This document shows, piece by piece, positions 1-64,000 of a DNA stretch of 64,000 nucleotides (position 1 is the first letter of the stretch; each line of letters opens with the position of its first letter). The translations under genes and the position numbers were made by a program. This DNA comes from Chryseobacterium capnotolerans (GTDB taxonomy: Bacteria > Bacteroidota > Bacteroidia > Flavobacteriales > Weeksellaceae): positions 4,159,001-4,223,000 of the forward strand of contig NZ_CP065589.1 in NCBI RefSeq assembly GCF_021278965.1. The letters run 5' to 3'. Below the pieces are notes generated by a model that had not been told where the DNA came from, did not search any database, and was given only the letters and a program-made list of their open reading frames with translations.

Positions 1-311
1 GGCTCTTCCTTAGTGAACTCTACTTTTGCCGCAGCATATCGATCTCCCCAATCCTCCAGTTTTACTACAGCAATGGTTACAGGAAAGTTTCCTTTGGGAA
101 CCTCAACAAAAAAAGGCTGCTCTTTCTGATTCAGATATACCAAAGGATCTCTTACGATTACTTTTCCGGATGGTAGGGAAACATTACCAATTTCCATCGT
201 CTCCATCTTTTGATCCATAATTTCATCTAAGGTAAAATAGGTTTCAATATCTACAGGAGATATCAATTTGTCTTTGACCTCTTCCCATTTTTTCATCCAA
301 CTTTCGTTCAT
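1..311 (-). CDS. DUF4241 domain protein (3' end outside window)
   Basis: The reverse strand is open from an ATG at 311 to the window edge, giving at least 103 residues. After an N-terminal helix-like stretch there is a conserved block with SGKVIVRDPLVY followed by a VPKGNFPVTIAVVKL strand pair. This glycine/Asp-Pro then P-x-G-x-(F/Y)-P-V pattern is what I know from DUF4241 proteins, whose function is unknown. The C-terminal half is missing. Plus-strand reading frames across this stretch are shadows. It is separated from the next gene by a hairpin terminator and is not obviously part of an operon. Confidence 0.7.
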   Translation of the reverse strand, partial: MNESWMKKWEEVKDKLISPVDIETYFTLDEIMDQKMETMEIGNVSLPSGKVIVRDPLVYLNQKEQPFFVEVPKGNFPVTIAVVKLEDWGDRYAAAKVEFTKEE

Positions 312-395
312 GATTATTTTTTGAATTGATTTTAAACCTGAAAATAATGAATAAATACGACCTCATCAAACAAGGCTCTGATTTTAACAAAAGAT

Positions 396-433
396 TATAA
401 AATAAAGCAGCAAGCCATGATGATGACTTGCTG
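396..433 (-). terminator. Hairpin terminator after the Cys-rich peptide gene
   Basis: Inverted repeat CAGCAAG (408-414) / CTTGCTG (427-433) with a 12-base loop. On the minus strand it is followed by CTTTATTTT, so it would stop transcription from the peptide gene that ends at 468. Confidence 0.55.
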
Positions 434-467
434 TTTGTTATGTTATTTAATTTTAAAATTAATTAAA

Positions 468-629
468 CTAGGAATCTGCACATATCACACAGGCTCCTAA
501 TCGGTCTGGCCATCTTCCGGGAATACAACATGTTCCCCGAGGACAAGAATGAGGAGTACAATTCCATATTGGCCCTGCTCCTTTAAGAGATCTCAATTCA
601 CTTCTTGAAAGTTTTTTTAAGTTTTCCAT
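468..629 (-). CDS. Cys-rich bacteriocin-like peptide with double-glycine-type leader
   Basis: A 53-residue ORF starting at ATG 629. The N-terminus is a basic amphipathic leader (MENLKKLSRSELRSLKGAG) ending in Gly-Ala, the type processed by C39 peptidase-containing ABC exporters. The remaining 34 residues hold six cysteines (24, 29, 34, 35, 47, 50) and a CPRGTCCIPG core. The peptide at 20180-20332 has the same leader type. It also has the same C29-P-x-G-x-C34-C35-x-x-G38 spacing at identical positions, which makes a chance ORF unlikely. No exporter, modification or immunity gene is adjacent. Whether it is antimicrobial, signalling or structural cannot be told. Confidence 0.75.
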   Translation of the reverse strand: MENLKKLSRSELRSLKGAGPIWNCTPHSCPRGTCCIPGRWPDRLGACVICADS

Positions 630-755
630 AGCAATTAGTTTTTGATATTCTCTCCTACTCTATATGCTTTTCGGATTTCGCCTACTAAAGTTAATCATTT
701 TTAATGAAACCATCTATAATAAACTGATACGACTCAAGGTTCCTTAAACTCCTAT

Positions 756-793
756 AAAAAAGCAGCAAATTATTTCTAAAATGCTGCTTTTTT
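756..793. terminator. Bidirectional hairpin terminator downstream of paaZ
   Basis: AAAAAAGCAGCA (756-767) pairs with TGCTGCTTTTTT (782-793). The T-run on the minus strand closes the paa operon after paaZ (ends 810). Confidence 0.8.
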
Positions 794-809
794 GTATTTT
801 TATTTTGAA

Positions 810-3305
810 TTAAATCAATCCAAACTGTTCGAAGTGATGCGTAAAATGCTTCTTATGCATCAGCTCCCACATTTCTTTGTTCAGTTTTCCGAATACGAAG
901 TTCAGATGTTCTGCTTGTGGATTTTCTTTGTAATACACTACAAATCTTTTCAGATTATCAATGAATGACTGCTTGGCTGCTTCCAGATTTTTGTGAGTAA
1001 GTTCAGGAAGGGAACCATCTTGTGGTAAGAAAGGAGCAGTAAAATCCTTTGGCATTCCTCTATGATTGTAAAGGGAATCCTGCCATTTTTCAAGATGTTC
1101 TTCAGGAGTAAAGCATTTGTCTGCTTCAGGTTCTCCTAAGCTTACCAATACAGCCTGATCTAAATGCTCAATCATTTGCTGTGGAGACATTTTCCCCCAA
1201 AGTGAAGGAGTACTTTCTGTTAATCCACCTAGAATCTTCTGAACATTCTTCACCGTAAGATCTATGAAAGGAGATTGTTTTGCCACTAATGTTAAAATAG
1301 TTGCTACACAAACAACCTCATCTCTTTGATTAATAACCTCAACTAGCCATTTCACAACACCAGATGGAATATTTCTTCCTTTTACTCCTCTGTTAATCTT
1401 TTCTTTTGCTGTTAAATAAACTGTGATGGTATCACCAGCATATACAGGTTTAAAGAAGCTACATTCTTCTAGTCCATAATTGGCAATAACAGGTCCTTTT
1501 TTACCAGAAACAAATAATCCTGCAGCTGCTGAAAGAATAAAGTAACCGTGAGCAACTGTTTTATCGAAAATAGTTCCTGTTAAGCTTGTAGCATCAGTAT
1601 GGGCATAGAAATGATCCCATGAAACGTTTGAGAAGTTGACGATATCTGCATCCGTAACAGTTCTTCCTGCTGTTTCAAGAGAATCACCCACTTCAACTTC
1701 TTCAAAATATTTCTGGAAAGGATGCTTGTCTGAGAATTTCTTCTCTGCCCCTTGCTGGTAAATTTTAGTAATGGCTTTCAATACATCCGGAGATCCCTGA
1801 ATAGCTGTTTTTTGCAGGAAAAAATGAAGACCGCTTAATCCGCCCATTTCTTCTCCACCTCCTGCTCTACCAGGACCTCCATGCATTAATGTTGGAAGAG
1901 GTGAGCCGTGGCCTGTACTTTCTTTAGCATTATCTCTGTTTAACACAAAGATTCTACCGTGCTGAGAAGCCATTTTCCATGAGGTTTCTGCGATAAAGTT
2001 TTCATCGTGAGAAACAATAGATCCTACCAAACTTCCTTTTCCTCTTTTAGCCAAAGCAGCTGCTTCTTCAGCATCTTTATATGGCATTAATGTAGATACC
2101 GGCCCGAAAGCTTCTACGTCATGAGATATGTTTTTCTCGAAAGGCTTGTCATTAAGGAATAACTTGGGACTCATAAAGGCTCCGTTTTCATAGCTGGCAT
2201 CTACCAACTCATGTTTTCCGTCATATACAAGTTCTGTTTCTGATTTTAAGATATTTACTTTTCTTAAAACTTCATCGTACTGCTGTCTTCCCACCAAAGA
2301 TCCCATTCTGGTCTCTCTGCTTAATGGATTTCCTATTTTTGTTTGATCTAAAGCCTTGGATAAAGCATTCTGAACATCACCAATTAAATGTTCAGGAACA
2401 ATAATTCTTCTGATCGCTGTACATTTCTGACCTGCTTTTGTGGTCATTTCATTACGAACTTCTTTGATGAATAAATCAAATTCCGGAGTTCCCGGTTTTG
2501 CTTCTAATCCAAGAATAGAGCAGTTCAATGAGTCTGCTTCCATATTGAAACGAACGGCATTTCCCGCAACAGATGGAAGGGATTTCAGCTTTCTTCCTGT
2601 AGTAGCGGAGCCCGTGAACAATACAGAGTCGCCATCCTGAACATAATCCAGAATATTTCCAGGTTCTCCACAAACTAATTGCACAGCTCCTTCTGGTAAC
2701 ACTCCACTTTCAATCATATCCTGGAATACTACATTTGTAAGATAAGATCCGAAAGGAGATGGTTTCACAATAGATGGTACTCCTGCTAACAATGATGTGG
2801 ATAACTTTTCTAACATTCCCCAAACCGGGAAGTTGTAAGCGTTGATCTGTACAGAAACTCCTTCACTAGGTGTTAGAATGTGAGTTCCCAAATGAGTTCC
2901 GTTGGCAGAAATCTTCTGAGTATCACCATCTACCCAAAACGGAGTATTAGGAAGCATTCTTTTTGCTAATCCTGAATAGGTAAAGAAAGTACCAAAACCT
3001 CCTTCAATATCTACCCATGAATCAACGTGTGTTGCTCCTGTTTTATATGATAATTCGTAATATTTTTTCTTTCTTTCTAACAGGTAAAGGGCTACTTTTT
3101 TCAACATTTCTCCACGGTCGTAGAATGTCATTGAAGAAAGGTTTTTATATCCTACCGTTCTACCGTAGTCAAGAGCTTGTTCGAAATTAAGCCCCTCCGT
3201 ATCAGAAATTGCTACCTGTTCTCCTGTTACAGCGTTGTATAGAGGAACTCCGGCTCCGGTTCCTTCTATCCATTGTCCGTAGATATAATTTTTTAGTTTT
3301 TCCAT
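810..3305 (-). CDS. paaZ: PaaZ: oxepin-CoA hydrolase / 3-oxo-5,6-dehydrosuberyl-CoA semialdehyde dehydrogenase, with extra C-terminal domain
   Basis: Bifunctional ring-opening enzyme of the phenylacetyl-CoA pathway. Residues 1 to about 515 form an NADP-dependent aldehyde dehydrogenase with the catalytic Cys295 in AGQKCTAIRR and Glu256 in NMEADSLN, the same numbers as in E. coli PaaZ. Residues about 530-680 are a MaoC-type hydratase with SWDHFYAHTD (Asp564) and the AHGYF motif. PaaZ is usually about 680 residues. This one is 831. The extra 145 residues start near WGKMSPQQMIEHL and end with an H-x3-HHFEQFG pattern resembling DUF1569/DinB-like four-helix proteins. The gene is last in the paa operon, 26 bases after the esterase gene. 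Confidence 0.95.
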   Translation of the reverse strand: MEKLKNYIYGQWIEGTGAGVPLYNAVTGEQVAISDTEGLNFEQALDYGRTVGYKNLSSMTFYDRGEMLKKVALYLLERKKKYYELSYKTGATHVDSWVDIEGGFGTFFTYSGLAKRMLPNTPFWVDGDTQKISANGTHLGTHILTPSEGVSVQINAYNFPVWGMLEKLSTSLLAGVPSIVKPSPFGSYLTNVVFQDMIESGVLPEGAVQLVCGEPGNILDYVQDGDSVLFTGSATTGRKLKSLPSVAGNAVRFNMEADSLNCSILGLEAKPGTPEFDLFIKEVRNEMTTKAGQKCTAIRRIIVPEHLIGDVQNALSKALDQTKIGNPLSRETRMGSLVGRQQYDEVLRKVNILKSETELVYDGKHELVDASYENGAFMSPKLFLNDKPFEKNISHDVEAFGPVSTLMPYKDAEEAAALAKRGKGSLVGSIVSHDENFIAETSWKMASQHGRIFVLNRDNAKESTGHGSPLPTLMHGGPGRAGGGEEMGGLSGLHFFLQKTAIQGSPDVLKAITKIYQQGAEKKFSDKHPFQKYFEEVEVGDSLETAGRTVTDADIVNFSNVSWDHFYAHTDATSLTGTIFDKTVAHGYFILSAAAGLFVSGKKGPVIANYGLEECSFFKPVYAGDTITVYLTAKEKINRGVKGRNIPSGVVKWLVEVINQRDEVVCVATILTLVAKQSPFIDLTVKNVQKILGGLTESTPSLWGKMSPQQMIEHLDQAVLVSLGEPEADKCFTPEEHLEKWQDSLYNHRGMPKDFTAPFLPQDGSLPELTHKNLEAAKQSFIDNLKRFVVYYKENPQAEHLNFVFGKLNKEMWELMHKKHFTHHFEQFGLI

Positions 3306-3331
3306 ATATTCTTTTACTTTTTACTTATGAT

Positions 3332-4159
3332 CTATTTCGGTTCCTGGTATGGAAACAATTTTACCAATCCTTCGTATAAACTTCTGTGAAGAATGGTTGC
3401 ATGATTGTCTGTTTCCATCATTTTATAGTCTACCGTCCAGTTTTTCTTTCCTGCTTTTTTCAAAACATCAAATAAATCTTCTGCGTCTTTTATCATCACA
3501 GGATGCTCTCCTTTTCCTACAGAAACATAAACGAACTTTTTAGTATCTCCGGATTTTGAAAGTAATTGAGATGCCTGCTTCAAAAGACTTTCATCATCCC
3601 ACCATAAGCTTGGACTGATGATGAAATAGTTATTGAACATTTCAGGTTTCTTCAATAAGATTTCTGTTGCTAAAAGCCCTCCGAGAGATTGTCCGAACAG
3701 GTATTTTTCTGTTGTCTTAAACTGACTTTCAACATAAGGTTTTAATTCCTTTTCAAAAAAAGTAATAAACTTATCTGAATGTCCCGTTGTAGGATAGTCT
3801 TTCTGTAAATCCTTTAAATCTGTATGAAATGTAAAATCTCTCTTTCTATCTATATTCGCAATTCCTACCACAATGGTTTCCGGCATGGAATACATCTGAT
3901 TAAAGAACTGTACCAACCCTGTAACATGGATAAAGTCTTCATTCATACTTCCATCCAAAAGATAGATGATGGGATACGCTTTTGCTTTATCAAAATTTTG
4001 AGGAAGATAGATATTGAGCGTTCTTTCTTCATTCAGAGTTTTAGACTTAATCGTCTTCACCTCTCCTATCGTAAGCGGTTTTGTAGTAACAGTCTGTGCT
4101 GATACTATAGAGTTTACCGCAAACATCATACTGCATACAAGAGCAATTTTCTTAATCAT
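3332..4159 (-). CDS. Secreted esterase of the enterochelin-esterase (esterase D) type
   Basis: A 275-residue alpha/beta hydrolase with an N-terminal signal peptide ending about Ala21 (IVSAQ). It has an oxyanion-region LLDGSMNED segment, a nucleophile elbow GQSLGG (Ser158) and a late His in MMETDNHATILH. This architecture belongs to the putative esterase family (PF00756), which includes IroE-like and trilactone hydrolases. The substrate is unknown, and its periplasmic location means it cannot act on CoA intermediates of the paa pathway. It lies within the minus-strand run between the transposase and paaZ and is probably co-transcribed. Confidence 0.8.
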   Translation of the reverse strand: MIKKIALVCSMMFAVNSIVSAQTVTTKPLTIGEVKTIKSKTLNEERTLNIYLPQNFDKAKAYPIIYLLDGSMNEDFIHVTGLVQFFNQMYSMPETIVVGIANIDRKRDFTFHTDLKDLQKDYPTTGHSDKFITFFEKELKPYVESQFKTTEKYLFGQSLGGLLATEILLKKPEMFNNYFIISPSLWWDDESLLKQASQLLSKSGDTKKFVYVSVGKGEHPVMIKDAEDLFDVLKKAGKKNWTVDYKMMETDNHATILHRSLYEGLVKLFPYQEPK

Positions 4160-4196
4160 ATTTAATTTTTGTCTTCTAATTTAGTTTTAGATTTTT

Positions 4197-4766
4197 TTAT
4201 TCTAAATCCATAAAGTCATATTCTACATTAGATACATGATATTTAATAAAATCTTCTGTTGTATCAAAATATTCCATCAATTGCATCCGCTCTACCTTAC
4301 TAGGTTTAGATAAATTAGTATAGGAATTATATGATGTATATTTCCATTTGTTAATATCATTTACTAAGCCATGATTTACCGGATTGTTATGAATATAATG
4401 CAACACCTTTAATAAATATTTTTCATCATTAACTTTTTTACGTTTCAAAAAGTCAAGAAAAAGAGCACCTTTTCTATTGTACCTTTTGTTATAAGCTTTA
4501 GCATAGGCATTCAATAAATTACTAAAAGGCTTCATCAAATACTTATGGTCATTTTCATTAACTTCTTTAAATCTTAGCAGTAAATTGAAATGATTAGGTA
4601 ATAAACAGTAAGCATAAACATCCGCAACAGGGGTAATATGCTTCAATAATTTATTTAAAAAGTACTGATAATTTTCATCTTCACGAAAAATCAAATCTTT
4701 TCCATTAGCGTGGGAATATATGTGATAGACATATCCGCACTCAAAACTTTCTGTATTACTAACCAT
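4197..4766 (-). CDS. REP-associated tyrosine transposase (RAYT, IS200-like), possibly impaired
   Basis: A 189-residue protein of the TnpA_REP/Y1 transposase family. It has an N-terminal YHIYSHANGKDLIF strand, the LLPNHFNLLL segment where the HUH metal motif lies, a helix with candidate catalytic tyrosines (AYAKAYNKRYNRKG) and the typical YIHNNPVNHGLV block. In most RAYTs the metal motif reads NHxHLL. Here the second His is Asn (NHFN), which may weaken or abolish metal binding. A perfect 33-bp hairpin sits just upstream at 4810-4842 and could be its target. It interrupts the paa gene run between paaY and the esterase. I see no terminal repeats bounding a larger transposon. Confidence 0.8.
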   Translation of the reverse strand: MVSNTESFECGYVYHIYSHANGKDLIFREDENYQYFLNKLLKHITPVADVYAYCLLPNHFNLLLRFKEVNENDHKYLMKPFSNLLNAYAKAYNKRYNRKGALFLDFLKRKKVNDEKYLLKVLHYIHNNPVNHGLVNDINKWKYTSYNSYTNLSKPSKVERMQLMEYFDTTEDFIKYHVSNVEYDFMDLE

Positions 4767-4809
4767 TTATTTTTCATTTTGTGCTTATTTTTTTGAGAGG
4801 GGGGAGTGC

Positions 4810-4842
4810 AAACCTTATAGGTTTTAAAAACCTATAAGGTTT
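4810..4842. repeat. Perfect palindromic REP-like hairpin next to the RAYT gene
   Basis: Arms of 16 bases (4810-4825 and 4827-4842, core AACCTTATAGGTT) around a single A. It lies 43 bases upstream of the RAYT start, the usual place for a RAYT-bound hairpin. It could also act as an mRNA processing or termination site after paaY. Confidence 0.75.
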
Positions 4843-4849
4843 AGGTTAT

Positions 4850-5443
4850 TTATTTTATATCATCCCAGATACTGTAATCCACAATTTTCGTTGGTGTCTG
4901 CTGAACATATTCAGTAAATGGTTCACAAGGCAGAATGGCTTCTTTTCCTTCTCTTGCCAATTCCTGATACAATTTTGTTCCTTCTGTTTTCCAATGGATC
5001 ATTTCATCAGAAACATCGCGGATAACTTTTGCAGGGCTTCCTACAATCAGTTTTCTAGGTTCACATCTGAAATTAGCAGGAACGAAAGCTAAAGCACCGA
5101 CAATACTTTCATCACCGATATAAGCTTTATCCATCACCACAGAATTCATTCCGATCAAACAGTTTTTTCCGATATGTCCTGAATGAATAATAGCTCCATG
5201 CCCAATATGAGCAGATTCTTCCAAAATGGTTTCTATATTCGGGAAAACATGAAGCGTACAGTTCTCCTGAACATTGGCTCCATCTTTAATGATAATTTTC
5301 CCCCAGTCGCCGCGTATTACGGCATTGGGACCAATATAGACTTCTTCACCAATTTCCACATTCCCGATAATCACTGCCTGTGGATGGATATAGGCAGATG
5401 GTTTGATAATGGGACGGATTCCGTGATATGAGTAGATGTTCAT
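4850..5443 (-). CDS. paaY: PaaY: hexapeptide-repeat thioesterase / gamma-carbonic-anhydrase homologue
   Basis: A 197-residue left-handed beta-helix protein with successive hexapeptide turns (IGNVEIGEEVYIGPNAVIRGD and onward). The metal-ligand pattern of the gamma-CA family is present: a His in NCTLHV and two in HIGHGAIIH. A C-terminal helix follows. In the phenylacetate pathway PaaY is known to hydrolyse toxic CoA by-products such as cyclohepta-triene-carboxyl-CoA. Its position directly after paaJ supports PaaY over a generic carbonic anhydrase. A repeat (5451-5540) separates it from paaJ. Confidence 0.88.
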   Translation of the reverse strand: MNIYSYHGIRPIIKPSAYIHPQAVIIGNVEIGEEVYIGPNAVIRGDWGKIIIKDGANVQENCTLHVFPNIETILEESAHIGHGAIIHSGHIGKNCLIGMNSVVMDKAYIGDESIVGALAFVPANFRCEPRKLIVGSPAKVIRDVSDEMIHWKTEGTKLYQELAREGKEAILPCEPFTEYVQQTPTKIVDYSIWDDIK

Positions 5444-5450
5444 ATTTTTT

Positions 5451-5540
5451 TAATTTGAGAATTTGAGAATGAGTTAATTTGAAAATGAATAATGCCGCTA
5501 AACATTTTCAAATTCTCAAATTGTTTCATTTTCAAATTGA
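5451..5540. repeat. ATTTGAAAAT-word inverted repeat, paaJ/paaY junction
   Basis: Left arm 5451-5489 contains AATTTGAGAATTTGAGAAT, a short spacer, then AATTTGAAAAT. Right arm 5503-5540 contains ATTTTCAAATTCTCAAATT, a spacer, then ATTTTCAAATTG. The core is about 13 bases. The right arm is nearly identical to the one at 9205-9241. Confidence 0.85.
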
Positions 5541-5541
5541 T

Positions 5542-6747
5542 TTATACTTTTTCAATGATCATTGCATAGCCTTGTCCAACACCGATACAAAGGGTACACA
5601 ATGCATATTTCTTATCCTGTTTCTGAAGTTCCATGGCTGCAGAGCCGATGATTCTTGCTCCGGAAACACCTAGTGGGTGACCGATGGCAATAGCACCACC
5701 GTTTGGGTTAATTCTGGCATCATCATCCTGTAAACCTAAGCTTCTTGTTACAGCTAAAGCTTGTGCTGCAAAAGCTTCGTTTAATTCGATGATGTCCATG
5801 TCTTCAAGAGATAGGTTTAATCTTTTTAATAATTTTTGAGTAGCTTCTACAGGCCCGATTCCCATAATTCTTGGTTCTACACCTGCTACGGAAGATCCTA
5901 AAATTTTAGCTTTTGGTTTTAATCCATATTTTTTTACAGCTTCTTCGCTTGCTAAAATTAATGCTGCTGCTCCATCATTCATTCCTGAAGCATTTCCGGC
6001 AGTTACTGTTCCTTCTTTTCTGAAAGCCGGACGAAGTTTTCCTAATCCTTCCATGGAAGAAGTTGGTTTAATAAACTCGTCTTTTTCAAAAACGATGGGA
6101 TCACCTTTTCTCTGTGGAATCTCAACTTTTACAATTTCTTCTGCTAATCTTCCACTTTCCTGAGCTTTGGTTGCTTTTTGCTGAGACCAAAGGGCAAATT
6201 TGTCCTGATCTTCCCTGTTGATCTGGTGCATGTCTGCAAGATTTTCTGCAGTGTCACCCATACCGTCAACACCATACATTTCTTTCATTTTGGGATTGAT
6301 AAATCTCCATCCAAAAGTGGTATCATACATCTGGCTGTCTCTTCCGAAAGCTGCACTTGGTTTGGACATTACATAAGGAGAGCGCGTCATATGCTCTACT
6401 CCACCTGCAATATAAATTTCACCTTCACCAGCTGCAATGGAACGAAAAGCATTAGCTACCGCCGACATTCCTGAAGCGCACAGTCTATTTACCGTCTCAC
6501 CTCCAATTTTATATGGAAGTCCAGCCAACAAAAGCCCCATTCTGGCTACGTTTCTGTTATCTTCCCCAGCCTGATTAGCACATCCGAAAATCACATCTTC
6601 AATTTCCTCCACAGGAACCTCCGGATTTCTTGCTACTACTTCTTTGATAACAATAGCTGCCAAATCATCGGCTCTTACTTCTGATAATCCTCCCTGTAGT
6701 TTTGAAATGGGAGTTCTGACATAGTCTATGATGTATACGTTGTTCAT
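5542..6747 (-). CDS. paaJ: PaaJ: 3-oxoadipyl-CoA / 3-oxo-5,6-dehydrosuberyl-CoA thiolase
   Basis: A 401-residue thiolase. The start is placed at ATG 6747 (MNNVYIIDYVRTPIS) because an earlier in-frame start would lie inside the repeat at 6753-6854. The acylation Cys90 is in NRLCASGMSAV, the GHPLGVSGAR histidine motif is intact, and the C-terminal CTLCIGVGQG motif carries the second Cys. PaaJ catalyses the last step of phenylacetate breakdown, releasing acetyl-CoA and succinyl-CoA. The operon context supports PaaJ rather than a generic acetyl-CoA acetyltransferase. It is flanked on both sides by members of the same inverted-repeat family. Confidence 0.93.
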   Translation of the reverse strand: MNNVYIIDYVRTPISKLQGGLSEVRADDLAAIVIKEVVARNPEVPVEEIEDVIFGCANQAGEDNRNVARMGLLLAGLPYKIGGETVNRLCASGMSAVANAFRSIAAGEGEIYIAGGVEHMTRSPYVMSKPSAAFGRDSQMYDTTFGWRFINPKMKEMYGVDGMGDTAENLADMHQINREDQDKFALWSQQKATKAQESGRLAEEIVKVEIPQRKGDPIVFEKDEFIKPTSSMEGLGKLRPAFRKEGTVTAGNASGMNDGAAALILASEEAVKKYGLKPKAKILGSSVAGVEPRIMGIGPVEATQKLLKRLNLSLEDMDIIELNEAFAAQALAVTRSLGLQDDDARINPNGGAIAIGHPLGVSGARIIGSAAMELQKQDKKYALCTLCIGVGQGYAMIIEKV

Positions 6748-6752
6748 AATTT

Positions 6753-6854
6753 TAATTTGAAAATGAGTCAATTTGAAAATTTGAAAATTTTAGATAAGTA
6801 AAATTAAAGGTGCTCGATAATTTTCAAATTACCGCATATTCAAATTTTCAAATT
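6753..6854. repeat. ATTTGAAAAT-word inverted repeat, paaI/paaJ junction
   Basis: The left arm (6753-6790) holds three copies of ATTTGAAAAT. The right arm (about 6818-6854) holds three reverse-complement copies, with the single-word and double-word parts in the opposite order from the other family members. The core is about 27 bases. Confidence 0.85.
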
Positions 6855-6856
6855 CT

Positions 6857-7270
6857 TTATAATTCTGTTACTTTCTTTCCGATTTTATATACTGTTCCTA
6901 CAAATTTTGCAATCAGTTCATCGTTTTGATTGGTGATATTAATATCATAAACGGCTGTTTTTCTGGTATCATTTACCAAAACACTTTCTGCTCTGAAAAC
7001 GTCACCTTCTTTCCCTGCCTTGGTAAAATTGATAATACAGTTTAGAGCAACGGCTGCATCTCCGGTATTATTTGATGAAAAAGCCAGTGCTGAATCTGCA
7101 AAGGCGAAAGTAACTCCACCATGCACCGTTCTAAGCCCATTAATCATATCTTTCTTGATGGGCATTTCTATTAAACAGTAATTTTCTTTTACTTCAATCA
7201 TTTTGATATTCATCCATTGGGAAAAATAATCCTGATTGAACATATAATCTGCTACTTGTCTTGGATTCAT
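6857..7270 (-). CDS. paaI: PaaI: hydroxyphenylacetyl-CoA thioesterase
   Basis: A 137-residue single hot-dog domain protein with the PaaI-type HGGVTFAFADSALAF active-site helix (Gly-Gly oxyanion region and Asp). It is of usual family length. In the pathway PaaI releases CoA from dead-end ring-hydroxylated thioesters. It starts 2 bases after the upstream 105-residue ORF, so the two are surely translated from one transcript. Confidence 0.92.
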   Translation of the reverse strand: MNPRQVADYMFNQDYFSQWMNIKMIEVKENYCLIEMPIKKDMINGLRTVHGGVTFAFADSALAFSSNNTGDAAVALNCIINFTKAGKEGDVFRAESVLVNDTRKTAVYDINITNQNDELIAKFVGTVYKIGKKVTEL

Positions 7271-7272
7271 TT

Positions 7273-7590
7273 CTACTCTTCGTTTATTATTTCTTCATAC
7301 AATTCATCTGATAATCTGTCGTAAATACTCATCGTTTTACCTAAAATTACCTGCTCGTATGAAAGGAGGGTATCGAAATTGTCAGAGCTGTCTTCTGTTT
7401 CATACATTGCGGTTAAATCAATTCCACTTTCATTGGCTAGTCTTTGAATCAGCGTTCTGTATTTTTCATTAAACTTCCCCAACAACTCAAGTTTTTCCTG
7501 ACTGTCTATGGAAGAAGCTTCCTCTGTTAAATACTGTTTCTCAATGAGAAGCCTTGTTTCCAGTTCTGCTCTGAATTCTTCTATATTCAT
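7273..7590 (-). CDS. Unknown small acidic protein inside the paa operon
   Basis: A 105-residue ORF starting at ATG 7590 and ending 2 bases before paaI. It is predicted largely helical and strongly acidic (for example DSSDNFDTLLSYEQ and DELYEEIINEE), with no Cys, signal peptide or membrane segment. I do not recognise the family. It is not one of the canonical Paa proteins. Tight coupling to paaI suggests real translation and a role, or at least a shared regulation, in the pathway. It is bounded upstream by a family repeat. Confidence 0.75.
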   Translation of the reverse strand: MNIEEFRAELETRLLIEKQYLTEEASSIDSQEKLELLGKFNEKYRTLIQRLANESGIDLTAMYETEDSSDNFDTLLSYEQVILGKTMSIYDRLSDELYEEIINEE

Positions 7591-7594
7591 ACTA

Positions 7595-7678
7595 TTAATT
7601 TGAAAATTAAATAAATTTGAAAATTTGAAAATGAAAACCTGTTATAATCAATTTTCAAATTGGCACATTTTCAAATTA
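7595..7678. repeat. ATTTGAAAAT-word inverted repeat, paaH/unknown junction
   Basis: The left arm (7595-7633) has three ATTTGAAAAT-type words. The right arm (7651-7678) reads ATTTTCAAATTGGCACATTT and on, with the same spacer signature (GCACATT) as the repeat at 12622-12745. Confidence 0.85.
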
Positions 7679-7679
7679 T

Positions 7680-8813
7680 CTAATTCATTTTACGAAGCAA
7701 AGGACTTTGTCTGTACCTTTCTTCCTGATATTCATTGTAAAGGTTCTGTAAGGTTTCAGAAATTTTTGAATATCCGATTTCCTGTCCCCAGCCTAATAAT
7801 CCTTTTGGATAGTTTACTCCTTTTTGCATAGCCAGCTCAATATCTTCGTCATTAGCAACACCTAATCTTTTAGCTTCTACAGCTTCGTTGATTAACATTG
7901 AAATGATTCTTAAAAAAATCTGCTGATACAAAGCATCATCTTTCTCAGCAACAGGCTTTTCTGCTCCTTCGCTATAATCGTAAAAACCTTTCCCTGTTTT
8001 TCTTCCATGAAGTTTAGCCTCAGACATTCTCTGCTGAAGTAGAGAAGGTTTATATTTCGGATCATAGAAATAATCTTTGTAAACCGTTGTTGTTACGGCA
8101 AAATTTACATCTACTCCAATAAGGTCCATTAATTCAAAAGGTCCCATTTTGAAGTTTCCTATTGTTTTCATTGCTTCATCTACCTGTTCCGGCGTGGCAA
8201 TATTCTCTTCAACAATTCTTAATGCTTCACCATAATATGGACGGGCAATTCTGTTGACAATAAATCCTGGAATATCCTTAGCAATAACAGGTATTTTACC
8301 CCATTCTTTCATGAGGTTGTATATTTTTTCAGCTAAAGTTTTTTCTGTTAATAAAGAGGGAATTACTTCCACTAAAGGCATCAACGGAGCTGGATTGAAG
8401 AAGTGAATTCCGATGAAACGCTCCGGTTTCTTTAATTCTGCACCAAGGGAGGTGATAGAAATAGATGATGTATTGGAACCGATGATACAGTCTTCAGAAA
8501 CATATGTCTCCAATTCTGTAAAAACTTTGGTTTTGATGTCTTTGTTTTCAATGATCGCTTCGATGACCAAATGAGAATCTTTTAAATCCTGTAATACTTC
8601 ACCTTTTACGATATTGTTTCTGATCTCTGTGGCTTTTTCCTGAGAAATTTTTCCTTTTTCAGCTAATTTCTGAAGGGTTTTCTCTAAACCTGTAAGTGCT
8701 TTATCTATTTGTGGAGCATTAGCATCGAATAAAACGACCTTGCATCCTGCTGTTGCAGCTACCTGAGCTATTCCAACGCCCATGGTTCCTGCCCCAATAA
8801 TTCCAATGTTCAT
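7680..8813 (-). CDS. paaH: PaaH: 3-hydroxyadipyl-CoA dehydrogenase
   Basis: A 377-residue NAD-dependent 3-hydroxyacyl-CoA dehydrogenase. The N-terminal Rossmann motif IGIIGAGTMGVGIAQ is present, followed by GSNTSSISIT and the IHFFNPAPLMPLVEV segment with the catalytic His. Two C-terminal helical domains follow (GPFELMDLIGVDVNF and PKGLLGWGQEIG). The length fits the PaaH type with a duplicated C-terminal domain, longer than the short 3-hydroxybutyryl-CoA form. It oxidises 3-hydroxyadipyl-CoA to 3-oxoadipyl-CoA. Confidence 0.93.
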   Translation of the reverse strand: MNIGIIGAGTMGVGIAQVAATAGCKVVLFDANAPQIDKALTGLEKTLQKLAEKGKISQEKATEIRNNIVKGEVLQDLKDSHLVIEAIIENKDIKTKVFTELETYVSEDCIIGSNTSSISITSLGAELKKPERFIGIHFFNPAPLMPLVEVIPSLLTEKTLAEKIYNLMKEWGKIPVIAKDIPGFIVNRIARPYYGEALRIVEENIATPEQVDEAMKTIGNFKMGPFELMDLIGVDVNFAVTTTVYKDYFYDPKYKPSLLQQRMSEAKLHGRKTGKGFYDYSEGAEKPVAEKDDALYQQIFLRIISMLINEAVEAKRLGVANDEDIELAMQKGVNYPKGLLGWGQEIGYSKISETLQNLYNEYQEERYRQSPLLRKMN

Positions 8814-8816
8814 AGT

Positions 8817-8858
8817 TTTAATTTGAAAATTTGAGAATGAGTTAATTTGAAAATTATT
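8817..8858. repeat. Left arm of the ATTTGAAAAT-word element flanking the four-helix-bundle ORF
   Basis: AATTTGAAAATTTGAGAATG, a short spacer, then AATTTGAAAATT. It matches the left arms of the repeats at 5451 and 13688. Its right-arm partner is not nearby but at 9205-9241, beyond a complete ORF. Confidence 0.85.
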
Positions 8859-9207
8859 TAAATTTTGATGTTGAAATAATTTTAGAGAGAATTAATATTA
8901 TTTCTCTTAGATCTAAAAGTAATTTTTCTTCAGGCGAATTCAAATATGGAGACTTTAAACACAATAAAAGCCAGTACTCAGTTTCATCTGCTTCTTTGGC
9001 AGCAATTTTAATTTTATGAATAAAATCAGCCTTACTCTCAGCATTTTGAGCTTCTCTTACGTTTGCACCAATTGAAGTTCCGGATTTAAAAATTTGATTA
9101 GCAAGCGGAAATCTGTTTGCTTTATGCAGGACCTCAGAAAATTCAATAATATCTAATGCAAATCCAAAAGTTTTCTTTACAATAACATTTTCTCTATCGT
9201 CTCTCAT
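8854..9207 (-). CDS. Four-helix-bundle protein (S23/IVP/Avd-like family) carried between repeat arms
   Basis: About 117 residues starting at ATG 9207. The family signature is clear: FSEVLHKANRFPLANQIFKSG, TSIGANVREAQNAESKADF and EADETEYWLLLC, as in the TIGR02436 four-helix-bundle proteins. That family includes proteins encoded by 23S rRNA intervening sequences and the Avd accessory protein of diversity-generating retroelements. Avd binds reverse transcriptase and RNA. The role of stand-alone members is unknown. Its start codon is the ATG at the edge of the right repeat arm and its stop overlaps the left arm, so the ORF occupies exactly the core position of the repeat. No reverse transcriptase or variable repeat is present. 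Confidence 0.85.
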   Translation of the reverse strand: MRDDRENVIVKKTFGFALDIIEFSEVLHKANRFPLANQIFKSGTSIGANVREAQNAESKADFIHKIKIAAKEADETEYWLLLCLKSPYLNSPEEKLLLDLREIILILSKIISTSKFK

Positions 9208-9241
9208 TTTCAAATTCTCAAATTAACCCATTTTCAAATTG
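9205..9241. repeat. Right arm of the ATTTGAAAAT-word element flanking the four-helix-bundle ORF
   Basis: CATTTTCAAATTCTCAAATT, a spacer, then CATTTTCAAATTG. It is nearly identical to the right arm at 5503-5540, including the internal CTC variant, and ends just before the paaG stop (9244). Confidence 0.85.
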
Positions 9242-9243
9242 AT

Positions 9244-10044
9244 TTATTTTCCTTTATAATTAGGTTTTCTTTTCTGTAAAAAGGCATTTACACCTTCTAT
9301 GAAGTCTTCTGTTTCTGCGGCTTCCTGTTGCAGATCACCTTCAAGCTCCAACTGCTCTTTTAAAGTGTTGGTGTATGAGTTTGCAAAGGCTTTTTTCGTT
9401 AGCTTAATTGCTGCTGTTGGCATATTCGCCATTCTCTCAAGGATTTCCATTGATTTTGGCCCGAATTCTTCTTCTGTGAACACCTCAGCGACAAGACCGT
9501 GAGCTTTAGATTCTTCAGCAGATAATTTTTTACCTGTGAACGCTAAATAATTAGCCAATTGTCTACCTAAAAGCTTCGGTAAGAAGTAAGTTCCTCCTGT
9601 ATCAGGAATCAAACCGATATTTGAAAATGCCTGAGCGAAATAAGCTTTGTTATTAGCCAATACGAAGTCACAGATTAGCGCCAACATAGCACCAGCTCCT
9701 ACTGCGGGGCCATTTACTAAGGCAATAACCGGTTTTTTGCAACGCGTTACTTCCATTACCAATGGATTATAGTAATCTACCACAATTTTTCTGATGATAT
9801 CCTGATCATGGTGCTCTTTACCTACCGCAAAAGCTTCTTCAAGATTTTGACCTGAACAAAAAGCTCTTCCTCTTCCGGAAATGGCAACGCATCTTACATT
9901 TTCATCTTCACTGCATTCTTTAATGAAATCTTTCAGATCCCCTAAAGAAGGTTTTGTAAGTGCGTTCATTGTTTCAGGCTGATTCAGGTAGGCGATTTTA
10001 AGCTTTCCGTCAAAATGCGATTCAATATCGAGTTGTGTATACAT
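9244..10044 (-). CDS. paaG: PaaG: 1,2-epoxyphenylacetyl-CoA isomerase (enoyl-CoA hydratase/isomerase family)
   Basis: A 266-residue crotonase-fold protein. The start is set at ATG 10044 (MYTQLDIESHF). The oxyanion-hole segments are SGRGRAFCSGQNLEE and NGPAVGAGAMLAL. The SNIGLIPDTGGTYFLPKLLG segment has the Asp-containing form typical of PaaG rather than the Glu-containing hydratase PaaF. PaaG converts the epoxide to oxepin-CoA and also shifts double bonds in later steps. It is the only crotonase in this operon. Confidence 0.88.
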   Translation of the reverse strand: MYTQLDIESHFDGKLKIAYLNQPETMNALTKPSLGDLKDFIKECSEDENVRCVAISGRGRAFCSGQNLEEAFAVGKEHHDQDIIRKIVVDYYNPLVMEVTRCKKPVIALVNGPAVGAGAMLALICDFVLANNKAYFAQAFSNIGLIPDTGGTYFLPKLLGRQLANYLAFTGKKLSAEESKAHGLVAEVFTEEEFGPKSMEILERMANMPTAAIKLTKKAFANSYTNTLKEQLELEGDLQQEAAETEDFIEGVNAFLQKRKPNYKGK

Positions 10045-10060
10045 AGTTTTGTATTTTATT

Positions 10061-10120
10061 TTTAACAATGCACTAATTTAACAATATAAATCAATGTAAT
10101 CGTCTAACAATTTAATAATC
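10061..10120. repeat. Intergenic repeat of ATTTAACAAT words between paaD and paaG
   Basis: Repeated AACAAT / ATTTAACAAT words. Read on the minus strand, part of it is TTGTTAAATTAGTGCATTGT, which has the same layout (word-ATTAG-YR-CATT-word) as the TTTTCAAATTAGCACATTTT spacers in the ATTTGAAAAT family. The rest of the paaG-paaD gap (10121-10199) shows no clear signal. Confidence 0.6.
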
Positions 10121-10199
10121 TAGCCATAACATCGTTATGTTTTGCATAGTCCATAAATGTGATGGTAAACTGATATTTTGATTTATTGTTCTACTCATT

Positions 10200-10664
10200 T
10201 TAGTGGCATTTAAAATAGTCAAAAGGTTCCAGACAGTCTAAACATTGGTATGATGCCTTACACAGAGTAGAACCAAATCTGCTGATCTGTTTGGTGTGCT
10301 CAGAACCACAACGCGGACATTTCTTCGGTTTCCCGATATGATGTTCGTCTGCTCCTTTTTCAGGAGGCGTAATTCCGAAAGCACGAAGTTTTTCTCTCGC
10401 TTCATCAGTCAGCCAATCTGTTGTCCATATCGGAAACATTTTGGTGACTACTTTAGCTTCCCATCCGTTTTCTTTCATCATTTTGATGATATCTTCTTCG
10501 ATGGTAAACATTGCAGGACATGCAGAATAGGTTGGTGTAATTGTCACTTCACAAGTATTTTCACCTGTAGCCTGTGCATCTCTTACAATTCCTAATTCCA
10601 CAATATCAATCACCGGAATTTCCGGATCGGGAATTGTTTTTAATAAATCTAAAAGCTGATTCAT
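10200..10664 (-). CDS. paaD: PaaD: phenylacetyl-CoA epoxidase assembly subunit
   Basis: A 154-residue protein with an N-terminal MIP18/DUF59 domain (TIPDPEIPVIDIVELGIV, with YSACPAMFTIEEDI) and a C-terminal zinc-ribbon-like Cys cluster (CPRCGSEH and CKASYQCLDCLEPF). PaaD is thought to mature the metal centres of the PaaABCE epoxidase. The length and domains are normal for the family. It lies 3 bases after the alpha/beta hydrolase gene. Confidence 0.93.
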   Translation of the reverse strand: MNQLLDLLKTIPDPEIPVIDIVELGIVRDAQATGENTCEVTITPTYSACPAMFTIEEDIIKMMKENGWEAKVVTKMFPIWTTDWLTDEAREKLRAFGITPPEKGADEHHIGKPKKCPRCGSEHTKQISRFGSTLCKASYQCLDCLEPFDYFKCH

Positions 10665-10667
10665 ATT

Positions 10668-11478
10668 CTATTTTTCATCAGAATCAAGAATTAATTTCAT
10701 TGAATTCTGATAGTCCAAATTATCTGTTATTCCGTTATGAGTCTGACCTTTTAATACAATCAGACGATCCCCTTTTTTAAAATGATTCTTAAGCTTTAAA
10801 GAAGCGTTATAATGAATAACCTCATCTTTATCACCATGAAAAATAACAACGGGTGATGGCACGGTTTTTAAATATTCGTTGGTTTCAAAATTATATTTCA
10901 GAAGAAACTTAGGAAGAAATGAAAATTTCTGATTCATTTCATCTTTCATACTGTAATAAGGAGCTTGTAAAATCAACAGCTTTGCATGATGCGCAGATGC
11001 TAATTTAGCCGCCAATCCCGTTCCTACAGAATATCCTAAAATAATAACTTTGTTTTCCGGATACCTTTTTAAAAGTTCCTGATAAGCAGTCTCAATATCT
11101 GAAGAAAGCTGATCTTTATTTTTGATCTTATCTTCGCTTTTTCCGTAGCCTCTGTAATCCAATATAAATGTATCATAATTCATACTGCTATACAATTGAG
11201 TCACTTCCCCCCAGCCTCTAATTGACCCTCCGTTTCCATGAAGATAAAAGATAACCCCTTTTGGGTTCTGAGTTTTAAATAAAACCGAACTCAAATGCTT
11301 TTCATCCTTTGTCCGGATTGTTATTTCTTCAAAGCTACCATCAAAACTAAACTTATAATTTTCAGGTAACTTTTCAGGATAAAAAATAATTTTCTCCTGG
11401 TAGAAATAGACTCCTATACATAGCAGTACATATGCAATAAGAAAAAAAAGCAAGTATTCCCAGAATCATCTTTTTCAT
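10668..11478 (-). CDS. Membrane-anchored alpha/beta hydrolase (BEM46/ABHD13-like), frameshifted near the N-terminus
   Basis: The hydrolase has an N-terminal membrane segment (FFLIAYVLLCIGVYF), an oxyanion region YLHGNGGS, a RGYGKSE motif, a nucleophile GYSVGTG, an acidic residue in FHGDKDEVIHY and a His in GQTHNG. As sequenced, the open frame begins only at a TTG (11453). An ATG at 11478 gives MKKMILGILAF but is one base out of frame, because the A-run at 11442-11449 has 8 bases where 7 would restore a 269-residue protein. The ATG lies 6 bases after paaC, as expected in this operon. It is not a canonical Paa protein. It may act on a lipid or ester substrate at the membrane. Confidence 0.8.
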
Positions 11479-11484
11479 CACTTC

Positions 11485-12234
11485 CTACCAAGTACACCCA
11501 GGATATGCTCTCTGCATATACTGAAGCTCACAAAGGATAAATCCAAAGTATTCTGTATGATATCCTGTTCTTGATTTTGGCTGCATGAACGGATTCGTTG
11601 GGTACTCTAATCCGAAGCTTTGGAAATCTTTTTCTGTAATGGCAACAAACTCTTTATACAGTTCATCAACATTAGGAACGATATTCAAGGCAACAAGATC
11701 ATCTTCACCTTCTGATTTGGCAAACAATCCTTTGGTGTATTCCCAGATATTTTCAATAGCATTTTCTAGACGCGTACGACTTTCTTCCGTTCCCTGAGCA
11801 AAGATTTTCATCCAAGATGCAGCATGAGTATAGTGATATCTTACTTCTTTTAATGATTTTTGGGCAATTGCTGACAATTCTTCATTCGCTGAATTGGATA
11901 ATGCTTCATACATCAGTTTCTGATACACTGAGAAAACATAAACCTTAAGAATCGTCTGAGCATAATCTTCGTTAGGAAGTTCTGTCCAATGCGCGTTTAT
12001 ATATTCATGTTCATATCTTAAGAAAGCGATATCATCTTCACTTTTACCATTGTCAATAACCCTTGAAGCATACACATAAAAGTTATTAGCCTGGCCAAGT
12101 TCATCCAACGCAATATTCGTTAATGCAATATCTTCCTCTAAATAAGGGCCTTCACCGCACCATGCAGACAGACGCTGTCCCATAATGAAACTGTCATCTG
12201 CTAGTTTTAATAAATAATTATATAATGGGTTCAT
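11485..12234 (-). CDS. paaC: PaaC: structural subunit of phenylacetyl-CoA epoxidase
   Basis: A 249-residue ferritin-like helical protein. It carries the PaaC landmarks DIALTNIALDELGQANNFY, LRYEHEYINAHWTELPNEDY and KEVRYHYTHAASWM. PaaC pairs with PaaA to form the epoxidase heterodimer but lacks a working di-iron centre. The gene follows paaB after a repeat-filled gap (12235-12338) and precedes the alpha/beta hydrolase by 6 bases. Confidence 0.95.
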   Translation of the reverse strand: MNPLYNYLLKLADDSFIMGQRLSAWCGEGPYLEEDIALTNIALDELGQANNFYVYASRVIDNGKSEDDIAFLRYEHEYINAHWTELPNEDYAQTILKVYVFSVYQKLMYEALSNSANEELSAIAQKSLKEVRYHYTHAASWMKIFAQGTEESRTRLENAIENIWEYTKGLFAKSEGEDDLVALNIVPNVDELYKEFVAITEKDFQSFGLEYPTNPFMQPKSRTGYHTEYFGFILCELQYMQRAYPGCTW

Positions 12235-12240
12235 TGTTTA

Positions 12241-12337
12241 ATAGATTTGAAGACTAATAGATAATAGACGGATAGATGATAGACAAGTAAGCCTTAAGGT
12301 CTTTTATCTATTCGTCTATTATCTCCAAGTCTATTTT
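12241..12337. repeat. Inverted repeat with ATAGA/GTCTAT words, paaB/paaC junction
   Basis: Left part: words such as AATAGATAATAGACG and GATAGATGATAGAC. Right part: TCTATTCGTCTATTATCT then AGTCTATTTT. The two halves pair imperfectly around a core of about 17 bases. It occupies the same kind of junction as the ATTTGAAAAT repeats but uses a different word. Confidence 0.7.
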
Positions 12338-12338
12338 A

Positions 12339-12620
12339 TTACATATTTTTTACGTCGTTTGGAATTTCGTAGAACGTTGGGTGACGGTATAGTTTATCAT
12401 CTGCCGGATCAAAGAATGCTTCTTTATCCACTCCTTCCGAAGTCACAATATATTTACTTGGAACTACCCAAACAGAAGTTCCCTCTTTTCTTCTTGTATA
12501 AACGTCTCTTGCGTTCTGTAAAGCCATTTCTGCAGTTGGCGCCTGTACTATTCCAACGTGTTTGTGAGATAATCCCGGTTTAGTCTGAATAAACACTTCC
12601 CACATATCTAAATTTGCCAT
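12339..12620 (-). CDS. paaB: PaaB: phenylacetyl-CoA epoxidase bridging subunit
   Basis: A 93-residue protein with the conserved PaaB start LDMWEVFIQTKPGLSHKHVG, a central ALQNARDVYTRRKEG and a C-terminal FFDPADDKLYRHPTFY block. PaaB links two PaaAC heterodimers in the epoxidase. Normal length. It is separated from paaA by a family repeat. Confidence 0.95.
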   Translation of the reverse strand: MANLDMWEVFIQTKPGLSHKHVGIVQAPTAEMALQNARDVYTRRKEGTSVWVVPSKYIVTSEGVDKEAFFDPADDKLYRHPTFYEIPNDVKNM

Positions 12621-12621
12621 A

Positions 12622-12745
12622 ATTAATTTGAAAATTTGAAAATTGGTTAATTTGAAAATTGATGAATCGTGTTCATTGAAAATTTGAGTATAAATAACGT
12701 GGTTAAAGTCATTTTCAAATTTTCAAATTAGCACATTTTCAAATT
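12622..12745. repeat. ATTTGAAAAT-word inverted repeat, paaA/paaB junction
   Basis: The left arm (12622-12661) begins 2 bases upstream of the paaB start codon. The right arm (12710-12745) reads ATTTTCAAATTTTCAAATT, then AGCAC, then ATTTTCAAATT, and ends at the paaA stop. The core is about 48 bases. Confidence 0.85.
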
Positions 12746-13682
12746 ATATTACTTCTTTTTGTTGTTTCTCTGCAAAAGCAATTGCTGCTTCTTTTACCCA
12801 TGAATTTTCTCTCTGAGCCTTTCTCTTAGTCTCAATACGCTTTTTATTGCAAGGACCGTTTCCTTTTAAAATTTCCATGAATTCACCCCAAGGAAGTTCT
12901 CCGAAATCGTAATGCTGTCTTTCCTCATTCCACTTCAGGTCTTTATCCGGAATGGTTAATCCTAAGAATTCAGCCTGAGAAACAGTAACATCAATAAATC
13001 TTTGACGAAGACTATCATTACTTTCTCTTTTTACTCTGTAGTTCATAGAGATCTTAGAGTTTGGTGAACTGTCATCATTTGGACCGAACATCATTAAGGC
13101 TGGCCACCAGAAACGGTTTAACGAAGCCTGAGCCATTTCTTTCTGCTGTTTGGTACCGCGACAAAGCGCCATTAGGATCTCATATCCTTGTCTTTGGTGG
13201 AAAGACTCCTCTTTACAGATTTTCACCATCGCTCTTGAATAAGGTCCGTAAGAGTTCCCCATCAGCATTACCTGGTTCATAATAGCTGCACCATCAACCA
13301 ACCAGCCGATAGCCCCTATATCAGCCCAGCTTAATGTTGGATAATTAAAGATGCTTGAATACTTTGCTTTTCCTTCCAGCATATCATCATAAGTAGCATC
13401 TCTGTCTGCTCTGATACTTCCGTCTCCTAAAGTTTCTGTTGCAGAATAAAGGTATAAACCATGTCCTGCCTCATCCTGAACCTTAGCCAGAAGCGCCATT
13501 TTTCTTCTCAATGAAGGTGCTCTGGAAATCCAGTTGGCTTCCGGCAGCATTCCTACAATTTCAGAATGGGCGTGTTGTGAAATCTGACGAACCAATAATT
13601 TTCTGTAATCATCCGGCATTACATCTTTTGGTTCTACTTTATTTTCTTCGTGAACGTATTGAACAAATTTTTCTAAGTCCAT
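12744..13682 (-). CDS. paaA: PaaA: catalytic di-iron subunit of phenylacetyl-CoA epoxidase
   Basis: A 312-residue ferritin-like oxygenase subunit. Di-iron ligand motifs are visible: [12 protein letters not shown] (E-x2-H) and [13 protein letters not shown] (E-x2-H), with further Glu ligands in the preceding helices. The [18 protein letters not shown] block is typical of PaaA. It adds one oxygen atom to the aromatic ring of phenylacetyl-CoA using electrons from PaaE. Full length. Confidence 0.96.
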
Positions 13683-13687
13683 AATCT

Positions 13688-13793
13688 TTTAATTTGAGAA
13701 TTTGAAAATTAGTTAATTTGAAAATTATTTAGAGAAAATGAGAATAAACGATTACCCATTTTCAAATTTCCAAATTAGTACATTTTCAAATTG
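13688..13793. repeat. ATTTGAAAAT-word inverted repeat, paaE/paaA junction
   Basis: The left arm (13688-13727) contains AATTTGAGAATTTGAAAATT, a spacer, then AATTTGAAAATT. The right arm (13756-13793) contains CATTTTCAAATTTCCAAATT, AGTAC, then ATTTTCAAATTG. It fills almost the whole gap. Confidence 0.85.
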
Positions 13794-13795
13794 AA

Positions 13796-14881
13796 TTAAA
13801 CATCATAATTAAGCATCACCACATTCGTTGTCGGGTGACATTGACAGGTAAGAACGTAACCTCTGGCTACTTCGTCTTCGGTAAGCGCATAGTTTTTCTC
13901 CATGAAAACCTCTCCTTCTAAAACTTCCGCTTTACACGTACAACACACTCCCCCTTTACATGCAAACGGCACAGGAAGATTGTCTTTTAATGCTTTATCT
14001 AAGATACTCTCTTTTTTGGAATTAAGGTGAAATGAATATTCATCATCATCAATAATTACCGTTACCATACTTTCAATATTGGCAATCGCTTTGAATTCAT
14101 CACTCATCTCCTCCGTATTTTCTTCGTCAGGAGCAGTGAAGTATTCAAATAAAACCTGAATAGCCGGTACTTTTTTATCTTTCTTTAAATAATCTGCAAT
14201 CCCTTTAATCATTTCTGAAGGACCACAAATAAAATAAGTGGCTTCTTTTACATCAATTTCAGTATATCTTTCAAACAGCTGATCTAATTTTTCTGCTGAA
14301 ATTCTTCCTTCAAAAACAGGATCTTCATGCTTTTCACGGCTTACCAGATAAATCACTTTAAACCTTCCGTTAAACTGTTCTACCAACTTATCGATTTCAG
14401 CTTTTCTCAGAACATGATTCATGCTTCTGTTGCTGTAGAATAAATAAGCATTACTGTTAGGTTCCTGATAAAGGCTTTCTTTAATATTGGATAAAACCGG
14501 GGTAATTCCACTTCCTGCAGCCAAACCAACATATGTTTTCACGTTAGTTGGGTGGTAAGAAGTATTGAAGCCACCCATTGGGGGCATTACTTCCAGCATT
14601 TCATCCATATGAAGATGCTCATTGAAATATCCGGATACCTTTCCGCCTTCCAGCAATTTCACCAAAACTTCCAGTGTATTGCTTTTTTCGCTTGGAGCAT
14701 TGCAGATAGAGTAAGAACGTCTCTCCTCATTTCCGTTGATCATCATTCGGAAATTAAGGTATTGTCCTTGTTTGAACCTGAACTTGTCTTTCAGCTCTTC
14801 CGGAATCTCCACGGCAACATTTACCGCGTCTGAAGTATCCTTCTGAACCCTTACAGTTTTAAGTTTATAAAATGAATTCAT
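13796..14881 (-). CDS. paaE: PaaE: NADPH-dependent reductase of phenylacetyl-CoA epoxidase
   Basis: A 361-residue three-domain reductase. The FAD-binding barrel has RRSYSICNAPSE. The NAD(P)-binding domain has GLAAGSGITPVLSNI and TYFICGPSEMI. A C-terminal plant-type 2Fe-2S ferredoxin domain has CKGGVCCTCKAEVLEG and a fourth Cys in VLTCQCHP. It passes electrons to PaaA. Its ATG shares bases with the paaK stop (TAATG, 14879-14883), so the two are translationally coupled. Confidence 0.95.
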   Translation of the reverse strand: MNSFYKLKTVRVQKDTSDAVNVAVEIPEELKDKFRFKQGQYLNFRMMINGNEERRSYSICNAPSEKSNTLEVLVKLLEGGKVSGYFNEHLHMDEMLEVMPPMGGFNTSYHPTNVKTYVGLAAGSGITPVLSNIKESLYQEPNSNAYLFYSNRSMNHVLRKAEIDKLVEQFNGRFKVIYLVSREKHEDPVFEGRISAEKLDQLFERYTEIDVKEATYFICGPSEMIKGIADYLKKDKKVPAIQVLFEYFTAPDEENTEEMSDEFKAIANIESMVTVIIDDDEYSFHLNSKKESILDKALKDNLPVPFACKGGVCCTCKAEVLEGEVFMEKNYALTEDEVARGYVLTCQCHPTTNVVMLNYDV

Positions 14882-16197
14882 TATTTTTTAAGTATTCTAT
14901 TAATTTTTCCACCTTCGCACTTCGGCAAACTGTCCTGAGCATGAACTTTCACTTTTGTAGTGATGCCTACTCTCTTTTTGATTTCGTTTTCAATATTTTT
15001 TCCGAAGCTTCCAACAAAATTAAAATAATCATCGGTATTTGCTTCTATTTTTTGTGCATTGACCAGTTCATCATCAATTTCAATATCAATATCTAAAGCC
15101 ACACACATATGTTCTTTCTCAATTGGAGTTAAATAATAATTGGGAACCACTCCTTTTACATGGGAAAAAGCATCTTCAATCTGACTTGGATACACATTTA
15201 CCCCTCTTACAATCAGCATATCATCTGCTCTTCCAACAATGGGTTTCATTTTTACCATGGTTCTTTTGGCATTTTCGTCATAATAAAGACTTGTGATATC
15301 ATTCGTCCAGTAACGCAGAAGCGGCATTGCTTTTTTCGTTAACGTGGTAATCACCAATACACCTTCTTCTCCGAAAGGAACCGGTTCTTTTGTAATCGGA
15401 TCTAAAATTTCAGGATAAAAATGGTCTTCCCAAATGTAAGAACCTCCTTTTTCCTCAAAATCTTCCATAGAAACTCCTGGACCGATAATTTCGCTCAAAC
15501 CATAAATATTGGTGGCATGAACGCCTAATCTTTCTTCAATATGGCCTCTGATAATTTCTGTCCACGGCTCAGATCCTAATACGGCGTACTTTAGACTGAT
15601 TTCATCCGCAGAAATTCCTCTTTTAGCAAATTCATCAGCAATGGTTAAAGCATAAGATGGGGAACAACAGATTACTTCCGGCTTAAAATCTACAATAAGA
15701 TCTACCTGTCTGGCTGTCATTCCTCCCGAAATAGGAAGAACACTCATTCCCAACATTTCTGCTCCATAGTGAAGTCCTAACCCGCCTGTAAAAATCCCAT
15801 AACCATAAGCATTATGTAGCTGCATTCCTGGTCTTGCTCCTGCTGCACTTAAAGATCTTGCTACCACTTCACTGAAAAGATCTACATCTTCTTTGGTATA
15901 TCCCACCACTGTTGGCTTACCCGTTGTTCCACTTGAACAGTGAATTCTCTGAAGTTCATTTTTAGGAACTGTAAATAAACCAAATGGATAGTTGTCTCTT
16001 AAGTCCTGTTTGTAAGTAATTGGAAGTTTCGTGATATCTGCAATGGTCCTTATATCCTGTGGAGATATCTGCAATTCATCAAACTTTCTTCTATAAAATT
16101 CCGACTTCTCGTTCAGATAACCCATGAGATTTACTAAGCGATCGGATTGAAGCTGTCTCAACTGACCCAGCTCCAGATATTCAACTGAAAAATCCAT
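14881..16197 (-). CDS. paaK: PaaK: phenylacetate-CoA ligase
   Basis: A 438-residue AMP-forming ligase. The start is set at ATG 16197 (MDFSVEYLELGQL), downstream of the candidate promoter/operator. The ATP-binding loop HCSSGTTGKPTVVGYT, the AYGYGIFTGGLGLHYG segment, NIYGLSEIIGPG and the C-terminal GRADDMLIVRGVNVYPSQIE hinge are intact. It activates phenylacetate to phenylacetyl-CoA and is the first gene of the operon, so it is the entry point for pathway and transcription alike. Confidence 0.96.
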   Translation of the reverse strand: MDFSVEYLELGQLRQLQSDRLVNLMGYLNEKSEFYRRKFDELQISPQDIRTIADITKLPITYKQDLRDNYPFGLFTVPKNELQRIHCSSGTTGKPTVVGYTKEDVDLFSEVVARSLSAAGARPGMQLHNAYGYGIFTGGLGLHYGAEMLGMSVLPISGGMTARQVDLIVDFKPEVICCSPSYALTIADEFAKRGISADEISLKYAVLGSEPWTEIIRGHIEERLGVHATNIYGLSEIIGPGVSMEDFEEKGGSYIWEDHFYPEILDPITKEPVPFGEEGVLVITTLTKKAMPLLRYWTNDITSLYYDENAKRTMVKMKPIVGRADDMLIVRGVNVYPSQIEDAFSHVKGVVPNYYLTPIEKEHMCVALDIDIEIDDELVNAQKIEANTDDYFNFVGSFGKNIENEIKKRVGITTKVKVHAQDSLPKCEGGKINRILKK

Positions 16198-16205
16198 AAA
16201 ACTAA

Positions 16206-16219
16206 CTAACATTTGTTAG
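16206..16219. promoter_or_regulatory. Candidate TetR-type operator for the paa operon
   Basis: CTAACA-TT-TGTTAG, perfect 6-base arms, 9 bases upstream of the paaK start. It overlaps the expected transcription start of the promoter at 16223-16253. An operator at this place would let the adjacent TetR-family regulator block initiation. The link to that regulator is inferred. Confidence 0.55.
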
Positions 16220-16222
16220 GTG

Positions 16223-16253
16223 TAAATTTAAAAAGATTTTGGAAGCTGACAAA
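16223..16253 (-). promoter_or_regulatory. Candidate Bacteroidota-type promoter of the paa operon
   Basis: On the minus strand, TTTG (16253-16250), a 19-base spacer and TAAATTTA (16230-16223). This compares with the Bacteroidota consensus TTTG / TAnnTTTG, missing one base at the end of the -7 element. Confidence 0.5.
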
Positions 16254-16316
16254 ATTTTTATGATTTTCGTCATATTTTGAATGGTTCTAAATAACTGAAA
16301 CTTGAGATTCGGATAA

Positions 16317-16464
16317 TTTGTCATTCAGAGCACAGACTGAAGGTATGCAAACAAAGTTCAGAAGTGAAGCGTCGAATCTAAACTAAAGTATTAGCTAAAT
16401 TCAAAATAATTATAGAGATTCTTCTTTCGTTAGAAATCAAAGATTCGACGTAGTCAATGACAAA
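16317..16464. repeat. Nested inverted repeat between paaK and the TetR gene
   Basis: Outer pair TTTGTCATT (16317-16325) / AATGACAAA (16456-16464) and inner pair CGTCGAATC (16370-16378) / GATTCGACG (16442-16450). The sequence style, with TGTCATTCAGAGC at one end and GAGATTCTTC inside, recalls dispersed palindromic repeats of Bacteroidota genomes. Confidence 0.65.
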
Positions 16465-16471
16465 GTATATA

Positions 16472-17050
16472 TTAATTGCTTTGGTTTCCGAGCAGACCAT
16501 AAAGAATCTTGTCCCTTATTTCCTCAGTGATCTCATCAGTTGAATCACTACTTCTTTTAAACCAGAAATAGGAATTATTTAAAGTATGCAGAATGAATCT
16601 TGTAGTAAATGATGGGGATTTCAATTCCCAGTTTTCCGCTTGATAGATTTCAGAAATCAGCTGTTCCACTTCTTGCTGATAATTTTTCCTTAGCTCTATG
16701 AATTCAGGAAGCCTTTCTTCCAGATGTCTCCATTCAATAGAATAAATATGAGTTACATCTCGATTTTTAAGAACCACCGACAAATGTTTATCCAAAAACA
16801 GATTCAGTTTTTCCCTTGGAGCAATATCTGTGTTTTTTACTTCCTGAAGCTCATCGAAAAACTCCTGGGCAATGCCAAAACAAACCCACTCCAGAATTTC
16901 TTCTTTCGAACGGATATGGGCATATAATGATGCAGCCTTGATATTAAGCTTCGTAGCGAGGTCTCTTACTGAGCTTCCCATATAGCCCTTCTCCTTGAAA
17001 AGCTCTACAGCTACGTCTAATATTTTCCTTTGTTTTTCTTTAAGTTCCAT
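16472..17050 (-). CDS. TetR/AcrR-family regulator, probable paa repressor
   Basis: A 192-residue protein with an N-terminal TetR helix-turn-helix: KQRKILDVAVELFKEKGYMG, SSVRDLATKLNIKAASLYAH and IRSKEEIL. A helical ligand-binding domain follows. It is transcribed in the same direction as the paa genes, with 274 bases between its stop and paaK. TetR-type PaaR repressors that respond to phenylacetyl-CoA are known in other bacteria, and position makes the same role likely here. The effector is not shown by the sequence. Confidence 0.85.
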   Translation of the reverse strand: MELKEKQRKILDVAVELFKEKGYMGSSVRDLATKLNIKAASLYAHIRSKEEILEWVCFGIAQEFFDELQEVKNTDIAPREKLNLFLDKHLSVVLKNRDVTHIYSIEWRHLEERLPEFIELRKNYQQEVEQLISEIYQAENWELKSPSFTTRFILHTLNNSYFWFKRSSDSTDEITEEIRDKILYGLLGNQSN

Positions 17051-17193
17051 CTGTAAAAATGCAAAAGTAGTTATTCTGAAATAAATTGAATCTTGTAATC
17101 TACTAAATTCATTGATTTCAAAATTGAGTTGGGGAGCTTTTTTTCTCCGACCTGACTATTTGTTCATCAATTTCAGAGAAAATTTTAATGAAT

Positions 17194-17359
17194 CGGAAAT
17201 TTTGTCAAGTTAAATTATCGTTAAAAATATATAATCCGGAAATTTTGTCCATTTTTTTTGTAAATTTAATAATTGAACAGTTTTTGCGATACAGTCATCG
17301 ATTACATGATTAAATAATTGATTGGCATTAAGAAACTGAGCTTGAAAATTTAGTTTCTT
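17194..17359 (+). promoter_or_regulatory. clpB upstream region: 13-base direct repeat and leader hairpin
   Basis: The 361-base gap before clpB contains CGGAAATTTTGTC twice (17194-17206 and 17237-17249), 43 bases apart. It also contains a hairpin AAGAAACT (17330-17337) / AGTTTCTT (17352-17359) about 50 bases before the clpB start. Either could serve heat-shock control of clpB, but no known CIRCE or HAIR-type element is recognisable. Confidence 0.35.
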
Positions 17360-17411
17360 GATGTTTTTAAAACTAAACTTTGAACGAATCATTACCAAAA
17401 ATATAGATAAT

Positions 17412-20005
17412 ATGAACTTAAACCAATATACTGTAAAATCACAAGAAGCCATCCAGGCAGCACAACAAGTTGCTATGGAATTTGGCAATCAAAGTATCGA
17501 ACCTCAACATCTCCTAGAAGGAATCTTTCAGGTTGATGAAAATATATCACCTTTTCTATTAAAGAAGTCTGAAGCAGATGCTGCTTTAGTAAGAGAGCGA
17601 AATCGTGAAAACTTAGAAAAGCTTCCTAAAGTACAGGGAGGAAATATCTATCTTTCACAATCAGCAAACAAAGTATTGCTGGATGCCCCCAACATCGCTA
17701 AAAAAATGGGTGATGAATATGTAACGATTGAACATTTATGGCTATCCCTAATAGAAACCAGCTCTGAAGTTTCTCAAATGTTGAAAGACATGGGTGTAAC
17801 TAAGAAATTACTGGAAGGAGCCATTAAAGAATTAAGAAAAGGAAGTAAGGCTACTTCTGCAAGTTCAGAAGAGACTTATCAATCTTTGAATAAATATGCT
17901 AAAAACTTCAATGAATTAGCTGCTGAAGGAAAGCTGGATCCGGTAATCGGACGTGATGAAGAGATCAGAAGAGTATTGCAGATCCTTTCCAGAAGAACCA
18001 AAAACAATCCTATTCTTATCGGAGAACCCGGTGTAGGTAAAACAGCTATTGCAGAAGGGATTGCGCACAGAATCATCAGTGGTGATGTTCCTGAAAACCT
18101 GATGGATAAAACATTATATTCATTGGATATGGGAGCATTGATCGCCGGAGCAAAATATAAAGGTGAGTTTGAAGAGCGTCTGAAATCCGTAGTCAATGAA
18201 GTGATAAAATCCGATGGACAGATCATTCTTTTTATTGATGAGATCCATACTTTAGTAGGTGCCGGAGGTGGTGAAGGAGCGATGGATGCTGCCAATATTT
18301 TAAAGCCAGCTCTTGCAAGAGGTGAGTTAAGAGCGATTGGAGCAACCACTTTAAATGAATATCAAAAGTATTTCGAAAAAGATAAGGCCTTAGAAAGACG
18401 TTTCCAAAAAGTAATGGTGGAGGAACCGGATACTGAATCTGCCATCTCCATCCTTCGTGGAATTAAAGATAAATATGAGGCTCATCATAAAGTAAGAATC
18501 AAAGATGAAGCAATTATTGCTGCAGTGGAAATGTCTCAAAGATATATTTCAGACCGATTTTTACCGGACAAAGCGATTGACCTTATTGACGAGGCTTCTG
18601 CAAAATTGAGAATGGAAATTAATTCCAAACCGGAAGAACTGGATGTTCTAGACAGAAAGCTTATGCAGCTGGAGATTGAATTAGCCGCTATCTCAAGAGA
18701 AGGCAACCAAACTAAAATTGATCATTTAAAAGAAGACATTTCCAAAATTTCTGAACAGAGAAATGAGATCAATGCAAAATGGCTGAAAGAAAAACAGAAA
18801 AGTGAAGATCTTACCCAGATCAAAAAAGATATTGAATCTCTGAAGTTAGAAGCAGAAAGAGCATCGAGAGCCGGAGATTATGCAAAAGTAGCGGAAATCC
18901 AGTATGGAAAACTTCGTGAAAAAGAAGACGAACTGGCCAAAGTGGAATTGGAAATGCAGAATAATCAGAATGAATTGATCAAAGAGGAAGTAACGTCTGA
19001 AAATATTTCTGAAGTCATTGCAAAATGGACAGGTATTCCTGTAACTAAACTGTTACAGTCTGAAAGAGATAAATTATTAAATCTTGAAGCTGAACTTCAC
19101 CACAGAGTGGTAGGACAAAACGAGGCAATTGAGGCTGTAGCAGATGCAATAAGAAGAAACAGAGCCGGATTGAGCGATGATAAAAAACCAATCGGATCTT
19201 TCTTATTCTTAGGAACAACTGGTGTCGGTAAAACTGAGCTTGCAAAAGCTTTAGCTGAGTTCTTATTTGATGATGAAAATAACATGACCAGAATTGATAT
19301 GAGTGAATATCAGGAGCGTCACAGTGTTTCCAGATTGGTAGGAGCTCCTCCGGGATATGTTGGATATGACGAAGGTGGACAATTAACTGAAGCCGTAAGA
19401 AGAAGACCTTATTCTGTAGTGCTTCTGGATGAGATTGAAAAAGCACATCCCGATGTTTTCAACACCTTACTTCAAGTTTTGGATGATGGCCGTTTAACAG
19501 ATAATAAAGGTCGTGTAGTGAATTTCAAAAATTCAATTATCATTATGACTTCGAATTTAGGTTCGCATCTGATTCAGGAGAATTTTGAAAACTTAACTGA
19601 GGAAAATCAGGATGAGATTGTGGATAAAACCAAAGATGAAGTTTTCGATCTTTTAAAACAAACGTTACGTCCTGAATTCCTGAACAGAATTGACGAGGTT
19701 GTATTGTTCCAGCCTTTAAGAAAAAAAGAAATCGGAAAAATCGTTCAGTATCAGTTGAGAGGATTTAATGATATGCTCGCAAAACGTAATATCATCATGA
19801 CCTTCACTCAAGACGCAGTAGATTACCTGATGGAAAAAGGATATGATCCTGCATTTGGAGCAAGACCTTTAAAAGAGTAATCCAACAGGATGTATTAAAT
19901 AAGCTGTCTAAAGAAATCCTTGCAGGAAATGTAAATGACGGTGACAGAATTACCCTGGATTATTTTACAGAAACAGGACTGGTATTCAGACCTACTGAAC
20001 AATAA
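17412..20005 (+). CDS. clpB: ClpB disaggregase, C-terminus frameshifted in this sequence
   Basis: AAA+ chaperone that rescues aggregated protein with DnaK. The start is ATG 17412 (MNLNQYTVKSQEA). In order: double Clp N-domain (QQVAMEFGNQSIEPQHLLEG), first AAA module with Walker A GEPGVGKT and Walker B ILFIDEIHTL, the ClpB-specific coiled-coil middle domain (residues about 400-520), then a second AAA module with GTTGVGKTELAK and VVLLDEIEKAHPD. The open frame stops early at 19880 (ARPLKE). Adding one A to the AAAA run at 19871-19874 continues as RVIQQDVLNKLSKEIL to a stop at 20005 and gives 864 residues, the normal length. Confidence 0.95.
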
Positions 20006-20045
20006 AAAATAAAGTAGTTTTTTTCATATACATTAATTTTTGTAG

Positions 20046-20082
20046 ATGAGTGCTGTAGAGAAATCTGCGGCACTCATTTTTT
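20046..20082 (+). terminator. Terminator of clpB
   Basis: ATGAGTGC (20046-20053) pairs with GCACTCAT (20070-20077), followed by a T-run. Confidence 0.8.
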
Positions 20083-20179
20083 ATTTAAATAATTGAATTT
20101 TTCATTAATTTATATCTTAATAACGTGAAATATAATTAAATTTATATTCCAATAAATGAATAACTTAAACAAAATCAGT

Positions 20180-20332
20180 ATGAAAAAATTAAAAAGACAA
20201 GAATTAAAGAAAATTGAAGGCGGGTTACTTCTTCCTATCATTGAATGTGATGAAAACTGGAACTGCCCTACCGGCTTATGCTGTACATCAGGAATGATTT
20301 GCAGAGATCCAAGAAAATACCCTTGTATTTAA
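20180..20332 (+). CDS. Cys-rich bacteriocin-like peptide with GG leader
   Basis: A 50-residue ORF. The basic leader MKKLKRQELKKIEGG ends in a true Gly-Gly processing site. The 35-residue core has six Cys (23, 29, 34, 35, 41, 49) and CPTGLCCTSG, matching the peptide at 468-629 in position and pattern. It has its own terminator directly after it. No C39 transporter or maturation enzyme is next to it, so export would rely on a transporter elsewhere. Function unknown. Confidence 0.78.
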   Translation: MKKLKRQELKKIEGGLLLPIIECDENWNCPTGLCCTSGMICRDPRKYPCI

Positions 20333-20335
20333 AGC

Positions 20336-20364
20336 AAAACGGAGAGTAATTCTCCGTTTTTTTT
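20336..20364 (+). terminator. Terminator of the Cys-rich peptide gene
   Basis: AAAACGGAGA / TCTCCGTTTT hairpin with an 8-base T tail, 4 bases after the stop codon. Confidence 0.85.
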
Positions 20365-20407
20365 ATGAGAAACACTTTAGTTTTACTTTTATTCTTTTTT
20401 CCTTAAA

Positions 20408-20506
20408 TACGCAATCCGTAAAAACACGGTAAAAATAACAGTGTAATTCCCTATTCCCTATCCTATTTACTCCCATATTTTTTTACGAAATTTGCGGAAA
20501 CACGGA
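20408..20506 (+). promoter_or_regulatory. Two 23-base direct repeats upstream of the NarL-type operon
   Basis: Repeat copies at 20408-20430 and 20484-20506 share TACGnAATnnGnnnAAACACGG (16 of 23 identical), with starts 76 bases apart, about seven helical turns. The second copy lies 22 bases before the first gene. They are candidate binding sites for the operon's own NarL/LuxR response regulator. Confidence 0.45.
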
Positions 20507-20528
20507 TGCTCTATTATAAAACTAAGTT

Positions 20529-21056
20529 ATGAAAACAGAAACTACTAATGAACAAGAGCCTCTAAGCTCAGGAGCAATGTCAAATGATCTTATCAAAGTT
20601 CTCATTGACAACTATCGTCAAAACCAAATGATTGCCATTAATGAAACCATGGGAATAACTGATGCCAACTCTATATGGTTTGATCTTACCAAGTTGAAAA
20701 ACTTCATTAAGAAGTTAGAACATGAAGCCCTGAAAATAAATCCTGAATGTACCCAGGAAGATTTGGGCATCAGATTTTATTATGCCGCTTATCCGAAAAT
20801 CGAAAACTGGGACATTATGGAAAGCCATCCTGTTCCTCAAGAATACTCTGAAAGACACACCCTTGTAATGGTGCCTACTTTGAAAAAAGAAACTGAAGAA
20901 GGCGAAATTTCACACTTCGATTTTCATTCATTACAACCTAAAAATGGAAAAATAGCTAATCTTTCACTCTCTGCAAAAGGCTCACCACCTCCTAAAGGGA
21001 TCGGTGAAAATCAAGGCACTTTATCTCCCCCAGCAAGCTCCATAGGAATGCTTTAG
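20529..21056 (+). CDS. Unknown soluble protein, first gene of a NarL-type signalling operon
   Basis: A 175-residue protein without signal peptide or membrane segment. The first 130 residues look globular: DANSIWFDLTKLKNFIKKLE, LGIRFYYAAYPK, then HTLVMVPTLKK. The C-terminal 45 residues are a low-complexity Ser/Pro/Gly tail (KGSPPPKGIGENQ). I do not recognise the family. It starts a unit with a membrane protein, a histidine kinase and a response regulator, so a signalling or target role is possible but unproven. Confidence 0.7.
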   Translation: MKTETTNEQEPLSSGAMSNDLIKVLIDNYRQNQMIAINETMGITDANSIWFDLTKLKNFIKKLEHEALKINPECTQEDLGIRFYYAAYPKIENWDIMESHPVPQEYSERHTLVMVPTLKKETEEGEISHFDFHSLQPKNGKIANLSLSAKGSPPPKGIGENQGTLSPPASSIGML

Positions 21057-21084
21057 AATTAATTAAAAGAACTTATTATAAACT

Positions 21085-21729
21085 ATGACTGAATTCCAGA
21101 GGTTTTTCGCACAATTTATGTATACCGGAGAGGCTATCGCTGCTTTAGTATCCATTATTTATTTTAACCGTGAAAAAAAACTGCATTGGAAACTTTTCGC
21201 TTTGTATCTTATTGCTATATTCCTATGTGAATCGTCTGTGAAATGGGCAGAGGAGGAACTTCGTATCGATAGGATTATTTTTTACAACTATTTTGTAATG
21301 CCATTGCAGTTTATTTTCTTTTATTGGTTATATGCGATAAAATCCCTGAAGAAGCCCAAACTATTCTACATCTTTTCTTTGCTATATTTTGCAGCTTTTA
21401 TTCCGCAGCTTTCACTCTTTGTAGAAAGAAAAGTTGTGTATGCTCCCAATTACACTTTAGGATGTATATTTTTGATGGTACTGGTGGTTATGGAATATTA
21501 TAAGCAGGTTAATTCGACAGAAATCCTAAAATTCAGTACCAACAGGATGTTTTATATTAATTTGGGTAATACTCTTTTTTATATAGGAACACTCCCGTTT
21601 ATGACCTTCATGTCTCTTCTTTGGGAATATAGAGATCTATGGGATCTATATTTTGCTTATTTTCAGGTTTCGGGAACTATCATGTATCTTTTATTTGCAA
21701 GTTCATTCATATGGGGAAAGCAGAATTAA
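21085..21729 (+). CDS. Unknown multi-spanning membrane protein
   Basis: A 214-residue protein with about seven hydrophobic segments, including LFALYLIAIFLCESSV, FVMPLQFIFFYWLYAI, FSLLYFAAFIPQLSLFV, LGCIFLMVLVVMEYY and FQVSGTIMYLLFASSFIWG. No enzymatic motif is seen. Its last 19 bases overlap the histidine kinase start. Because that kinase has almost no sensory domain of its own, this protein may be the membrane sensor, an inference from gene order only. Confidence 0.75.
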   Translation: MTEFQRFFAQFMYTGEAIAALVSIIYFNREKKLHWKLFALYLIAIFLCESSVKWAEEELRIDRIIFYNYFVMPLQFIFFYWLYAIKSLKKPKLFYIFSLLYFAAFIPQLSLFVERKVVYAPNYTLGCIFLMVLVVMEYYKQVNSTEILKFSTNRMFYINLGNTLFYIGTLPFMTFMSLLWEYRDLWDLYFAYFQVSGTIMYLLFASSFIWGKQN

Positions 21730-22496
21730 TAATCACGATCATCCTTTTCAATACATTCTTTGTAATGTTTGCCGTTGCTGTGGCTATCTATATCAGGAAT
21801 TACAGACAGCGCAAAAGAGAATATCTTAATGAAATAGAGATGAAAAATGAAATTCATCAAAGAGAACTTCTCTCTACTCAGCTCGAGATCCAGCAGGCTA
21901 CCATGCAGCAGATTGGAAGAGAGCTCCATGACAATATCGGGCAAAAGCTGACATTGGTGAGTCTATATGTTCAGCAAATGCTTTACGAGAACAAAGTTCC
22001 TGAAGCCAATGAGAGAATTGACCAGGTTTCACAAATCATCAATCAGTCATTACAGGATCTGCGCAGTCTCTCAAAAACATTGACTGATGATAATATCAGT
22101 CAAAAAGAAATCGTAACTTTAATTCAGGAAGAAGTTGACAATACCAATTCTCTGAAGAAATGCCTGATCAGTTTTGAACATAATTTTGACTACCTGGATC
22201 TTGGTTTTGTTCATAAAAATCTATTGCTAAGAATCACTCAGGAATTTATCCAGAACAGCATAAAACACTCTCACTGCAAAAATATTTTCATCAGCTTAAA
22301 TACTTCTGAAAACATACTTTGGGAACTTACCATTCGTGATGATGGAGTCGGATTTGATACAACCCGGACTCAATCTAATGGAATTGGTCTCACTAATATG
22401 AAAAACAGAGCTGAAATCATTGGTGCAGACTTCCGTCTGGAGAGTGAAAAGAATGCAGGAACCCAACTTAATATTATCTTAAAGAAACAGCCATGA
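21711..22496 (+). CDS. NarL-type sensor histidine kinase with one membrane helix
   Basis: About 261 residues from ATG 21711 (MGKAELIIT), overlapping the upstream gene. One N-terminal membrane helix (IILFNTFFVMFAVAVAIYI) is followed by a coiled coil and a HisKA_3 domain with the phospho-acceptor His in QIGRELHDNIGQKL. The ATPase domain has NSIKHSHCKN (N box) and DDGVGFD plus NGIGLTNMKNRAE (G boxes). No periplasmic or PAS domain is present. Its stop overlaps the regulator start (ATGA). Confidence 0.9.
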   Translation: MGKAELIITIILFNTFFVMFAVAVAIYIRNYRQRKREYLNEIEMKNEIHQRELLSTQLEIQQATMQQIGRELHDNIGQKLTLVSLYVQQMLYENKVPEANERIDQVSQIINQSLQDLRSLSKTLTDDNISQKEIVTLIQEEVDNTNSLKKCLISFEHNFDYLDLGFVHKNLLLRITQEFIQNSIKHSHCKNIFISLNTSENILWELTIRDDGVGFDTTRTQSNGIGLTNMKNRAEIIGADFRLESEKNAGTQLNIILKKQP

Positions 22497-23134
22497 AAAA
22501 AACAATTGTAATTGTTGACGATCATATACTTATTGCTAAAGCCCTTGAAGGAATTATTGGCAACTTCAGTGAATTTGAAGTGATCTATGTTTGTGAAAGC
22601 GGAAAAGATCTGATCCAAAAATTCGAAGAAGGAAATACAATTCCGGATATTATTCTTATGGATGTCAGCATGCCGATTATGGACGGCTTTGAAACCGCAG
22701 CCTGGGTGACCAAAAATCATCCCGACATCAAAGTGATGGCACTCAGCATGCAGGGTGACGACAATAGCGTCATTAAAATGATTAAAAACGGAGCAAAAGG
22801 TTATCTTTTAAAAAATACCCATCCAAAAGATCTGGAAACCGCATTGATAAGATTAAACTCTGATGGCTTCTTTTACCCTGAATGGGCCTCAAAGATTATA
22901 TTCTCTAATCTCAATAAAGGGAATGACATTGAAAATGCTATAAAAATATCTGAACGCGAAAAAGAATTTCTAAAATATACGGTTACGGAACTTAGTTATA
23001 AAGAAATTGCAGACAGAATGTGTTGCAGCCCCAGAACAGTAGAAAGTTATCGTGACCAGTTATGTGAAAAGCTAGATTTGAAGACCCGTGTAGGCCTGGC
23101 TGTTTTTGCTATTAAAAATGGTTTTGCGAATTAA
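22493..23134 (+). CDS. NarL/LuxR-family response regulator
   Basis: A 213-residue protein. The receiver domain has the acidic pair in IVIVDDH, the phospho-acceptor Asp in IILMDVSMPIMDGF, and the switch Lys in KGYLLKN. The C-terminal LuxR helix-turn-helix has ELSYKEIADRMCCSPRTVESYRD. It forms a two-component pair with the kinase overlapping upstream and may act on the repeats at 20408-20506. No clear terminator follows, and 23135-23323 is AT-rich with no recognisable feature. Confidence 0.93.
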   Translation: MKKTIVIVDDHILIAKALEGIIGNFSEFEVIYVCESGKDLIQKFEEGNTIPDIILMDVSMPIMDGFETAAWVTKNHPDIKVMALSMQGDDNSVIKMIKNGAKGYLLKNTHPKDLETALIRLNSDGFFYPEWASKIIFSNLNKGNDIENAIKISEREKEFLKYTVTELSYKEIADRMCCSPRTVESYRDQLCEKLDLKTRVGLAVFAIKNGFAN

Positions 23135-23323
23135 TTTTAAGTAAAAAAAATTCTATAAAACTCAAAACAACATCATCATTTATATAGAATAATCCACTTA
23201 AGAATGAAATAAATAAAGCAAAAACATAAATTGACTAAAATTCAACAAAATGACAAATAAACAATATTATAATCAATAAAACAACCATTCGATTGATTAT
23301 AATATAAATAAATGTCAAAATTA

Positions 23324-23355
23324 TTTGCATATTAATTTCAAATAATATAATTTCA
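23324..23355 (+). promoter_or_regulatory. Candidate promoter of the first M43 protease
   Basis: TTTG (23324-23327), 20 bases, TAATTTCA (23348-23355). The block TTTGCATATTAATTTCAAAT is repeated exactly before the second protease (24742), so it was duplicated with the gene. Confidence 0.5.
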
Positions 23356-23378
23356 CATCCTCAAAATAGAAAAACGAT

Positions 23379-24402
23379 ATGAAAAAATTATTATTTGGAG
23401 CGCTTGCTCTTAGTTTAATGTCTGCATGTAACAATGACAGCATGACCAATCAAAATGAAACACAAATAAATTCTGAAGCTTCTTCTACTGCCTTCACTGC
23501 AACAGAGAGAAACTGCCCTTCAGAAGAAATGAGAAATGAAGCACTGAAGAATGATCCAGCCTTAAGGCAAAAGGTAGCTGATCTTGAAGCTAATGCTGAA
23601 AACTTCGCAAAAAAAAGCAGCAATGGGAAAAGTTCTTGCAGATGGAACGGTTGAAATCCCAGTAGTGGTAAATGTATTATACAGTAATGCAACAGAAAAT
23701 GTTTCAGCTGCAAGGATCACAGAACAAATTGATGTATTGAATGCAGACTATGGGGGAACCAATACCGATGTTTCCAAGATACCTACAGAATTTCAAGGGG
23801 TAAAAGCTGGTGATGTAAAAGTAAGATTCAAATTGGTAAATACGATCAGAAAATCCACAACCAAATCATCATGGACCAAAACAGATAGAGATAAAAATAA
23901 TATGAAACTTGCATCTAAAGGAGGAATTGACGCAACTAATACTGCGAATAATTTCAATATTTGGGTGGTAGGCAGAATGCCAGATACCAGAGGAGATATT
24001 CTTGGATATTCTTCCTGGCCTGAAGATGCAGGAACATGGAAAGATGGTGTAGTTATTGCCGCTCCGTTCTTTGGTAAAACAGGAACCTCTGCCAATTTCA
24101 ATTTAGGAAGAACTGCCACTCATGAAGTAGGACACTATTTAGGCCTTAGACATATCTGGGGAGATACCACATGTGGTGATGACCTAATTGCAGACACTCC
24201 AACACAAACAACTGCTAATACTGGAAATCCAACTTATCCACTTTACAATACCTGCTATGGGGTTAAAAGATCTGTAATGTTTATGAATTATATGGATTAC
24301 TCTGATGACAAATCATTATATATGTTTTCTGCCGGACAAAAAACAAAAATGCAATCTGTAGTTTCTGCTACCGGACTTAGAGCAGGATTAAGAGTTAACT
24401 AA
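23379..24402 (+). CDS. Secreted M43 (cytophagalysin-type) metalloprotease lipoprotein, frameshifted
   Basis: The signal peptide has a lipobox (LSLMSACNN, Cys17), then a Ser/Thr/Asn-rich linker. The catalytic domain has the zinc motif HEVGHYLGLRH followed by W, and the Met-turn region FMNYMDY of pappalysin-like M43 peptidases. The frame breaks in the A-run at 23609-23616 (8 bases). Removing one A joins NFAKKAAMGKVLADG and gives 340 residues, matching the intact tandem paralogue (339). As sequenced it would make a 91-residue lipoprotein stub. It may be a sequencing error or a slippery tract. No C-terminal type IX sorting domain. Confidence 0.85.
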
Positions 24403-24422
24403 AATTCGTTTAAAATATTTAA

Positions 24423-24454
24423 AATCTATCTCAATTTGGGATAGATTTTTTTTT
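24423..24454 (+). terminator. Terminator of the first M43 gene
   Basis: AATCTATC / GATAGATT hairpin with an 8-base T tail. The same hairpin follows the second protease. The stretch 24455-24741 is very AT-rich and shows nothing else. Confidence 0.8.
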
Positions 24455-24741
24455 GCGTTAAAATCAAAATTGTAGAGACAAGCATTATAAACATTCAAAA
24501 CACGTTAAAAACAAAGTTATCAGATTTATATTTAAGAATGTTATTGACGGATTTAGGGTGAAAAATATTCTATAAATAATAAAGAAATATAATATTATTT
24601 TCATTTTGAAATACACTTAAATGTGAAATATAAAACAATAAACCAAAATTGATTAAAATTTAAAACTTATCAAATTATATTACCATATATTTAAATAATT
24701 AACCATTAATATAAATATTCATTAAATAATTAAAGAAATAA

Positions 24742-24773
24742 TTTGCATATTAATTTCAAATGCTATAATTTCA
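24742..24773 (+). promoter_or_regulatory. Candidate promoter of the second M43 protease
   Basis: TTTG (24742-24745), 20 bases, TAATTTCA (24766-24773), the same sequence and spacing as the copy at 23324. Confidence 0.5.
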
Positions 24774-24802
24774 CACCCTCAACCACATTATATTATAACG
24801 AT

Positions 24803-25822
24803 ATGAAAAAACTCTTTTTGGGAGCTCTAATTCTGAGCTTTATGTCTGCTTGTAATAATGACAGCATGACCAATCAAAATGAATCTTCAATGAATTCAGA
24901 AGCTTCCCCTACTGCTTCCACGGCAACCCAGAGAAAATGCCCGTCTGAAGAAATAAGAGAAGCAATGCTTCTGAAAAACCCTGCACTCAAACAAAAAATA
25001 GCCGATATTGAATTCGGTACTGAAAAATTTGCAGAAAATATTAAGTTTGGAAAGGTACTTGCAGATGGAACCGTTGAAATCCCAGTTGTTTTTAACGTGA
25101 TCTATAGTACTTCCGCCCAGAATGTTTCTGATGCAAGAATCGCTGAACAAATTGCTGTTTTGAACGCAGATTATGGTGCTACCAACTCTGACATCACCAA
25201 GATTCCTTCCGCATTTCAGCCTTCAGCAGCAGGTGATGTAAAAATTCGTTTCAAATTAGTGGCTACTAACCGTAAACAGAATTCAAAAACAGGCTGGAGA
25301 TCTGACCTTGAGCAAATGAAGAAAGCAAGCACAGGTGGAATTGATGCCACTGATGTAAATAAAAATTTGAATATATGGGTTGTTAATTCAATTCTAGACG
25401 AAAATAATCAGCCTGGAACTTTAGGCTATGCTTATTACCCGGAACATGCAGGACAATGGTACGATGGTCTTGTAATAGGTTATCAGTATATTGGAAAAAC
25501 AGGCGCTTCGGCTCCGTTCAACCTGGGAAGAACAGTAACACATGAAGTAGGTCACTACCTAAACCTTCCACACCTTTGGGGATCATCTGATGCAGGCTGC
25601 CAAACAGATTATTCTAATGATACGCCAACTTCTCCAGGTCCTAATTACGGAAATCCAACATATCCTTTGAACAGAGTTTGTGGCGGGGTAAGCCGTTCTC
25701 AGATGTTTATGAATTATATGGATTATGTAGATGATAAGTCTATGTACATGTTCTCTGCTAATCAAAAAACAAGAATGCAGGCTGTAGTATCCGCTTCCGG
25801 ACCAAGAGCTGGATTAAGATAA
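24803..25822 (+). CDS. Secreted M43 metalloprotease lipoprotein, intact tandem copy
   Basis: 339 residues from ATG 24803. An in-frame ATG at 24743 is rejected because it lies in the promoter and would bury the signal peptide. Lipobox LSFMSACNN, linker NDSMTNQNESS shared with the neighbour, zinc motif HEVGHYLNLPH followed by W, and FMNYMDYVDDKSMY after the Met-turn. It should be a periplasmic or surface zinc endopeptidase that ends shortly after the catalytic domain. It is the intact member of a tandem duplication that also copied promoter and terminator. Confidence 0.9.
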   Translation: MKKLFLGALILSFMSACNNDSMTNQNESSMNSEASPTASTATQRKCPSEEIREAMLLKNPALKQKIADIEFGTEKFAENIKFGKVLADGTVEIPVVFNVIYSTSAQNVSDARIAEQIAVLNADYGATNSDITKIPSAFQPSAAGDVKIRFKLVATNRKQNSKTGWRSDLEQMKKASTGGIDATDVNKNLNIWVVNSILDENNQPGTLGYAYYPEHAGQWYDGLVIGYQYIGKTGASAPFNLGRTVTHEVGHYLNLPHLWGSSDAGCQTDYSNDTPTSPGPNYGNPTYPLNRVCGGVSRSQMFMNYMDYVDDKSMYMFSANQKTRMQAVVSASGPRAGLR

Positions 25823-25863
25823 TTAATAAGGTAAGTCGAAATATTATAAATTTATTAAAATAG

Positions 25864-25894
25864 TCTATCTCAATTTTTGGGATAGATTTTTTTT
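25864..25894 (+). terminator. Terminator of the second M43 gene
   Basis: TCTATC / GATAGA hairpin with an 8-base T tail, homologous to the one at 24423. Confidence 0.75.
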
Positions 25895-25930
25895 ATATTT
25901 TTACGAGATTTTAAAAATAAAGACACGGTG

Positions 25931-27315
25931 ATGAAAAAATCAGTCCTAACATTAGGGATTTTATTACATTTTTGCAGTTATAAAGCACAAGATACCATTC
26001 AGCCTCGTAATCTTCAGCAAGATCTTGCTTTGATTAATACAAACACTCCACTAAAAGAACCCACTCCTTTTTCAAGAAGGAATGGGTAAAAAAGTCTGTA
26101 GCTCCTGCCATTCTTTTTACTGCAGCGGCGGCTACATGGGGAGAAAAAGAAAATATCCGCGAGGTAAGAAACCGATATCTTCCTAATTTCAAAGTCAAAT
26201 ATGATGATTACCTTCAATATGCACCTGCCGTAGCTGTGTATGGTTTGAAGCTAGGCGGTGTAAAAGGAAGAAACAATATTGGAAGAGCTACTCTGTCTTA
26301 TGGAGCCAGTTTAGCCATAATGGCTATTTTAGTCAACTCCATTAAATACACTGCAAAAGTTGAACGCCCAGATGGATCTAAAAATAATTCTTTTCCATCA
26401 GGACATGCTGCCATGGCTTTCACCAACGCAAGCTTTCTCCATAAGGAATATGGAATGGTAAACCCAGCCTACAGTATTGCAGGATATGGCTCTGCCACCA
26501 TTACAGGCCTTGGGCGAAATTTAAATAACAGACACTGGGTTCCGGATATCCTTGCCGGTGCCGGCATTGGAATTATATCTACAGAACTCGGCTATTTCTT
26601 TATTGATAAAATATATAAGAACAAAGGAGATAATTTAAGCCTTTTATCCAGAATACAAGGGAATGATTATCCTTCTTTCCTTTCCTTAAAAATGGGTACC
26701 GCTTTAGGGACTACCAACTTCCTGAAAGAATCGGAATTGGATGACAAAAAGCAAACCGGTTTTGAAGGCGGACTGGAAGGCGCTTACTTCTTTTCAAAAA
26801 AATGGGGTGTGGGAGCAGATATTACTTTCAGCAGCTTCCCAATTAAATCTCAAAGAATAACCTTTGATGATGGCCAGGATTTTGGAGATCATGAAATTAA
26901 AACACAATCGATGGGCTTTCTGGCCGCAGGGATTGGCCCCTATTTTTCTCATGAATTCTCAGACAAATGGCAGCTTATGCTAAAACTAACCGGAGGATAT
27001 TCTGCTACAGCCAGTGGAAAAGTATTTGTAAAAGGAAACGAAATAGATGCTCCCAACCATGAACTTCAGATAGCCCGATACAAACCTAAACCAGCTTTCC
27101 GCTGGAACACAGGCGCTTCTATAACCTATAAATTCAACCCTGGATTAGGTCTTACTTTCTATACGGATTATAACCAGATCAACTCTACAATCCGTTATCA
27201 TTTCAGTGATGAGATCAAGGAAAGTGCTGAACTGGATCAGGAACTGAATAATCTGATTGCGAAAGAAAAAATAAATTATGTTACCCTAGGTCTAAGATTA
27301 ACTGCCTATTTTTAA
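25931..27315 (+). CDS. PAP2-family phosphatase with C-terminal barrel-like domain, frameshifted
   Basis: ATG at 25931 starts a signal peptide (SVLTLGILLHFCSYKAQ). The frame is lost at the T-run 26068-26072; one extra T gives PTPFFKKEWVKKSVAPAIL and a 461-residue protein. The phosphatase domain has the three PAP2 motifs: KYTAKVERP, PSGHAAMAF and the NRHWVPD histidine block. The last 190 residues alternate like outer-membrane strands (GLGLTFYTDYNQINSTIRYHF) and end in Phe (YVTLGLRLTAYF). It probably dephosphorylates a lipid-linked substrate at the periplasmic or outer-membrane side. Confidence 0.82.
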
Positions 27316-27319
27316 AATA

Positions 27320-27347
27320 AAAAAGCCTTCAGATTTTGAAGGCTTTC
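27320..27347. terminator. Bidirectional terminator between convergent PAP2 and M1 genes
   Basis: AAAAAGCCTTC / GAAGGCTTT hairpin with A and T tracts on either side. Confidence 0.8.
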
Positions 27348-27350
27348 ATT

Positions 27351-29216
27351 TTATAAAGTTTTACTGTTATCTCCAGGTGTATAATCCATGAAAAGATCTC
27401 CATCCAATTGTACGGATTTTACTTTCTTCTTAATAGGAATTACCAGATCTGTTAATTTTTGATCTTTTTCCCAGACAGAAGGTGAAAAATGCAGTTTTTC
27501 AGTAGTTCCGTCTTCATAGGACAGCACGGCATCAAACGGAATAGCAAACCCTCCTACATTGGCTACATTTACAGTAAGCAAATCATTCATTTGAGAAGCT
27601 CCTGCAACTTTTAGATCAATATAATTATTGGTATAAAACCAATTCTGGAAAAACCAGTTCAGATTCTTCCCGGAACCTGTATTCATAGAATTGAAATAAT
27701 CCCATGGAACCGGATGTTTTCCATTCCAGTTGTCCATATAGTGATGTAATGCTTTTTTGAACAATTCATCTCCCAGATAATCCTTTAATGCAAGGTAAGA
27801 CAATGATGATTTTACATATGAATTATTTCCGTATCCTGAACCGCTTACCTGCGTACTCATTGTAATAATCGGCTGATCTTGTTCTGCCGAAGGATCATTG
27901 ATCCATTTTTTTACACGGAAATTTTTATAAAAGTCTTTCGCTTTTTCTTCCCCATTCTCATCAATCCCAATCAGATATTCTAAAGTAGTCGCCCATCCTT
28001 CGTCCATAAAAGCATATCTCGTTTCGTTGATACCCATATAGAAAGGGAAATAGGTATGTGCAATTTCATGATCAGCGGTAAGTCTGGCATCCTGAAGATT
28101 ATCAGGAATACTGCTATCATTAATCATCATCGGATATTCCATATCTGCATATCCCTGGATGGCAGTCATCACATTATAAGGATATTCTACCCCAGGCCAG
28201 TTTTTGGAAAACCAGTCCAGATTATAACGCATCCAGTCTACATAATGTTCAAAATCTTTTGCTCCTGCTTTATACCCCGCCTGAATACTTGCTCTTTTGG
28301 TTTTAAGCTGAACACTCGCTGCATCCCATACATAATGGTTACTCATCGCAAAACAAAAATCTGTAATATGATTGGCTTTAAATTTCCAGACATTCCATTT
28401 ATTTTGCTGGGTAACTTTTCCTGACTTCATTTCCTGTTCTGTAGCAATATGCATTAACTTATCACTTTTTAATGAAGCCTTGTATCTTTTTAAATACTCC
28501 GGCTGAAGAACGGATTCAGGATTCAGAAAATCTCCGGTTGCCCAAACTACATAATTCTTGGGTGCTGTAATGGCAAAGCTATAATCATTAAAGTCATTAT
28601 AAAACTCTTGTCTGTCAGAATGTGGAAGCATATCCCATCCGTTATAATCATCATATACGGAAATTCTAGGGAAAGAATAAGCTACATAAAATGTTTCAGG
28701 ATCAATCTGTCCTTCTCTTCCACTTTGCACAGAAAGCGGATATTCCCATTCAATCTTAACCTCAGCTTTGGACTTCGATTTTAAAACTGATTTTAATTTT
28801 ACTTTTTCAACGGTTCCCCAATCTTCACTATCGATATCATATTTTTCTCCATTTACCATAAATGATTTGATCTTCAACCCAGTGGACAAAAAATCTTTAG
28901 AAACTGATCCTGATCTTGGAGATTGAGGTTTATGTAAGTTATTTACAAATCTTATCGCTAATTCATTAAGATTATCGGGACTATTATTGGTATAGACAAT
29001 AGTTTCTTTCCCAGAAACAGTCTTTGTATTGGCATCCACTTTTACATCAACATTGTAAATCCCTTTATTCTGCCAGTAGTTTTTGCCAGGTGCACCAGAA
29101 ATATCACGGGTTCCTCGTTCATAAGCTCTTTTAATATTTCTCGGCATATACAATTCCTGAGCGGAGAGTTGCAGCAATGAAACAACCACCAGCATTCCGG
29201 AAAAAATTCTCTTCAT
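27351..29216 (-). CDS. Secreted M1-family metallopeptidase
   Basis: A 621-residue protein with a signal peptide (IFSGMLVVVSLLQLSAQ). The N-terminal beta-saddle carries the typical KNYWQNKGIYNVDVKVD start. The catalytic domain has a substrate-exopeptidase loop of the form GYADMEYP and zinc motif HEIAHTYFPFYM with the third ligand Glu in FMDEGWAT. It acts outside the cytoplasm on peptides, probably as an aminopeptidase. A second relative is at 34953-36887. Confidence 0.9.
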   Translation of the reverse strand: MKRIFSGMLVVVSLLQLSAQELYMPRNIKRAYERGTRDISGAPGKNYWQNKGIYNVDVKVDANTKTVSGKETIVYTNNSPDNLNELAIRFVNNLHKPQSPRSGSVSKDFLSTGLKIKSFMVNGEKYDIDSEDWGTVEKVKLKSVLKSKSKAEVKIEWEYPLSVQSGREGQIDPETFYVAYSFPRISVYDDYNGWDMLPHSDRQEFYNDFNDYSFAITAPKNYVVWATGDFLNPESVLQPEYLKRYKASLKSDKLMHIATEQEMKSGKVTQQNKWNVWKFKANHITDFCFAMSNHYVWDAASVQLKTKRASIQAGYKAGAKDFEHYVDWMRYNLDWFSKNWPGVEYPYNVMTAIQGYADMEYPMMINDSSIPDNLQDARLTADHEIAHTYFPFYMGINETRYAFMDEGWATTLEYLIGIDENGEEKAKDFYKNFRVKKWINDPSAEQDQPIITMSTQVSGSGYGNNSYVKSSLSYLALKDYLGDELFKKALHHYMDNWNGKHPVPWDYFNSMNTGSGKNLNWFFQNWFYTNNYIDLKVAGASQMNDLLTVNVANVGGFAIPFDAVLSYEDGTTEKLHFSPSVWEKDQKLTDLVIPIKKKVKSVQLDGDLFMDYTPGDNSKTL

Positions 29217-29330
29217 AATGATCTCTTTTTTAGATAAGTATCAAAAATAGCGAAAATGTAACATCAAGTGAGAATTTCTTTTATAATAATGTTTTATGAT
29301 AATTAGTTTTCTATTTAAAATATTTTTAAA

Positions 29331-29362
29331 GCTGGGAGATGGAAGCTGGAGGATGGAAGTTA
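29331..29362. repeat. Short tandem GATGGAAG-type repeat
   Basis: GCTGGGAGATGGAAGCTGGA followed by GGATGGAAG: a 15-base unit (GCTGGnnGATGGAAG) present twice in the 236-base gap before the M1 gene. Nothing else is recognisable in that gap. Confidence 0.4.
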
Positions 29363-29452
29363 TGAAACTCTAAACAACAACTGCTTTCTCTTTTTTTAGC
29401 AATTTAATCGTATAACAGTTATAACACTGAACATTAACTACTTAAAAATCTA

Positions 29453-31822
29453 TTAAAGTCTATCCTGTTCAGAGGTTTTTTTGATGGTTTTAGCATTCTT
29501 CACAGATTGATTTCCAAAGTTATATTTCAGTGACAAGGTGAACCCCTGAGTATCTGAATAATCCAGGAAATAATTATCCTGATTAGCATACCTGGTAGAA
29601 ACTTTCTCTCGTGTAGTTTTAAAAATATCACTTACAACCAATGACGCTTCCAACTTTTTATTGAAAAATTTTCTGTTCATCACAAAGTATGCGGACCAAC
29701 TGCTGGAAATTCTGAAAGGTCCCTGTATTCCCGGAGAGAAATACCGATGTCCTATTTCCATTTTCCAATCCCTGTTTTTATCCAGAGTAAAGCTGGTAGA
29801 AATATTAGAGACCCAATTCCAGACTTTATTCTGATGTACTATTCCATCGACTCCCTTGAAATAGTTTTCGTTGTGTTCCAGGTTTTCAGATAAAACAGCG
29901 CTCCACCAAGGCTTTATTTGAAAATTTTTATATAAACTCAGCCCAAATGCCTGACCTTTTTCAATATTTGTAAAATGATATACAACATTGTTCGTTTCCG
30001 GAACCTGATATGAAATTTCCATAGATGGATACAGCTCTTTGCGGTAATAAAAATCCAGATTCCAATTCTTCCAGGAATAGGTAAGATTTAGATTATGAAT
30101 AATGGTGGCTTTCAATTGAGGATCTCCCTGAAAATAGGAAAACAGGTTGTAATAAGATTTTGCAGGATTCAACCATGAATAAGAGGGCCTGCTGATTCTT
30201 TTTCCATAAGAAAACCCAAATTCATGTTTATTCTCTGTGGTATACTGAGCATAAAAGGTTGGAAAAAAATTCCAATAATTATTTTTATTTCGGTTATAGG
30301 GCTCTGAAACAATCCCCTCAAGGTCTGTCATTTCTGCACGAAGTCCTCCTTTAAAGTTCCATTTCCCAATGTTATAAGATAGTGAAGAGTATAATGCAAA
30401 ATTATATTCTTTATAATCAAAATCACTGCTTTTTTCAGGTCTGAATTCCATCAATCCATTTTCATTATCAGAGAAATCAAGTTTACTGTTCGTTTTTACA
30501 AAACTATATTTTGTACCGGATTCCCACTCCAGCTTTTCTCCCTTCCATTGATAATCCAATTGTGTAGAATATAGCTGAACATCAGCTTTATTCTGGGTCA
30601 GAAAATGGTCTTCTCTTGGGGCCTGCCCTGCAAAGTTCAGATGAGTGGTGACATTTTGGTATTTATCAGTATTATTTCCCGTAAAATAATTGATCCAGGA
30701 AAGACTGCTTTTTTTATTCAGCTTTCGGTCTATCTGAAAACTAATTGAATTATTATTGGAACTTGATTCATGATCATTCAATGTTCTGTAACGAGATTCT
30801 ATCACATCCTGATTGTTGTAGATCAATGTAGGCACATCATAGATTCCATAGGATTTTGGAGAAAAATACCCTGAATAGTTGAGGCTTAAGCTGGTCAAAC
30901 TGTCCAACTCATATTCTACATTAAGATTCAGGGTATTCTGGTTAGTGTTTTTATCCTTCCTATTCATCGTGCTGATCCACCGGGTTTGGCTTTCGGGATA
31001 ATAGACATAGTCAGATCCTTCGCGCAAATAAGTTCCCATTCCTTTATAGTAACTTGCCATGATGGATAACTTATCCTTCTTATAATATTGCGACAGTCCA
31101 AAAACTGCTTTTGCATATTGGGTCTGAACATATTTTGAAGACAAAATTCCACGATAGCCCTCAATGTTGTTTTTTTTCATCACAATGTTCAGTACTGCAC
31201 TTCCTGAGGCTTCATATTTCGCAGGCGGATTAGTAATCACTTCTATAGATTTCACTTCATCCCCTTGTGTGTTTTCCAAAAGGTTTTTCAGTTCATCACC
31301 AGTCAGCATTATTTTTTTATCATTGATCGTGACCAGAATTCCTGTGCTTCCTTTTACAGTCAGCACACTATTATTGACAGTAACATTTGGGGTATTCTTT
31401 AAAATCTCCCATGCATTAAGTGATGATATATTGCTGTTTTCTACATTAAACTCCAGGCGGTCCACTTTTCTTTTCACTGATGGTTTTCGCTGGGTCATCA
31501 CAACACCCTCTATCTCTTTAGACTCTCTTTTTAAAATAATGTGTAAAGGTTCAGGGGTTTCCAGGTCCAGATTCTTTTCAAATAAAGAATACCCATCATT
31601 TTTCACCATCAACTTTACATTTTGTTCACTGATTCCTTCCAGAATAAAACCACCATTACTATCTGTTTTCAGCTCTTTGATTAATTCATTTTTGGAATTA
31701 TAAAGAACTACGTGCACTGCTGGGAGTTTTTCATTTTCGGTATTCATCACCGTTCCTGCAATTTTTTGTTTTTGAGCCAGCATCATTATGGGAAGACACA
31801 GAAAAAGAAGAGTTTTGTTCAT
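29453..31822 (-). CDS. Outer-membrane beta-barrel protein, TonB-receptor-like (OMP_b-brl_3 type)
   Basis: 789 residues: signal peptide (LLFLCLPIMMLAQ), a carboxypeptidase-like regulatory domain (IAGTVMNTENEKLPAVHVVL), a plug-like domain (NTPNVTVNNSVLTVKGS and VKSIEVITNPPAKYEASGS), then a long barrel with aromatic-rich strands ending in LSLKYNFGNQ near the C-terminus. Barrels of this family are TonB-dependent-receptor relatives of unknown substrate. It is transcribed divergently from a histidine kinase/response regulator pair across an array of GGTTAA repeats, so it is a likely target of that system. Confidence 0.88.
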   Translation of the reverse strand: MNKTLLFLCLPIMMLAQKQKIAGTVMNTENEKLPAVHVVLYNSKNELIKELKTDSNGGFILEGISEQNVKLMVKNDGYSLFEKNLDLETPEPLHIILKRESKEIEGVVMTQRKPSVKRKVDRLEFNVENSNISSLNAWEILKNTPNVTVNNSVLTVKGSTGILVTINDKKIMLTGDELKNLLENTQGDEVKSIEVITNPPAKYEASGSAVLNIVMKKNNIEGYRGILSSKYVQTQYAKAVFGLSQYYKKDKLSIMASYYKGMGTYLREGSDYVYYPESQTRWISTMNRKDKNTNQNTLNLNVEYELDSLTSLSLNYSGYFSPKSYGIYDVPTLIYNNQDVIESRYRTLNDHESSSNNNSISFQIDRKLNKKSSLSWINYFTGNNTDKYQNVTTHLNFAGQAPREDHFLTQNKADVQLYSTQLDYQWKGEKLEWESGTKYSFVKTNSKLDFSDNENGLMEFRPEKSSDFDYKEYNFALYSSLSYNIGKWNFKGGLRAEMTDLEGIVSEPYNRNKNNYWNFFPTFYAQYTTENKHEFGFSYGKRISRPSYSWLNPAKSYYNLFSYFQGDPQLKATIIHNLNLTYSWKNWNLDFYYRKELYPSMEISYQVPETNNVVYHFTNIEKGQAFGLSLYKNFQIKPWWSAVLSENLEHNENYFKGVDGIVHQNKVWNWVSNISTSFTLDKNRDWKMEIGHRYFSPGIQGPFRISSSWSAYFVMNRKFFNKKLEASLVVSDIFKTTREKVSTRYANQDNYFLDYSDTQGFTLSLKYNFGNQSVKNAKTIKKTSEQDRL

Positions 31823-31898
31823 GATATATTTTTAAGAATATAAAACAGACTAAGCTTGTTTTTACAGGACAAAATTCCAAATTGGTAAGGAGAATTTC

Positions 31899-31972
31899 GG
31901 TTAATGAAAGGTTAATGATGGGTTAACGTCTTTTCGCTTTCTGCTTAAAACATAAGGTTAATGAAAGGTTAA
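31899..31972. promoter_or_regulatory. Array of five GGTTAA direct repeats with 11-bp phasing
   Basis: GGTTAA starts at 31899, 31910 and 31921, then at 31956 and 31967. Spacing within each group is exactly 11 bp. Hexamers with a 5-bp gap are the normal target layout of OmpR/PhoB-type regulators. The array lies between the barrel gene (start 31822, minus) and the kinase gene (start 32022, plus). Confidence 0.6.
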
Positions 31973-32021
31973 TAATAAAAATACCATTTCAATAGAATGC
32001 TAAAGCTTTATCTTTGTTTTA

Positions 32022-33344
32022 ATGATATCTAAGAGTAAAATTCTCATTCCGGTTTTTGCTGCCTTATTCCTACTTTTACTCGGAATACAGGTTTACTTTA
32101 TGTATAAAACCTATCAGGTCAAAGAAAGAGACATCTACAGATCTGTAAATGACGGGCTTTCCAACTACTCTGATAATCTGGAAGATATTCATGAGATCAA
32201 AGAGTCAAAGGATGATGCCCTTCAGGAAATTATAATCAAATATCATAATAAAGAGATCAGTAAAAAAGATTTTTTAAGGTATTTCTTAGAAAACAGAAAA
32301 ATAGCCAAGGAGAGACTTATCCGCTATATTGAGAGCCGAGCCGAGAAAGATGGTTATGACATTTCTGCAAGAATCCGTTATCTGTCTATTGTTCACCTTC
32401 CGGACAGTGCTAAAGTGATCACTGAGCCTATTGTTATTTTTGAAACAAAAGATAAGATTAAGAAACCTCACATAGCCAGCAACGGAAGCTGGGAAACTTC
32501 CACAACCAAAAGAAATGATTCAGACAAAGGAAACGTTAAAAGAAGCAATACCTTTCTGGTTAAAACCCAAACTGATTTTGAAATCAGAAATATAAAAAAT
32601 GTTGTTTTCAAAGAACTTGCGCTATTAATTATCTGCTGTGTCGCCCTTCTTTCAGGTGTTCTTCTATTATATATTTTCACGATCAAAAACCTCATCAAAC
32701 AGCAAAAACAGGTAGAAGTTCTCCACACTGTTGTGGATAACATTTCGCATGAGTTTAAGACTCCAATTGCAACCTTAAAAATAGCATCTAAAACATTAAA
32801 AAAAGGTTGGAATCCTGAGACTCTTCCCTTGATTGACCGACAAATTTCAAGGCTTGAAAGTTTGATGATTCAGCTCCATAAAGATGAAGCACCGGAAGAT
32901 ATGATTGCTATTGAGCCCGAAGATTGGTCATTTTTCATTCAGGACCTGTCTTTTACTTATCCACAAATAGATTTTAAATTAGATAATAAAGTCACCAGCC
33001 AGCTTCCCTTTGATAAAAATCTCATGGAAACAACTGTAAAGAATCTGTGTGAAAATAGTATAAAGTATGGAGCAACAGCTGTGACCATCAATACCAACAG
33101 TGCTGCTCAGCATCTGAAAATTGAGGTTTCTGATAACGGCCAGGGTATGGAGCGTAAAGAACTGAAAAATATTTTTGAAAAATTCTACAGGATACAGGCC
33201 AATAATATTCATAACAGCAAAGGACTGGGGCTGGGGCTGTATTTTGTAAAAGAAATCATTACCTCTTATCACGGTAAAGTTGACGTATCCAGCCAACCGG
33301 GTGTTGGAAGTACTTTTAAAATAACCATCCCTTATGAAAACTAA
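32022..33344 (+). CDS. Membrane sensor histidine kinase (HisKA/HATPase_c)
   Basis: 440 residues. First membrane helix at about 5-27 (ILIPVFAALFLLLLGIQVYF), a periplasmic domain of about 170 residues, second helix near 197-220 (ALLIICCVALLSGVLLLYI). HisKA has the phospho-acceptor His in NISHEFKTPIATLKI. The ATPase N and G boxes are NLCENSIKYG, DNGQGME and KGLGLGLYFVKEI. Its 3' end overlaps the regulator gene by 11 bases, marking a two-component pair. The signal is unknown. Confidence 0.93.
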   Translation: MISKSKILIPVFAALFLLLLGIQVYFMYKTYQVKERDIYRSVNDGLSNYSDNLEDIHEIKESKDDALQEIIIKYHNKEISKKDFLRYFLENRKIAKERLIRYIESRAEKDGYDISARIRYLSIVHLPDSAKVITEPIVIFETKDKIKKPHIASNGSWETSTTKRNDSDKGNVKRSNTFLVKTQTDFEIRNIKNVVFKELALLIICCVALLSGVLLLYIFTIKNLIKQQKQVEVLHTVVDNISHEFKTPIATLKIASKTLKKGWNPETLPLIDRQISRLESLMIQLHKDEAPEDMIAIEPEDWSFFIQDLSFTYPQIDFKLDNKVTSQLPFDKNLMETTVKNLCENSIKYGATAVTINTNSAAQHLKIEVSDNGQGMERKELKNIFEKFYRIQANNIHNSKGLGLGLYFVKEIITSYHGKVDVSSQPGVGSTFKITIPYEN

Positions 33345-34020
33345 AATCCTGCTGGCAGAAGATGACTCTGATTTCGGAATGATTCTTAAACAATATCTTG
33401 AACTGGAAGATTTTGAGATCAGCTGGTTCCAAAACCCCCAGGATATCATACCGATTATTACCACTGATTTTCCTTTTCAGATGGGAATTCTGGATGTGAT
33501 GATGCCCAATATTGACGGTTTCTCCCTTGCAAAAATGATCTTAAAGGAGAAAAATAACTTTCCCCTTTTATTTTTAACTGCAAAGAATCAGAAAATTGAC
33601 CGCCTAACCGGATTAAAAATAGGTGCTGATGATTATATTGCTAAACCCTGTGATCCTGAAGAACTGGTATTAAGAATAAAGAATATTCTGAAAAGAACAT
33701 CACCACCGACTATAGGATCTCAAGTGAAAATTGGAGACTACTTGCTGGATACCCAAAAACTTCTCTTATCTCATCCTAACGGCAATGTACGAATGACGGT
33801 TCGTGAACAGGAACTGCTTCTCTATCTTTTGAAGCATAACCATACTACGATCACAAGAAATAATATTCTTGATAACCTGTGGGAAACCAACGATTATTTT
33901 ACAGGAAGAAGTCTTGATGTATTTATCAGCAGACTTCGTAAATATTTCAGTAATGACCCGAAAGTAAAAATCCAATCCCTCAGAGGAATTGGATTTGAGA
34001 TTGATTTTCCAGCCCACTAA
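33334..34020 (+). CDS. OmpR-family response regulator
   Basis: A 228-residue protein with a receiver domain (ILLAEDDSD, phospho-acceptor Asp in GILDVMMPNIDGF, Lys in DDYIAKPCDPEE) and a C-terminal winged helix (TVREQELLLYLLKHN, GRSLDVFISRLRKYF, SLRGIGFEIDF). It very likely binds the phased GGTTAA repeats upstream of its own operon and the divergent barrel gene. Convergent with the EEP gene 3 bases away. Confidence 0.94.
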   Translation: MKTKILLAEDDSDFGMILKQYLELEDFEISWFQNPQDIIPIITTDFPFQMGILDVMMPNIDGFSLAKMILKEKNNFPLLFLTAKNQKIDRLTGLKIGADDYIAKPCDPEELVLRIKNILKRTSPPTIGSQVKIGDYLLDTQKLLLSHPNGNVRMTVREQELLLYLLKHNHTTITRNNILDNLWETNDYFTGRSLDVFISRLRKYFSNDPKVKIQSLRGIGFEIDFPAH

Positions 34021-34023
34021 TTC

Positions 34024-34851
34024 TCAGAAGGAAAGTTTTACGATAACCGGAAAATGATCTGATGGGTAAAGTAAATTCTCTCTTCTGTCATTGATATGAC
34101 GGTGAGATCTTATTGTAAAGCCATTGGTAAAAATATAGTCTATTCTTTCTTTAGGCACTTCATTCACATTAAAAGCCGTAAAAGTTCCTATTGGTCCGTA
34201 ATGCTTCGTTTCTGAATGATAAAAAGTATCCTTCATATTTTGAGAAAGGATTTTAACAGGTTCCGTATCATCTGTAAGATTAAAATCTCCGCTTACGGTT
34301 ACCGGGAGATTCTTTGGATTCAGTTCTTTGATTTTCTTCAAAATCAGTTCTGAGGACTTTACACGGGCAACATTTCCAATATGGTCGAAGTGAAGATTCA
34401 TCGCAAGGAATTCTTTTTTCGATTTTTTATCTTTGAAAACAGCATAGGAACAGATTCTGTTCAAAGCTGCATCCCAGCCTTTTGAAGGTTTCTCAGGCGT
34501 TTCGGATAACCAGAACGTCCCTGACTTTACTACTTCCAGCCTTTGGGTATCATAAAAAAGAGCAGAAAACTCTCCTTTTTCCTTACCGTCATCTCTCCCA
34601 ACTCCGATATAGTCATAATTCTTCAATCCATTTTTAATATCCTTCATCTGCTCCGGAAGAGCTTCCTGAACACCGAAATAGTCAGGATGGTAATACGTTA
34701 ACAGGTCTGCAACATCCTGTTTTCTCTCAGGCCATGCATTTTCTTTGTCTGAAGCAACATTCAGTCTGATATTAAAACTCATCACCGTAAGATCCTGAGA
34801 AAATCCCAATGCAAATAACATCAGGAATGCCATTGAAAATCTAAAATTCAT
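34024..34851 (-). CDS. Secreted endonuclease/exonuclease/phosphatase (EEP) family protein
   Basis: 275 residues with a signal peptide (FSMAFLMLFALGFSQ). The EEP fold signatures are present in order: VMSFNIRLN, GVQEALPEQ (metal Glu), MNLHFDHIG, SGDFNLTDD, RIDYIFTNG and SDHFPVIV (catalytic Asp-His). Members of this group cleave phosphodiesters, including sphingomyelin, inositol phosphates or nucleic acids. The substrate here cannot be assigned. Confidence 0.9.
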   Translation of the reverse strand: MNFRFSMAFLMLFALGFSQDLTVMSFNIRLNVASDKENAWPERKQDVADLLTYYHPDYFGVQEALPEQMKDIKNGLKNYDYIGVGRDDGKEKGEFSALFYDTQRLEVVKSGTFWLSETPEKPSKGWDAALNRICSYAVFKDKKSKKEFLAMNLHFDHIGNVARVKSSELILKKIKELNPKNLPVTVSGDFNLTDDTEPVKILSQNMKDTFYHSETKHYGPIGTFTAFNVNEVPKERIDYIFTNGFTIRSHRHINDRRENLLYPSDHFPVIVKLSF

Positions 34852-34874
34852 ACTCTATTTTATCAAGTTGAGAC

Positions 34875-34905
34875 AAAAATAAGACTTCTCTGTGATAGAG
34901 AAGTC
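34875..34905 (-). terminator. Terminator of the second M1 peptidase gene
   Basis: GACTTCTC (34883-34890) / GAGAAGTC (34898-34905). On the minus strand it is followed by TTATTTTTG. Confidence 0.75.
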
Positions 34906-34952
34906 CAATTTATATGATAATAATGTTAAATTATTTTTTTAATTGATGAATA

Positions 34953-36887
34953 TTACAATGCAAAGCTGTTATTATTCAAATCAGCATCAGGAATTTGGGA
35001 ATCTGGATCTAACTTAACTTCTTTAATTTCTTTATTAGAATCTACTTTGAAGGTCCATTCTGTATTTCGTTTCCAAACTTCGATAGGAATTTTCACTGTA
35101 TTTGCTGTTCCATCTTTAAACCTCAGCTGAATTGTAGTAGGTACAGGCAATTGTCCAATATTTTCAATAGTTACCTGAACTCCTTTTTTAAAGTCTCCAT
35201 CAATATATTTCGCGCTTTTTACCCCTTGATCGATTTTCCATTTATTGAAAAACCATCCTCTCCAAAACCAGGTTAGTTCTTCTCCTGAAACATTCTCCAT
35301 TGTATGAAAGAAATCCCACGGAGTAGGATGCTTGAATGCCCATCGGTCAATATAAGTTCTGAAAGCTTTATCAAATTTTTCAGGCCCTAAAATTGATTCT
35401 CTTAAAATAGATAATCCGGCTCCTGGCTTATAATACGCCAAAGCAGCAATACTTCTTTCTTTCATATTATCCGGTCCCACCATAATAGGCTCCAGATTAT
35501 CATTCATAAAGTAGATTCCCGATTGTCCCAGGTTCTTTTTTCTGTAATATTCTCCTTTATTGAAAGCTTCTGTTGAAATTCCGTTGATAAATGTATTAAA
35601 TCCTTCATCCATCCAGGCAAATACCCTTTCATTAGATCCTACGATCATAGGAAACCAATTATGCCCAAACTCATGATCTGTAACTCCCCAAAGCTCTTCT
35701 CCTTTCGAATCCATATGACAGAAAACAATTCCCGGATATTCCATTCCACCTTCATTCCCTGCCACATTGGTTGCTGCAGGATACGTATAACCATACCATT
35801 TATTGGAATAATGTTCTATAGCAGCTTTCGTATATTCGGTAGATCTTCCCCATGCTTTCTCCCCCGCACTTTCTACAGGATAAGCAGAAATAGCCAATGA
35901 TTTTTTACCATTCGGAAGATTGATTCTTGCCGCATCCAAAATAAATCCTGAAGATGATGCCCAAGCAAAATCGCGGGCTTGGGTAATCTTGAATTTCCAA
36001 GTTTTTGTTCCTGAAGATTTATTTTTTCCGATTTCAGATTCTGGGCGTATCATGACTGTTTTATCACTGTTTCTAGCCTGATTCCATCTATTTGTTTCTT
36101 CTTTACTGTATACTTCATTCTCATTCAGAAGCTCCCCTGATGCAACAACGTAATGATTGGCTGGTACTGTAATATTAGCCGTAATATCTCCATATTCCAG
36201 ATAAAATTCGGAAGCACCTACGTAAGGAAGCGTATTCCAACCCATTACATCATCATACACGCACATTCTCGGATACCATTGTGCCATGGTAAAGATTTTC
36301 CCATTTTTAGTATCCTGTACTCCCATTCTGTCTGATCCGTATTCCGGTGAGACAAAGGAATATTCGATAGAAATTTTTGCAACTCCGCCTCTGGCTTTAA
36401 GTTCACCAGGCAGATCAATCTGCATTCTTGTATCTGTAATGGTATATTTTACTGCTTTACCATCAATTTTTACAGATTTAATGGTATATCCGCCATCAAA
36501 AGTTTCTCCATGCGCTCCATTTCTGCTTCCTGACAATGGAACTACGGCATTCCCGCGGGAATCTTTCGCAAATAAGTTCTGATCAAGCTGCAGCCAAAGA
36601 AAGCTAAGTTGATCAGGGCTATTGTTCGTGTATTTAATCTCAGCAGTTCCTGTAATCTCTTTTTTACTTTCATTCAAGCTGACATTCAAATGATAATCTG
36701 CTGAGTTCTGCCAATAGGCATGTCCCGGTTGTCCGCTTGCAGAGCGGGTTTCCGTACCTGTCTGAGGATAGAAGAATGGTTTAAATGCTTCTACATAATC
36801 ATACTTTGGAGTTTCCTGTGCTGATACAGATCCCGAGAAAAAGAAAACTGTAATAGCCGAAACGAGGGTTGGAAATTTTAAATTCAT
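34953..36887 (-). CDS. Secreted M1-family metallopeptidase, second copy
   Basis: 644 residues with a signal peptide ([18 protein letters not shown]). [17 protein letters not shown] starts the beta domain. The exopeptidase loop [12 protein letters not shown] precedes zinc motif [12 protein letters not shown], and the third ligand Glu is in WMDEGFNTF. It is related to, but clearly diverged from, the enzyme at 27351-29216, with a much closer match to the GGMEYP form. Probable periplasmic or outer-surface aminopeptidase. Confidence 0.92.
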
Positions 36888-36920
36888 TTGAAAAAATTAT
36901 ACTAATGTAATGCATAGGTA

Positions 36921-36960
36921 AAAAAAATGCCCGGAATTGTTACAAATCCGGGCTATTTTT
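36921..36960. terminator. Terminator of the SDR gene
   Basis: GCCCGGA (36929-36935) / TCCGGGC (36947-36953) flanked by A and T tracts. On the minus strand it ends the SDR gene (stop 36975). Confidence 0.8.
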
Positions 36961-36974
36961 TTAAATAAATTAAT

Positions 36975-37856
36975 TTAGTTTGATTTTTTTGCCTTAATCA
37001 TCGCTTCTAAAGCATCCCACATTTCACCTGGAATTGCTTCAAGCATATTGAACTCTCCTGCTCCCTGAAGCCATTCACCACCATCAATAGTTACTACTTC
37101 TCCGTTCATATAAGCAGAATAATCCGAAACAAGGTATGCTGCAAGGTTAGCCAGTTCCTGGTGTTCTCCTACCCTTCTCAATGGAACTTTTTTCTTCATA
37201 TCGAATTTTTCCTGCAGATCTCCCGGAAGAAGTCTATCCCAAGCTCCTTTTGTAGGGAAAGGTCCTGGAGCAATCGCATTGAAACGGATTCCGTATTTTG
37301 CCCATTCTACAGCCAGAGATCTTGTCATTGCCAAAACACCTGCTTTTGCGCAGGCAGAAGGTACCACATAAGCAGAACCCGTCCATGCATAAGTTGTTAC
37401 AATATTCAATACAGTTCCCGGAGTTTTAGAATCTATCCAATGTTTTCCTACAGAAAGTGTACAATTTTTTGTTCCTTTTAAAACAATATCTAAAATAGAA
37501 TCAAAAGCAGAATGAGTAAGTTTTTCTGTTGGAGAAATAAAATTTCCAGCAGCATTATTTAATAGAATATCAATTTTACCAAATTCTTTCAGCGTTGCTT
37601 CTTTCATGGCTTCCACCTCATCCCAGTTTCTCACATCACAAGCTACACAAAGAACTTTCCCTCCTGTCTCATCTTCCAGTTCTTTTGCTGTAGTCTGTAG
37701 TTTCTCCAGATTTCTGGAGGTGATCACCACATTAGCTCCCAGTTCAAGAAAATATTTAGTCATTGCTTTTCCAAGGCCGCTTCCGCCTCCTGTCACTATT
37801 GCTACTTTATCTTTCAGTGCACCTTCGCGCAACATTGGTTGTGTATATAGACTCAT
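36975..37856 (-). CDS. SDR-family oxidoreductase, 2,4-dienoyl-CoA reductase type
   Basis: A 293-residue short-chain dehydrogenase. NADP-binding glycine motif TGGGSGLGKAM, NNAAGNF loop, and the active-site stretch TTYAWTGSAYVVPSACAKAG with Lys. FNAIAPGPFPTKGAW and LVSDYSAYMNGEVVTIDGG follow. This stretch is characteristic of the DECR/PECR branch, where the canonical YxxxK is replaced by SxxxK and another Tyr acts. It would reduce dienoyl- or trans-2-enoyl-CoA in fatty acid metabolism. Confidence 0.85.
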   Translation of the reverse strand: MSLYTQPMLREGALKDKVAIVTGGGSGLGKAMTKYFLELGANVVITSRNLEKLQTTAKELEDETGGKVLCVACDVRNWDEVEAMKEATLKEFGKIDILLNNAAGNFISPTEKLTHSAFDSILDIVLKGTKNCTLSVGKHWIDSKTPGTVLNIVTTYAWTGSAYVVPSACAKAGVLAMTRSLAVEWAKYGIRFNAIAPGPFPTKGAWDRLLPGDLQEKFDMKKKVPLRRVGEHQELANLAAYLVSDYSAYMNGEVVTIDGGEWLQGAGEFNMLEAIPGEMWDALEAMIKAKKSN

Positions 37857-37980
37857 AAAATATTTTTTCTTAAAAATAATAAATATTGAAATGCAATCCT
37901 TTAAAATAGATTGATAAATAATGCTACAAATAATTATTCCTTATACTATTTAAAAAAATAAATCAAATACTCTAAAAGAA

Positions 37981-38012
37981 AATAGCCTGATAATGATTAC
38001 CAGGCTATTTTT
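37981..38012 (-). terminator. Terminator of the DUF1573 gene
   Basis: AATAGCCTG / CAGGCTATT hairpin, with A/T tracts on both sides. Confidence 0.8.
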
Positions 38013-38031
38013 ATTTTTTTAAAACGATCTA

Positions 38032-38442
38032 TTAAGAAGCAACTACTCCTTTGAATGAAAGTGTTTTAGGAGTTTTGCTGTCACTTGTAGTAACATTTAC
38101 AGTTTTCATAAATGGACCTACTGCTGCCGCATTATAACTAGCTTCTACAAAACCTTTTTTTCCTGGCTGGATAGGAGTTTTTGTATAATCAGCTGTAGTA
38201 CATCCACATGAAGGTGCTACATTTTGTATAATGATTGGTTTTGAACTTGTATTGGTAAATTCAAACCTGATCAATTTTGGCTTTCCCTGAGGAATATTTC
38301 CTACATCTATAGATTCTGATTTCCATTTAATAGCATCTGCAACCATTTTTACAATTGATGGAGCATCAGCAGTAAGCACGTTAGCATAAAAAGGGGAGAA
38401 TGCTAAAACAGCCAAAAGAGCAGTAATTTTTAGTTTTTTCAT
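38032..38442 (-). CDS. Secreted DUF1573 protein
   Basis: 136 residues with a signal peptide (ITALLAVLAFSPFYANV). One Ig-like DUF1573 domain follows: NIPQGKPKLIRFEFTNTS, APSCGCTTADY with the conserved CGC motif, and PGKKGFVEASYNAAAVGPF. The function of the family is unknown. The gene is divergent from a two-component system across an array of TTGTTAA repeats, so it may be in its regulon. Confidence 0.9.
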   Translation of the reverse strand: MKKLKITALLAVLAFSPFYANVLTADAPSIVKMVADAIKWKSESIDVGNIPQGKPKLIRFEFTNTSSKPIIIQNVAPSCGCTTADYTKTPIQPGKKGFVEASYNAAAVGPFMKTVNVTTSDSKTPKTLSFKGVVAS

Positions 38443-38516
38443 GAGTATAAATTTTAATATTTAGAAAAGGTTATCTTTTTCGATGTAACAAATGTAAAAC
38501 AGACTATCATTATAAC

Positions 38517-38555
38517 TTGTTAACTGTTGTCAAACATTTGTTAACAAGTTGTTAA
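38517..38555. promoter_or_regulatory. Array of four TTGTTAA-type direct repeats with 10-11 bp phasing
   Basis: TTGTTAA at 38517, TTGTCAA at 38527, TTGTTAA at 38538 and TTGTTAA at 38549. The layout matches OmpR-type target sites and parallels the GGTTAA array at 31899. It lies between DUF1573 (minus) and the second OmpR-type system (plus). Confidence 0.6.
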
Positions 38556-38600
38556 TGATAAAAGATAAATAGATATTTTTGGATAATATTGTTTCGGGAA

Positions 38601-39854
38601 ATGAAAATAAAAAAACTTAATATCATCATAACGCTGGGGTTCGTCGCTATTATCGGAATTTTAATAGCTCAGCTGATGTGGACCCGCCAGGCTTATAATC
38701 TTGAGGATAAAAAGTTTAACCAAAAGGTAAATATTGCCTTAATGGAAGTTGCAGAGAAATTATCCGGAGGCAAAACTTCTTATATTGAAAACCCGGTACA
38801 GAATATCGCTAATGACTATTATGTAGTCAATATTAATAATGAATTCCATCCCATAGTTCTTGAATATTATCTGAAAACAGAATTCACCCGCTTTCAGATC
38901 AATACAGATTATGTATATGCTCTATACAACTGCCATAGTGACAAAATGGTGTACGGAAAGTTTATGACTTCCCATCAGGAAAGCCCAAGTAACAAGGTCA
39001 TTAATTTTCCCAAGCACAAAAATCTGATCTATTACTTCTCAATCCGATTTCCTGATAAAACAACTTATCTGATCAGCTCATTAAGATTCTGGTATCTGCT
39101 CACTTTTGCCCTTATTATTATTCTTTTAGTGTATGTTTATTCTATCTATACCATTATTCAACAAAAGAAATTCTCAGAACTGCAAAGAGATTTCATCAAT
39201 AATATGACACATGAGTTTAAAACACCTTTATCTTCCATACTTTTAGCTTCCGAAGCGCTCAATAAGCAGGATCTGGTACTGGAAAACTCTAAACTGCAGA
39301 CCTATACATCCATTATCATTAACCAAAGCCATAAGCTTAATAATCATATTGAAAAAATACTGAATATTGCAAAGAATGATGCTTCAGGCTTGTCATTAAA
39401 GCCTCAAAAAATTCTACTACTTCCCTTTATTCAGGAAATTGCAGACACCATACAGTACAAAAATACAGACGTCAGCATCGAAATAGATATTGAAAGCAGT
39501 GCTTCAATAATGGCTGATGAGTTTCACTTTACCAATATCATTTATAATATTTTAGATAACTCTATCAAGTACTGTGAAACCAAACCAGTTATTACAATTT
39601 CAGCCTATAAGGACTCAAAAGGTTTATATTTAAAATTTAAAGACAACGGATTGGGTATCCCTGCTAAAAATATTCCTCATATTTTTGAAAAATTTTATAG
39701 GGTGCCTACCAAAAGAAGTGAAGAAGTGAATGGTTTTGGGCTGGGACTATTTTATGTAAAGAAAGTCGTACAGCAACATCAATGGAAAATTTCAGTAGAG
39801 AATAATGAAGACAAAGGAATTACCACTACCCTCTATTTTCCGTTTTCAATTTAA
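38601..39854 (+). CDS. Membrane sensor histidine kinase (HisKA/HATPase_c)
   Basis: 417 residues from ATG 38601, preferred over an in-frame TTG at 38589. Two membrane helices (LNIIITLGFVAIIGILIAQL, and FWYLLTFALIIILLVYVYSI) bracket a periplasmic domain of about 140 residues. The phospho-acceptor His is in NNMTHEFKTPLSSIL. ATPase boxes are YNILDNSIKYCE, DNGLGIP and GFGLGLFYVKKVV. It is the same layout as the kinase at 32022, with an unrelated-looking sensor domain. Confidence 0.93.
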   Translation: MKIKKLNIIITLGFVAIIGILIAQLMWTRQAYNLEDKKFNQKVNIALMEVAEKLSGGKTSYIENPVQNIANDYYVVNINNEFHPIVLEYYLKTEFTRFQINTDYVYALYNCHSDKMVYGKFMTSHQESPSNKVINFPKHKNLIYYFSIRFPDKTTYLISSLRFWYLLTFALIIILLVYVYSIYTIIQQKKFSELQRDFINNMTHEFKTPLSSILLASEALNKQDLVLENSKLQTYTSIIINQSHKLNNHIEKILNIAKNDASGLSLKPQKILLLPFIQEIADTIQYKNTDVSIEIDIESSASIMADEFHFTNIIYNILDNSIKYCETKPVITISAYKDSKGLYLKFKDNGLGIPAKNIPHIFEKFYRVPTKRSEEVNGFGLGLFYVKKVVQQHQWKISVENNEDKGITTTLYFPFSI

Positions 39855-39866
39855 TCATGTGTAAGT

Positions 39867-40550
39867 ATGGAAAAATCTAAAATTTTATATGCGGAAGATG
39901 ACAAAACAATAGCATTCCTGGTTGAAGACAGCCTGGAAAGTTATTATGATATCAACTGCTATTCGGATGGTGAATCTGCATTGGAAGCATTTAACAGTAC
40001 GGATTATGATATTTGTCTGCTGGATATTATGATGCCTGGCATGAACGGATTTGAGGTAGCACAACAGATTCGCAGTAAAAACTCTGATATTCCGATTATT
40101 TTTATTTCCGCCAAAGCATTGAAAGAAGACAGAATTAAAGGGTTAAAAATAGGAGCTGATGATTATCTGGTAAAACCATTCAGTATTGAGGAACTGATGC
40201 TGAAAATTGAAGTTTTCCTGAAGCGTACAAAGAAAACAAATACCAGTCCCTCTAAATACAAAGTTGGAAAGTATTATTTTGATCCTAAAAATTATACTTT
40301 ACAAAATACTATCGATACTGTCACTCTTACTCAAAGAGAGTCTGAACTTCTTCATTATTTCCTCGATCACAAAAATACAGTTTTGAAAAGGCAGGATATC
40401 CTGAAAGCCATCTGGGGAGATGATGATTATTTCATGGGAAGAAGTCTTGATGTATTTATTTCCCGATTGCGAAAAGTACTGGCTGAAGAACAGGATATTT
40501 TAATTGAGAATCTGCACGGAATAGGTTTCCGCTTTTCTGAAAAAAAATAA
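39867..40550 (+). CDS. OmpR-family response regulator
   Basis: A 227-residue protein with acidic pair ILYAEDDKT, phospho-acceptor Asp in CLLDIMMPGMNGF, DDYLVKPFSIEE, and a winged helix (LTQRESELLHYFLDH, GRSLDVFISRLRKVL, NLHGIGFRF). Paired with the kinase 12 bases upstream. The winged helix is close to that of the regulator at 33334 (GRSLDVFISRLRK shared), consistent with the similar GTTAA half-sites before both operons. Confidence 0.94.
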   Translation: MEKSKILYAEDDKTIAFLVEDSLESYYDINCYSDGESALEAFNSTDYDICLLDIMMPGMNGFEVAQQIRSKNSDIPIIFISAKALKEDRIKGLKIGADDYLVKPFSIEELMLKIEVFLKRTKKTNTSPSKYKVGKYYFDPKNYTLQNTIDTVTLTQRESELLHYFLDHKNTVLKRQDILKAIWGDDDYFMGRSLDVFISRLRKVLAEEQDILIENLHGIGFRFSEKK

Positions 40551-40626
40551 ATATTGAACGAATTTTATAAAGCAAACCAGCAAATGATGATTTTAATTAA
40601 TTTTAACCTTTGAAAATTTGTTATTA

Positions 40627-42924
40627 ATGAAAAATCACAAACCCACTGTTTTTCTGTTTCTATTGTTTTTAGGCATCCATTTTAAAGCCCAAAAATTTGA
40701 AAGATTATACCAATATGTCAATCCACTTATCGGAACAGAAAAAATGGGACATACATATCCCGGAGCTACCGTTCCCTTTGGAGCCATACAATTAAGCCCG
40801 GAAACAGACAGTATTTCTTATGAGCTTAACGGAAAATACAACGGTGAAGTGTATAAATATTGTGCAGGCTATCGTTACGAAGACAAAACCATCACAGGCT
40901 TTAGCTCTACTCATTTCAGCGGAACGGGACATTCAGACCTTGGAGATTTTCTGATCATGCCTACTGTAGGAAAGCTTCAGCTGAACCCAGGAACAGCTGC
41001 CCATCCTGAAAATGGGTATAGAAGTAGATTTTCACATCAAAACGAGAAGGCTGCCGCAGGATATTACCAGGTTAAACTTACCGATTATAATATTCTTGCA
41101 GAATTGACAGCTACTCCAAGAGTGGGAGTCCACCGCTATACTTTTCCTAAATCAGACCAATCCCATATCATTTTGGACTTAATGGCCGGTATTTATAATT
41201 ATGACGGGAAAAATGTCTGGACCTATGCCCGGGTAGAAGATGGCAATACCATTACAGGATACAGACAAACTAACGGCTGGGCAAGAACCAGAACTGTTTA
41301 TTTTGCAATGAAGTTTTCAAAACCATTTAAGTCTTATGGTCAGAAAAACTATGATGAGAAGCAGGTGTATAGAGGATTTTGGAGAAAGTTTGATCAAACA
41401 AAAAACTTTCCGGAGATCGCTGGAAAGAATTTAAAAATGTATTTCGATTTTGATACGAATGAGAACGAGTCTATAGAGATCAAACTTGCAATTTCCCCTG
41501 TAAGCCAGGCTAATGCTCTCGAAAATCTTGAAAAAGAAACCGGAAATTTAACGTTTGATCAGGTTAAGGCAAATGCTCAAAGAGATTGGGACAAAGAATT
41601 AAATAAAATTGTTATTGAGGGTTCCGAATCCCAAAAGACCAATTTCTATACTGCAATGTATCACACATTCATCAATCCAACTGTTTATATGGATGTAAAT
41701 GGAGAATACAAAGGACTGGACCAGAATGTTCACAAAGCAGGAAATTTCACCAACTATACCACATTCTCATTATGGGATACGTATCGGGCTCTTCATCCTT
41801 TCTTTAATATCATCCAGGCTAAAAGGAATAATGATATGGTAAGGTCCATGATGGCTCATTACAATCAGTTTTCTATGAAAATGCTGCCCATCTGGTCACA
41901 TTATGCCAATGATAACTGGTGCATGAGTGGATATCACAGCGTAAGTGTAATTGCCGATGCTATTATCAAAGGAAATTATGATGGTGATGCTAAAGAAGCC
42001 CTGAAGGCATGTGTAGAAACCGCCAACAAAAGAGATTATGAAGGTATTGGACAATATATTGACCTAGGGTACATTCCGGCTGAGAAAAATGGGACTTCGG
42101 TTTCCAACACCTTGGAATATGCTTATGACGACTGGGCGATTGCTCAATTAGCTAAACATTTAGGGGAAACTGAAATCTATAATCAATTTATTAAGCGTTC
42201 GGAGAACTGGAAGAATAATTTTGATAAAACCATCAGCTTTATGCGTCCACGTCTGGCAGATGGAAGCTTTAAAAAGGACTTTGATGTATTAAGTACCCAC
42301 GGGCAGGGGTTCATTGAAGGAAACTCCTGGAATTACAGCTTCTTTGTGCCACAAAACCCAGAAGAATTGATAACAATGATGGGTGGAAAAAAGAAATTTG
42401 CTTCAAAACTGGATGAATTGTTTACCATGCATCTCCCTGATGAATTCTTTGCAGATACGGAAGATATTACCCGGGAAGGAATCATTGGCGGATATGTTCA
42501 TGGAAATGAACCGGCACACCATGTTGCTTATCTTTATAACTGGGCGGGACAACCCTGGAAAACCCAATCACAGATCCGTCATATCCTTGAAATGCAGTAC
42601 AAAGCAACTCCTGACGGATTAGGTGGAAATGATGATACAGGGCAAATGAGTGCGTGGTATATATTAAGTTCATTAGGTTTTTATCCTGTAGCTCCAGGTT
42701 CAGAAAACTATTCAATAGGAAGTCCGGCGGTTAATAATGCGATATTACATTTAGAAAATGGAAAAACATTTGAAATTGAAGCCCTTAATCAAAGTCCTGA
42801 AAATGTATATGTACAGAAAGTTCTTTTAAATGGTAAAGAAATTAAAAACTTCACCTTAAAACATTCCGAGATTATGAATGGCGGGAAGCTTACATTTTAT
42901 ATGGGAAATAAAGCTAAAAAATAA
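40627..42924 (+). CDS. GH92 family glycosidase (alpha-mannosidase)
   Basis: 765 residues from ATG 40627 (an in-frame TTG at 40618 is less likely), with a signal peptide (FLFLLFLGIHFKAQ). It has GH92 hallmarks: VNPLIGTEKMGHTYPGATVP, FSSTHFSGTGHSDLGD, FSLWDTYRALHPFF, GNEPAHHVAYLYNWAG with the catalytic acid region, and GGNDDTGQMSAWYILSSLGF. GH92 enzymes are calcium-dependent exo-alpha-mannosidases acting on N-glycans or mannan outside the cytoplasm. No SusC/SusD pair is adjacent, so it is not in a classical polysaccharide utilisation locus. Confidence 0.93.
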   Translation: MKNHKPTVFLFLLFLGIHFKAQKFERLYQYVNPLIGTEKMGHTYPGATVPFGAIQLSPETDSISYELNGKYNGEVYKYCAGYRYEDKTITGFSSTHFSGTGHSDLGDFLIMPTVGKLQLNPGTAAHPENGYRSRFSHQNEKAAAGYYQVKLTDYNILAELTATPRVGVHRYTFPKSDQSHIILDLMAGIYNYDGKNVWTYARVEDGNTITGYRQTNGWARTRTVYFAMKFSKPFKSYGQKNYDEKQVYRGFWRKFDQTKNFPEIAGKNLKMYFDFDTNENESIEIKLAISPVSQANALENLEKETGNLTFDQVKANAQRDWDKELNKIVIEGSESQKTNFYTAMYHTFINPTVYMDVNGEYKGLDQNVHKAGNFTNYTTFSLWDTYRALHPFFNIIQAKRNNDMVRSMMAHYNQFSMKMLPIWSHYANDNWCMSGYHSVSVIADAIIKGNYDGDAKEALKACVETANKRDYEGIGQYIDLGYIPAEKNGTSVSNTLEYAYDDWAIAQLAKHLGETEIYNQFIKRSENWKNNFDKTISFMRPRLADGSFKKDFDVLSTHGQGFIEGNSWNYSFFVPQNPEELITMMGGKKKFASKLDELFTMHLPDEFFADTEDITREGIIGGYVHGNEPAHHVAYLYNWAGQPWKTQSQIRHILEMQYKATPDGLGGNDDTGQMSAWYILSSLGFYPVAPGSENYSIGSPAVNNAILHLENGKTFEIEALNQSPENVYVQKVLLNGKEIKNFTLKHSEIMNGGKLTFYMGNKAKK

Positions 42925-42951
42925 GTCATCTTAGAATCTTAAATAATATCT

Positions 42952-43006
42952 CGCAGATCGTGCGGATTTAGCAGATGATTATGTCTTAAAATCTGTGTGA
43001 TCTGCG
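42952..43006. repeat. CGCAGATC palindromic repeat
   Basis: CGCAGATC (42952-42959) / GATCTGCG (42999-43006), with internal GCAGAT and ATCTGTG copies. A dispersed-REP-like style element in the convergent gap after GH92. Confidence 0.65.
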
Positions 43007-43047
43007 AAACGTAAAACTATTATTTACAATCACATTATTAATAAGTT

Positions 43048-43061
43048 TTGGCTAAAGCCAA
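43048..43061. repeat. TTGGCT-AA-AGCCAA palindrome
   Basis: Perfect 6-base arms with a 2-base loop, placed between the CGCAGATC repeat and the pyrC terminator. Confidence 0.55.
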
Positions 43062-43081
43062 TGGAATATTTGAAATAAAAA

Positions 43082-43123
43082 AAGCGGGCTTCCTTCGCCT
43101 ACGCTCAGGATAATGGCCCACTT
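43082..43123 (-). terminator. Terminator of the dihydroorotase gene
   Basis: AAGCGGGC (43082-43089) / GCCCACTT (43116-43123), one mismatched pair. On the minus strand it is followed by TTTTTTT. The loop sequence (TCCTTCGCCTACGCTCAGGA) is itself partly palindromic. Confidence 0.7.
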
Positions 43124-43144
43124 CTATTGAATTTTTATCTTAAA

Positions 43145-44482
43145 TTACTCTTTCACTTCAAAAAGCAATCTCTCTCCAAATTTCTCCTCTGCAATCTTTC
43201 CATTATCATACACAAGATGCCCATTGACAAAAGTATGTGTCACTTTAGAATGGAAGTTCATACCTTCCAGCGGGCTCCAGCCGCATTTGTATAATAAATT
43301 ATCTTTGGACACCGTCCAATCAGCATTTAAGTCTACCAAAACAAGATCTGCTTTATATCCTTCTTTTACAAACCCTCTCTTTTCTACTCTGAAAAGAATT
43401 GCCGGATTGTGGCTCATTTTTTCAACAATCTTTTCTAAAGAGATTTTGCCGTTTTTATAATTCTCCAGCATCACAACCAGTGAATGTTGAACTAATGGTG
43501 CTCCCGAAGGACATTTTGTATATACATTATTCTTTTCCTCGGCAGTATGAGGTGCATGATCTGTTGCAATCACATCAATTCTGTCATCCAGCAAGGCTTC
43601 CCAAAGGGCGTCTTTATCTTTTTGAGTTTTTACCGCAGGATTCCACTTGATAAGACCACCTTTTGTTTCGTAGTCCTCATTCGTAAAGGTAAGATGATGA
43701 ACACATACCTCAGCAGTAATCTTTTTATCTTTTAGTGGAATATCATTTCTGAATAATTCCATTTCCTTAGCTGTTGAAAGATGAAAAACGTGAAGTCTTG
43801 CTCCTGTTTTCTTAGCCAATTCAATAGCTTTTGAAGACGATTTATAACAAGCTTCCTCACTTCGGATTAAATGATGGAATTTCACCGGAATATCTTCTCC
43901 ATATTCATCTAAGTACTTTTGAGTATTGGCTCTGATGGTAGCTTCGTCTTCACAATGAACAGCGATCAGCATTTTTGTATTGCTAAAGATGTTTTCCAAA
44001 GTCTCCGGATTATCTACCAGCATATTTCCCGTAGATGAGCCAAGGAACAATTTAATTCCAGGAACATTTCTCGGGTTTGTTTTCAGAACTTCCTCAAGAT
44101 TATCATTGGTTCCTCCCATCATAAAGCCATAGTTTGCATAAGCTTTCTGGGAAGCTATTTCGTATTTGTCAGCTAATAATTCCTGGGTAACAGCATTGGG
44201 AACGGTATTAGGCTGATCGATAAAACTGGTTGTTCCACCAGCAATGGCTGCTTTTGATTCAGTCTCAATATCTCCTTTGTGGGTAAGGCCCGGATCACGG
44301 AAATGTACCTGATCGTCAATAACACCCGGAAGAAGATATTTTCCCGTGCCATCAATTATCTGATCTGCTTCTTCAGAAATACCAGAAGCAATTTTAGAAA
44401 TTAGGTCATTTTCTATTAAGATATCGCTTTCAAAGATTTTACCTTCGTTAACGATGTTTACATTTTTGATTAAGGTCTTCAT
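43145..44482 (-). CDS. pyrC: Dihydroorotase
   Basis: A 445-residue amidohydrolase of pyrimidine biosynthesis (carbamoyl-aspartate to dihydroorotate). Recognisable blocks: GVIDDQVHFRDPGLTHKGDI, a substrate-binding SFIDQPNTVPNA, metal His in MLIAVHCEDE and HVFHLSTAKE, and the catalytic Asp in VIATDHAPHTAEEK. The usual first metal motif HxH is QVH here, with Gln for the first His. I recall this form in other Bacteroidota dihydroorotases, so it is probably a lineage feature and not a defect. Monocistronic with its own terminator. Confidence 0.9.
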   Translation of the reverse strand: MKTLIKNVNIVNEGKIFESDILIENDLISKIASGISEEADQIIDGTGKYLLPGVIDDQVHFRDPGLTHKGDIETESKAAIAGGTTSFIDQPNTVPNAVTQELLADKYEIASQKAYANYGFMMGGTNDNLEEVLKTNPRNVPGIKLFLGSSTGNMLVDNPETLENIFSNTKMLIAVHCEDEATIRANTQKYLDEYGEDIPVKFHHLIRSEEACYKSSSKAIELAKKTGARLHVFHLSTAKEMELFRNDIPLKDKKITAEVCVHHLTFTNEDYETKGGLIKWNPAVKTQKDKDALWEALLDDRIDVIATDHAPHTAEEKNNVYTKCPSGAPLVQHSLVVMLENYKNGKISLEKIVEKMSHNPAILFRVEKRGFVKEGYKADLVLVDLNADWTVSKDNLLYKCGWSPLEGMNFHSKVTHTFVNGHLVYDNGKIAEEKFGERLLFEVKE

Positions 44483-44691
44483 TTTACTTTTTTTAGAAAT
44501 TTAGATTAAAAAATAAAGATTAATAAAAGGCAGACTTATCAATTAGAGCTCATGAATACATACAATCATTCATTGATAAAATATTGCTTTTAACATCTCT
44601 AAAAAGCAAAATTAAGGTTTATGAATGAATTTTTATATCACTCGTAATAAATCAATTTCTAAATATTTACATTTGCATAAAATTTTTCGAA

Positions 44692-46146
44692 TTGTATAAG
44701 AAATTATTTGGACAGACGGCAGTATATGGGTTAAGTTCCGTATTAGTACGAATTTTCCCTTTTATTATTGCTCCAATTGTTACATCATTTTTTGGACCTG
44801 CAGCCTCATCTCCCTTTGTAGACTGGTATTCTATTGCCGGAGTAATTACAGTACTGCTTACCCACGGTATGGAAACCTCTTTCTTCCGTTTTGCACAGGA
44901 AGAAAATATTGATAAGAAAACATTGATTTCAACCTGTTCGGTAAGTATTATCAGTATAGGTCTTATTTATCTTATTTTAGGATATGTTTTCCGCTATCAG
45001 CTGGCACAAGCCTTTGAAACTCCTGATCAGGTAAACTTTTTAGTCATCTTTTTGTTCATCCTTTCGTTGGATGCTTTTGCCACTATTCCCTCTGCAATTC
45101 TTAGACTTCAGGGTAAACCTTTTAAGTATATGCTCTCAAAAGTAGCCGGTTCATCCGTCTATTTTTTATTGGTTTTATTTTTCATAAAATGGCTTCCAAA
45201 GCACCCTGAAGGTATATTAGGTTTTAAATACAATCCTGATTTTGGTATTGGGTATGTTTTTGTTGCCAATCTTATACAAAGTATCATCACTCTTTTAATT
45301 GTGGGAAAAGAGTTCTTCAGCTTCAGCTTTTCTAAATTTGATTTCAACTTATGGAAGAAAATCATGAATTATTCATGGCCGGTGATGATTGCCGGGCTGG
45401 CAGGTATTGTAAACCAAACTTTAGACAGACAGTTTTTGAAATATTTGCTTCCTGAAGAAGAAGCCCGCCACCAGATTGGTGTATATGGTGCTGTATATAA
45501 GATTGCTACCTTTATTACTGTTTTCAGACAGGCCTATCAATTGGGTATTGAACCTTATTTTTTCTCAAGTTTCAAAAATAAAGACTCTCATAAAACCTAT
45601 GCCGTATTAATGGATGTTTTTGTCATTTGCAGCTGTGTGATTTATATGGGTCTTATGGTAAACCTTCAATGGATCTCAGAAAAATACCTTGGGAATCCTC
45701 TTTATTATGAAGGGATTAAAATTATTCCTTTTGTAATGCTTGGAGCCCTGTTCCTTGGGATTTATCTTAATCTTTCCATATGGTATAAGCTTTCAGACCA
45801 GACAAGAGTTGGCTTATACATTTCAATTATCGGAGCATGTATTACTATTCTTATCAACTTCCTGTTCATTCCTCAATATGGATATTGGGCAAGTGCTATA
45901 GCCGCTTTGATTACCTTCACCTCTATGATGGTTATTTCCTACATATGGGGGCAAAAGCAATATCCTATTCATTATAATACAGGAAAAATAGTAATGTATC
46001 TTGCCTTTACCATTACTTTTTCACTACTGTCTTTTTATGAATTCAGGACCAACTACCTGGTAGGAAATTTATTCCTTATCATATTCCTGTGCCTTGTAGC
46101 CTTTAAAGAAAAAGCAATAATATCTAAAATACTTAAAAAAGCTTAA
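44692..46146 (+). CDS. Oligosaccharide flippase (Wzx/MOP superfamily)
   Basis: 484 residues with 12 or more membrane segments. The start is taken as TTG 44692 (then YKKLFGQTAVYGLSSV) because no ATG lies near and the family begins with this motif. The N-terminal block FPFIIAPIVTSFF and ETSFFRFAQEE and the later WPVMIAGLAGIVNQTLDR are typical of lipid-linked oligosaccharide exporters. It likely moves a glycan-lipid across the inner membrane. Followed by a sugar nucleotidyltransferase gene on the same strand. Confidence 0.88.
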   Translation: MYKKLFGQTAVYGLSSVLVRIFPFIIAPIVTSFFGPAASSPFVDWYSIAGVITVLLTHGMETSFFRFAQEENIDKKTLISTCSVSIISIGLIYLILGYVFRYQLAQAFETPDQVNFLVIFLFILSLDAFATIPSAILRLQGKPFKYMLSKVAGSSVYFLLVLFFIKWLPKHPEGILGFKYNPDFGIGYVFVANLIQSIITLLIVGKEFFSFSFSKFDFNLWKKIMNYSWPVMIAGLAGIVNQTLDRQFLKYLLPEEEARHQIGVYGAVYKIATFITVFRQAYQLGIEPYFFSSFKNKDSHKTYAVLMDVFVICSCVIYMGLMVNLQWISEKYLGNPLYYEGIKIIPFVMLGALFLGIYLNLSIWYKLSDQTRVGLYISIIGACITILINFLFIPQYGYWASAIAALITFTSMMVISYIWGQKQYPIHYNTGKIVMYLAFTITFSLLSFYEFRTNYLVGNLFLIIFLCLVAFKEKAIISKILKKA

Positions 46147-46295
46147 AAATTGGTATCTCTTTTGATGACTATTAAGCTTTAATAAATTAAACAAACCACT
46201 AAGCCTGATAACTATTACTATTCAAAAGCATTTTAATTATTATACTTAGTCAAAAATACACTACATTTAAACAAAAAAACATTGTTATATCATCT

Positions 46296-47312
46296 ATGAA
46301 AATTATTGTTCCAATGGCTGGACGTGGTTCCAGATTACGTCCACATACACTGACAGTACCAAAACCACTTATACCTATTGCAGGAAAGCCTATCGTACAG
46401 AGGTTGGTGGAAGATATTGCTAAAGTTGCAGGTGAAAAAATCGAAGAGGTAGCTTTTATCATTGGAGACTTTGGTCCTGAGATCGAAAGATCTCTTATTC
46501 AGATTGCCGAAAAACTAGGAGCAAAAGGAAGTATATATTATCAAAACGATCCTCTTGGAACTGCTCATGCTATCAAATGTGCAGAGCAGTCAATGACAGG
46601 AGATGTAGTTATTGCTTTCGCTGATACTCTTTTCCGTGCAGATTTCCAGTTGGATAAAAACTCTGATGGAGTAATCTGGGTAAAGAGTGTAGAAGACCCT
46701 TCTGCATTCGGAGTTGTAAAGCTGGATAATTATGGTTTCATTACAGACTTTGTTGAAAAGCCTAAAACATTTGTATCAGATCTTGCTATTATTGGTATTT
46801 ATTACTTCAACAGTGCTGAAAAACTGATGGAAGAGATCAACTATATCATGGATAATGATATTAAAAATGGTGGAGAATATCAATTAACTACTGCATTGGA
46901 AAACTTAAGATCGAAAGGCGCTAAGTTTACACTGGGGAAAGTAAATGACTGGATGGATTGTGGTAACAAAAATGCTACCGTAGAAACCAACAGCAAGATT
47001 CTTGAATATGAAAAAGAAGAAATGAGCCACTATCCGGCTTCTGCTGTCATTGAAAACTCATTGATCATTCCACCGTGCTTTATTGGAGAAAATGTAAAGG
47101 TATCTAATTCTAAAGTAGGACCTGGAGTATCATTAGGAAACAATACAGTCATTGTAAATTCTAACATTGAAAACTCTTTGATTCAGGAAAACACAAAAAT
47201 CAACCATGGAAACCTTTCCAATTCGATGATTGGTAATTCTGCTCAATATGTAGGAGTGGCTAGAGAAATTTCCTTAGGAGATTATTCAGTTTTAGATTTC
47301 CTATCTAAATAA
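46296..47312 (+). CDS. Sugar-phosphate nucleotidyltransferase with C-terminal left-handed beta-helix
   Basis: A 338-residue protein. The N-terminal nucleotidyltransferase domain has the signature MAGRGSRLRPHTLTVPKPLIPI, a DPLGTAHAI base-binding loop, metal Asp in AFADTLF and FVEKPK. From about residue 250 hexapeptide repeats follow (IENSLIIPPCFIGENVKVSN), ending in a short tail. Related to RmlA/GlmU-type enzymes. The exact NDP-sugar is uncertain. It may supply precursors for the glycan moved by the upstream flippase. Confidence 0.85.
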   Translation: MKIIVPMAGRGSRLRPHTLTVPKPLIPIAGKPIVQRLVEDIAKVAGEKIEEVAFIIGDFGPEIERSLIQIAEKLGAKGSIYYQNDPLGTAHAIKCAEQSMTGDVVIAFADTLFRADFQLDKNSDGVIWVKSVEDPSAFGVVKLDNYGFITDFVEKPKTFVSDLAIIGIYYFNSAEKLMEEINYIMDNDIKNGGEYQLTTALENLRSKGAKFTLGKVNDWMDCGNKNATVETNSKILEYEKEEMSHYPASAVIENSLIIPPCFIGENVKVSNSKVGPGVSLGNNTVIVNSNIENSLIQENTKINHGNLSNSMIGNSAQYVGVAREISLGDYSVLDFLSK

Positions 47313-47352
47313 TTAAGATCAAAATTCTTTAATTTATATAAGATAAAGTCAG

Positions 47353-47376
47353 ACCACACAAAAGATTTTGTGTGGT
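47353..47376 (+). terminator. Hairpin after the nucleotidyltransferase gene
   Basis: ACCACACAAAA / TTTTGTGTGGT, perfect 11-base arms with a 2-base loop but only a weak T tail. It could be an attenuator before the DUF4292 gene. Confidence 0.55.
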
Positions 47377-47424
47377 TTGGCGTTAATATTGCACCGTATT
47401 TTTTTAATTGAAAAAGATAAATAC

Positions 47425-48270
47425 ATGAAAAATTGGATCCCACTTCTTTTAATACTTCTTACTTTATCATCCTGTAAAACCCGTAATGCCGTAAAAAATG
47501 ATACAGGCAATACCAGAGATAGTATCAAAACAGCAGAAGATAACAAAAATCCAAAAGATGTAAACCAGCCGGTAAGAGATAAACTTACCTTTTACGAACA
47601 TGTATTACTCCCTCCAAAATTCGAACAAATTAAGATAGACAGTAAAGTTAGGGTAGAAACAGGGAGTTTCATACCAACCTTAGATGCCACTATTTATATT
47701 GAAAATGACAAAAAGGTTTGGATGAATCTGAGAGCCCTTTTTCTAAATGTAGCAAGAGGGATTGCCACTCCGGATGGAATAAAAGGACAGGATAAAACAA
47801 GTAAAACCTATATTGATTCTGATTTCGATTATCTTAACAACCTACTGAATGTTAATTTCATTGATTATAAAGCACTGGAAAAAATTCTATTAGGAAGAAC
47901 CTTTGTTAAAATCAGCGATTCTCAATTTACTTTGACACAAAATGCACGGGGTTACAAAATGGTTTCTAATGTCAATCAGAAAATTGTAACCGATGAAAAA
48001 AACAGAGAATACAAAATTGCCCTGCAATATGACACCAATTATGATTTACTGAGTGTCAATTTAAAAGATGTTTTATCTCCGGATGAATTAGAAATATCTT
48101 ACAGTGACTGGAATGAATACAACGGAATCCGACTTCCGCAAAATGTTAAAATAATTATAAAAGGCTCAAAATCTAGTCAAATTTTACTGGAAAACACGAA
48201 ATTTGACTTTTCGAGGATGGAAACACCTTATTCTGTACCATCCAGTTATAAGAAAATTGAGATTAAATGA
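47425..48270 (+). CDS. DUF4292 lipoprotein
   Basis: 281 residues from ATG 47425. An upstream in-frame start at 47368 lies within the hairpin and would mask the signal peptide. Lipobox LLTLSSCKT. The body has the LolA-like beta pattern of DUF4292 (IDSKVRVETGSFIPTLDATI and NLRALFLNVARGIATPDGI). It is probably an envelope lipoprotein with a lipid- or lipoprotein-handling fold. Its stop overlaps the start of the EnvC-like gene (ATGA), so the two are co-translated. Confidence 0.88.
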   Translation: MKNWIPLLLILLTLSSCKTRNAVKNDTGNTRDSIKTAEDNKNPKDVNQPVRDKLTFYEHVLLPPKFEQIKIDSKVRVETGSFIPTLDATIYIENDKKVWMNLRALFLNVARGIATPDGIKGQDKTSKTYIDSDFDYLNNLLNVNFIDYKALEKILLGRTFVKISDSQFTLTQNARGYKMVSNVNQKIVTDEKNREYKIALQYDTNYDLLSVNLKDVLSPDELEISYSDWNEYNGIRLPQNVKIIIKGSKSSQILLENTKFDFSRMETPYSVPSSYKKIEIK

Positions 48271-49828
48271 TTAAAAAATTTAGCTTTTTAATAGGTGTTC
48301 TTATGTTTGGACTGCACCAGGGACAGCAGAAGAAAGAACAGCTGCAGAAGCAGAATGCCGAACTTAAAAAACAAATTGCACAAATAAATACAGATTTAGC
48401 TAAAACAAGAAGCGAATCTAAACTTTCCATAGCCTATCTTACCAGCGTTAATCAAAAGTTAGTCTTAAGAGAAAAAGTCTATAATAATACTCAAAAAGAA
48501 AAGAGGTTTATTGAAGATGACATCTATCTGAAGCAGCTTGAGATCAACCGCCAGAATAAGGAATTGGCAGTTCTGAGAAAGAACTATGCCGAAGTCTTGG
48601 TAAATGCTTATAAAAACAAAGGGGTACAGAACAAAGTAACCTTCATCCTTTCGGCTAAAAATATGGGTGAAGCTATCCGAAGAGTACAGTACTTGAAACA
48701 ATACTCTGATTACCAGGATAAAAAAGCAGCAGAAATTACTGACGCAGCCAATCTGATCAAAAAAACCATTACACAAAGACAAAACTCCGTAAAAGAGAAA
48801 GAAAACCTTTTGATAAACCAACAGAAGGATTTAGCGACAATCAATACGGAAAGAGCTCAGAAAGAGCAATTGGTAGCTGAATTTAAAAAGAACGAATCAA
48901 AGCTTACTGCTGAATTGAAACAAAAACAAGTTCAATCCAAGGCGCTTGAAGGACAGATCAGAGCAATTATTGCAGAAGAGATCAGAATTGCAAAAGCAGA
49001 AGAAGAAGCCAGAAGAAAAGCGGAAGCAGAAAAATACGTCTAGCAAAACTTGCTGCTGAAAGAGAGAAAGCAAGAATTGAAGCGGAAGCTAAAGCAAGAG
49101 CAGAAGCGTTGGAAAGAGAAAGGAGAATAGCAGAAGCAGAAGCTAAAAGAGCAGCAGAATTAGCAGCTAAAAGAGCTGAAGAAGAAAAGAAACGCAATGA
49201 AGAAGCTGCAAGAGCAGAAGCCAGTGCAAGAGATGAAGCCAGAAAAGTAGCCGCTAAAAAAGCATCTGATGAAGCAGCCGCTAATGCAAAAGCAGCCGCA
49301 GATAAATTAGCAGCAGCCAGAGCTGCAGAGGCAGCATTAGCCAAGAGAAAAGAAGACGATAAAAAGGCGGCGGAATCTAAGGCAATGACAAGCTATGGAG
49401 TTACAACAACAGCCGGAAGCAGTTTCGCAGAAAGCAGAGGAAAATTAGGATATCCTGCAGACAGAGCCGGGCAAATTACTCACCGTTTCGGAAGACAGCC
49501 ACATCCTGTTTTCAAAAATATTACTGAAGAGAATAACGGTATTAAACTATCCGTACCATCAGGTACTCGTGCAAAATCAGTATATCCGGGATCAGTATCT
49601 TCTGTATTGGCTAATAATGACGGAACAAAAACCGTTATCATTAAGCATGGAAGCTACTTTACGATTTATTCCAACTTAGGAAATGTAAGTGTTTCCAAAG
49701 GACAGCAGGTTTCTGCAGGAACTCCGGTAGGAACTGTAGCACAGGATTTCGACGGTGCTTATACCCTTGATTTCCAAGTATGGAACGGAAGTACTCCAGT
49801 TGATCCACTAGGTTGGATTTCATATTAA
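48267..49828 (+). CDS. EnvC-like murein hydrolase activator (M23 domain), frameshifted
   Basis: Signal peptide (FSFLIGVLMFGLHQGQ), a long EnvC-type coiled coil (KKEQLQKQNAELKKQIAQIN and onward), an Ala/Lys/Glu-rich segment and a C-terminal LytM/M23 domain (DRAGQITHRFGRQPHPV, VPSGTRAKSVYPG, HGSYFTIYSNLG, YTLDFQVWNG). As sequenced, the frame ends at 49043. One more A in the run 49030-49034 restores EKIRLAKLAAEREKARIE and a 520-residue protein. The zinc ligands of active M23 enzymes are not complete (GRQPHPV, FQVW), so an activator role for an amidase is more likely than direct hydrolysis. Confidence 0.88.
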
Positions 49829-49859
49829 AAAAAGTGTAACTTTACAAAAATTTTAAGAG

Positions 49860-50069
49860 ATGAATACACTAACAATACTTGCCTTATCTTGGCAACACAT
49901 CCTTATCGTAGCGATACTATTAGTATTGCTTTTTGGAGGGAAGAAAATTCCGGAACTCATGAGAGGAGTGGGTTCAGGAATCAAAGAATTTAAAGATGCA
50001 GTAAAAGAAGAAGACAAACCAGGTTCTGAGAATAAGTCTTCTGAAAACAAATCTTCTTCAAGCAACTAA
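49860..50069 (+). CDS. tatA: TatA/TatE-type twin-arginine translocase subunit
   Basis: 69 residues: one membrane helix (WQHILIVAILLVLLFGG), the GGKKIPELMRGVGSGIKEFK amphipathic helix and a charged Ser/Asn/Lys tail. Normal TatA length. It forms the protein-conducting oligomer with TatC, which is not in this window. Located between the EnvC-like and DUF4254 genes. Confidence 0.93.
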   Translation: MNTLTILALSWQHILIVAILLVLLFGGKKIPELMRGVGSGIKEFKDAVKEEDKPGSENKSSENKSSSSN

Positions 50070-50084
50070 AATTCCTTAGAATTA

Positions 50085-50699
50085 ATGAAATTTACTGAGA
50101 CTGCATGGAAAGTCTTCAATCAATCTATTGAAGACTATCACGTGTCTGATGACGTTAACACTCTAATTAATAACCCGTTCGAAAAAGACAGTTTGGAACG
50201 GATTTTGTATGCAAAGAACTGGATTGATACCGTTCAATGGCATCTGGAAGATATTATTAGAGATGAAAATATTGACCCGGCTGAAGCACTTCAACTGAAG
50301 AGAACAATAGACGCTTCCAATCAGAAAAGAACTGATCTGGTAGAATATATTGATAGCTGGTTCTTTAATAAGTTTGAAAATATAACTCCTAAACCTGAAG
50401 CAAAGATAAATACTGAAACTCCCGCTTGGGCAGTAGACAGATTATCAATTCTTGCCTTAAAGGTTTATCATATGTCATTAGAAGCCAATAGAGAATCCGC
50501 TTCTGTAGAGCACAGAAATAATTGCCAGGCTAAACTGGATGTTCTGCTTACTCAGAAGGAAGATCTATCAACTTCTATAGACCAGTTGCTTGCTGATATT
50601 GAAAACGGTAATGTTAAGATGAAAATATACAAACAAATGAAAATGTATAATGATGAAAGTCTTAACCCAATCCTTTATCAAAAAGGGCAACAAAAATGA
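50085..50699 (+). CDS. DUF4254 protein
   Basis: A 204-residue, mostly helical cytoplasmic protein. Family landmarks: NPFEKDSLERILYAKNWIDT, VQWHLEDIIRDENIDPAEAL, DSWFFNKFENI and PAWAVDRLSILALKVYHM. Often found beside glycan or envelope genes in flavobacteria; function unknown. The stop overlaps the next ATG by the usual ATGA. Confidence 0.9.
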   Translation: MKFTETAWKVFNQSIEDYHVSDDVNTLINNPFEKDSLERILYAKNWIDTVQWHLEDIIRDENIDPAEALQLKRTIDASNQKRTDLVEYIDSWFFNKFENITPKPEAKINTETPAWAVDRLSILALKVYHMSLEANRESASVEHRNNCQAKLDVLLTQKEDLSTSIDQLLADIENGNVKMKIYKQMKMYNDESLNPILYQKGQQK

Positions 50700-51154
50700 A
50701 AAGACTAGTTTTTTTTGGAGTATTACTAATATTAACATCTTCCTGTGCAACGGAAAAGCTTAACCTTTCTCCGTTGTCAAATAACTTTTATAGCGATACA
50801 AAAGGTTCTGATTCTGATAGAGGCTCTAAAAAGAGTTTTAATATCAATATCAAGGAAAACGTAAATGCTTCTGAAATTTCAAATATTATCTCCACTTTTC
50901 CTAAGTTTAAAAACAACGGATTAAATGATGAAGTTACCAGTTTGAAATACAGCCTTCAGAATTATTTATATGCTATTGATGCCAATAATTCATCAGGTAA
51001 AAGTAGAGCACTGAAAAGCTTCGAAAAATCATACAAAAAAATTCAAAAGCAAAGACAAGGCCTTGACAAAGATGATGATGAAGTTCTCAACAGATACTTG
51101 GTTCGTTTAAAAACCAATATTTCTATGATTGAAGATGCTTTACCAGGAAGTTAA
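50696..51154 (+). CDS. Small lipoprotein of unknown function
   Basis: 152 residues with a lipobox (LLILTSSCAT). After the anchor comes a Ser/Asp/Lys-rich stretch, then a helical domain (NALNDEVTSL-like segment and FEKSYKKIQKQRQGLDKDD). I do not recognise a family. It is translationally coupled to DUF4254 (4-base overlap) and 17 bases before ribA. Envelope location is inferred from the lipobox. Confidence 0.75.
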   Translation: MKRLVFFGVLLILTSSCATEKLNLSPLSNNFYSDTKGSDSDRGSKKSFNINIKENVNASEISNIISTFPKFKNNGLNDEVTSLKYSLQNYLYAIDANNSSGKSRALKSFEKSYKKIQKQRQGLDKDDDEVLNRYLVRLKTNISMIEDALPGS

Positions 51155-51171
51155 AACTAATTGAACTATCA

Positions 51172-51768
51172 ATGATTAAAATTCAGGCGGAGGCCAATGT
51201 TCCTACAGAACACGGCAATTTCCGAATGATCGCTTTTTCCGAAAATGAAAACGACTGGATGCCTCACATGGCTATCATCGCAGACAATACAGATTTTTCA
51301 AAACCCGTAAATGTCCGTTTCCATTCAGAATGTATTACCGGAGAAGTTTTCCATTCAAAAAAATGTGAATGCGGCCAGCAATTGGATGCAGCCATGAAAT
51401 ATATCCACGAAAATGGCGGTATCATTATTTACCTTCGTCAGGAAGGTCGTAATATTGGGATCATCAATAAACTAAAGGCTTATTCATTACAGGAAAAAGG
51501 ACTTGATACAGTACAGGCTAATCTTGAACTTGGACTTCCTGCAGATGACAGAAACTTTGGGGTGGCCATTGACATTCTGAACCTGTTGAATGTAAAAGAT
51601 GTTAATTTGTTGACCAATAATCCTGAAAAGGTAAAATACGTGGTAGACAGTAATGTTCATCTCAATTCAAGGATTCCATTACAGATACCAGCCAACGAAA
51701 TTAGTAAAGGCTATTTACAGACGAAAAAAGATTTCTTTGGACATCTTCTTGATGACAATGATAACTAG
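51172..51768 (+). CDS. ribA: GTP cyclohydrolase II (riboflavin biosynthesis)
   Basis: A 198-residue single-domain RibA. The zinc site is in HSECITGEVFHSKKCECGQQ (three Cys). The catalytic segment YLRQEGRNIGIINKL and the DRNFGVAIDIL and LLTNNPEKV GTP-contact blocks are intact. It opens the imidazole ring of GTP to start riboflavin synthesis. There is no RibB domain fused. A strong terminator follows. Confidence 0.94.
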   Translation: MIKIQAEANVPTEHGNFRMIAFSENENDWMPHMAIIADNTDFSKPVNVRFHSECITGEVFHSKKCECGQQLDAAMKYIHENGGIIIYLRQEGRNIGIINKLKAYSLQEKGLDTVQANLELGLPADDRNFGVAIDILNLLNVKDVNLLTNNPEKVKYVVDSNVHLNSRIPLQIPANEISKGYLQTKKDFFGHLLDDNDN

Positions 51769-51776
51769 ATAAAATA

Positions 51777-51807
51777 AAAGCTTCAGAATCCATTCTGGAG
51801 CTTTTTT
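51777..51807 (+). terminator. Terminator of ribA
   Basis: AAAAGCTTCAGA / TTCTGGAGCTTTTTT hairpin directly after the stop. Nothing is recognisable in 51808-51995. Confidence 0.8.
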
Positions 51808-51995
51808 ATTATGCTTTAATACCTTATGTTAATACCCCATCAATATCAGCTTTTGATAAAAGCTACTAGAAGTTATTAAAAAATAGGTTTTTGCCCATCT
51901 ATTACGTAGTAAATCATCTATAAATAGATTTATCTGACTCTTATTACACTATACCTCATTGCTATTCTCTTCTCATTCATCCTTTATTAAAAATC

Positions 51996-52029
51996 AAAAG
52001 CCCCGGAAGATAACTCCCGAAGCTTTTTT
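51996..52029 (-). terminator. Terminator of the lipoprotein gene at 52062
   Basis: AAAAGCCCCGG / CCCGAAGCTTTTTTT imperfect hairpin, with a T-rich tail on the minus strand. Confidence 0.65.
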
Positions 52030-52061
52030 TAATTATAAAAAACTGAAAAGATATTTCTTAA

Positions 52062-52613
52062 TTAGTGTGCGCTAATGGTCTTGATCTTAGACTCATCAAG
52101 GTTATAATACTTAACTACCGCATTATAATCACTTAAATCAACACTGTTGCTTGTTTTTGCAGACTTTTTCGCAGGATCAGCAGGCACTAATACAATTCTG
52201 AAAGTTTGGTTATTCAGGTAATTATTTGCTTCAGCCGAAGACATACTTGCAAGGTTAAAATTCTGATCATCAATTCTTACCTGAACTTCTTTATTACTGA
52301 AAACAAAATTATAATCAAATTTTCTTGGTGAAACAGAAGTTGCCGGATCTACATATACTGTTTTGGGAATTTGCTGCCATGCATTTCCCGCTCTTCTATA
52401 TACTAACACAACATCAGTAGTTTCGATACTAATATCTGCGGTTAATGCATAGTTGTTTGCTGCTGTAAATGATCCAGGAGCATCCATCATAATTGGAAAG
52501 GTATCATTATCCTTTCCCGGATTTACCACAACCGGATCATCATTACTATTATCACAGCTATATGCTAGAAATCCGACACCGGCTAATAATATAATTGGAA
52601 GAATTTTTTTCAT
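52062..52613 (-). CDS. Secreted lipoprotein of unknown function
   Basis: 183 residues with a lipobox (FLAYSCDN) followed by an Asn/Asp linker. The remainder is beta-rich (SIETTDVVLVYRRAGNAWQQ, FDYNFVFSNKEVQVRIDDQN) and ends in a helix (YNAVVKYYNLDESKI). Similar small lipoproteins are common in Chryseobacterium, but I cannot name a domain. It is divergent from the GH3 gene, sharing a 116-base promoter region. Confidence 0.75.
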   Translation of the reverse strand: MKKILPIILLAGVGFLAYSCDNSNDDPVVVNPGKDNDTFPIMMDAPGSFTAANNYALTADISIETTDVVLVYRRAGNAWQQIPKTVYVDPATSVSPRKFDYNFVFSNKEVQVRIDDQNFNLASMSSAEANNYLNNQTFRIVLVPADPAKKSAKTSNSVDLSDYNAVVKYYNLDESKIKTISAH

Positions 52614-52729
52614 TTCTATAAATGTTTAGTTATTATTTATATTGCGTATTCAAATCATATACCAAAAATTTCAAAATCTTTGTTTTTGTCAATTTTTTTA
52701 ATTGTATTTTTGTTCTTATTCAAAAAGTC

Positions 52730-54433
52730 ATGAAGAAATTATTATATACTTCACTCTTTATTACAGCATTGATTAGTCCCAAGGTTAATGCCCAGTATCA
52801 GCCACAAAACACTTCAAAAGAAGACATGAAAAAGGCTCATCAATGGGTTGAAAAAACATATAAAAATCTTTCACAAGATGAAAAACTGGGACAGCTTTTT
52901 ATTGTTGCTCTTTATACCAATAAAGGAGAAGACTATATCAATCAGGTAAGAAATATTGTTGCTAATGATAAAATTGGAGGTTTAATCCTTATGCAGGATG
53001 ATGCAGCAAGAGAAATTAACCTGGTGAATGAATTCCAGCAAAAATCCAAAATTCCTTTGATGATTGGTATGGATGCTGAATGGGGTTTATTTCAGAGAAT
53101 TGCAACAGCACATAAATTCCCATGGGCTATGACACTGGGAGCTATTCAGGATAAGAATTTAGTGTATCAGATGTCAGCAAAAATTGCTGAAGACTGTCAC
53201 AGAATGGGAATTAATTGGGATTTTGCTCCGGTAGTGGATGTAAATACGAACCCAAACAATCCTATTATCGGGAACAGAAGCTTCGGTTCTGAAGTGGATA
53301 ATGTTATTAATTCAGCCCTATCCTATTCTAACGGGCTTCAGGACAACAATATATTAGCAGCTATTAAACATTTCCCCGGCCACGGTGATACCAGTACGGA
53401 TTCACACCTTGATCTACCAGTGGTTTCCCATAATATGGAAAGGCTAAACTCAACAGAGCTTGCTCCATTTAAAGCTTTAATGGATAAAGGGATTGGTGGC
53501 GTTATGGTCGCACATTTATATGTTCCAAGTTTAGAATCCGGAAAAGGTATCCCGGCGTCTGTTTCTAAGAATATCATCACTGGTTTATTAAAAGATAAAC
53601 TTGGTTATAAAGGGTTAATTATTACAGATGCACTAAATATGGGTGCTGTAGCCAACAAATATAAACCTGGAGAACTGGATGCAATGGCATTTAAGGCTGG
53701 AAATGACATTATGCTTTTCTCTCAGGGAGTTTCTGAAGGGAAAAAACTGATTCAGAAAGCTATTGACAGCAAGGAAATCCCTCAATCCAGAGTAGAGGAA
53801 AGTGTCAAGAAAATTTTATTAACAAAATATTTCCTGGGACTTACTCAATACATTCCAAAAAATCCGGAAAATATCAATGCTGATCTGAATAATGATTCTC
53901 ATAAAACTTTGGTTCAAAATCTTTATTCCAATGCACTAACGTTATTAAAGGATGAAAAAAAATTGCTTCCTTTATCTGGAAAACAGACATATTATGTTCC
54001 TTTAGAGGAAGCTCCTTACCAGACGTTTGCGAATAGAATGGGATCAAACATCATTATCAAGAAGGCAGGTGACATCAATACGATTCCAGCCGGATCTACA
54101 GTAATTATAGGGTTCCATAAAGATAATTCAACAGCTTATAAGCCCTATAAAATATCTTCGGAATCTAAGAAAGTACTTGCTGACCTTACTAAAAATCAGA
54201 ATGTAATTCTCAATGTATTCGGAAGCGCCTATGCATTAAAAGACATTGATTTATCTAAAGTTTCAACAGTTCTGGTATCTTATGAAAATAATGATGATTC
54301 AATGAATGCAACGGCAGATGCTTTAAACGGAAAAACAAAAATCTGGGGCAGACTTCCTGTATTGGTCAACGATCAGCTGAAGCCGGGAATGGGTATAGAC
54401 CTTAATCCTGTTTCTCCAACAAATACTAAATAA
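52730..54433 (+). CDS. GH3 family beta-N-acetylhexosaminidase (NagZ-like), secreted
   Basis: 567 residues from ATG 52730 (an upstream in-frame start at 52622 is rejected because it precedes the signal peptide). Signal peptide LYTSLFITALISPKVNAQ. The GH3 nucleotide-independent barrel has WDFAPVVDVNTNPNNPIIG, the NagZ signature KHFPGHGDTSTDSH with the acid/base His-Asp pair, and the nucleophile Asp in LIITDALNMGA. A C-terminal alpha/beta domain follows. A periplasmic enzyme removing GlcNAc from peptidoglycan or chitin fragments is likely. Confidence 0.9.
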   Translation: MKKLLYTSLFITALISPKVNAQYQPQNTSKEDMKKAHQWVEKTYKNLSQDEKLGQLFIVALYTNKGEDYINQVRNIVANDKIGGLILMQDDAAREINLVNEFQQKSKIPLMIGMDAEWGLFQRIATAHKFPWAMTLGAIQDKNLVYQMSAKIAEDCHRMGINWDFAPVVDVNTNPNNPIIGNRSFGSEVDNVINSALSYSNGLQDNNILAAIKHFPGHGDTSTDSHLDLPVVSHNMERLNSTELAPFKALMDKGIGGVMVAHLYVPSLESGKGIPASVSKNIITGLLKDKLGYKGLIITDALNMGAVANKYKPGELDAMAFKAGNDIMLFSQGVSEGKKLIQKAIDSKEIPQSRVEESVKKILLTKYFLGLTQYIPKNPENINADLNNDSHKTLVQNLYSNALTLLKDEKKLLPLSGKQTYYVPLEEAPYQTFANRMGSNIIIKKAGDINTIPAGSTVIIGFHKDNSTAYKPYKISSESKKVLADLTKNQNVILNVFGSAYALKDIDLSKVSTVLVSYENNDDSMNATADALNGKTKIWGRLPVLVNDQLKPGMGIDLNPVSPTNTK

Positions 54434-54458
54434 ACAACATCAAAACAACAATAATCTA

Positions 54459-55607
54459 ATGAAAATAGGCATACTTTGCTATCCTACCTATGGTGGAAGC
54501 GGAATTGTAGCAACAGAACTGGGAATGTCTCTTGCCAATAAAGGATATGAAGTACACTTCATCAGCTCTGCGCTTCCTGCAAGATTAGACATTACCAATC
54601 CAAATATTTTCTTTCACAGGGTAAATGTTCAGACGTATCCGCTGTTCCAATACCAACCTTATGATATTGCGTTAAGCTCTATGATCTACAGGGTTGTCAA
54701 TCTCTATAAACTGGATCTGCTGCACGCTCATTATGCCATTCCTTACGCATATGCGGCATTTACAGCTAAGCAGATGCTTCAGGAAGACAATAATGATATT
54801 CCCCTGGTAACAACATTGCACGGTACAGATATTACTCTTGTAGGGCAACATCCAAGTTATAAACATGCAGTAGAATTTTCCATCAACAAATCAGATGCTA
54901 TTACTTCGGTTTCTGAAAGCCTGAAAAAAGATACTCTTCAATTTTTCAATATCAAAAAAGAAATCCAGGTGATTACCAACTTTATTGATAATTCTGAATT
55001 TGATGATTGTACAGAATGTCAGAGAACCCAATTTGCGAATCCTGATGAAAAAATATTGATCCACGTATCGAACCTCCGTCCTGTAAAACGTGTGGATGAG
55101 GTATTACAGATCTTTAAAAATGTTGAGAAAAAGGTAAAATCCAAACTTATTATCATAGGTGAGGGTCCGGATATGGAAAAAGTCAACCAATTCCTTGAAG
55201 AAAACCCGGATCTTATTTCAAAAATCCGTCTTTTAGGAAAAGTGAATGATCTTTATAAAATCTTACAACTTTCTGATGTATTTTTACTCCCATCAGAGCA
55301 GGAAAGCTTTGGTTTGGCAGCCTTGGAAGCAATGGCAGCTTATACTCCGGTTATCAGTTCAAATGCAGGAGGGATTCCAGAGGTAAATATTCAGGGAGAA
55401 ACGGGATATTTAGCAGAAATCGGAAATGTAGAAGCAATGAGCAACTATACAATCAAACTGTTGAGCAATGAAGAACTTTTAACCAAAATGAAAGAAAATG
55501 CTAAAGAACAGGCTATAAAATTCGATTTGAAAAACATTCTTCCTATCTATGAGAAAATGTATAGAACAACGATAGAAAATTTTAAAAAGGAGTTGACGAA
55601 AGTATAA
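54459..55607 (+). CDS. bshA: BshA: N-acetyl-alpha-D-glucosaminyl L-malate synthase
   Basis: A 382-residue GT4 glycosyltransferase. N-terminal YPTYGGSGIVATELG and TTLHGTDITLVG, then the UDP-sugar domain with SNLRPVKR, IIGEGPDM and LLPSEQESFGLAALEAMA (E-x7-E). These match BshA, the first enzyme of bacillithiol synthesis, which joins GlcNAc to L-malate. It is a marker of thiol chemistry in Bacteroidota and Firmicutes. It lies 25 bases after the GH3 gene. Confidence 0.92.
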   Translation: MKIGILCYPTYGGSGIVATELGMSLANKGYEVHFISSALPARLDITNPNIFFHRVNVQTYPLFQYQPYDIALSSMIYRVVNLYKLDLLHAHYAIPYAYAAFTAKQMLQEDNNDIPLVTTLHGTDITLVGQHPSYKHAVEFSINKSDAITSVSESLKKDTLQFFNIKKEIQVITNFIDNSEFDDCTECQRTQFANPDEKILIHVSNLRPVKRVDEVLQIFKNVEKKVKSKLIIIGEGPDMEKVNQFLEENPDLISKIRLLGKVNDLYKILQLSDVFLLPSEQESFGLAALEAMAAYTPVISSNAGGIPEVNIQGETGYLAEIGNVEAMSNYTIKLLSNEELLTKMKENAKEQAIKFDLKNILPIYEKMYRTTIENFKKELTKV

Positions 55608-55634
55608 TATTTCTATTATATTTATCGTCACACT

Positions 55635-56894
55635 ATGACGGAAAAATTACTTCAATATCTTTGGAACTATAAAGTTTTCAAATATTTTGACTTCAAGGAT
55701 ATTGAAGGAAATTCTGTTGAAATTCTACAATTCGGGAAATGGAACAAAGATGCCGGACCGGATTTTTTGGATTCTAAAATTAAAATCAACGGTGTGGTTC
55801 TCGCCGGAAATATAGAACTACATGTACGTTCCTCGGACTGGATTTTTCATAATCATTCTCAGGATCCCAATTACCAGAACATTATTCTTCATGTGGTTTT
55901 TCAACATGATACTGAAATTAGCAAACTTACTGATCAGAAGGTTCCTACTCTTGAACTGAAGCATTATATTGACGAAAATATAGTATGGAAATACGAAAGG
56001 TTAGTGAATGGTAATCAGTTTATTGCCTGTGAAAACATTTTTAACAAAGATAAAATTCCTGTCCATTTTCACGAAGGAAATATTCTGAAAAAACTGGAAG
56101 AAAAATCTATTGAACTAGAGCAAAGTCTAGCTTTCCATAAAAATAATTTTGAAGCAGTTTTATTCCACAGCCTTGCTTATTCTTTTGGATTAAAAGTAAA
56201 CGCTCATATTTTCAGACAGATTGCGGAAAGTATTGATTATAGTATTGTCAATAAGATTCGCCAAAATCCATTGCAATTGGAAGCATTATTGTTTGGAATT
56301 TCAGGATGGCTCATTACTCCCGAAGACGGCCAGATGAAAATATGGAAGCGGGAATTTGATTTTCTGAAAGCGAAGTTTAAACTGCCGGATCTCCTGTTTC
56401 ATCCTAAATTTTTAAGATTACGACCTCCTAATTTCCCTACAATTCGTTTGTCGCAGCTTACAGATCTTTATAAGCATCAAAATTTATTTTCAAAAGTTAT
56501 GGATGCCGAAAACACTGAAGAATTGTATAATCTATTCAAAACTGTAAAAGCTTCTGAGTACTGGGACTGTCATTTTAATTTTGGAACTATATCAAAAGTA
56601 CAACCTAAAACCCTGAGTAAGGATTTTATTGATCTCATCATTCTAAATACTATTCTTCCCTTACAGTATACTTACCATAAATATCACAGTGAAGAAATTG
56701 CAGATAAAATCCTAGAGTTCTACCAAAATATTCATGCGGAAAAAAACTCGGTTATCCAAAACTGGAAAAACCTTGGAGTGTCTGTCAACAATGCCCTGGA
56801 AAGCCAGAGCCTTATTTATCACTATAAAAATTCATGTGAAGAAAAAAATTGCTTAACTTGCAGTATTGGATTTAAACTTTTAAAAGAATCTTGA
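55635..56894 (+). CDS. DUF2851 family protein
   Basis: A 419-residue cytoplasmic protein. Landmarks: FGKWNKDAGPDFLDSKIKI, GNIELHVRSSDWIFHNH, NIILHVVFQHD, and LFHSLAYSFGLKVN, with a C-terminal Cys cluster SCEEKNCLTCSIG. The N-terminal block (acidic GPDF...E-x-H) resembles a nuclease-like core, but the family has no assigned function. It is conserved next to a PspC-like gene in flavobacteria as far as I recall. Confidence 0.88.
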   Translation: MTEKLLQYLWNYKVFKYFDFKDIEGNSVEILQFGKWNKDAGPDFLDSKIKINGVVLAGNIELHVRSSDWIFHNHSQDPNYQNIILHVVFQHDTEISKLTDQKVPTLELKHYIDENIVWKYERLVNGNQFIACENIFNKDKIPVHFHEGNILKKLEEKSIELEQSLAFHKNNFEAVLFHSLAYSFGLKVNAHIFRQIAESIDYSIVNKIRQNPLQLEALLFGISGWLITPEDGQMKIWKREFDFLKAKFKLPDLLFHPKFLRLRPPNFPTIRLSQLTDLYKHQNLFSKVMDAENTEELYNLFKTVKASEYWDCHFNFGTISKVQPKTLSKDFIDLIILNTILPLQYTYHKYHSEEIADKILEFYQNIHAEKNSVIQNWKNLGVSVNNALESQSLIYHYKNSCEEKNCLTCSIGFKLLKES

Positions 56895-56895
56895 A

Positions 56896-57117
56896 ATGCT
56901 GAGTAATATCCGTCATAAAATGGAAAGAGAATGGTTTGGTGTACTGACAAGAACAGGGGCTAAGCTCGGAATTCCAGTATCCAAATTAAGAGTTTTCTTC
57001 ATCTACTCTACTTTTGCTACTGCCGGTTTTTTCTTTCTGATTTATCTGGGTTTGGCATTTACTTTGTGGATTAAAGATATTTTTATCACCAGAAGACCCA
57101 GTGTCTTTGATTTATAA
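56896..57117 (+). CDS. Small PspC-like membrane protein
   Basis: 73 residues. An amphipathic N-terminus with GVLTRTGAKLGIPVSKLRVFF resembles the PspC (phage shock) helix, and a membrane helix (FATAGFFFLIYLGLAFTLWI) follows. Too short for a full PspC. Starts 1 base after DUF2851 and stops 2 bases before the GNAT gene, so it is part of one transcript. Confidence 0.75.
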   Translation: MLSNIRHKMEREWFGVLTRTGAKLGIPVSKLRVFFIYSTFATAGFFFLIYLGLAFTLWIKDIFITRRPSVFDL

Positions 57118-57119
57118 TT

Positions 57120-57632
57120 ATGGAATTTTTACCAATTACTTCTGCTGAAGATCATAGAATTCAGGAAATCTATTCTTCTTATATCAGCACTTTTCCTATA
57201 GACGAGCAAAGAGATCATCAACAGTTTCTGGATTTATTTTCAAATCCAAAAGTACGTTTCATGTCTATAGTACATGAGTCTGAAGCTATAGGATACCTCA
57301 TCTTATGGGAACTGAGTTCGTTTGTTTTTGTAGAACATTTTGAGGTGTTTGAGGCTTTCAGAAGTAAAAAGCTAGGCTCTCATATTATGCAGCATTTATT
57401 GGAAAATTATGCAAGAATTATCCTTGAAATTGAACCTGAAGATCTGAATGAAGATGCTAAAAGACGCTATTCTTTCTATCAGAGAAATAATTTCGAGCAG
57501 ATTGACACTACTTATGTACAGCCAAGTTATGGAGAAGGGAAACAATCTTTAAACCTATGGCTGCTGGCTAATTATTCTCCTGAAAATGTGGAGGAGCTTA
57601 AAACTGAAATTTGCGATATTGTTTATCCTTAA
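57120..57632 (+). CDS. GNAT-family N-acetyltransferase
   Basis: A 170-residue acetyl-CoA-dependent acyltransferase. The central fold is SIVHESEAIGYLILWEL then VEHFEVFEAFRSKKLGSHIMQHL, where R-x3-LG-x2-(I/L) forms the pyrophosphate loop in variant form. The FYQRNNFEQID C-terminal block is typical. The substrate is unknown. Last gene of the plus-strand unit, with a terminator behind it. Confidence 0.85.
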   Translation: MEFLPITSAEDHRIQEIYSSYISTFPIDEQRDHQQFLDLFSNPKVRFMSIVHESEAIGYLILWELSSFVFVEHFEVFEAFRSKKLGSHIMQHLLENYARIILEIEPEDLNEDAKRRYSFYQRNNFEQIDTTYVQPSYGEGKQSLNLWLLANYSPENVEELKTEICDIVYP

Positions 57633-57636
57633 TATA

Positions 57637-57670
57637 AAACGCCGGAGTATTTCCGGCGTTTATTTTTATT
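57637..57670 (+). terminator. Terminator after the GNAT gene
   Basis: AAACGCCGGA / TTCCGGCGTTT hairpin with a 4-base loop and a TATTTTTATT tail. Confidence 0.85.
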
Positions 57671-57761
57671 GAAATTGAAAGCTTAATGAGATAAGGGATT
57701 TCATCACAGATTTTCACAGGTGTTTGTGCTTTATTTTAAGTATAAAGCATCAAACAATTAC

Positions 57762-58496
57762 CTAATTCACTTCGTACTCCAACTTTATGGTAATACTGGC
57801 TTCTTTCTCCTTGGAAGAAGTGTTGAATGTTCCGCCATAGGAATAATCTTCGTTTGAATTCGGGGCTGTAATCTGGATGACTCCCATCGTAGCTTTTTTA
57901 AGATTCCCTAAGCTGCTTCCTGAATTTTCTGCAATTTTTTCAGCTCTTTCTTTAGCATCTTTTGTTGCGCTTGCAATCATTTCCTGCTTTACAGTTGCCA
58001 ATTTGGTGTAAAAATAGGAAGGTGAAGAAGAAGTGAACTCAATTCCACGATTGATAATTTCAGTAATGTTTCTGGAAAGGTTTTCAATTTTGCCTACTTC
58101 TTTGCTTTCAATAGATACATTTTGGGAAAGATTGTATCCTGAAAATTCTCCTTGTACATAATTCCCATTAGAGTCATTATAACTTCTGAATTGCTTTTGA
58201 ATGTCTACAGATGAAAATACAATCTCATTCTGTTTTATTCCTTTTGATATCAGATAATCATTGATCACTTTTCTATCCATAGCCAATTCATCATAAGCTG
58301 ATTTCAGGTCAGAATTATTTTTAGAAAAGCTTCCTGACCAAGTAATGAGATCAGAAGTAAACTGTTTGGAGCCTAACCCTGTTACGGAAATGGTATTTTC
58401 AGATTTATTTCTGTTTTTGATTGCATTGCCCAAAAAACCAAGGCCAAGAACAAATCCTAAAGCGCCTACTGCAACTGCAATAATATTTTTATTCAT
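57762..58496 (-). CDS. SIMPL domain protein (DUF541)
   Basis: 244 residues with an N-terminal membrane or signal segment (IIAVAVGALGFVLGLGFLGNA). The SIMPL/DUF541 domain includes ISVTGLGSKQFTSDLITWSG, the FSSVDIQKQFRSY block and the KERAEKIAENSGSSLGNL motif. Bacterial relatives such as YggE are periplasmic and linked to oxidative or envelope stress; the mechanism is unclear. Monocistronic. Confidence 0.87.
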   Translation of the reverse strand: MNKNIIAVAVGALGFVLGLGFLGNAIKNRNKSENTISVTGLGSKQFTSDLITWSGSFSKNNSDLKSAYDELAMDRKVINDYLISKGIKQNEIVFSSVDIQKQFRSYNDSNGNYVQGEFSGYNLSQNVSIESKEVGKIENLSRNITEIINRGIEFTSSSPSYFYTKLATVKQEMIASATKDAKERAEKIAENSGSSLGNLKKATMGVIQITAPNSNEDYSYGGTFNTSSKEKEASITIKLEYEVN

Positions 58497-58628
58497 AAAA
58501 TATGTGAATTTGATTTGATTATGAGTTTATTGCAGCAATTTCCATTCCAATATTTTAAGATTTTCTTAACACAAATGAAAACACTGGATGAAAATTAAAT
58601 GGATATTAAAAAGTCAAAAAATAGAACC

Positions 58629-59468
58629 TTATTTATGACTATTATTTAGCCGTTCAATAAAAAGAGGAATGACTTCTTCCATTCTCAGCATAACCCCTGA
58701 TAAATTTCGGGCTTTCACATACGTACGAACCTGGGGTTTAGCTCCAAATGAAAATTCTATAAACTCAGAAATCTTATCAGCAGGTATTCCGGCTTTGACA
58801 AAATAATCATCATCTATCCTATCCCTTACCCAGACAATATGCTCCTGAAGGTCATCATATCGGTATTGTCTTTTTTGCTTTCTGGCTTTTCCACTGACGA
58901 GATCATATACTCCCTGCACATTCAGGTTTCCTAATAATATAGGTAAAAGAACACTTTTCACTTCTGCCGGTTTTTCCCGCATCTTTCCAACGGGTTGTGG
59001 AAGACCTACTGCTTGTTGTACCTGTTCGCCCTTATCCACTTTGGCTACGATCCTGGAATCCTGATTGAGATCACCGGATAGCTTTTTTACGATTTTCACT
59101 TCTCCTACATCTTTGGGAATCTGAAAAAGTGTTACCAGCAATTGAGCATTAATACCATCCATAAGAACTTTTCTTGAAACTCTACTGAAATCTTCTTTTA
59201 CAAATCTCAGTTCATCGTTAGGATTAGCCTCAATGGAAAACATCCCCTGTGAATTGGAATATACTTTTTTATCCGTAGACATATTAACAATGATTACAGC
59301 ACTTAAACTTTCTCCGCTGTCATCAATAATTCTCCCGCTTACTGTCTGCTGGGAAAGCAAAAGATTACTGCACAGTATAACAAGGAAAAAAAAGCTTTTT
59401 CTCCAATAAGCATTTATAATATTTTTGATATTGCAATTCAATTGTTCTTTAATGTTTAAAAATACCAA
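58629..59468 (-). CDS. Secreted protein with carboxypeptidase-like regulatory domain, third tandem paralogue
   Basis: Up to 279 residues. The only in-frame start is a TTG at 59468, so the start is uncertain. A hydrophobic signal (KSFFFLVILCSNLLLSQ) is followed by a CarboxypepD_reg-like beta domain (VSGRIIDDSGESLSAVIIVN and MFSIEANPNDELRFVKEDF). A family-specific C-terminal region has SGDLNQDSR, a VQ-rich linker and a helical KAGIPADKISEFIEFS end. Related to the two genes upstream on the same strand; 3 bases separate it from its neighbour. Confidence 0.78.
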   Translation of the reverse strand: MVFLNIKEQLNCNIKNIINAYWRKSFFFLVILCSNLLLSQQTVSGRIIDDSGESLSAVIIVNMSTDKKVYSNSQGMFSIEANPNDELRFVKEDFSRVSRKVLMDGINAQLLVTLFQIPKDVGEVKIVKKLSGDLNQDSRIVAKVDKGEQVQQAVGLPQPVGKMREKPAEVKSVLLPILLGNLNVQGVYDLVSGKARKQKRQYRYDDLQEHIVWVRDRIDDDYFVKAGIPADKISEFIEFSFGAKPQVRTYVKARNLSGVMLRMEEVIPLFIERLNNSHK

Positions 59469-59471
59469 ATT

Positions 59472-60281
59472 TTATCTGGCATCAAGCTTGTTTAATTTAC
59501 GATATTCAGCAAAAGCCACTTCTAGTTCAAATCTTAGTACATCTTTATTAAAATCTTTCCTGAATTTTTTTGATAGGTATCTTGTTTCTTCTGCATACAG
59601 TAAAAATGTATCAATCTGTTCATCTTCCATTCCATATTTTCTCAGGAAGTCTAAATTTACTTCATTTTTAAGCTGTATCATGAAATCCTGGAATTCAATA
59701 TAATTTGCTTTTGTAATTTTAGGCTTGCTGGCATTAGTAAACAGATTAATCGCTTTACCGATGACACCCAAAACATCCACTTGTCCTGCATTAAAATCGT
59801 GACCAGTAAAGGTTTTGGAAATGGTTTTATCAGGTAAAGGCTCAGTTAAAGGACTTTTCATATATTTTGACATATCTGATTTTAAAGACCTTAGTTTTTG
59901 AGACTCGCTAAGACGTTTGCTATCCTTTTCCAGATTTCCCGTAGGTTTAAAAGCAATTTTAACTTCCGGAATCTGAATTTCGGCTTTTTGAAGAATCATC
60001 AGTACAGGAGTATTGAAGTCTTCTTTTGAGACCTTCTTACTGGCACGATAAAATCCTTCTTTTACAGATCTTATTTCATCATTTTCATTAGCATCTATCA
60101 CAAATTTCCCCGAAGAATCAGTGAGTACAGATATATTTTTCGAAACATTAATGATGAGTACCGGATTAATATTAGCATTACTATTGTCAGTAACACGTCC
60201 TGTTATTTTTTGCTGTGATAACAATATCCCTGATATAAGAGACAGGATAATATACAGACTGGTTTTAAATAGGTTCTCCAT
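59472..60281 (-). CDS. Secreted protein with carboxypeptidase-like regulatory domain, second tandem paralogue
   Basis: 269 residues with a signal peptide (SLYIILSLISGILLSQ). Regulatory beta domain: ITGRVTDNSNANINPVLIIN, KFVIDANENDEIRSVKEGFY. The family C-terminal region has TGNLEKDSKRLS, KLRSLKSDMSKYM, and VDVLGVIGKAINLF, then the helical FLRKYGMEDEQIDTFLLYA. It lies 3 bases from each neighbour, so the three form an operon. Confidence 0.8.
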   Translation of the reverse strand: MENLFKTSLYIILSLISGILLSQQKITGRVTDNSNANINPVLIINVSKNISVLTDSSGKFVIDANENDEIRSVKEGFYRASKKVSKEDFNTPVLMILQKAEIQIPEVKIAFKPTGNLEKDSKRLSESQKLRSLKSDMSKYMKSPLTEPLPDKTISKTFTGHDFNAGQVDVLGVIGKAINLFTNASKPKITKANYIEFQDFMIQLKNEVNLDFLRKYGMEDEQIDTFLLYAEETRYLSKKFRKDFNKDVLRFELEVAFAEYRKLNKLDAR

Positions 60282-60284
60282 ACC

Positions 60285-61031
60285 TTATTTTTGAGTCTGT
60301 GGAGCTCGATAAGAAGATATCCTTGTCAGGACAAAACGTTGAAACCTATAAAGGTCTGCATCACTACAAAATCCATATTTCAGGATTTTTTTCCTTTCAA
60401 AACCACCTGCTAAAACATAGGAAATAAAATGATCTATTAATGGTTTCTCTATTTTAAGATTGATAAAATAATCATCCCCAAGACTTGTCCGGATATAATT
60501 CATCAAATCAATATCATCCCATTTATCTTTAACTTTCCCTATAGAAAACCCTTCTCCTTTCGGTTGTACAAATTCTCCAGGTTTGGCGGCAAGGATCCTC
60601 GGATCCGATTTTTGTGCAATATACTGTTTAATCTCAGTCTCCAGCTTTTGGACCTTTTTAGGTTTATTATAGCTTCTTGAGTCTATTTTTAAATTTCCGG
60701 TAAGTCCCTGCTTAACTTCCACTTCAGGAATCTGAATGGTTGAACGAATAAGACTGATATTCATAGGAGACTGTATATTTTCCTGAGATACATTTTTCAC
60801 TACTCTGTCATACCCAGCTTTTATAAATCGTAATTCATCTCCTACTCTTCCGGAAATCATGAAATGTCCATCCCCGTTTGAGAACACCATTTCATCAGTC
60901 CGGACATTAACTACAGTGACATCTTGTATCTCTGCACCACTCTCAGAAATTATCTTTCCGAAGATATAGCTTTGAGCATTGGAATGAATGAATACGATAA
61001 GGAATAAAAAAAAGAGTAGTTTGGATTTCAC
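60285..61031 (-). CDS. Secreted protein with carboxypeptidase-like regulatory domain, first tandem paralogue
   Basis: 248 residues with a signal peptide (KLLFFLFLIVFIHSNAQ). Domain: IFGKIISESGAEIQDVTVVN, HFMISGRVGDELRFIKAGYD. Family region: TGNLKIDSRSYNKPKKVQKL, GEGFSIGKVKDKWDDIDLM and a terminal helix ending in a Cys-containing YGFCSDADLYRFQRF. First gene of the three-gene operon. The upstream gap (61032-61214) is shared with the divergent helicase gene. Role unknown, probably envelope-associated. Confidence 0.8.
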   Translation of the reverse strand: MKSKLLFFLFLIVFIHSNAQSYIFGKIISESGAEIQDVTVVNVRTDEMVFSNGDGHFMISGRVGDELRFIKAGYDRVVKNVSQENIQSPMNISLIRSTIQIPEVEVKQGLTGNLKIDSRSYNKPKKVQKLETEIKQYIAQKSDPRILAAKPGEFVQPKGEGFSIGKVKDKWDDIDLMNYIRTSLGDDYFINLKIEKPLIDHFISYVLAGGFERKKILKYGFCSDADLYRFQRFVLTRISSYRAPQTQK

Positions 61032-61214
61032 AGGTTATTTTTTATAAAGCAAAGCTAAAATTATTTTTAAATTAGAACATAAGGTTTAACCACCATTAAC
61101 GCCTTTTAGTATTTCTAGCAGCCTTTTGCCCCCCAAACTGTTAAATAGCCGGATCGAATTGTTAAATTTTCTTTTAAATTTTAGCTAACTTGCAGTCTCA
61201 ATTCTCTTTTAATA

Positions 61215-64000
61215 ATGCAAAATTCTTATACAGTCATCAATGCTTCAGCCGGATCCGGGAAAACTTATGCTCTGGTTCAACGGCTTCTGATGATCTGTCT
61301 CAGATATCCTAATCAACAGCAATCGATCAGGAATATTCTGGCTCTGACCTTTACGAACAAGGCAGCTAATGAGATGAAAGAAAGAATTTTGTCCTGGCTT
61401 GGAAATTTTTCAGCTGGTAATTACGCTGAGAATCCTGATCTTAAAAATATTCAGAAAGCTTTTGAAGAACAGGGATTAAAAATTACGATTGATGAGCTGC
61501 ATCATCGTTCAAAAAGACTGCTGGATCATATTCTTCATAATTACTCTACTTTAAATATCGGAACAATTGACCGTTTTAATTCAAGATTGGTAAGAAGCTT
61601 TTCTTATGAATTGGGACTGGCAAAAAATTTCAATCTGGAAATTGAAGCAGAACCTTTTCTGATTGAAGCGGTGGATAAAATGCTGGATCAGATTGGCGAG
61701 AATGAAAACATCTCTAATTCTTTCATGGATTACGTGGATTACAGCCTTGAAAACAATGAAAGAATCAATCTTAATAAAAGCCTTTATGATTCTGCCAAAG
61801 AGTTTGTAAAAGATATTCACTATGAGCATTTGAAAAGCAACCAGAGCTTTGATGATACCAATTATGAAAATATCAAAAACGGACTTCGTAAAGAGATTGT
61901 TCTGAATAAAAAACAGGCCGCAGAACTTGCAGCCAGCTCTATTGAATTATTCAAATCCCGGAATATTGAGATTGAAGATTTTGCTCAGGGAAAAAATGGA
62001 ATCGGTGGCTTCTTTACCAAAGTTATTGATTTTTACCAACAGAAAAGACCTGGTTTTCCTTTTCCTACAACACAGGAAGAATCTGTCATCAATAATTACA
62101 GAAAGGGAGCTTCTTCAAAATCTAAACATAAGGAATCTGAAATTTTTGAAATTCTGGATCAGCTTATTGAAAACAGAATGAAACTAATTATCCTGTACAT
62201 TGAGACCCAAAAGAAGGAGAAAGTTTTATCCGCTCTGCTTCCTTTAAAGGTCAATAAGGATATACAGGATGAACTTAAAAAGATTGAGGAAGAAAATGAC
62301 CTTGTTCTTCTTTCAAAGTTTAATATTCTTATCAATGAAAATCTTAAAAATGAGCCATCAGCCTTTATTTATGAAAAAGTAGGAGCGCAGTTTCAGCATT
62401 ACTTCTTTGATGAGTTTCAGGATACTTCAGAATTACAGTGGCAAAACTTTGTGCCGCTAAGAGATCATAGTGTTTCCACAGAATATACGTCTTTTACTTT
62501 AGTAGGAGATCCTAAACAGAGTATCTACAGGTTCCGTGGCGGGGAAAGTAAGCTGATGCTGGATATCATCAACAAAAAGAGTTTTCTCCTAAAGAAGCCG
62601 ATCTTCTTGTTCTTAAAGACAACTGGAGAAGTGCAAGAAATATTGTACAGTTCAATAATGAGCTCTATCAGTACCATTCTCTGGAACTGGAAGAGGAGCA
62701 TAAAAATATATTCGGGACGGACGCCGAACAAACTCCAAAATCGAAGATTGACGGACGGGTAAAAGTAAATCTAATCGAAAACCTTACCAACGAAGAGTTT
62801 TATGATGACACCTCAGAAAGCATGCGGAAAGATATTCAGGAGTCTCTAGACAATGGCTTTAAGTTTTCTGATATTACCATTCTTTGCCGCGGAAATTTTG
62901 ATATTTTCAGTTATTCTCAAAAGCTGGGAAATTTAAAGGTCAATTACCAAGGCGAAGAAACTAATATTAAAACGATCTCTGATAAAGGGCTTACCTTGGA
63001 GCTTTCCAATACATTGAAAGCTGTTATTGAGTTTTTAAGATGGGAAATCAATCCGAAGAATAAGCCTTGCCTGATTATGATGATGTATTACCTGAATACA
63101 TTAGGAAAAATTCAGATGGCGGATTTCACACTTGAAATGAAGGAAATCCTGAATATTGAAGGTCATGAGGAAATACTTCAGTTTATCCAACAGAAGTACT
63201 CATTGCAATTAAGACAGGATCATTTCCCGAGATTTAATCTTTATAATTTTATAGAGTATTATATCAATGAATTTTCAGTGGAAAATAAGGAAACAGACTT
63301 CCTTCTGAACTTTTTGGAAATGCTTTTCAATTTTACACAAAATGCAGGAGCAAGTACTAAGGAGTTTTTAAAATACTGGGATGAAGAAGCTTCTTCTTAC
63401 ACCATTCAGGCTTCAGAAAATATTGATGCCATTCAGATCATGACGATTCACAAATCTAAAGGGCTGGAGTTCCCTATCGTTTTTATTCCTATGATGAACA
63501 AAAACCGGGATAGTGAATTTACCAACTGGTTTGAGACCAATGAAAGTGATGCTCTAAAATCGGTCAATATTAATCAATTCAATAAGAATCTTGAAGTCTA
63601 TGATGAGGAAATTCAAAAATTCAATAAAAAGAATTCTTACAAAAATCTGATTGACAGATTGTGTTTACAGTATGTAGCGACAACAAGACCCGTTGAACAA
63701 TTGTTTTTCTATCTGCAGAAGGCTAATAAAACCTCAAATAACCTGGAGCTGTTAGAATTTATTCAGACCAAAAATACTGAAAATCTGGATTCATTTGACC
63801 TGTATGAAGTGAAACCTGAAATGTTGAAAAAACATTCAAAGACGAAGACATCATCTTTTAAGACCCAAAATATCCAGAATCTGAAAAATGTAAATGAAAA
63901 AAGTACTTCGATCAAAATTGCCACTCCATCCAAAAACTATCAGGTTCGGAACGAGAAAGTAAGGATCGGGCTTTTCGTACATGAGCTTTTATCTAAAATC
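61215..64000 (+). CDS. UvrD/AddA-like helicase (3' end outside window), frameshifted
   Basis: An SF1A DNA helicase of the AddA/RecB type. Motif I NASAGSGKTYAL, motif Ia ALTFTNKAANEMKERI, a long inserted helical domain, motif II FFDEFQDTS and motif III LVGDPKQSIYRFRGG. The frame breaks in the A-run at 62574-62578; one more A gives INKKEFSPKEADLLVLKDNW, and the reading frame then stays open to the window end. Later motifs are present after correction: IQIMTIHKSKGLEF (V) and LQYVATTRP (VI). Any nuclease domain would lie beyond 64000. Probably part of double-strand break repair. Confidence 0.9.

Follow-up and report, generated by a model that had tools for sequence, protein, structure and literature searches.

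IVP gene and word arrays at the paaG-paaH junction

The DNA analysed here, which we call the window, is a stretch of 64,000 nucleotides from Chryseobacterium capnotolerans. Positions 8854 to 9207 of its minus strand encode a complete 23S-IVP/TIGR02436 protein (IVP, or S23-like protein) of 117 amino acids. In profile searches it scores 95.1 bits against TIGR02436 (cut-off 24) and 82.5 bits against PF05635 (cut-off 33.8), and it belongs to the four-helix-bundle family by its fold, which is that of 2rld and 2gsc. It is the sole ORF of at least 90 amino acids within an element that sits between two protein-coding operon genes, i.e., outside rRNA. The upstream gene is paaG-like (9244 to 10068, minus strand) and has a match in all 59 genomes of the genus, while the downstream gene is paaH-like (7680 to 8813, minus strand) and follows paaG in 59 of 59; both names are taken from an earlier note on this DNA.

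Two arms enclose the ORF on the same strand. The 5' arm in the coding sense (9205 to 9241) consists of octamer words in the order W-X-W-W, its last bases being the ATG of the ORF. The 3' arm (8817 to 8858) carries the complementary words w-x-w-w, covers the stop and ends just before the start of the next gene. The earlier note had described both arms as flanking a complete ORF, with the ATG at the inner edge of the right arm and the stop in the left one; both arms are present and the ATG and the TAA stop lie where it placed them. The likeness that it saw between the right arm and an ORF-less copy is also borne out, with 33 of 37 positions identical to 5503 to 5539. The arms are complementary and pair with each other in the predicted RNA fold (31 bp by eye), and the fold as a whole is unexceptional (z of -1.67, 7 of 100 shuffles being equally good).

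When up to three mismatches were allowed, the W-X-W-W pattern gave 12 matches in the 5.36-Mb genome, as against none for the reversed control pattern; pattern counts are hits, several of which may overlap within one arm. A 220-kb sample outside the window contained no match. The random occurrence of the arms around unrelated genes, against which the earlier note had weighed its own proposal, is rejected by these counts together with the inverted-arm controls given below.

Other hairpins of the paa operon

Five further hairpins of the AATTTGAA word family, all without an ORF, were found in the operon. Three of them, at 5444 to 5541, 12621 to 12743 and 13683 to 13795 (all minus strand), have the orientation of the operon and of the ORF-bearing element; one at 6748 to 6856 (plus strand), built as W-W-X-W and w-w-x-w, is inverted; and one at 7591 to 7679 (minus strand) has fewer words and an orientation that cannot be called. 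Over the 39 AATTTGAA elements inspected, both arms could be called in 24, and the orientations of the two arms agree in all 24. ORF-less elements occur in both orientations, the reversed ones being confined to one junction. According to a loop measure computed by script over 21 paa operons, ORF-less AATTTGAA cores span 10 to 51 nt and ORF-bearing ones 351 to 368 nt, in agreement with the short cores noted earlier.

Further paa junctions hold hairpins from other word families. The ORF-less hairpin at 12235 to 12338 (minus strand) is made of AGATAATAGAC words, and similar arms, as judged by eye, are carried by an IVP in genome G001 (L424). A decayed hairpin at the paaD-paaG junction (10069 to 10199, minus strand) resembles the TGTAACA family by eye. 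A palindrome family, AAACCTTATAGGTTT...AAACCTATAAGGTTT, distinct from the word arrays, was also seen in junctions (window 4767-4849, L113 11866 and L121 1324).

IVP genes in the genome and the genus

PF05635 detects nine loci in the 5.36-Mb genome, and by eye all nine IVP genes adjoin inverted arrays of 7- or 8-nt words, which vary by locus. The inverted-arm score exceeds that of all 354 random positions at eight of the nine loci. At one locus (L006, G000:C1:1910180-1913494) the IVP gene lies between two whole ORF-less hairpins of the GGAAGCT type, near-identical direct copies of each other, and the scored inverted match falls in the AT-rich part of these hairpins. Neighbours of other IVP genes are, as we take them to be by eye, groES-groEL (L001), carA-carB (L003) and sufC-sufD (L005). 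The gene names groES, carA, sufC and rlmN used here are given from the sequences, and word families and matching IVPs were named by eye.

Across the genus, 58 of the 59 genomes have PF05635 matches. The loci analysed are the best-scoring part of these matches and not a random sample, which holds for the phylum loci as well. With 912 shifted controls for comparison, the inverted arms of 22 of 38 genus loci exceed the 99% quantile and those of 12 exceed the maximum. For the 103 genus loci, spread over 20 sites, no neighbouring gene was called antisense; the strand was clear on both sides of 75 loci, on one side of 21 and on neither side of 7. Median dN/dS values of 0.04 to 0.18 at eight sites indicate that the IVP is under purifying selection; a ninth site gave 0.43 from three usable pairs with very different proteins.

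A strict rule of five words per arm was rejected, since the arms mostly hold two to five exact units and their frequency drops after five. At L148 and L155 the 5' arm is a long run of TTAG tetramers and the 3' arm consists of TTTTTAG heptamers; the period can therefore differ between the two arms of one cassette. Loci left out or of limited use are L029 (short contig), L037 (broken ORF), L338, L368 and L377 (contig edge) and L415.

Hairpin exchange at operon junctions

Both paaG and paaH are present in 59 of 59 genus genomes, and a hairpin lies at every paaG-paaH junction. The families differ: TGTAACA in 21 genomes, AATTTGAA with an ORF in 16 and with a deleted ORF in one, TTAGAAG in eight, TGTACAAT in eight and GTATTAAT in five. 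(G011 was placed in the TGTACAAT family on reading; the tree count below is 29 with either label.) The shortest junction measures 76 nt. In each of the 43 short junctions the hairpin outperforms 39 or more of 40 shuffles; the 16 long ones all have matching ends. IVP ORFs occur at this junction only in the 16 long cases, all AATTTGAA-armed, and in none of the 43 short ones, as expected if the ORF is cargo of the element, as had been suggested. Fourteen of these ORFs are intact and two are broken (L090 and L103, absent from the protein tree). Over the 59 genomes, no conservation of the ORF apart from the repeat was found that would contradict this reading.

The alternative origin that the earlier note allowed for ORF-less copies, namely as deletion derivatives, is met with in two genomes: a paaG-paaH junction of 183 nt in G044 keeps both ends of the ORF, and an x-rlmN junction of 86 nt in G041 retains both arms without it. 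The empty paaG-paaH sites proposed for searching were absent from the 59 genomes, where other hairpin families substitute instead.

On a 59-tip tree of the adjacent genes, the paaG-paaH family changes 29 times, compared with a mean of 32.4 after shuffling (22 of 300 shuffles as low). Exchange was also seen at other paa junctions (17 of 21 genomes covered, two of these in part), at groES-groEL (50 genomes covered, out of 58 that have a match) and before rlmN (29 of 58 covered). The pairing test was passed before rlmN by 11 of 12 short and 16 of 17 long junctions, and at groES-groEL, whose arms are weakly complementary, by 11 of 24 short and 13 of 26 long ones. Covariation in the TGTAACA hairpin at paaG-paaH is weak, with a double change in one of 13 pairs, in an alignment (A2) that includes 20 out of 22 junctions originally assigned to TGTAACA (L095 and L104 left out).

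Some TGTAACA-type hairpin loops at paaG-paaH (L061, L065, L086, L093 and L094) contain the REP-like palindrome ATGCTTCGACAAGCTCAGCAT or near variants of it, which is one repeat system nested in another. In G017, G049 and G047 (L134, L135 and L136), the paaD-like and paaG-like genes are 2.3 to 5.1 kb apart.

Arm words and IVP lineages

Word type follows the IVP lineage more than the genomic site, as judged from sequence comparison. In the IVP tree, proteins cluster by site at most sites. Where pairs at different sites share at least 65% identity (103 loci entered; the broken L201 absent), the arms of one lineage resemble each other between sites 1 and 6 (cosine 0.53), 4 and 8 (0.64) and 11 and 19 (0.58), against a background of 0.20. 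The exception is the largest high-identity pair, sites 3 and 5 (44 of 80 locus pairs), with unlike arms (0.28). Arms thus agree in three of four cases of one lineage at two sites, and they differ at sites with several lineages: same-site pairs of different lineages (<50% identity) gave cosines of 0.23, 0.25 and 0.40. The carA-carB junction alone has three IVP lineages with three arm types, and TGTAACA-type IVPs occupy both carA-carB and o7270-paaJ. By eye, for every word family that the paa operons show without an ORF, an IVP-bearing element exists in some genome of the genus. Across sites, the arm-IVP correlation is no more than suggestive: with 24 representatives, it is equalled or exceeded in 28 of 500 permutations.

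Copy number points in the same direction for one of two word types. Where an intact matching IVP is known (ten genomes), TTAGAAG-type hits number 24 to 106 per genome (median 42); the median for the remaining 49 genomes is 3. At least 20 hits were counted in all 11 genomes with a known matching IVP, that of G056 being broken, versus 5 of 48 others (Fisher, 1.6e-8). Among seven tree-independent pairs, about six agree and none opposes (median p 0.031, range to 0.0625). The five exceptions, rich in the word and without a known matching IVP among the IVP matches listed, are G001, G018, G039, G047 and G058; ten further IVP loci from four of them included none of the TTAGAAG type. When a TTAGAAG-type IVP was sought in word-rich genomes lacking one, only G056 had it, in broken form. 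The corresponding link for AATTTGAA (5.7 versus 2.1 hits, p 0.0003 uncorrected) falls short of significance when independent pairs are compared (median p 0.125).

The paa junctions of G045, a genome without any IVP match, retain hairpins, so the IVP is not required for their upkeep. In G007, where no P0001-like protein was found at E 1e-12, the AATTTGAA arm pattern has 11 hits.

Distribution beyond the genus and the 7/8-nt period

Within the phylum, PF05635 is present in 116 of 148 genomes, and the inverted arms of 21 of the 30 best-scoring loci exceed the 99% control level, 13 of them also the maximum. We further assembled, starting from one IVP, a set of 77 usable named loci; many come from metagenome bins and some may be misplaced. 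Their arms exceed the 99% level of 2093 controls in 26 of 43 Bacteroidota loci and 26 of 34 others, including Thermodesulfobacteriota (5 of 5), Planctomycetota (4 of 4), Melainabacteria (3 of 3), Pseudomonadota (3 of 4), Nitrospirota (1 of 2) and Bacillota (1 of 2).

At all 20 genus sites, at 28 of 30 phylum loci and at 68 of the 77 named loci from many phyla, the flanks have 7 or 8 as their best period, compared with 41 of 159 ORF flanks of the window's own genome as a control. IVP flank periods also peak at 14 and 16, and the 7/8-nt peak is absent 600 nt away from the loci in every set. In some other phyla the arms are GC-rich yet have the same period (for example L332 and L357). A neighbour was called antisense at 3 of 30 phylum and 4 of 77 named loci. 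An rRNA location was ruled out for 20 non-Bacteroidota IVP loci, none of which has a match to an rRNA family of Rfam in the surrounding 1.5 kb or so. Two Acido-Lenti-1 RNAs (L380 2480-2525 and 3053-3098) lie close to an IVP locus in a KSB1 bin.

Proposed model and alternative explanations

Our preferred reading, to which we assign a probability of roughly 0.6, is that the window element is one of a set of cassettes, each made of arms and an IVP ORF, that spread between operon junctions and leave ORF-less copies, the IVP being a word-specific nucleic-acid-binding protein. The unit would comprise the IVP gene with a 5' arm built from words of 7 or 8 nt on one side and a 3' arm of their complements on the other. 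Arms, period, complementarity, sense orientation, purifying selection and the replacement of hairpins at the same junction are features of the sequences themselves. Beyond these, the IVP gene may be expressed from the host operon, as the sense orientation of the IVP-bearing copies suggests. Sense orientation is not special to the IVP, since RAYT-like genes are mostly in sense as well (17 of 20 on both sides). The protein may bind the array of its own words, either single-stranded or folded as a hairpin, and promote the copying of same-word hairpins into other junctions by host-supplied enzymes. Such a binding role is supported indirectly, by word type tracking lineage and by copy number tracking presence for one of two word types. 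The IVP is probably a pentamer, by analogy with its relatives 2rld and 2gsc and with Avd (4dwl), which are five-chain entries. The occurrence of inverted ORF-less copies argues against purely RNA-level movement, and the element would spread as DNA with borrowed enzymes. ORF-less hairpins would be non-autonomous copies or deletion derivatives. Homologous recombination between species through the conserved flanking genes would then reshuffle the alternative hairpins of each junction, and much of the between-species exchange can be ordinary recombination of this kind. In the cassette we found no recombinase or nuclease, established no target duplication and caught no recent insertion.

The strongest competitor, which we nevertheless consider unlikely, holds that the hairpins are host-made operon elements under selection, such as mRNA stabilisers or elements for processing or translation spacing, that the IVP regulates the operon mRNA through its own arms and that homologous recombination between species is the only mobility. 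The complete lack of empty sites among the 59 paaG-paaH junctions would fit this account, as would the strong purifying selection on the IVP, the hairpins retained in G045, and a 284-kb sample of the same genome in which strong hairpins occupy 8 of 113 junctions between co-directional genes, one of 20 convergent and none of 22 divergent ones, numbers too small to test, five of the eight co-directional ones belonging to the window's paa operon. Spreading units are indicated instead by the same IVP lineage and arms at unrelated junctions, by tens of same-word hits where a matching IVP is known and by the inverted ORF-less copies at one junction. Moreover, several unrelated word families serve one and the same junction.

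Movement by other cellular enzymes appears much less plausible. REP-like palindromes moved by RAYT proteins (Y1 transposases), with the IVP genes as passive passengers, might be considered because 53 of the 59 genus genomes have Y1_Tnp matches, some of which lie no more than about 2 kb from an IVP gene, and because some hairpin loops contain REP-like inserts by eye. We find this very unlikely: the inverted flanks of 16 of 20 RAYT-like genes score higher than every control and by eye are palindromes like GTCCCGAAGGGAC or GCTCCGTAGGAGC and not 7/8-nt arrays, and six of the 59 genomes have no Y1 match, including the cassette holders G010, G024, G036 and G054. The RAYT-like genes themselves (L242-L261; e.g., L243, G000:C1:2339200-2341000) lie between co-directional genes. 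Copying by a cellular reverse transcriptase, with the IVP as an Avd-like cofactor as in diversity-generating retroelements, is highly improbable: RVT_1 matches occur in only 32 of 59 genus genomes and IVPs in 58, and the 27 genomes without an RVT_1 match speak against the enzyme as a requirement. Given the RAYT genes' own palindromes and the limited distribution of the reverse transcriptase, neither is a good candidate mover. Finally, a mere chance association between a common small gene and AT-rich intergenic sequence of low complexity, invited by the AT-rich genomes of the genus and the simple sequence of the arms, can practically be dismissed in view of the shifted and random controls and of the GC-rich arms of equal period in other phyla, such as L332 and L357.

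Comparison with known systems

In rRNA intervening sequences (IVS), for instance that of Coxiella burnetii, an ORF lies between stem-forming inverted arms, according to the accessible part of PMC4990558; in CPR bacteria, ORF-less versions and IVP ORFs occur in 16S insertions as well (PMC11270868, in part). These share with the window element the protein family, the plan of arms around an ORF and the complementary ends that form a stem. They differ from it in that the present elements occupy operon junctions, have arms made of 7/8-nt word arrays and include numerous word families within a single genome, for the most part paired with separate IVP lineages. PF05635 is described as resembling Avd in the portion of PMC10053308 consulted. 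Avd (4dwl and 8ub7), an accessory protein of diversity-generating retroelements, is likewise a four-helix bundle and a five-chain entry, and the IVP may share its fold; in contrast to the setting of Avd, 27 of 59 genus genomes are without an RVT_1 match.

REP/BIME elements with RAYT consist of a gene between inverted repeats and of scattered gene-less copies. The IVP cassette has the same plan of inverted repeats around a gene and dispersed gene-less copies. Unlike these elements, the cassette is without a Y1 (HUH) transposase and has word arrays in place of a single palindrome. The two systems are found side by side in these genomes.

Arrays of TAACTGA heptamers were reported from Beggiatoaceae, cyanobacteria and five Bacteroidetes, in patchy distribution and in intergenic regions, many of them upstream of start codons; the available text describes them as direct repeats for which no mechanism is evident (PMC4679880), and the terms S23, four helix and intervening sequence are absent from its main text. 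The present intergenic arrays, with a period of 7 or 8 nt at most IVP loci, may be comparable, and an IVP locus from Phycisphaerae (L347) has TCAGTTA/TCAGTTG arms, the former being the reverse complement of the TAACTGA word. An IVP gene between cmr3 and cmr2 in one cas locus was interpreted as having a CRISPR-Cas-associated function, according to the part of PMC3936711 seen; its placement in a junction is that of the IVP cassettes described here. IVP/S23 proteins are called functionally uncharacterised in excerpts of PMC10053308 and PMC11270868. Within the open-licence papers, as far as their text was available, we found none that links IVP genes with 7/8-nt word arms in operon junctions, and none that connects rRNA IVS, TAACTGA heptamers and IVP genes of cas loci.

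Significance

The anatomy of the cassette ends across many bacterial groups suggests a little-noticed class of exchangeable genetic element. A bolder extension, which we offer tentatively as possible and somewhat doubtful, is that these cassettes may form a recombinase-less mobile class over many phyla, in which a non-enzymatic pentamer of four-helix bundles (about 7 to 8 nt per subunit, several words per arm) would propagate hairpins of its own word and invade operon junctions; rRNA IVS, TAACTGA heptamers and the IVP genes of cas operons could then be members or traces of this class.

The IVP/S23 proteins owe their name to the rRNA setting, and most IVP genes examined, from many bacterial phyla, adjoin arrays of 7/8-nt words. 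In the genus, IVP genes lie in sense between operon genes wherever the strand of a neighbour can be called. The word arrays yield a direct binding hypothesis, namely that each IVP reads its own word, and this setting could account for unexpected linkages, as with the IVP genes seen in cas operons; the unexplained heptamer repeats gain a candidate protein. For the genus itself, the finding means that an operon junction can swap interchangeable hairpins nearly independently of the neighbouring genes.
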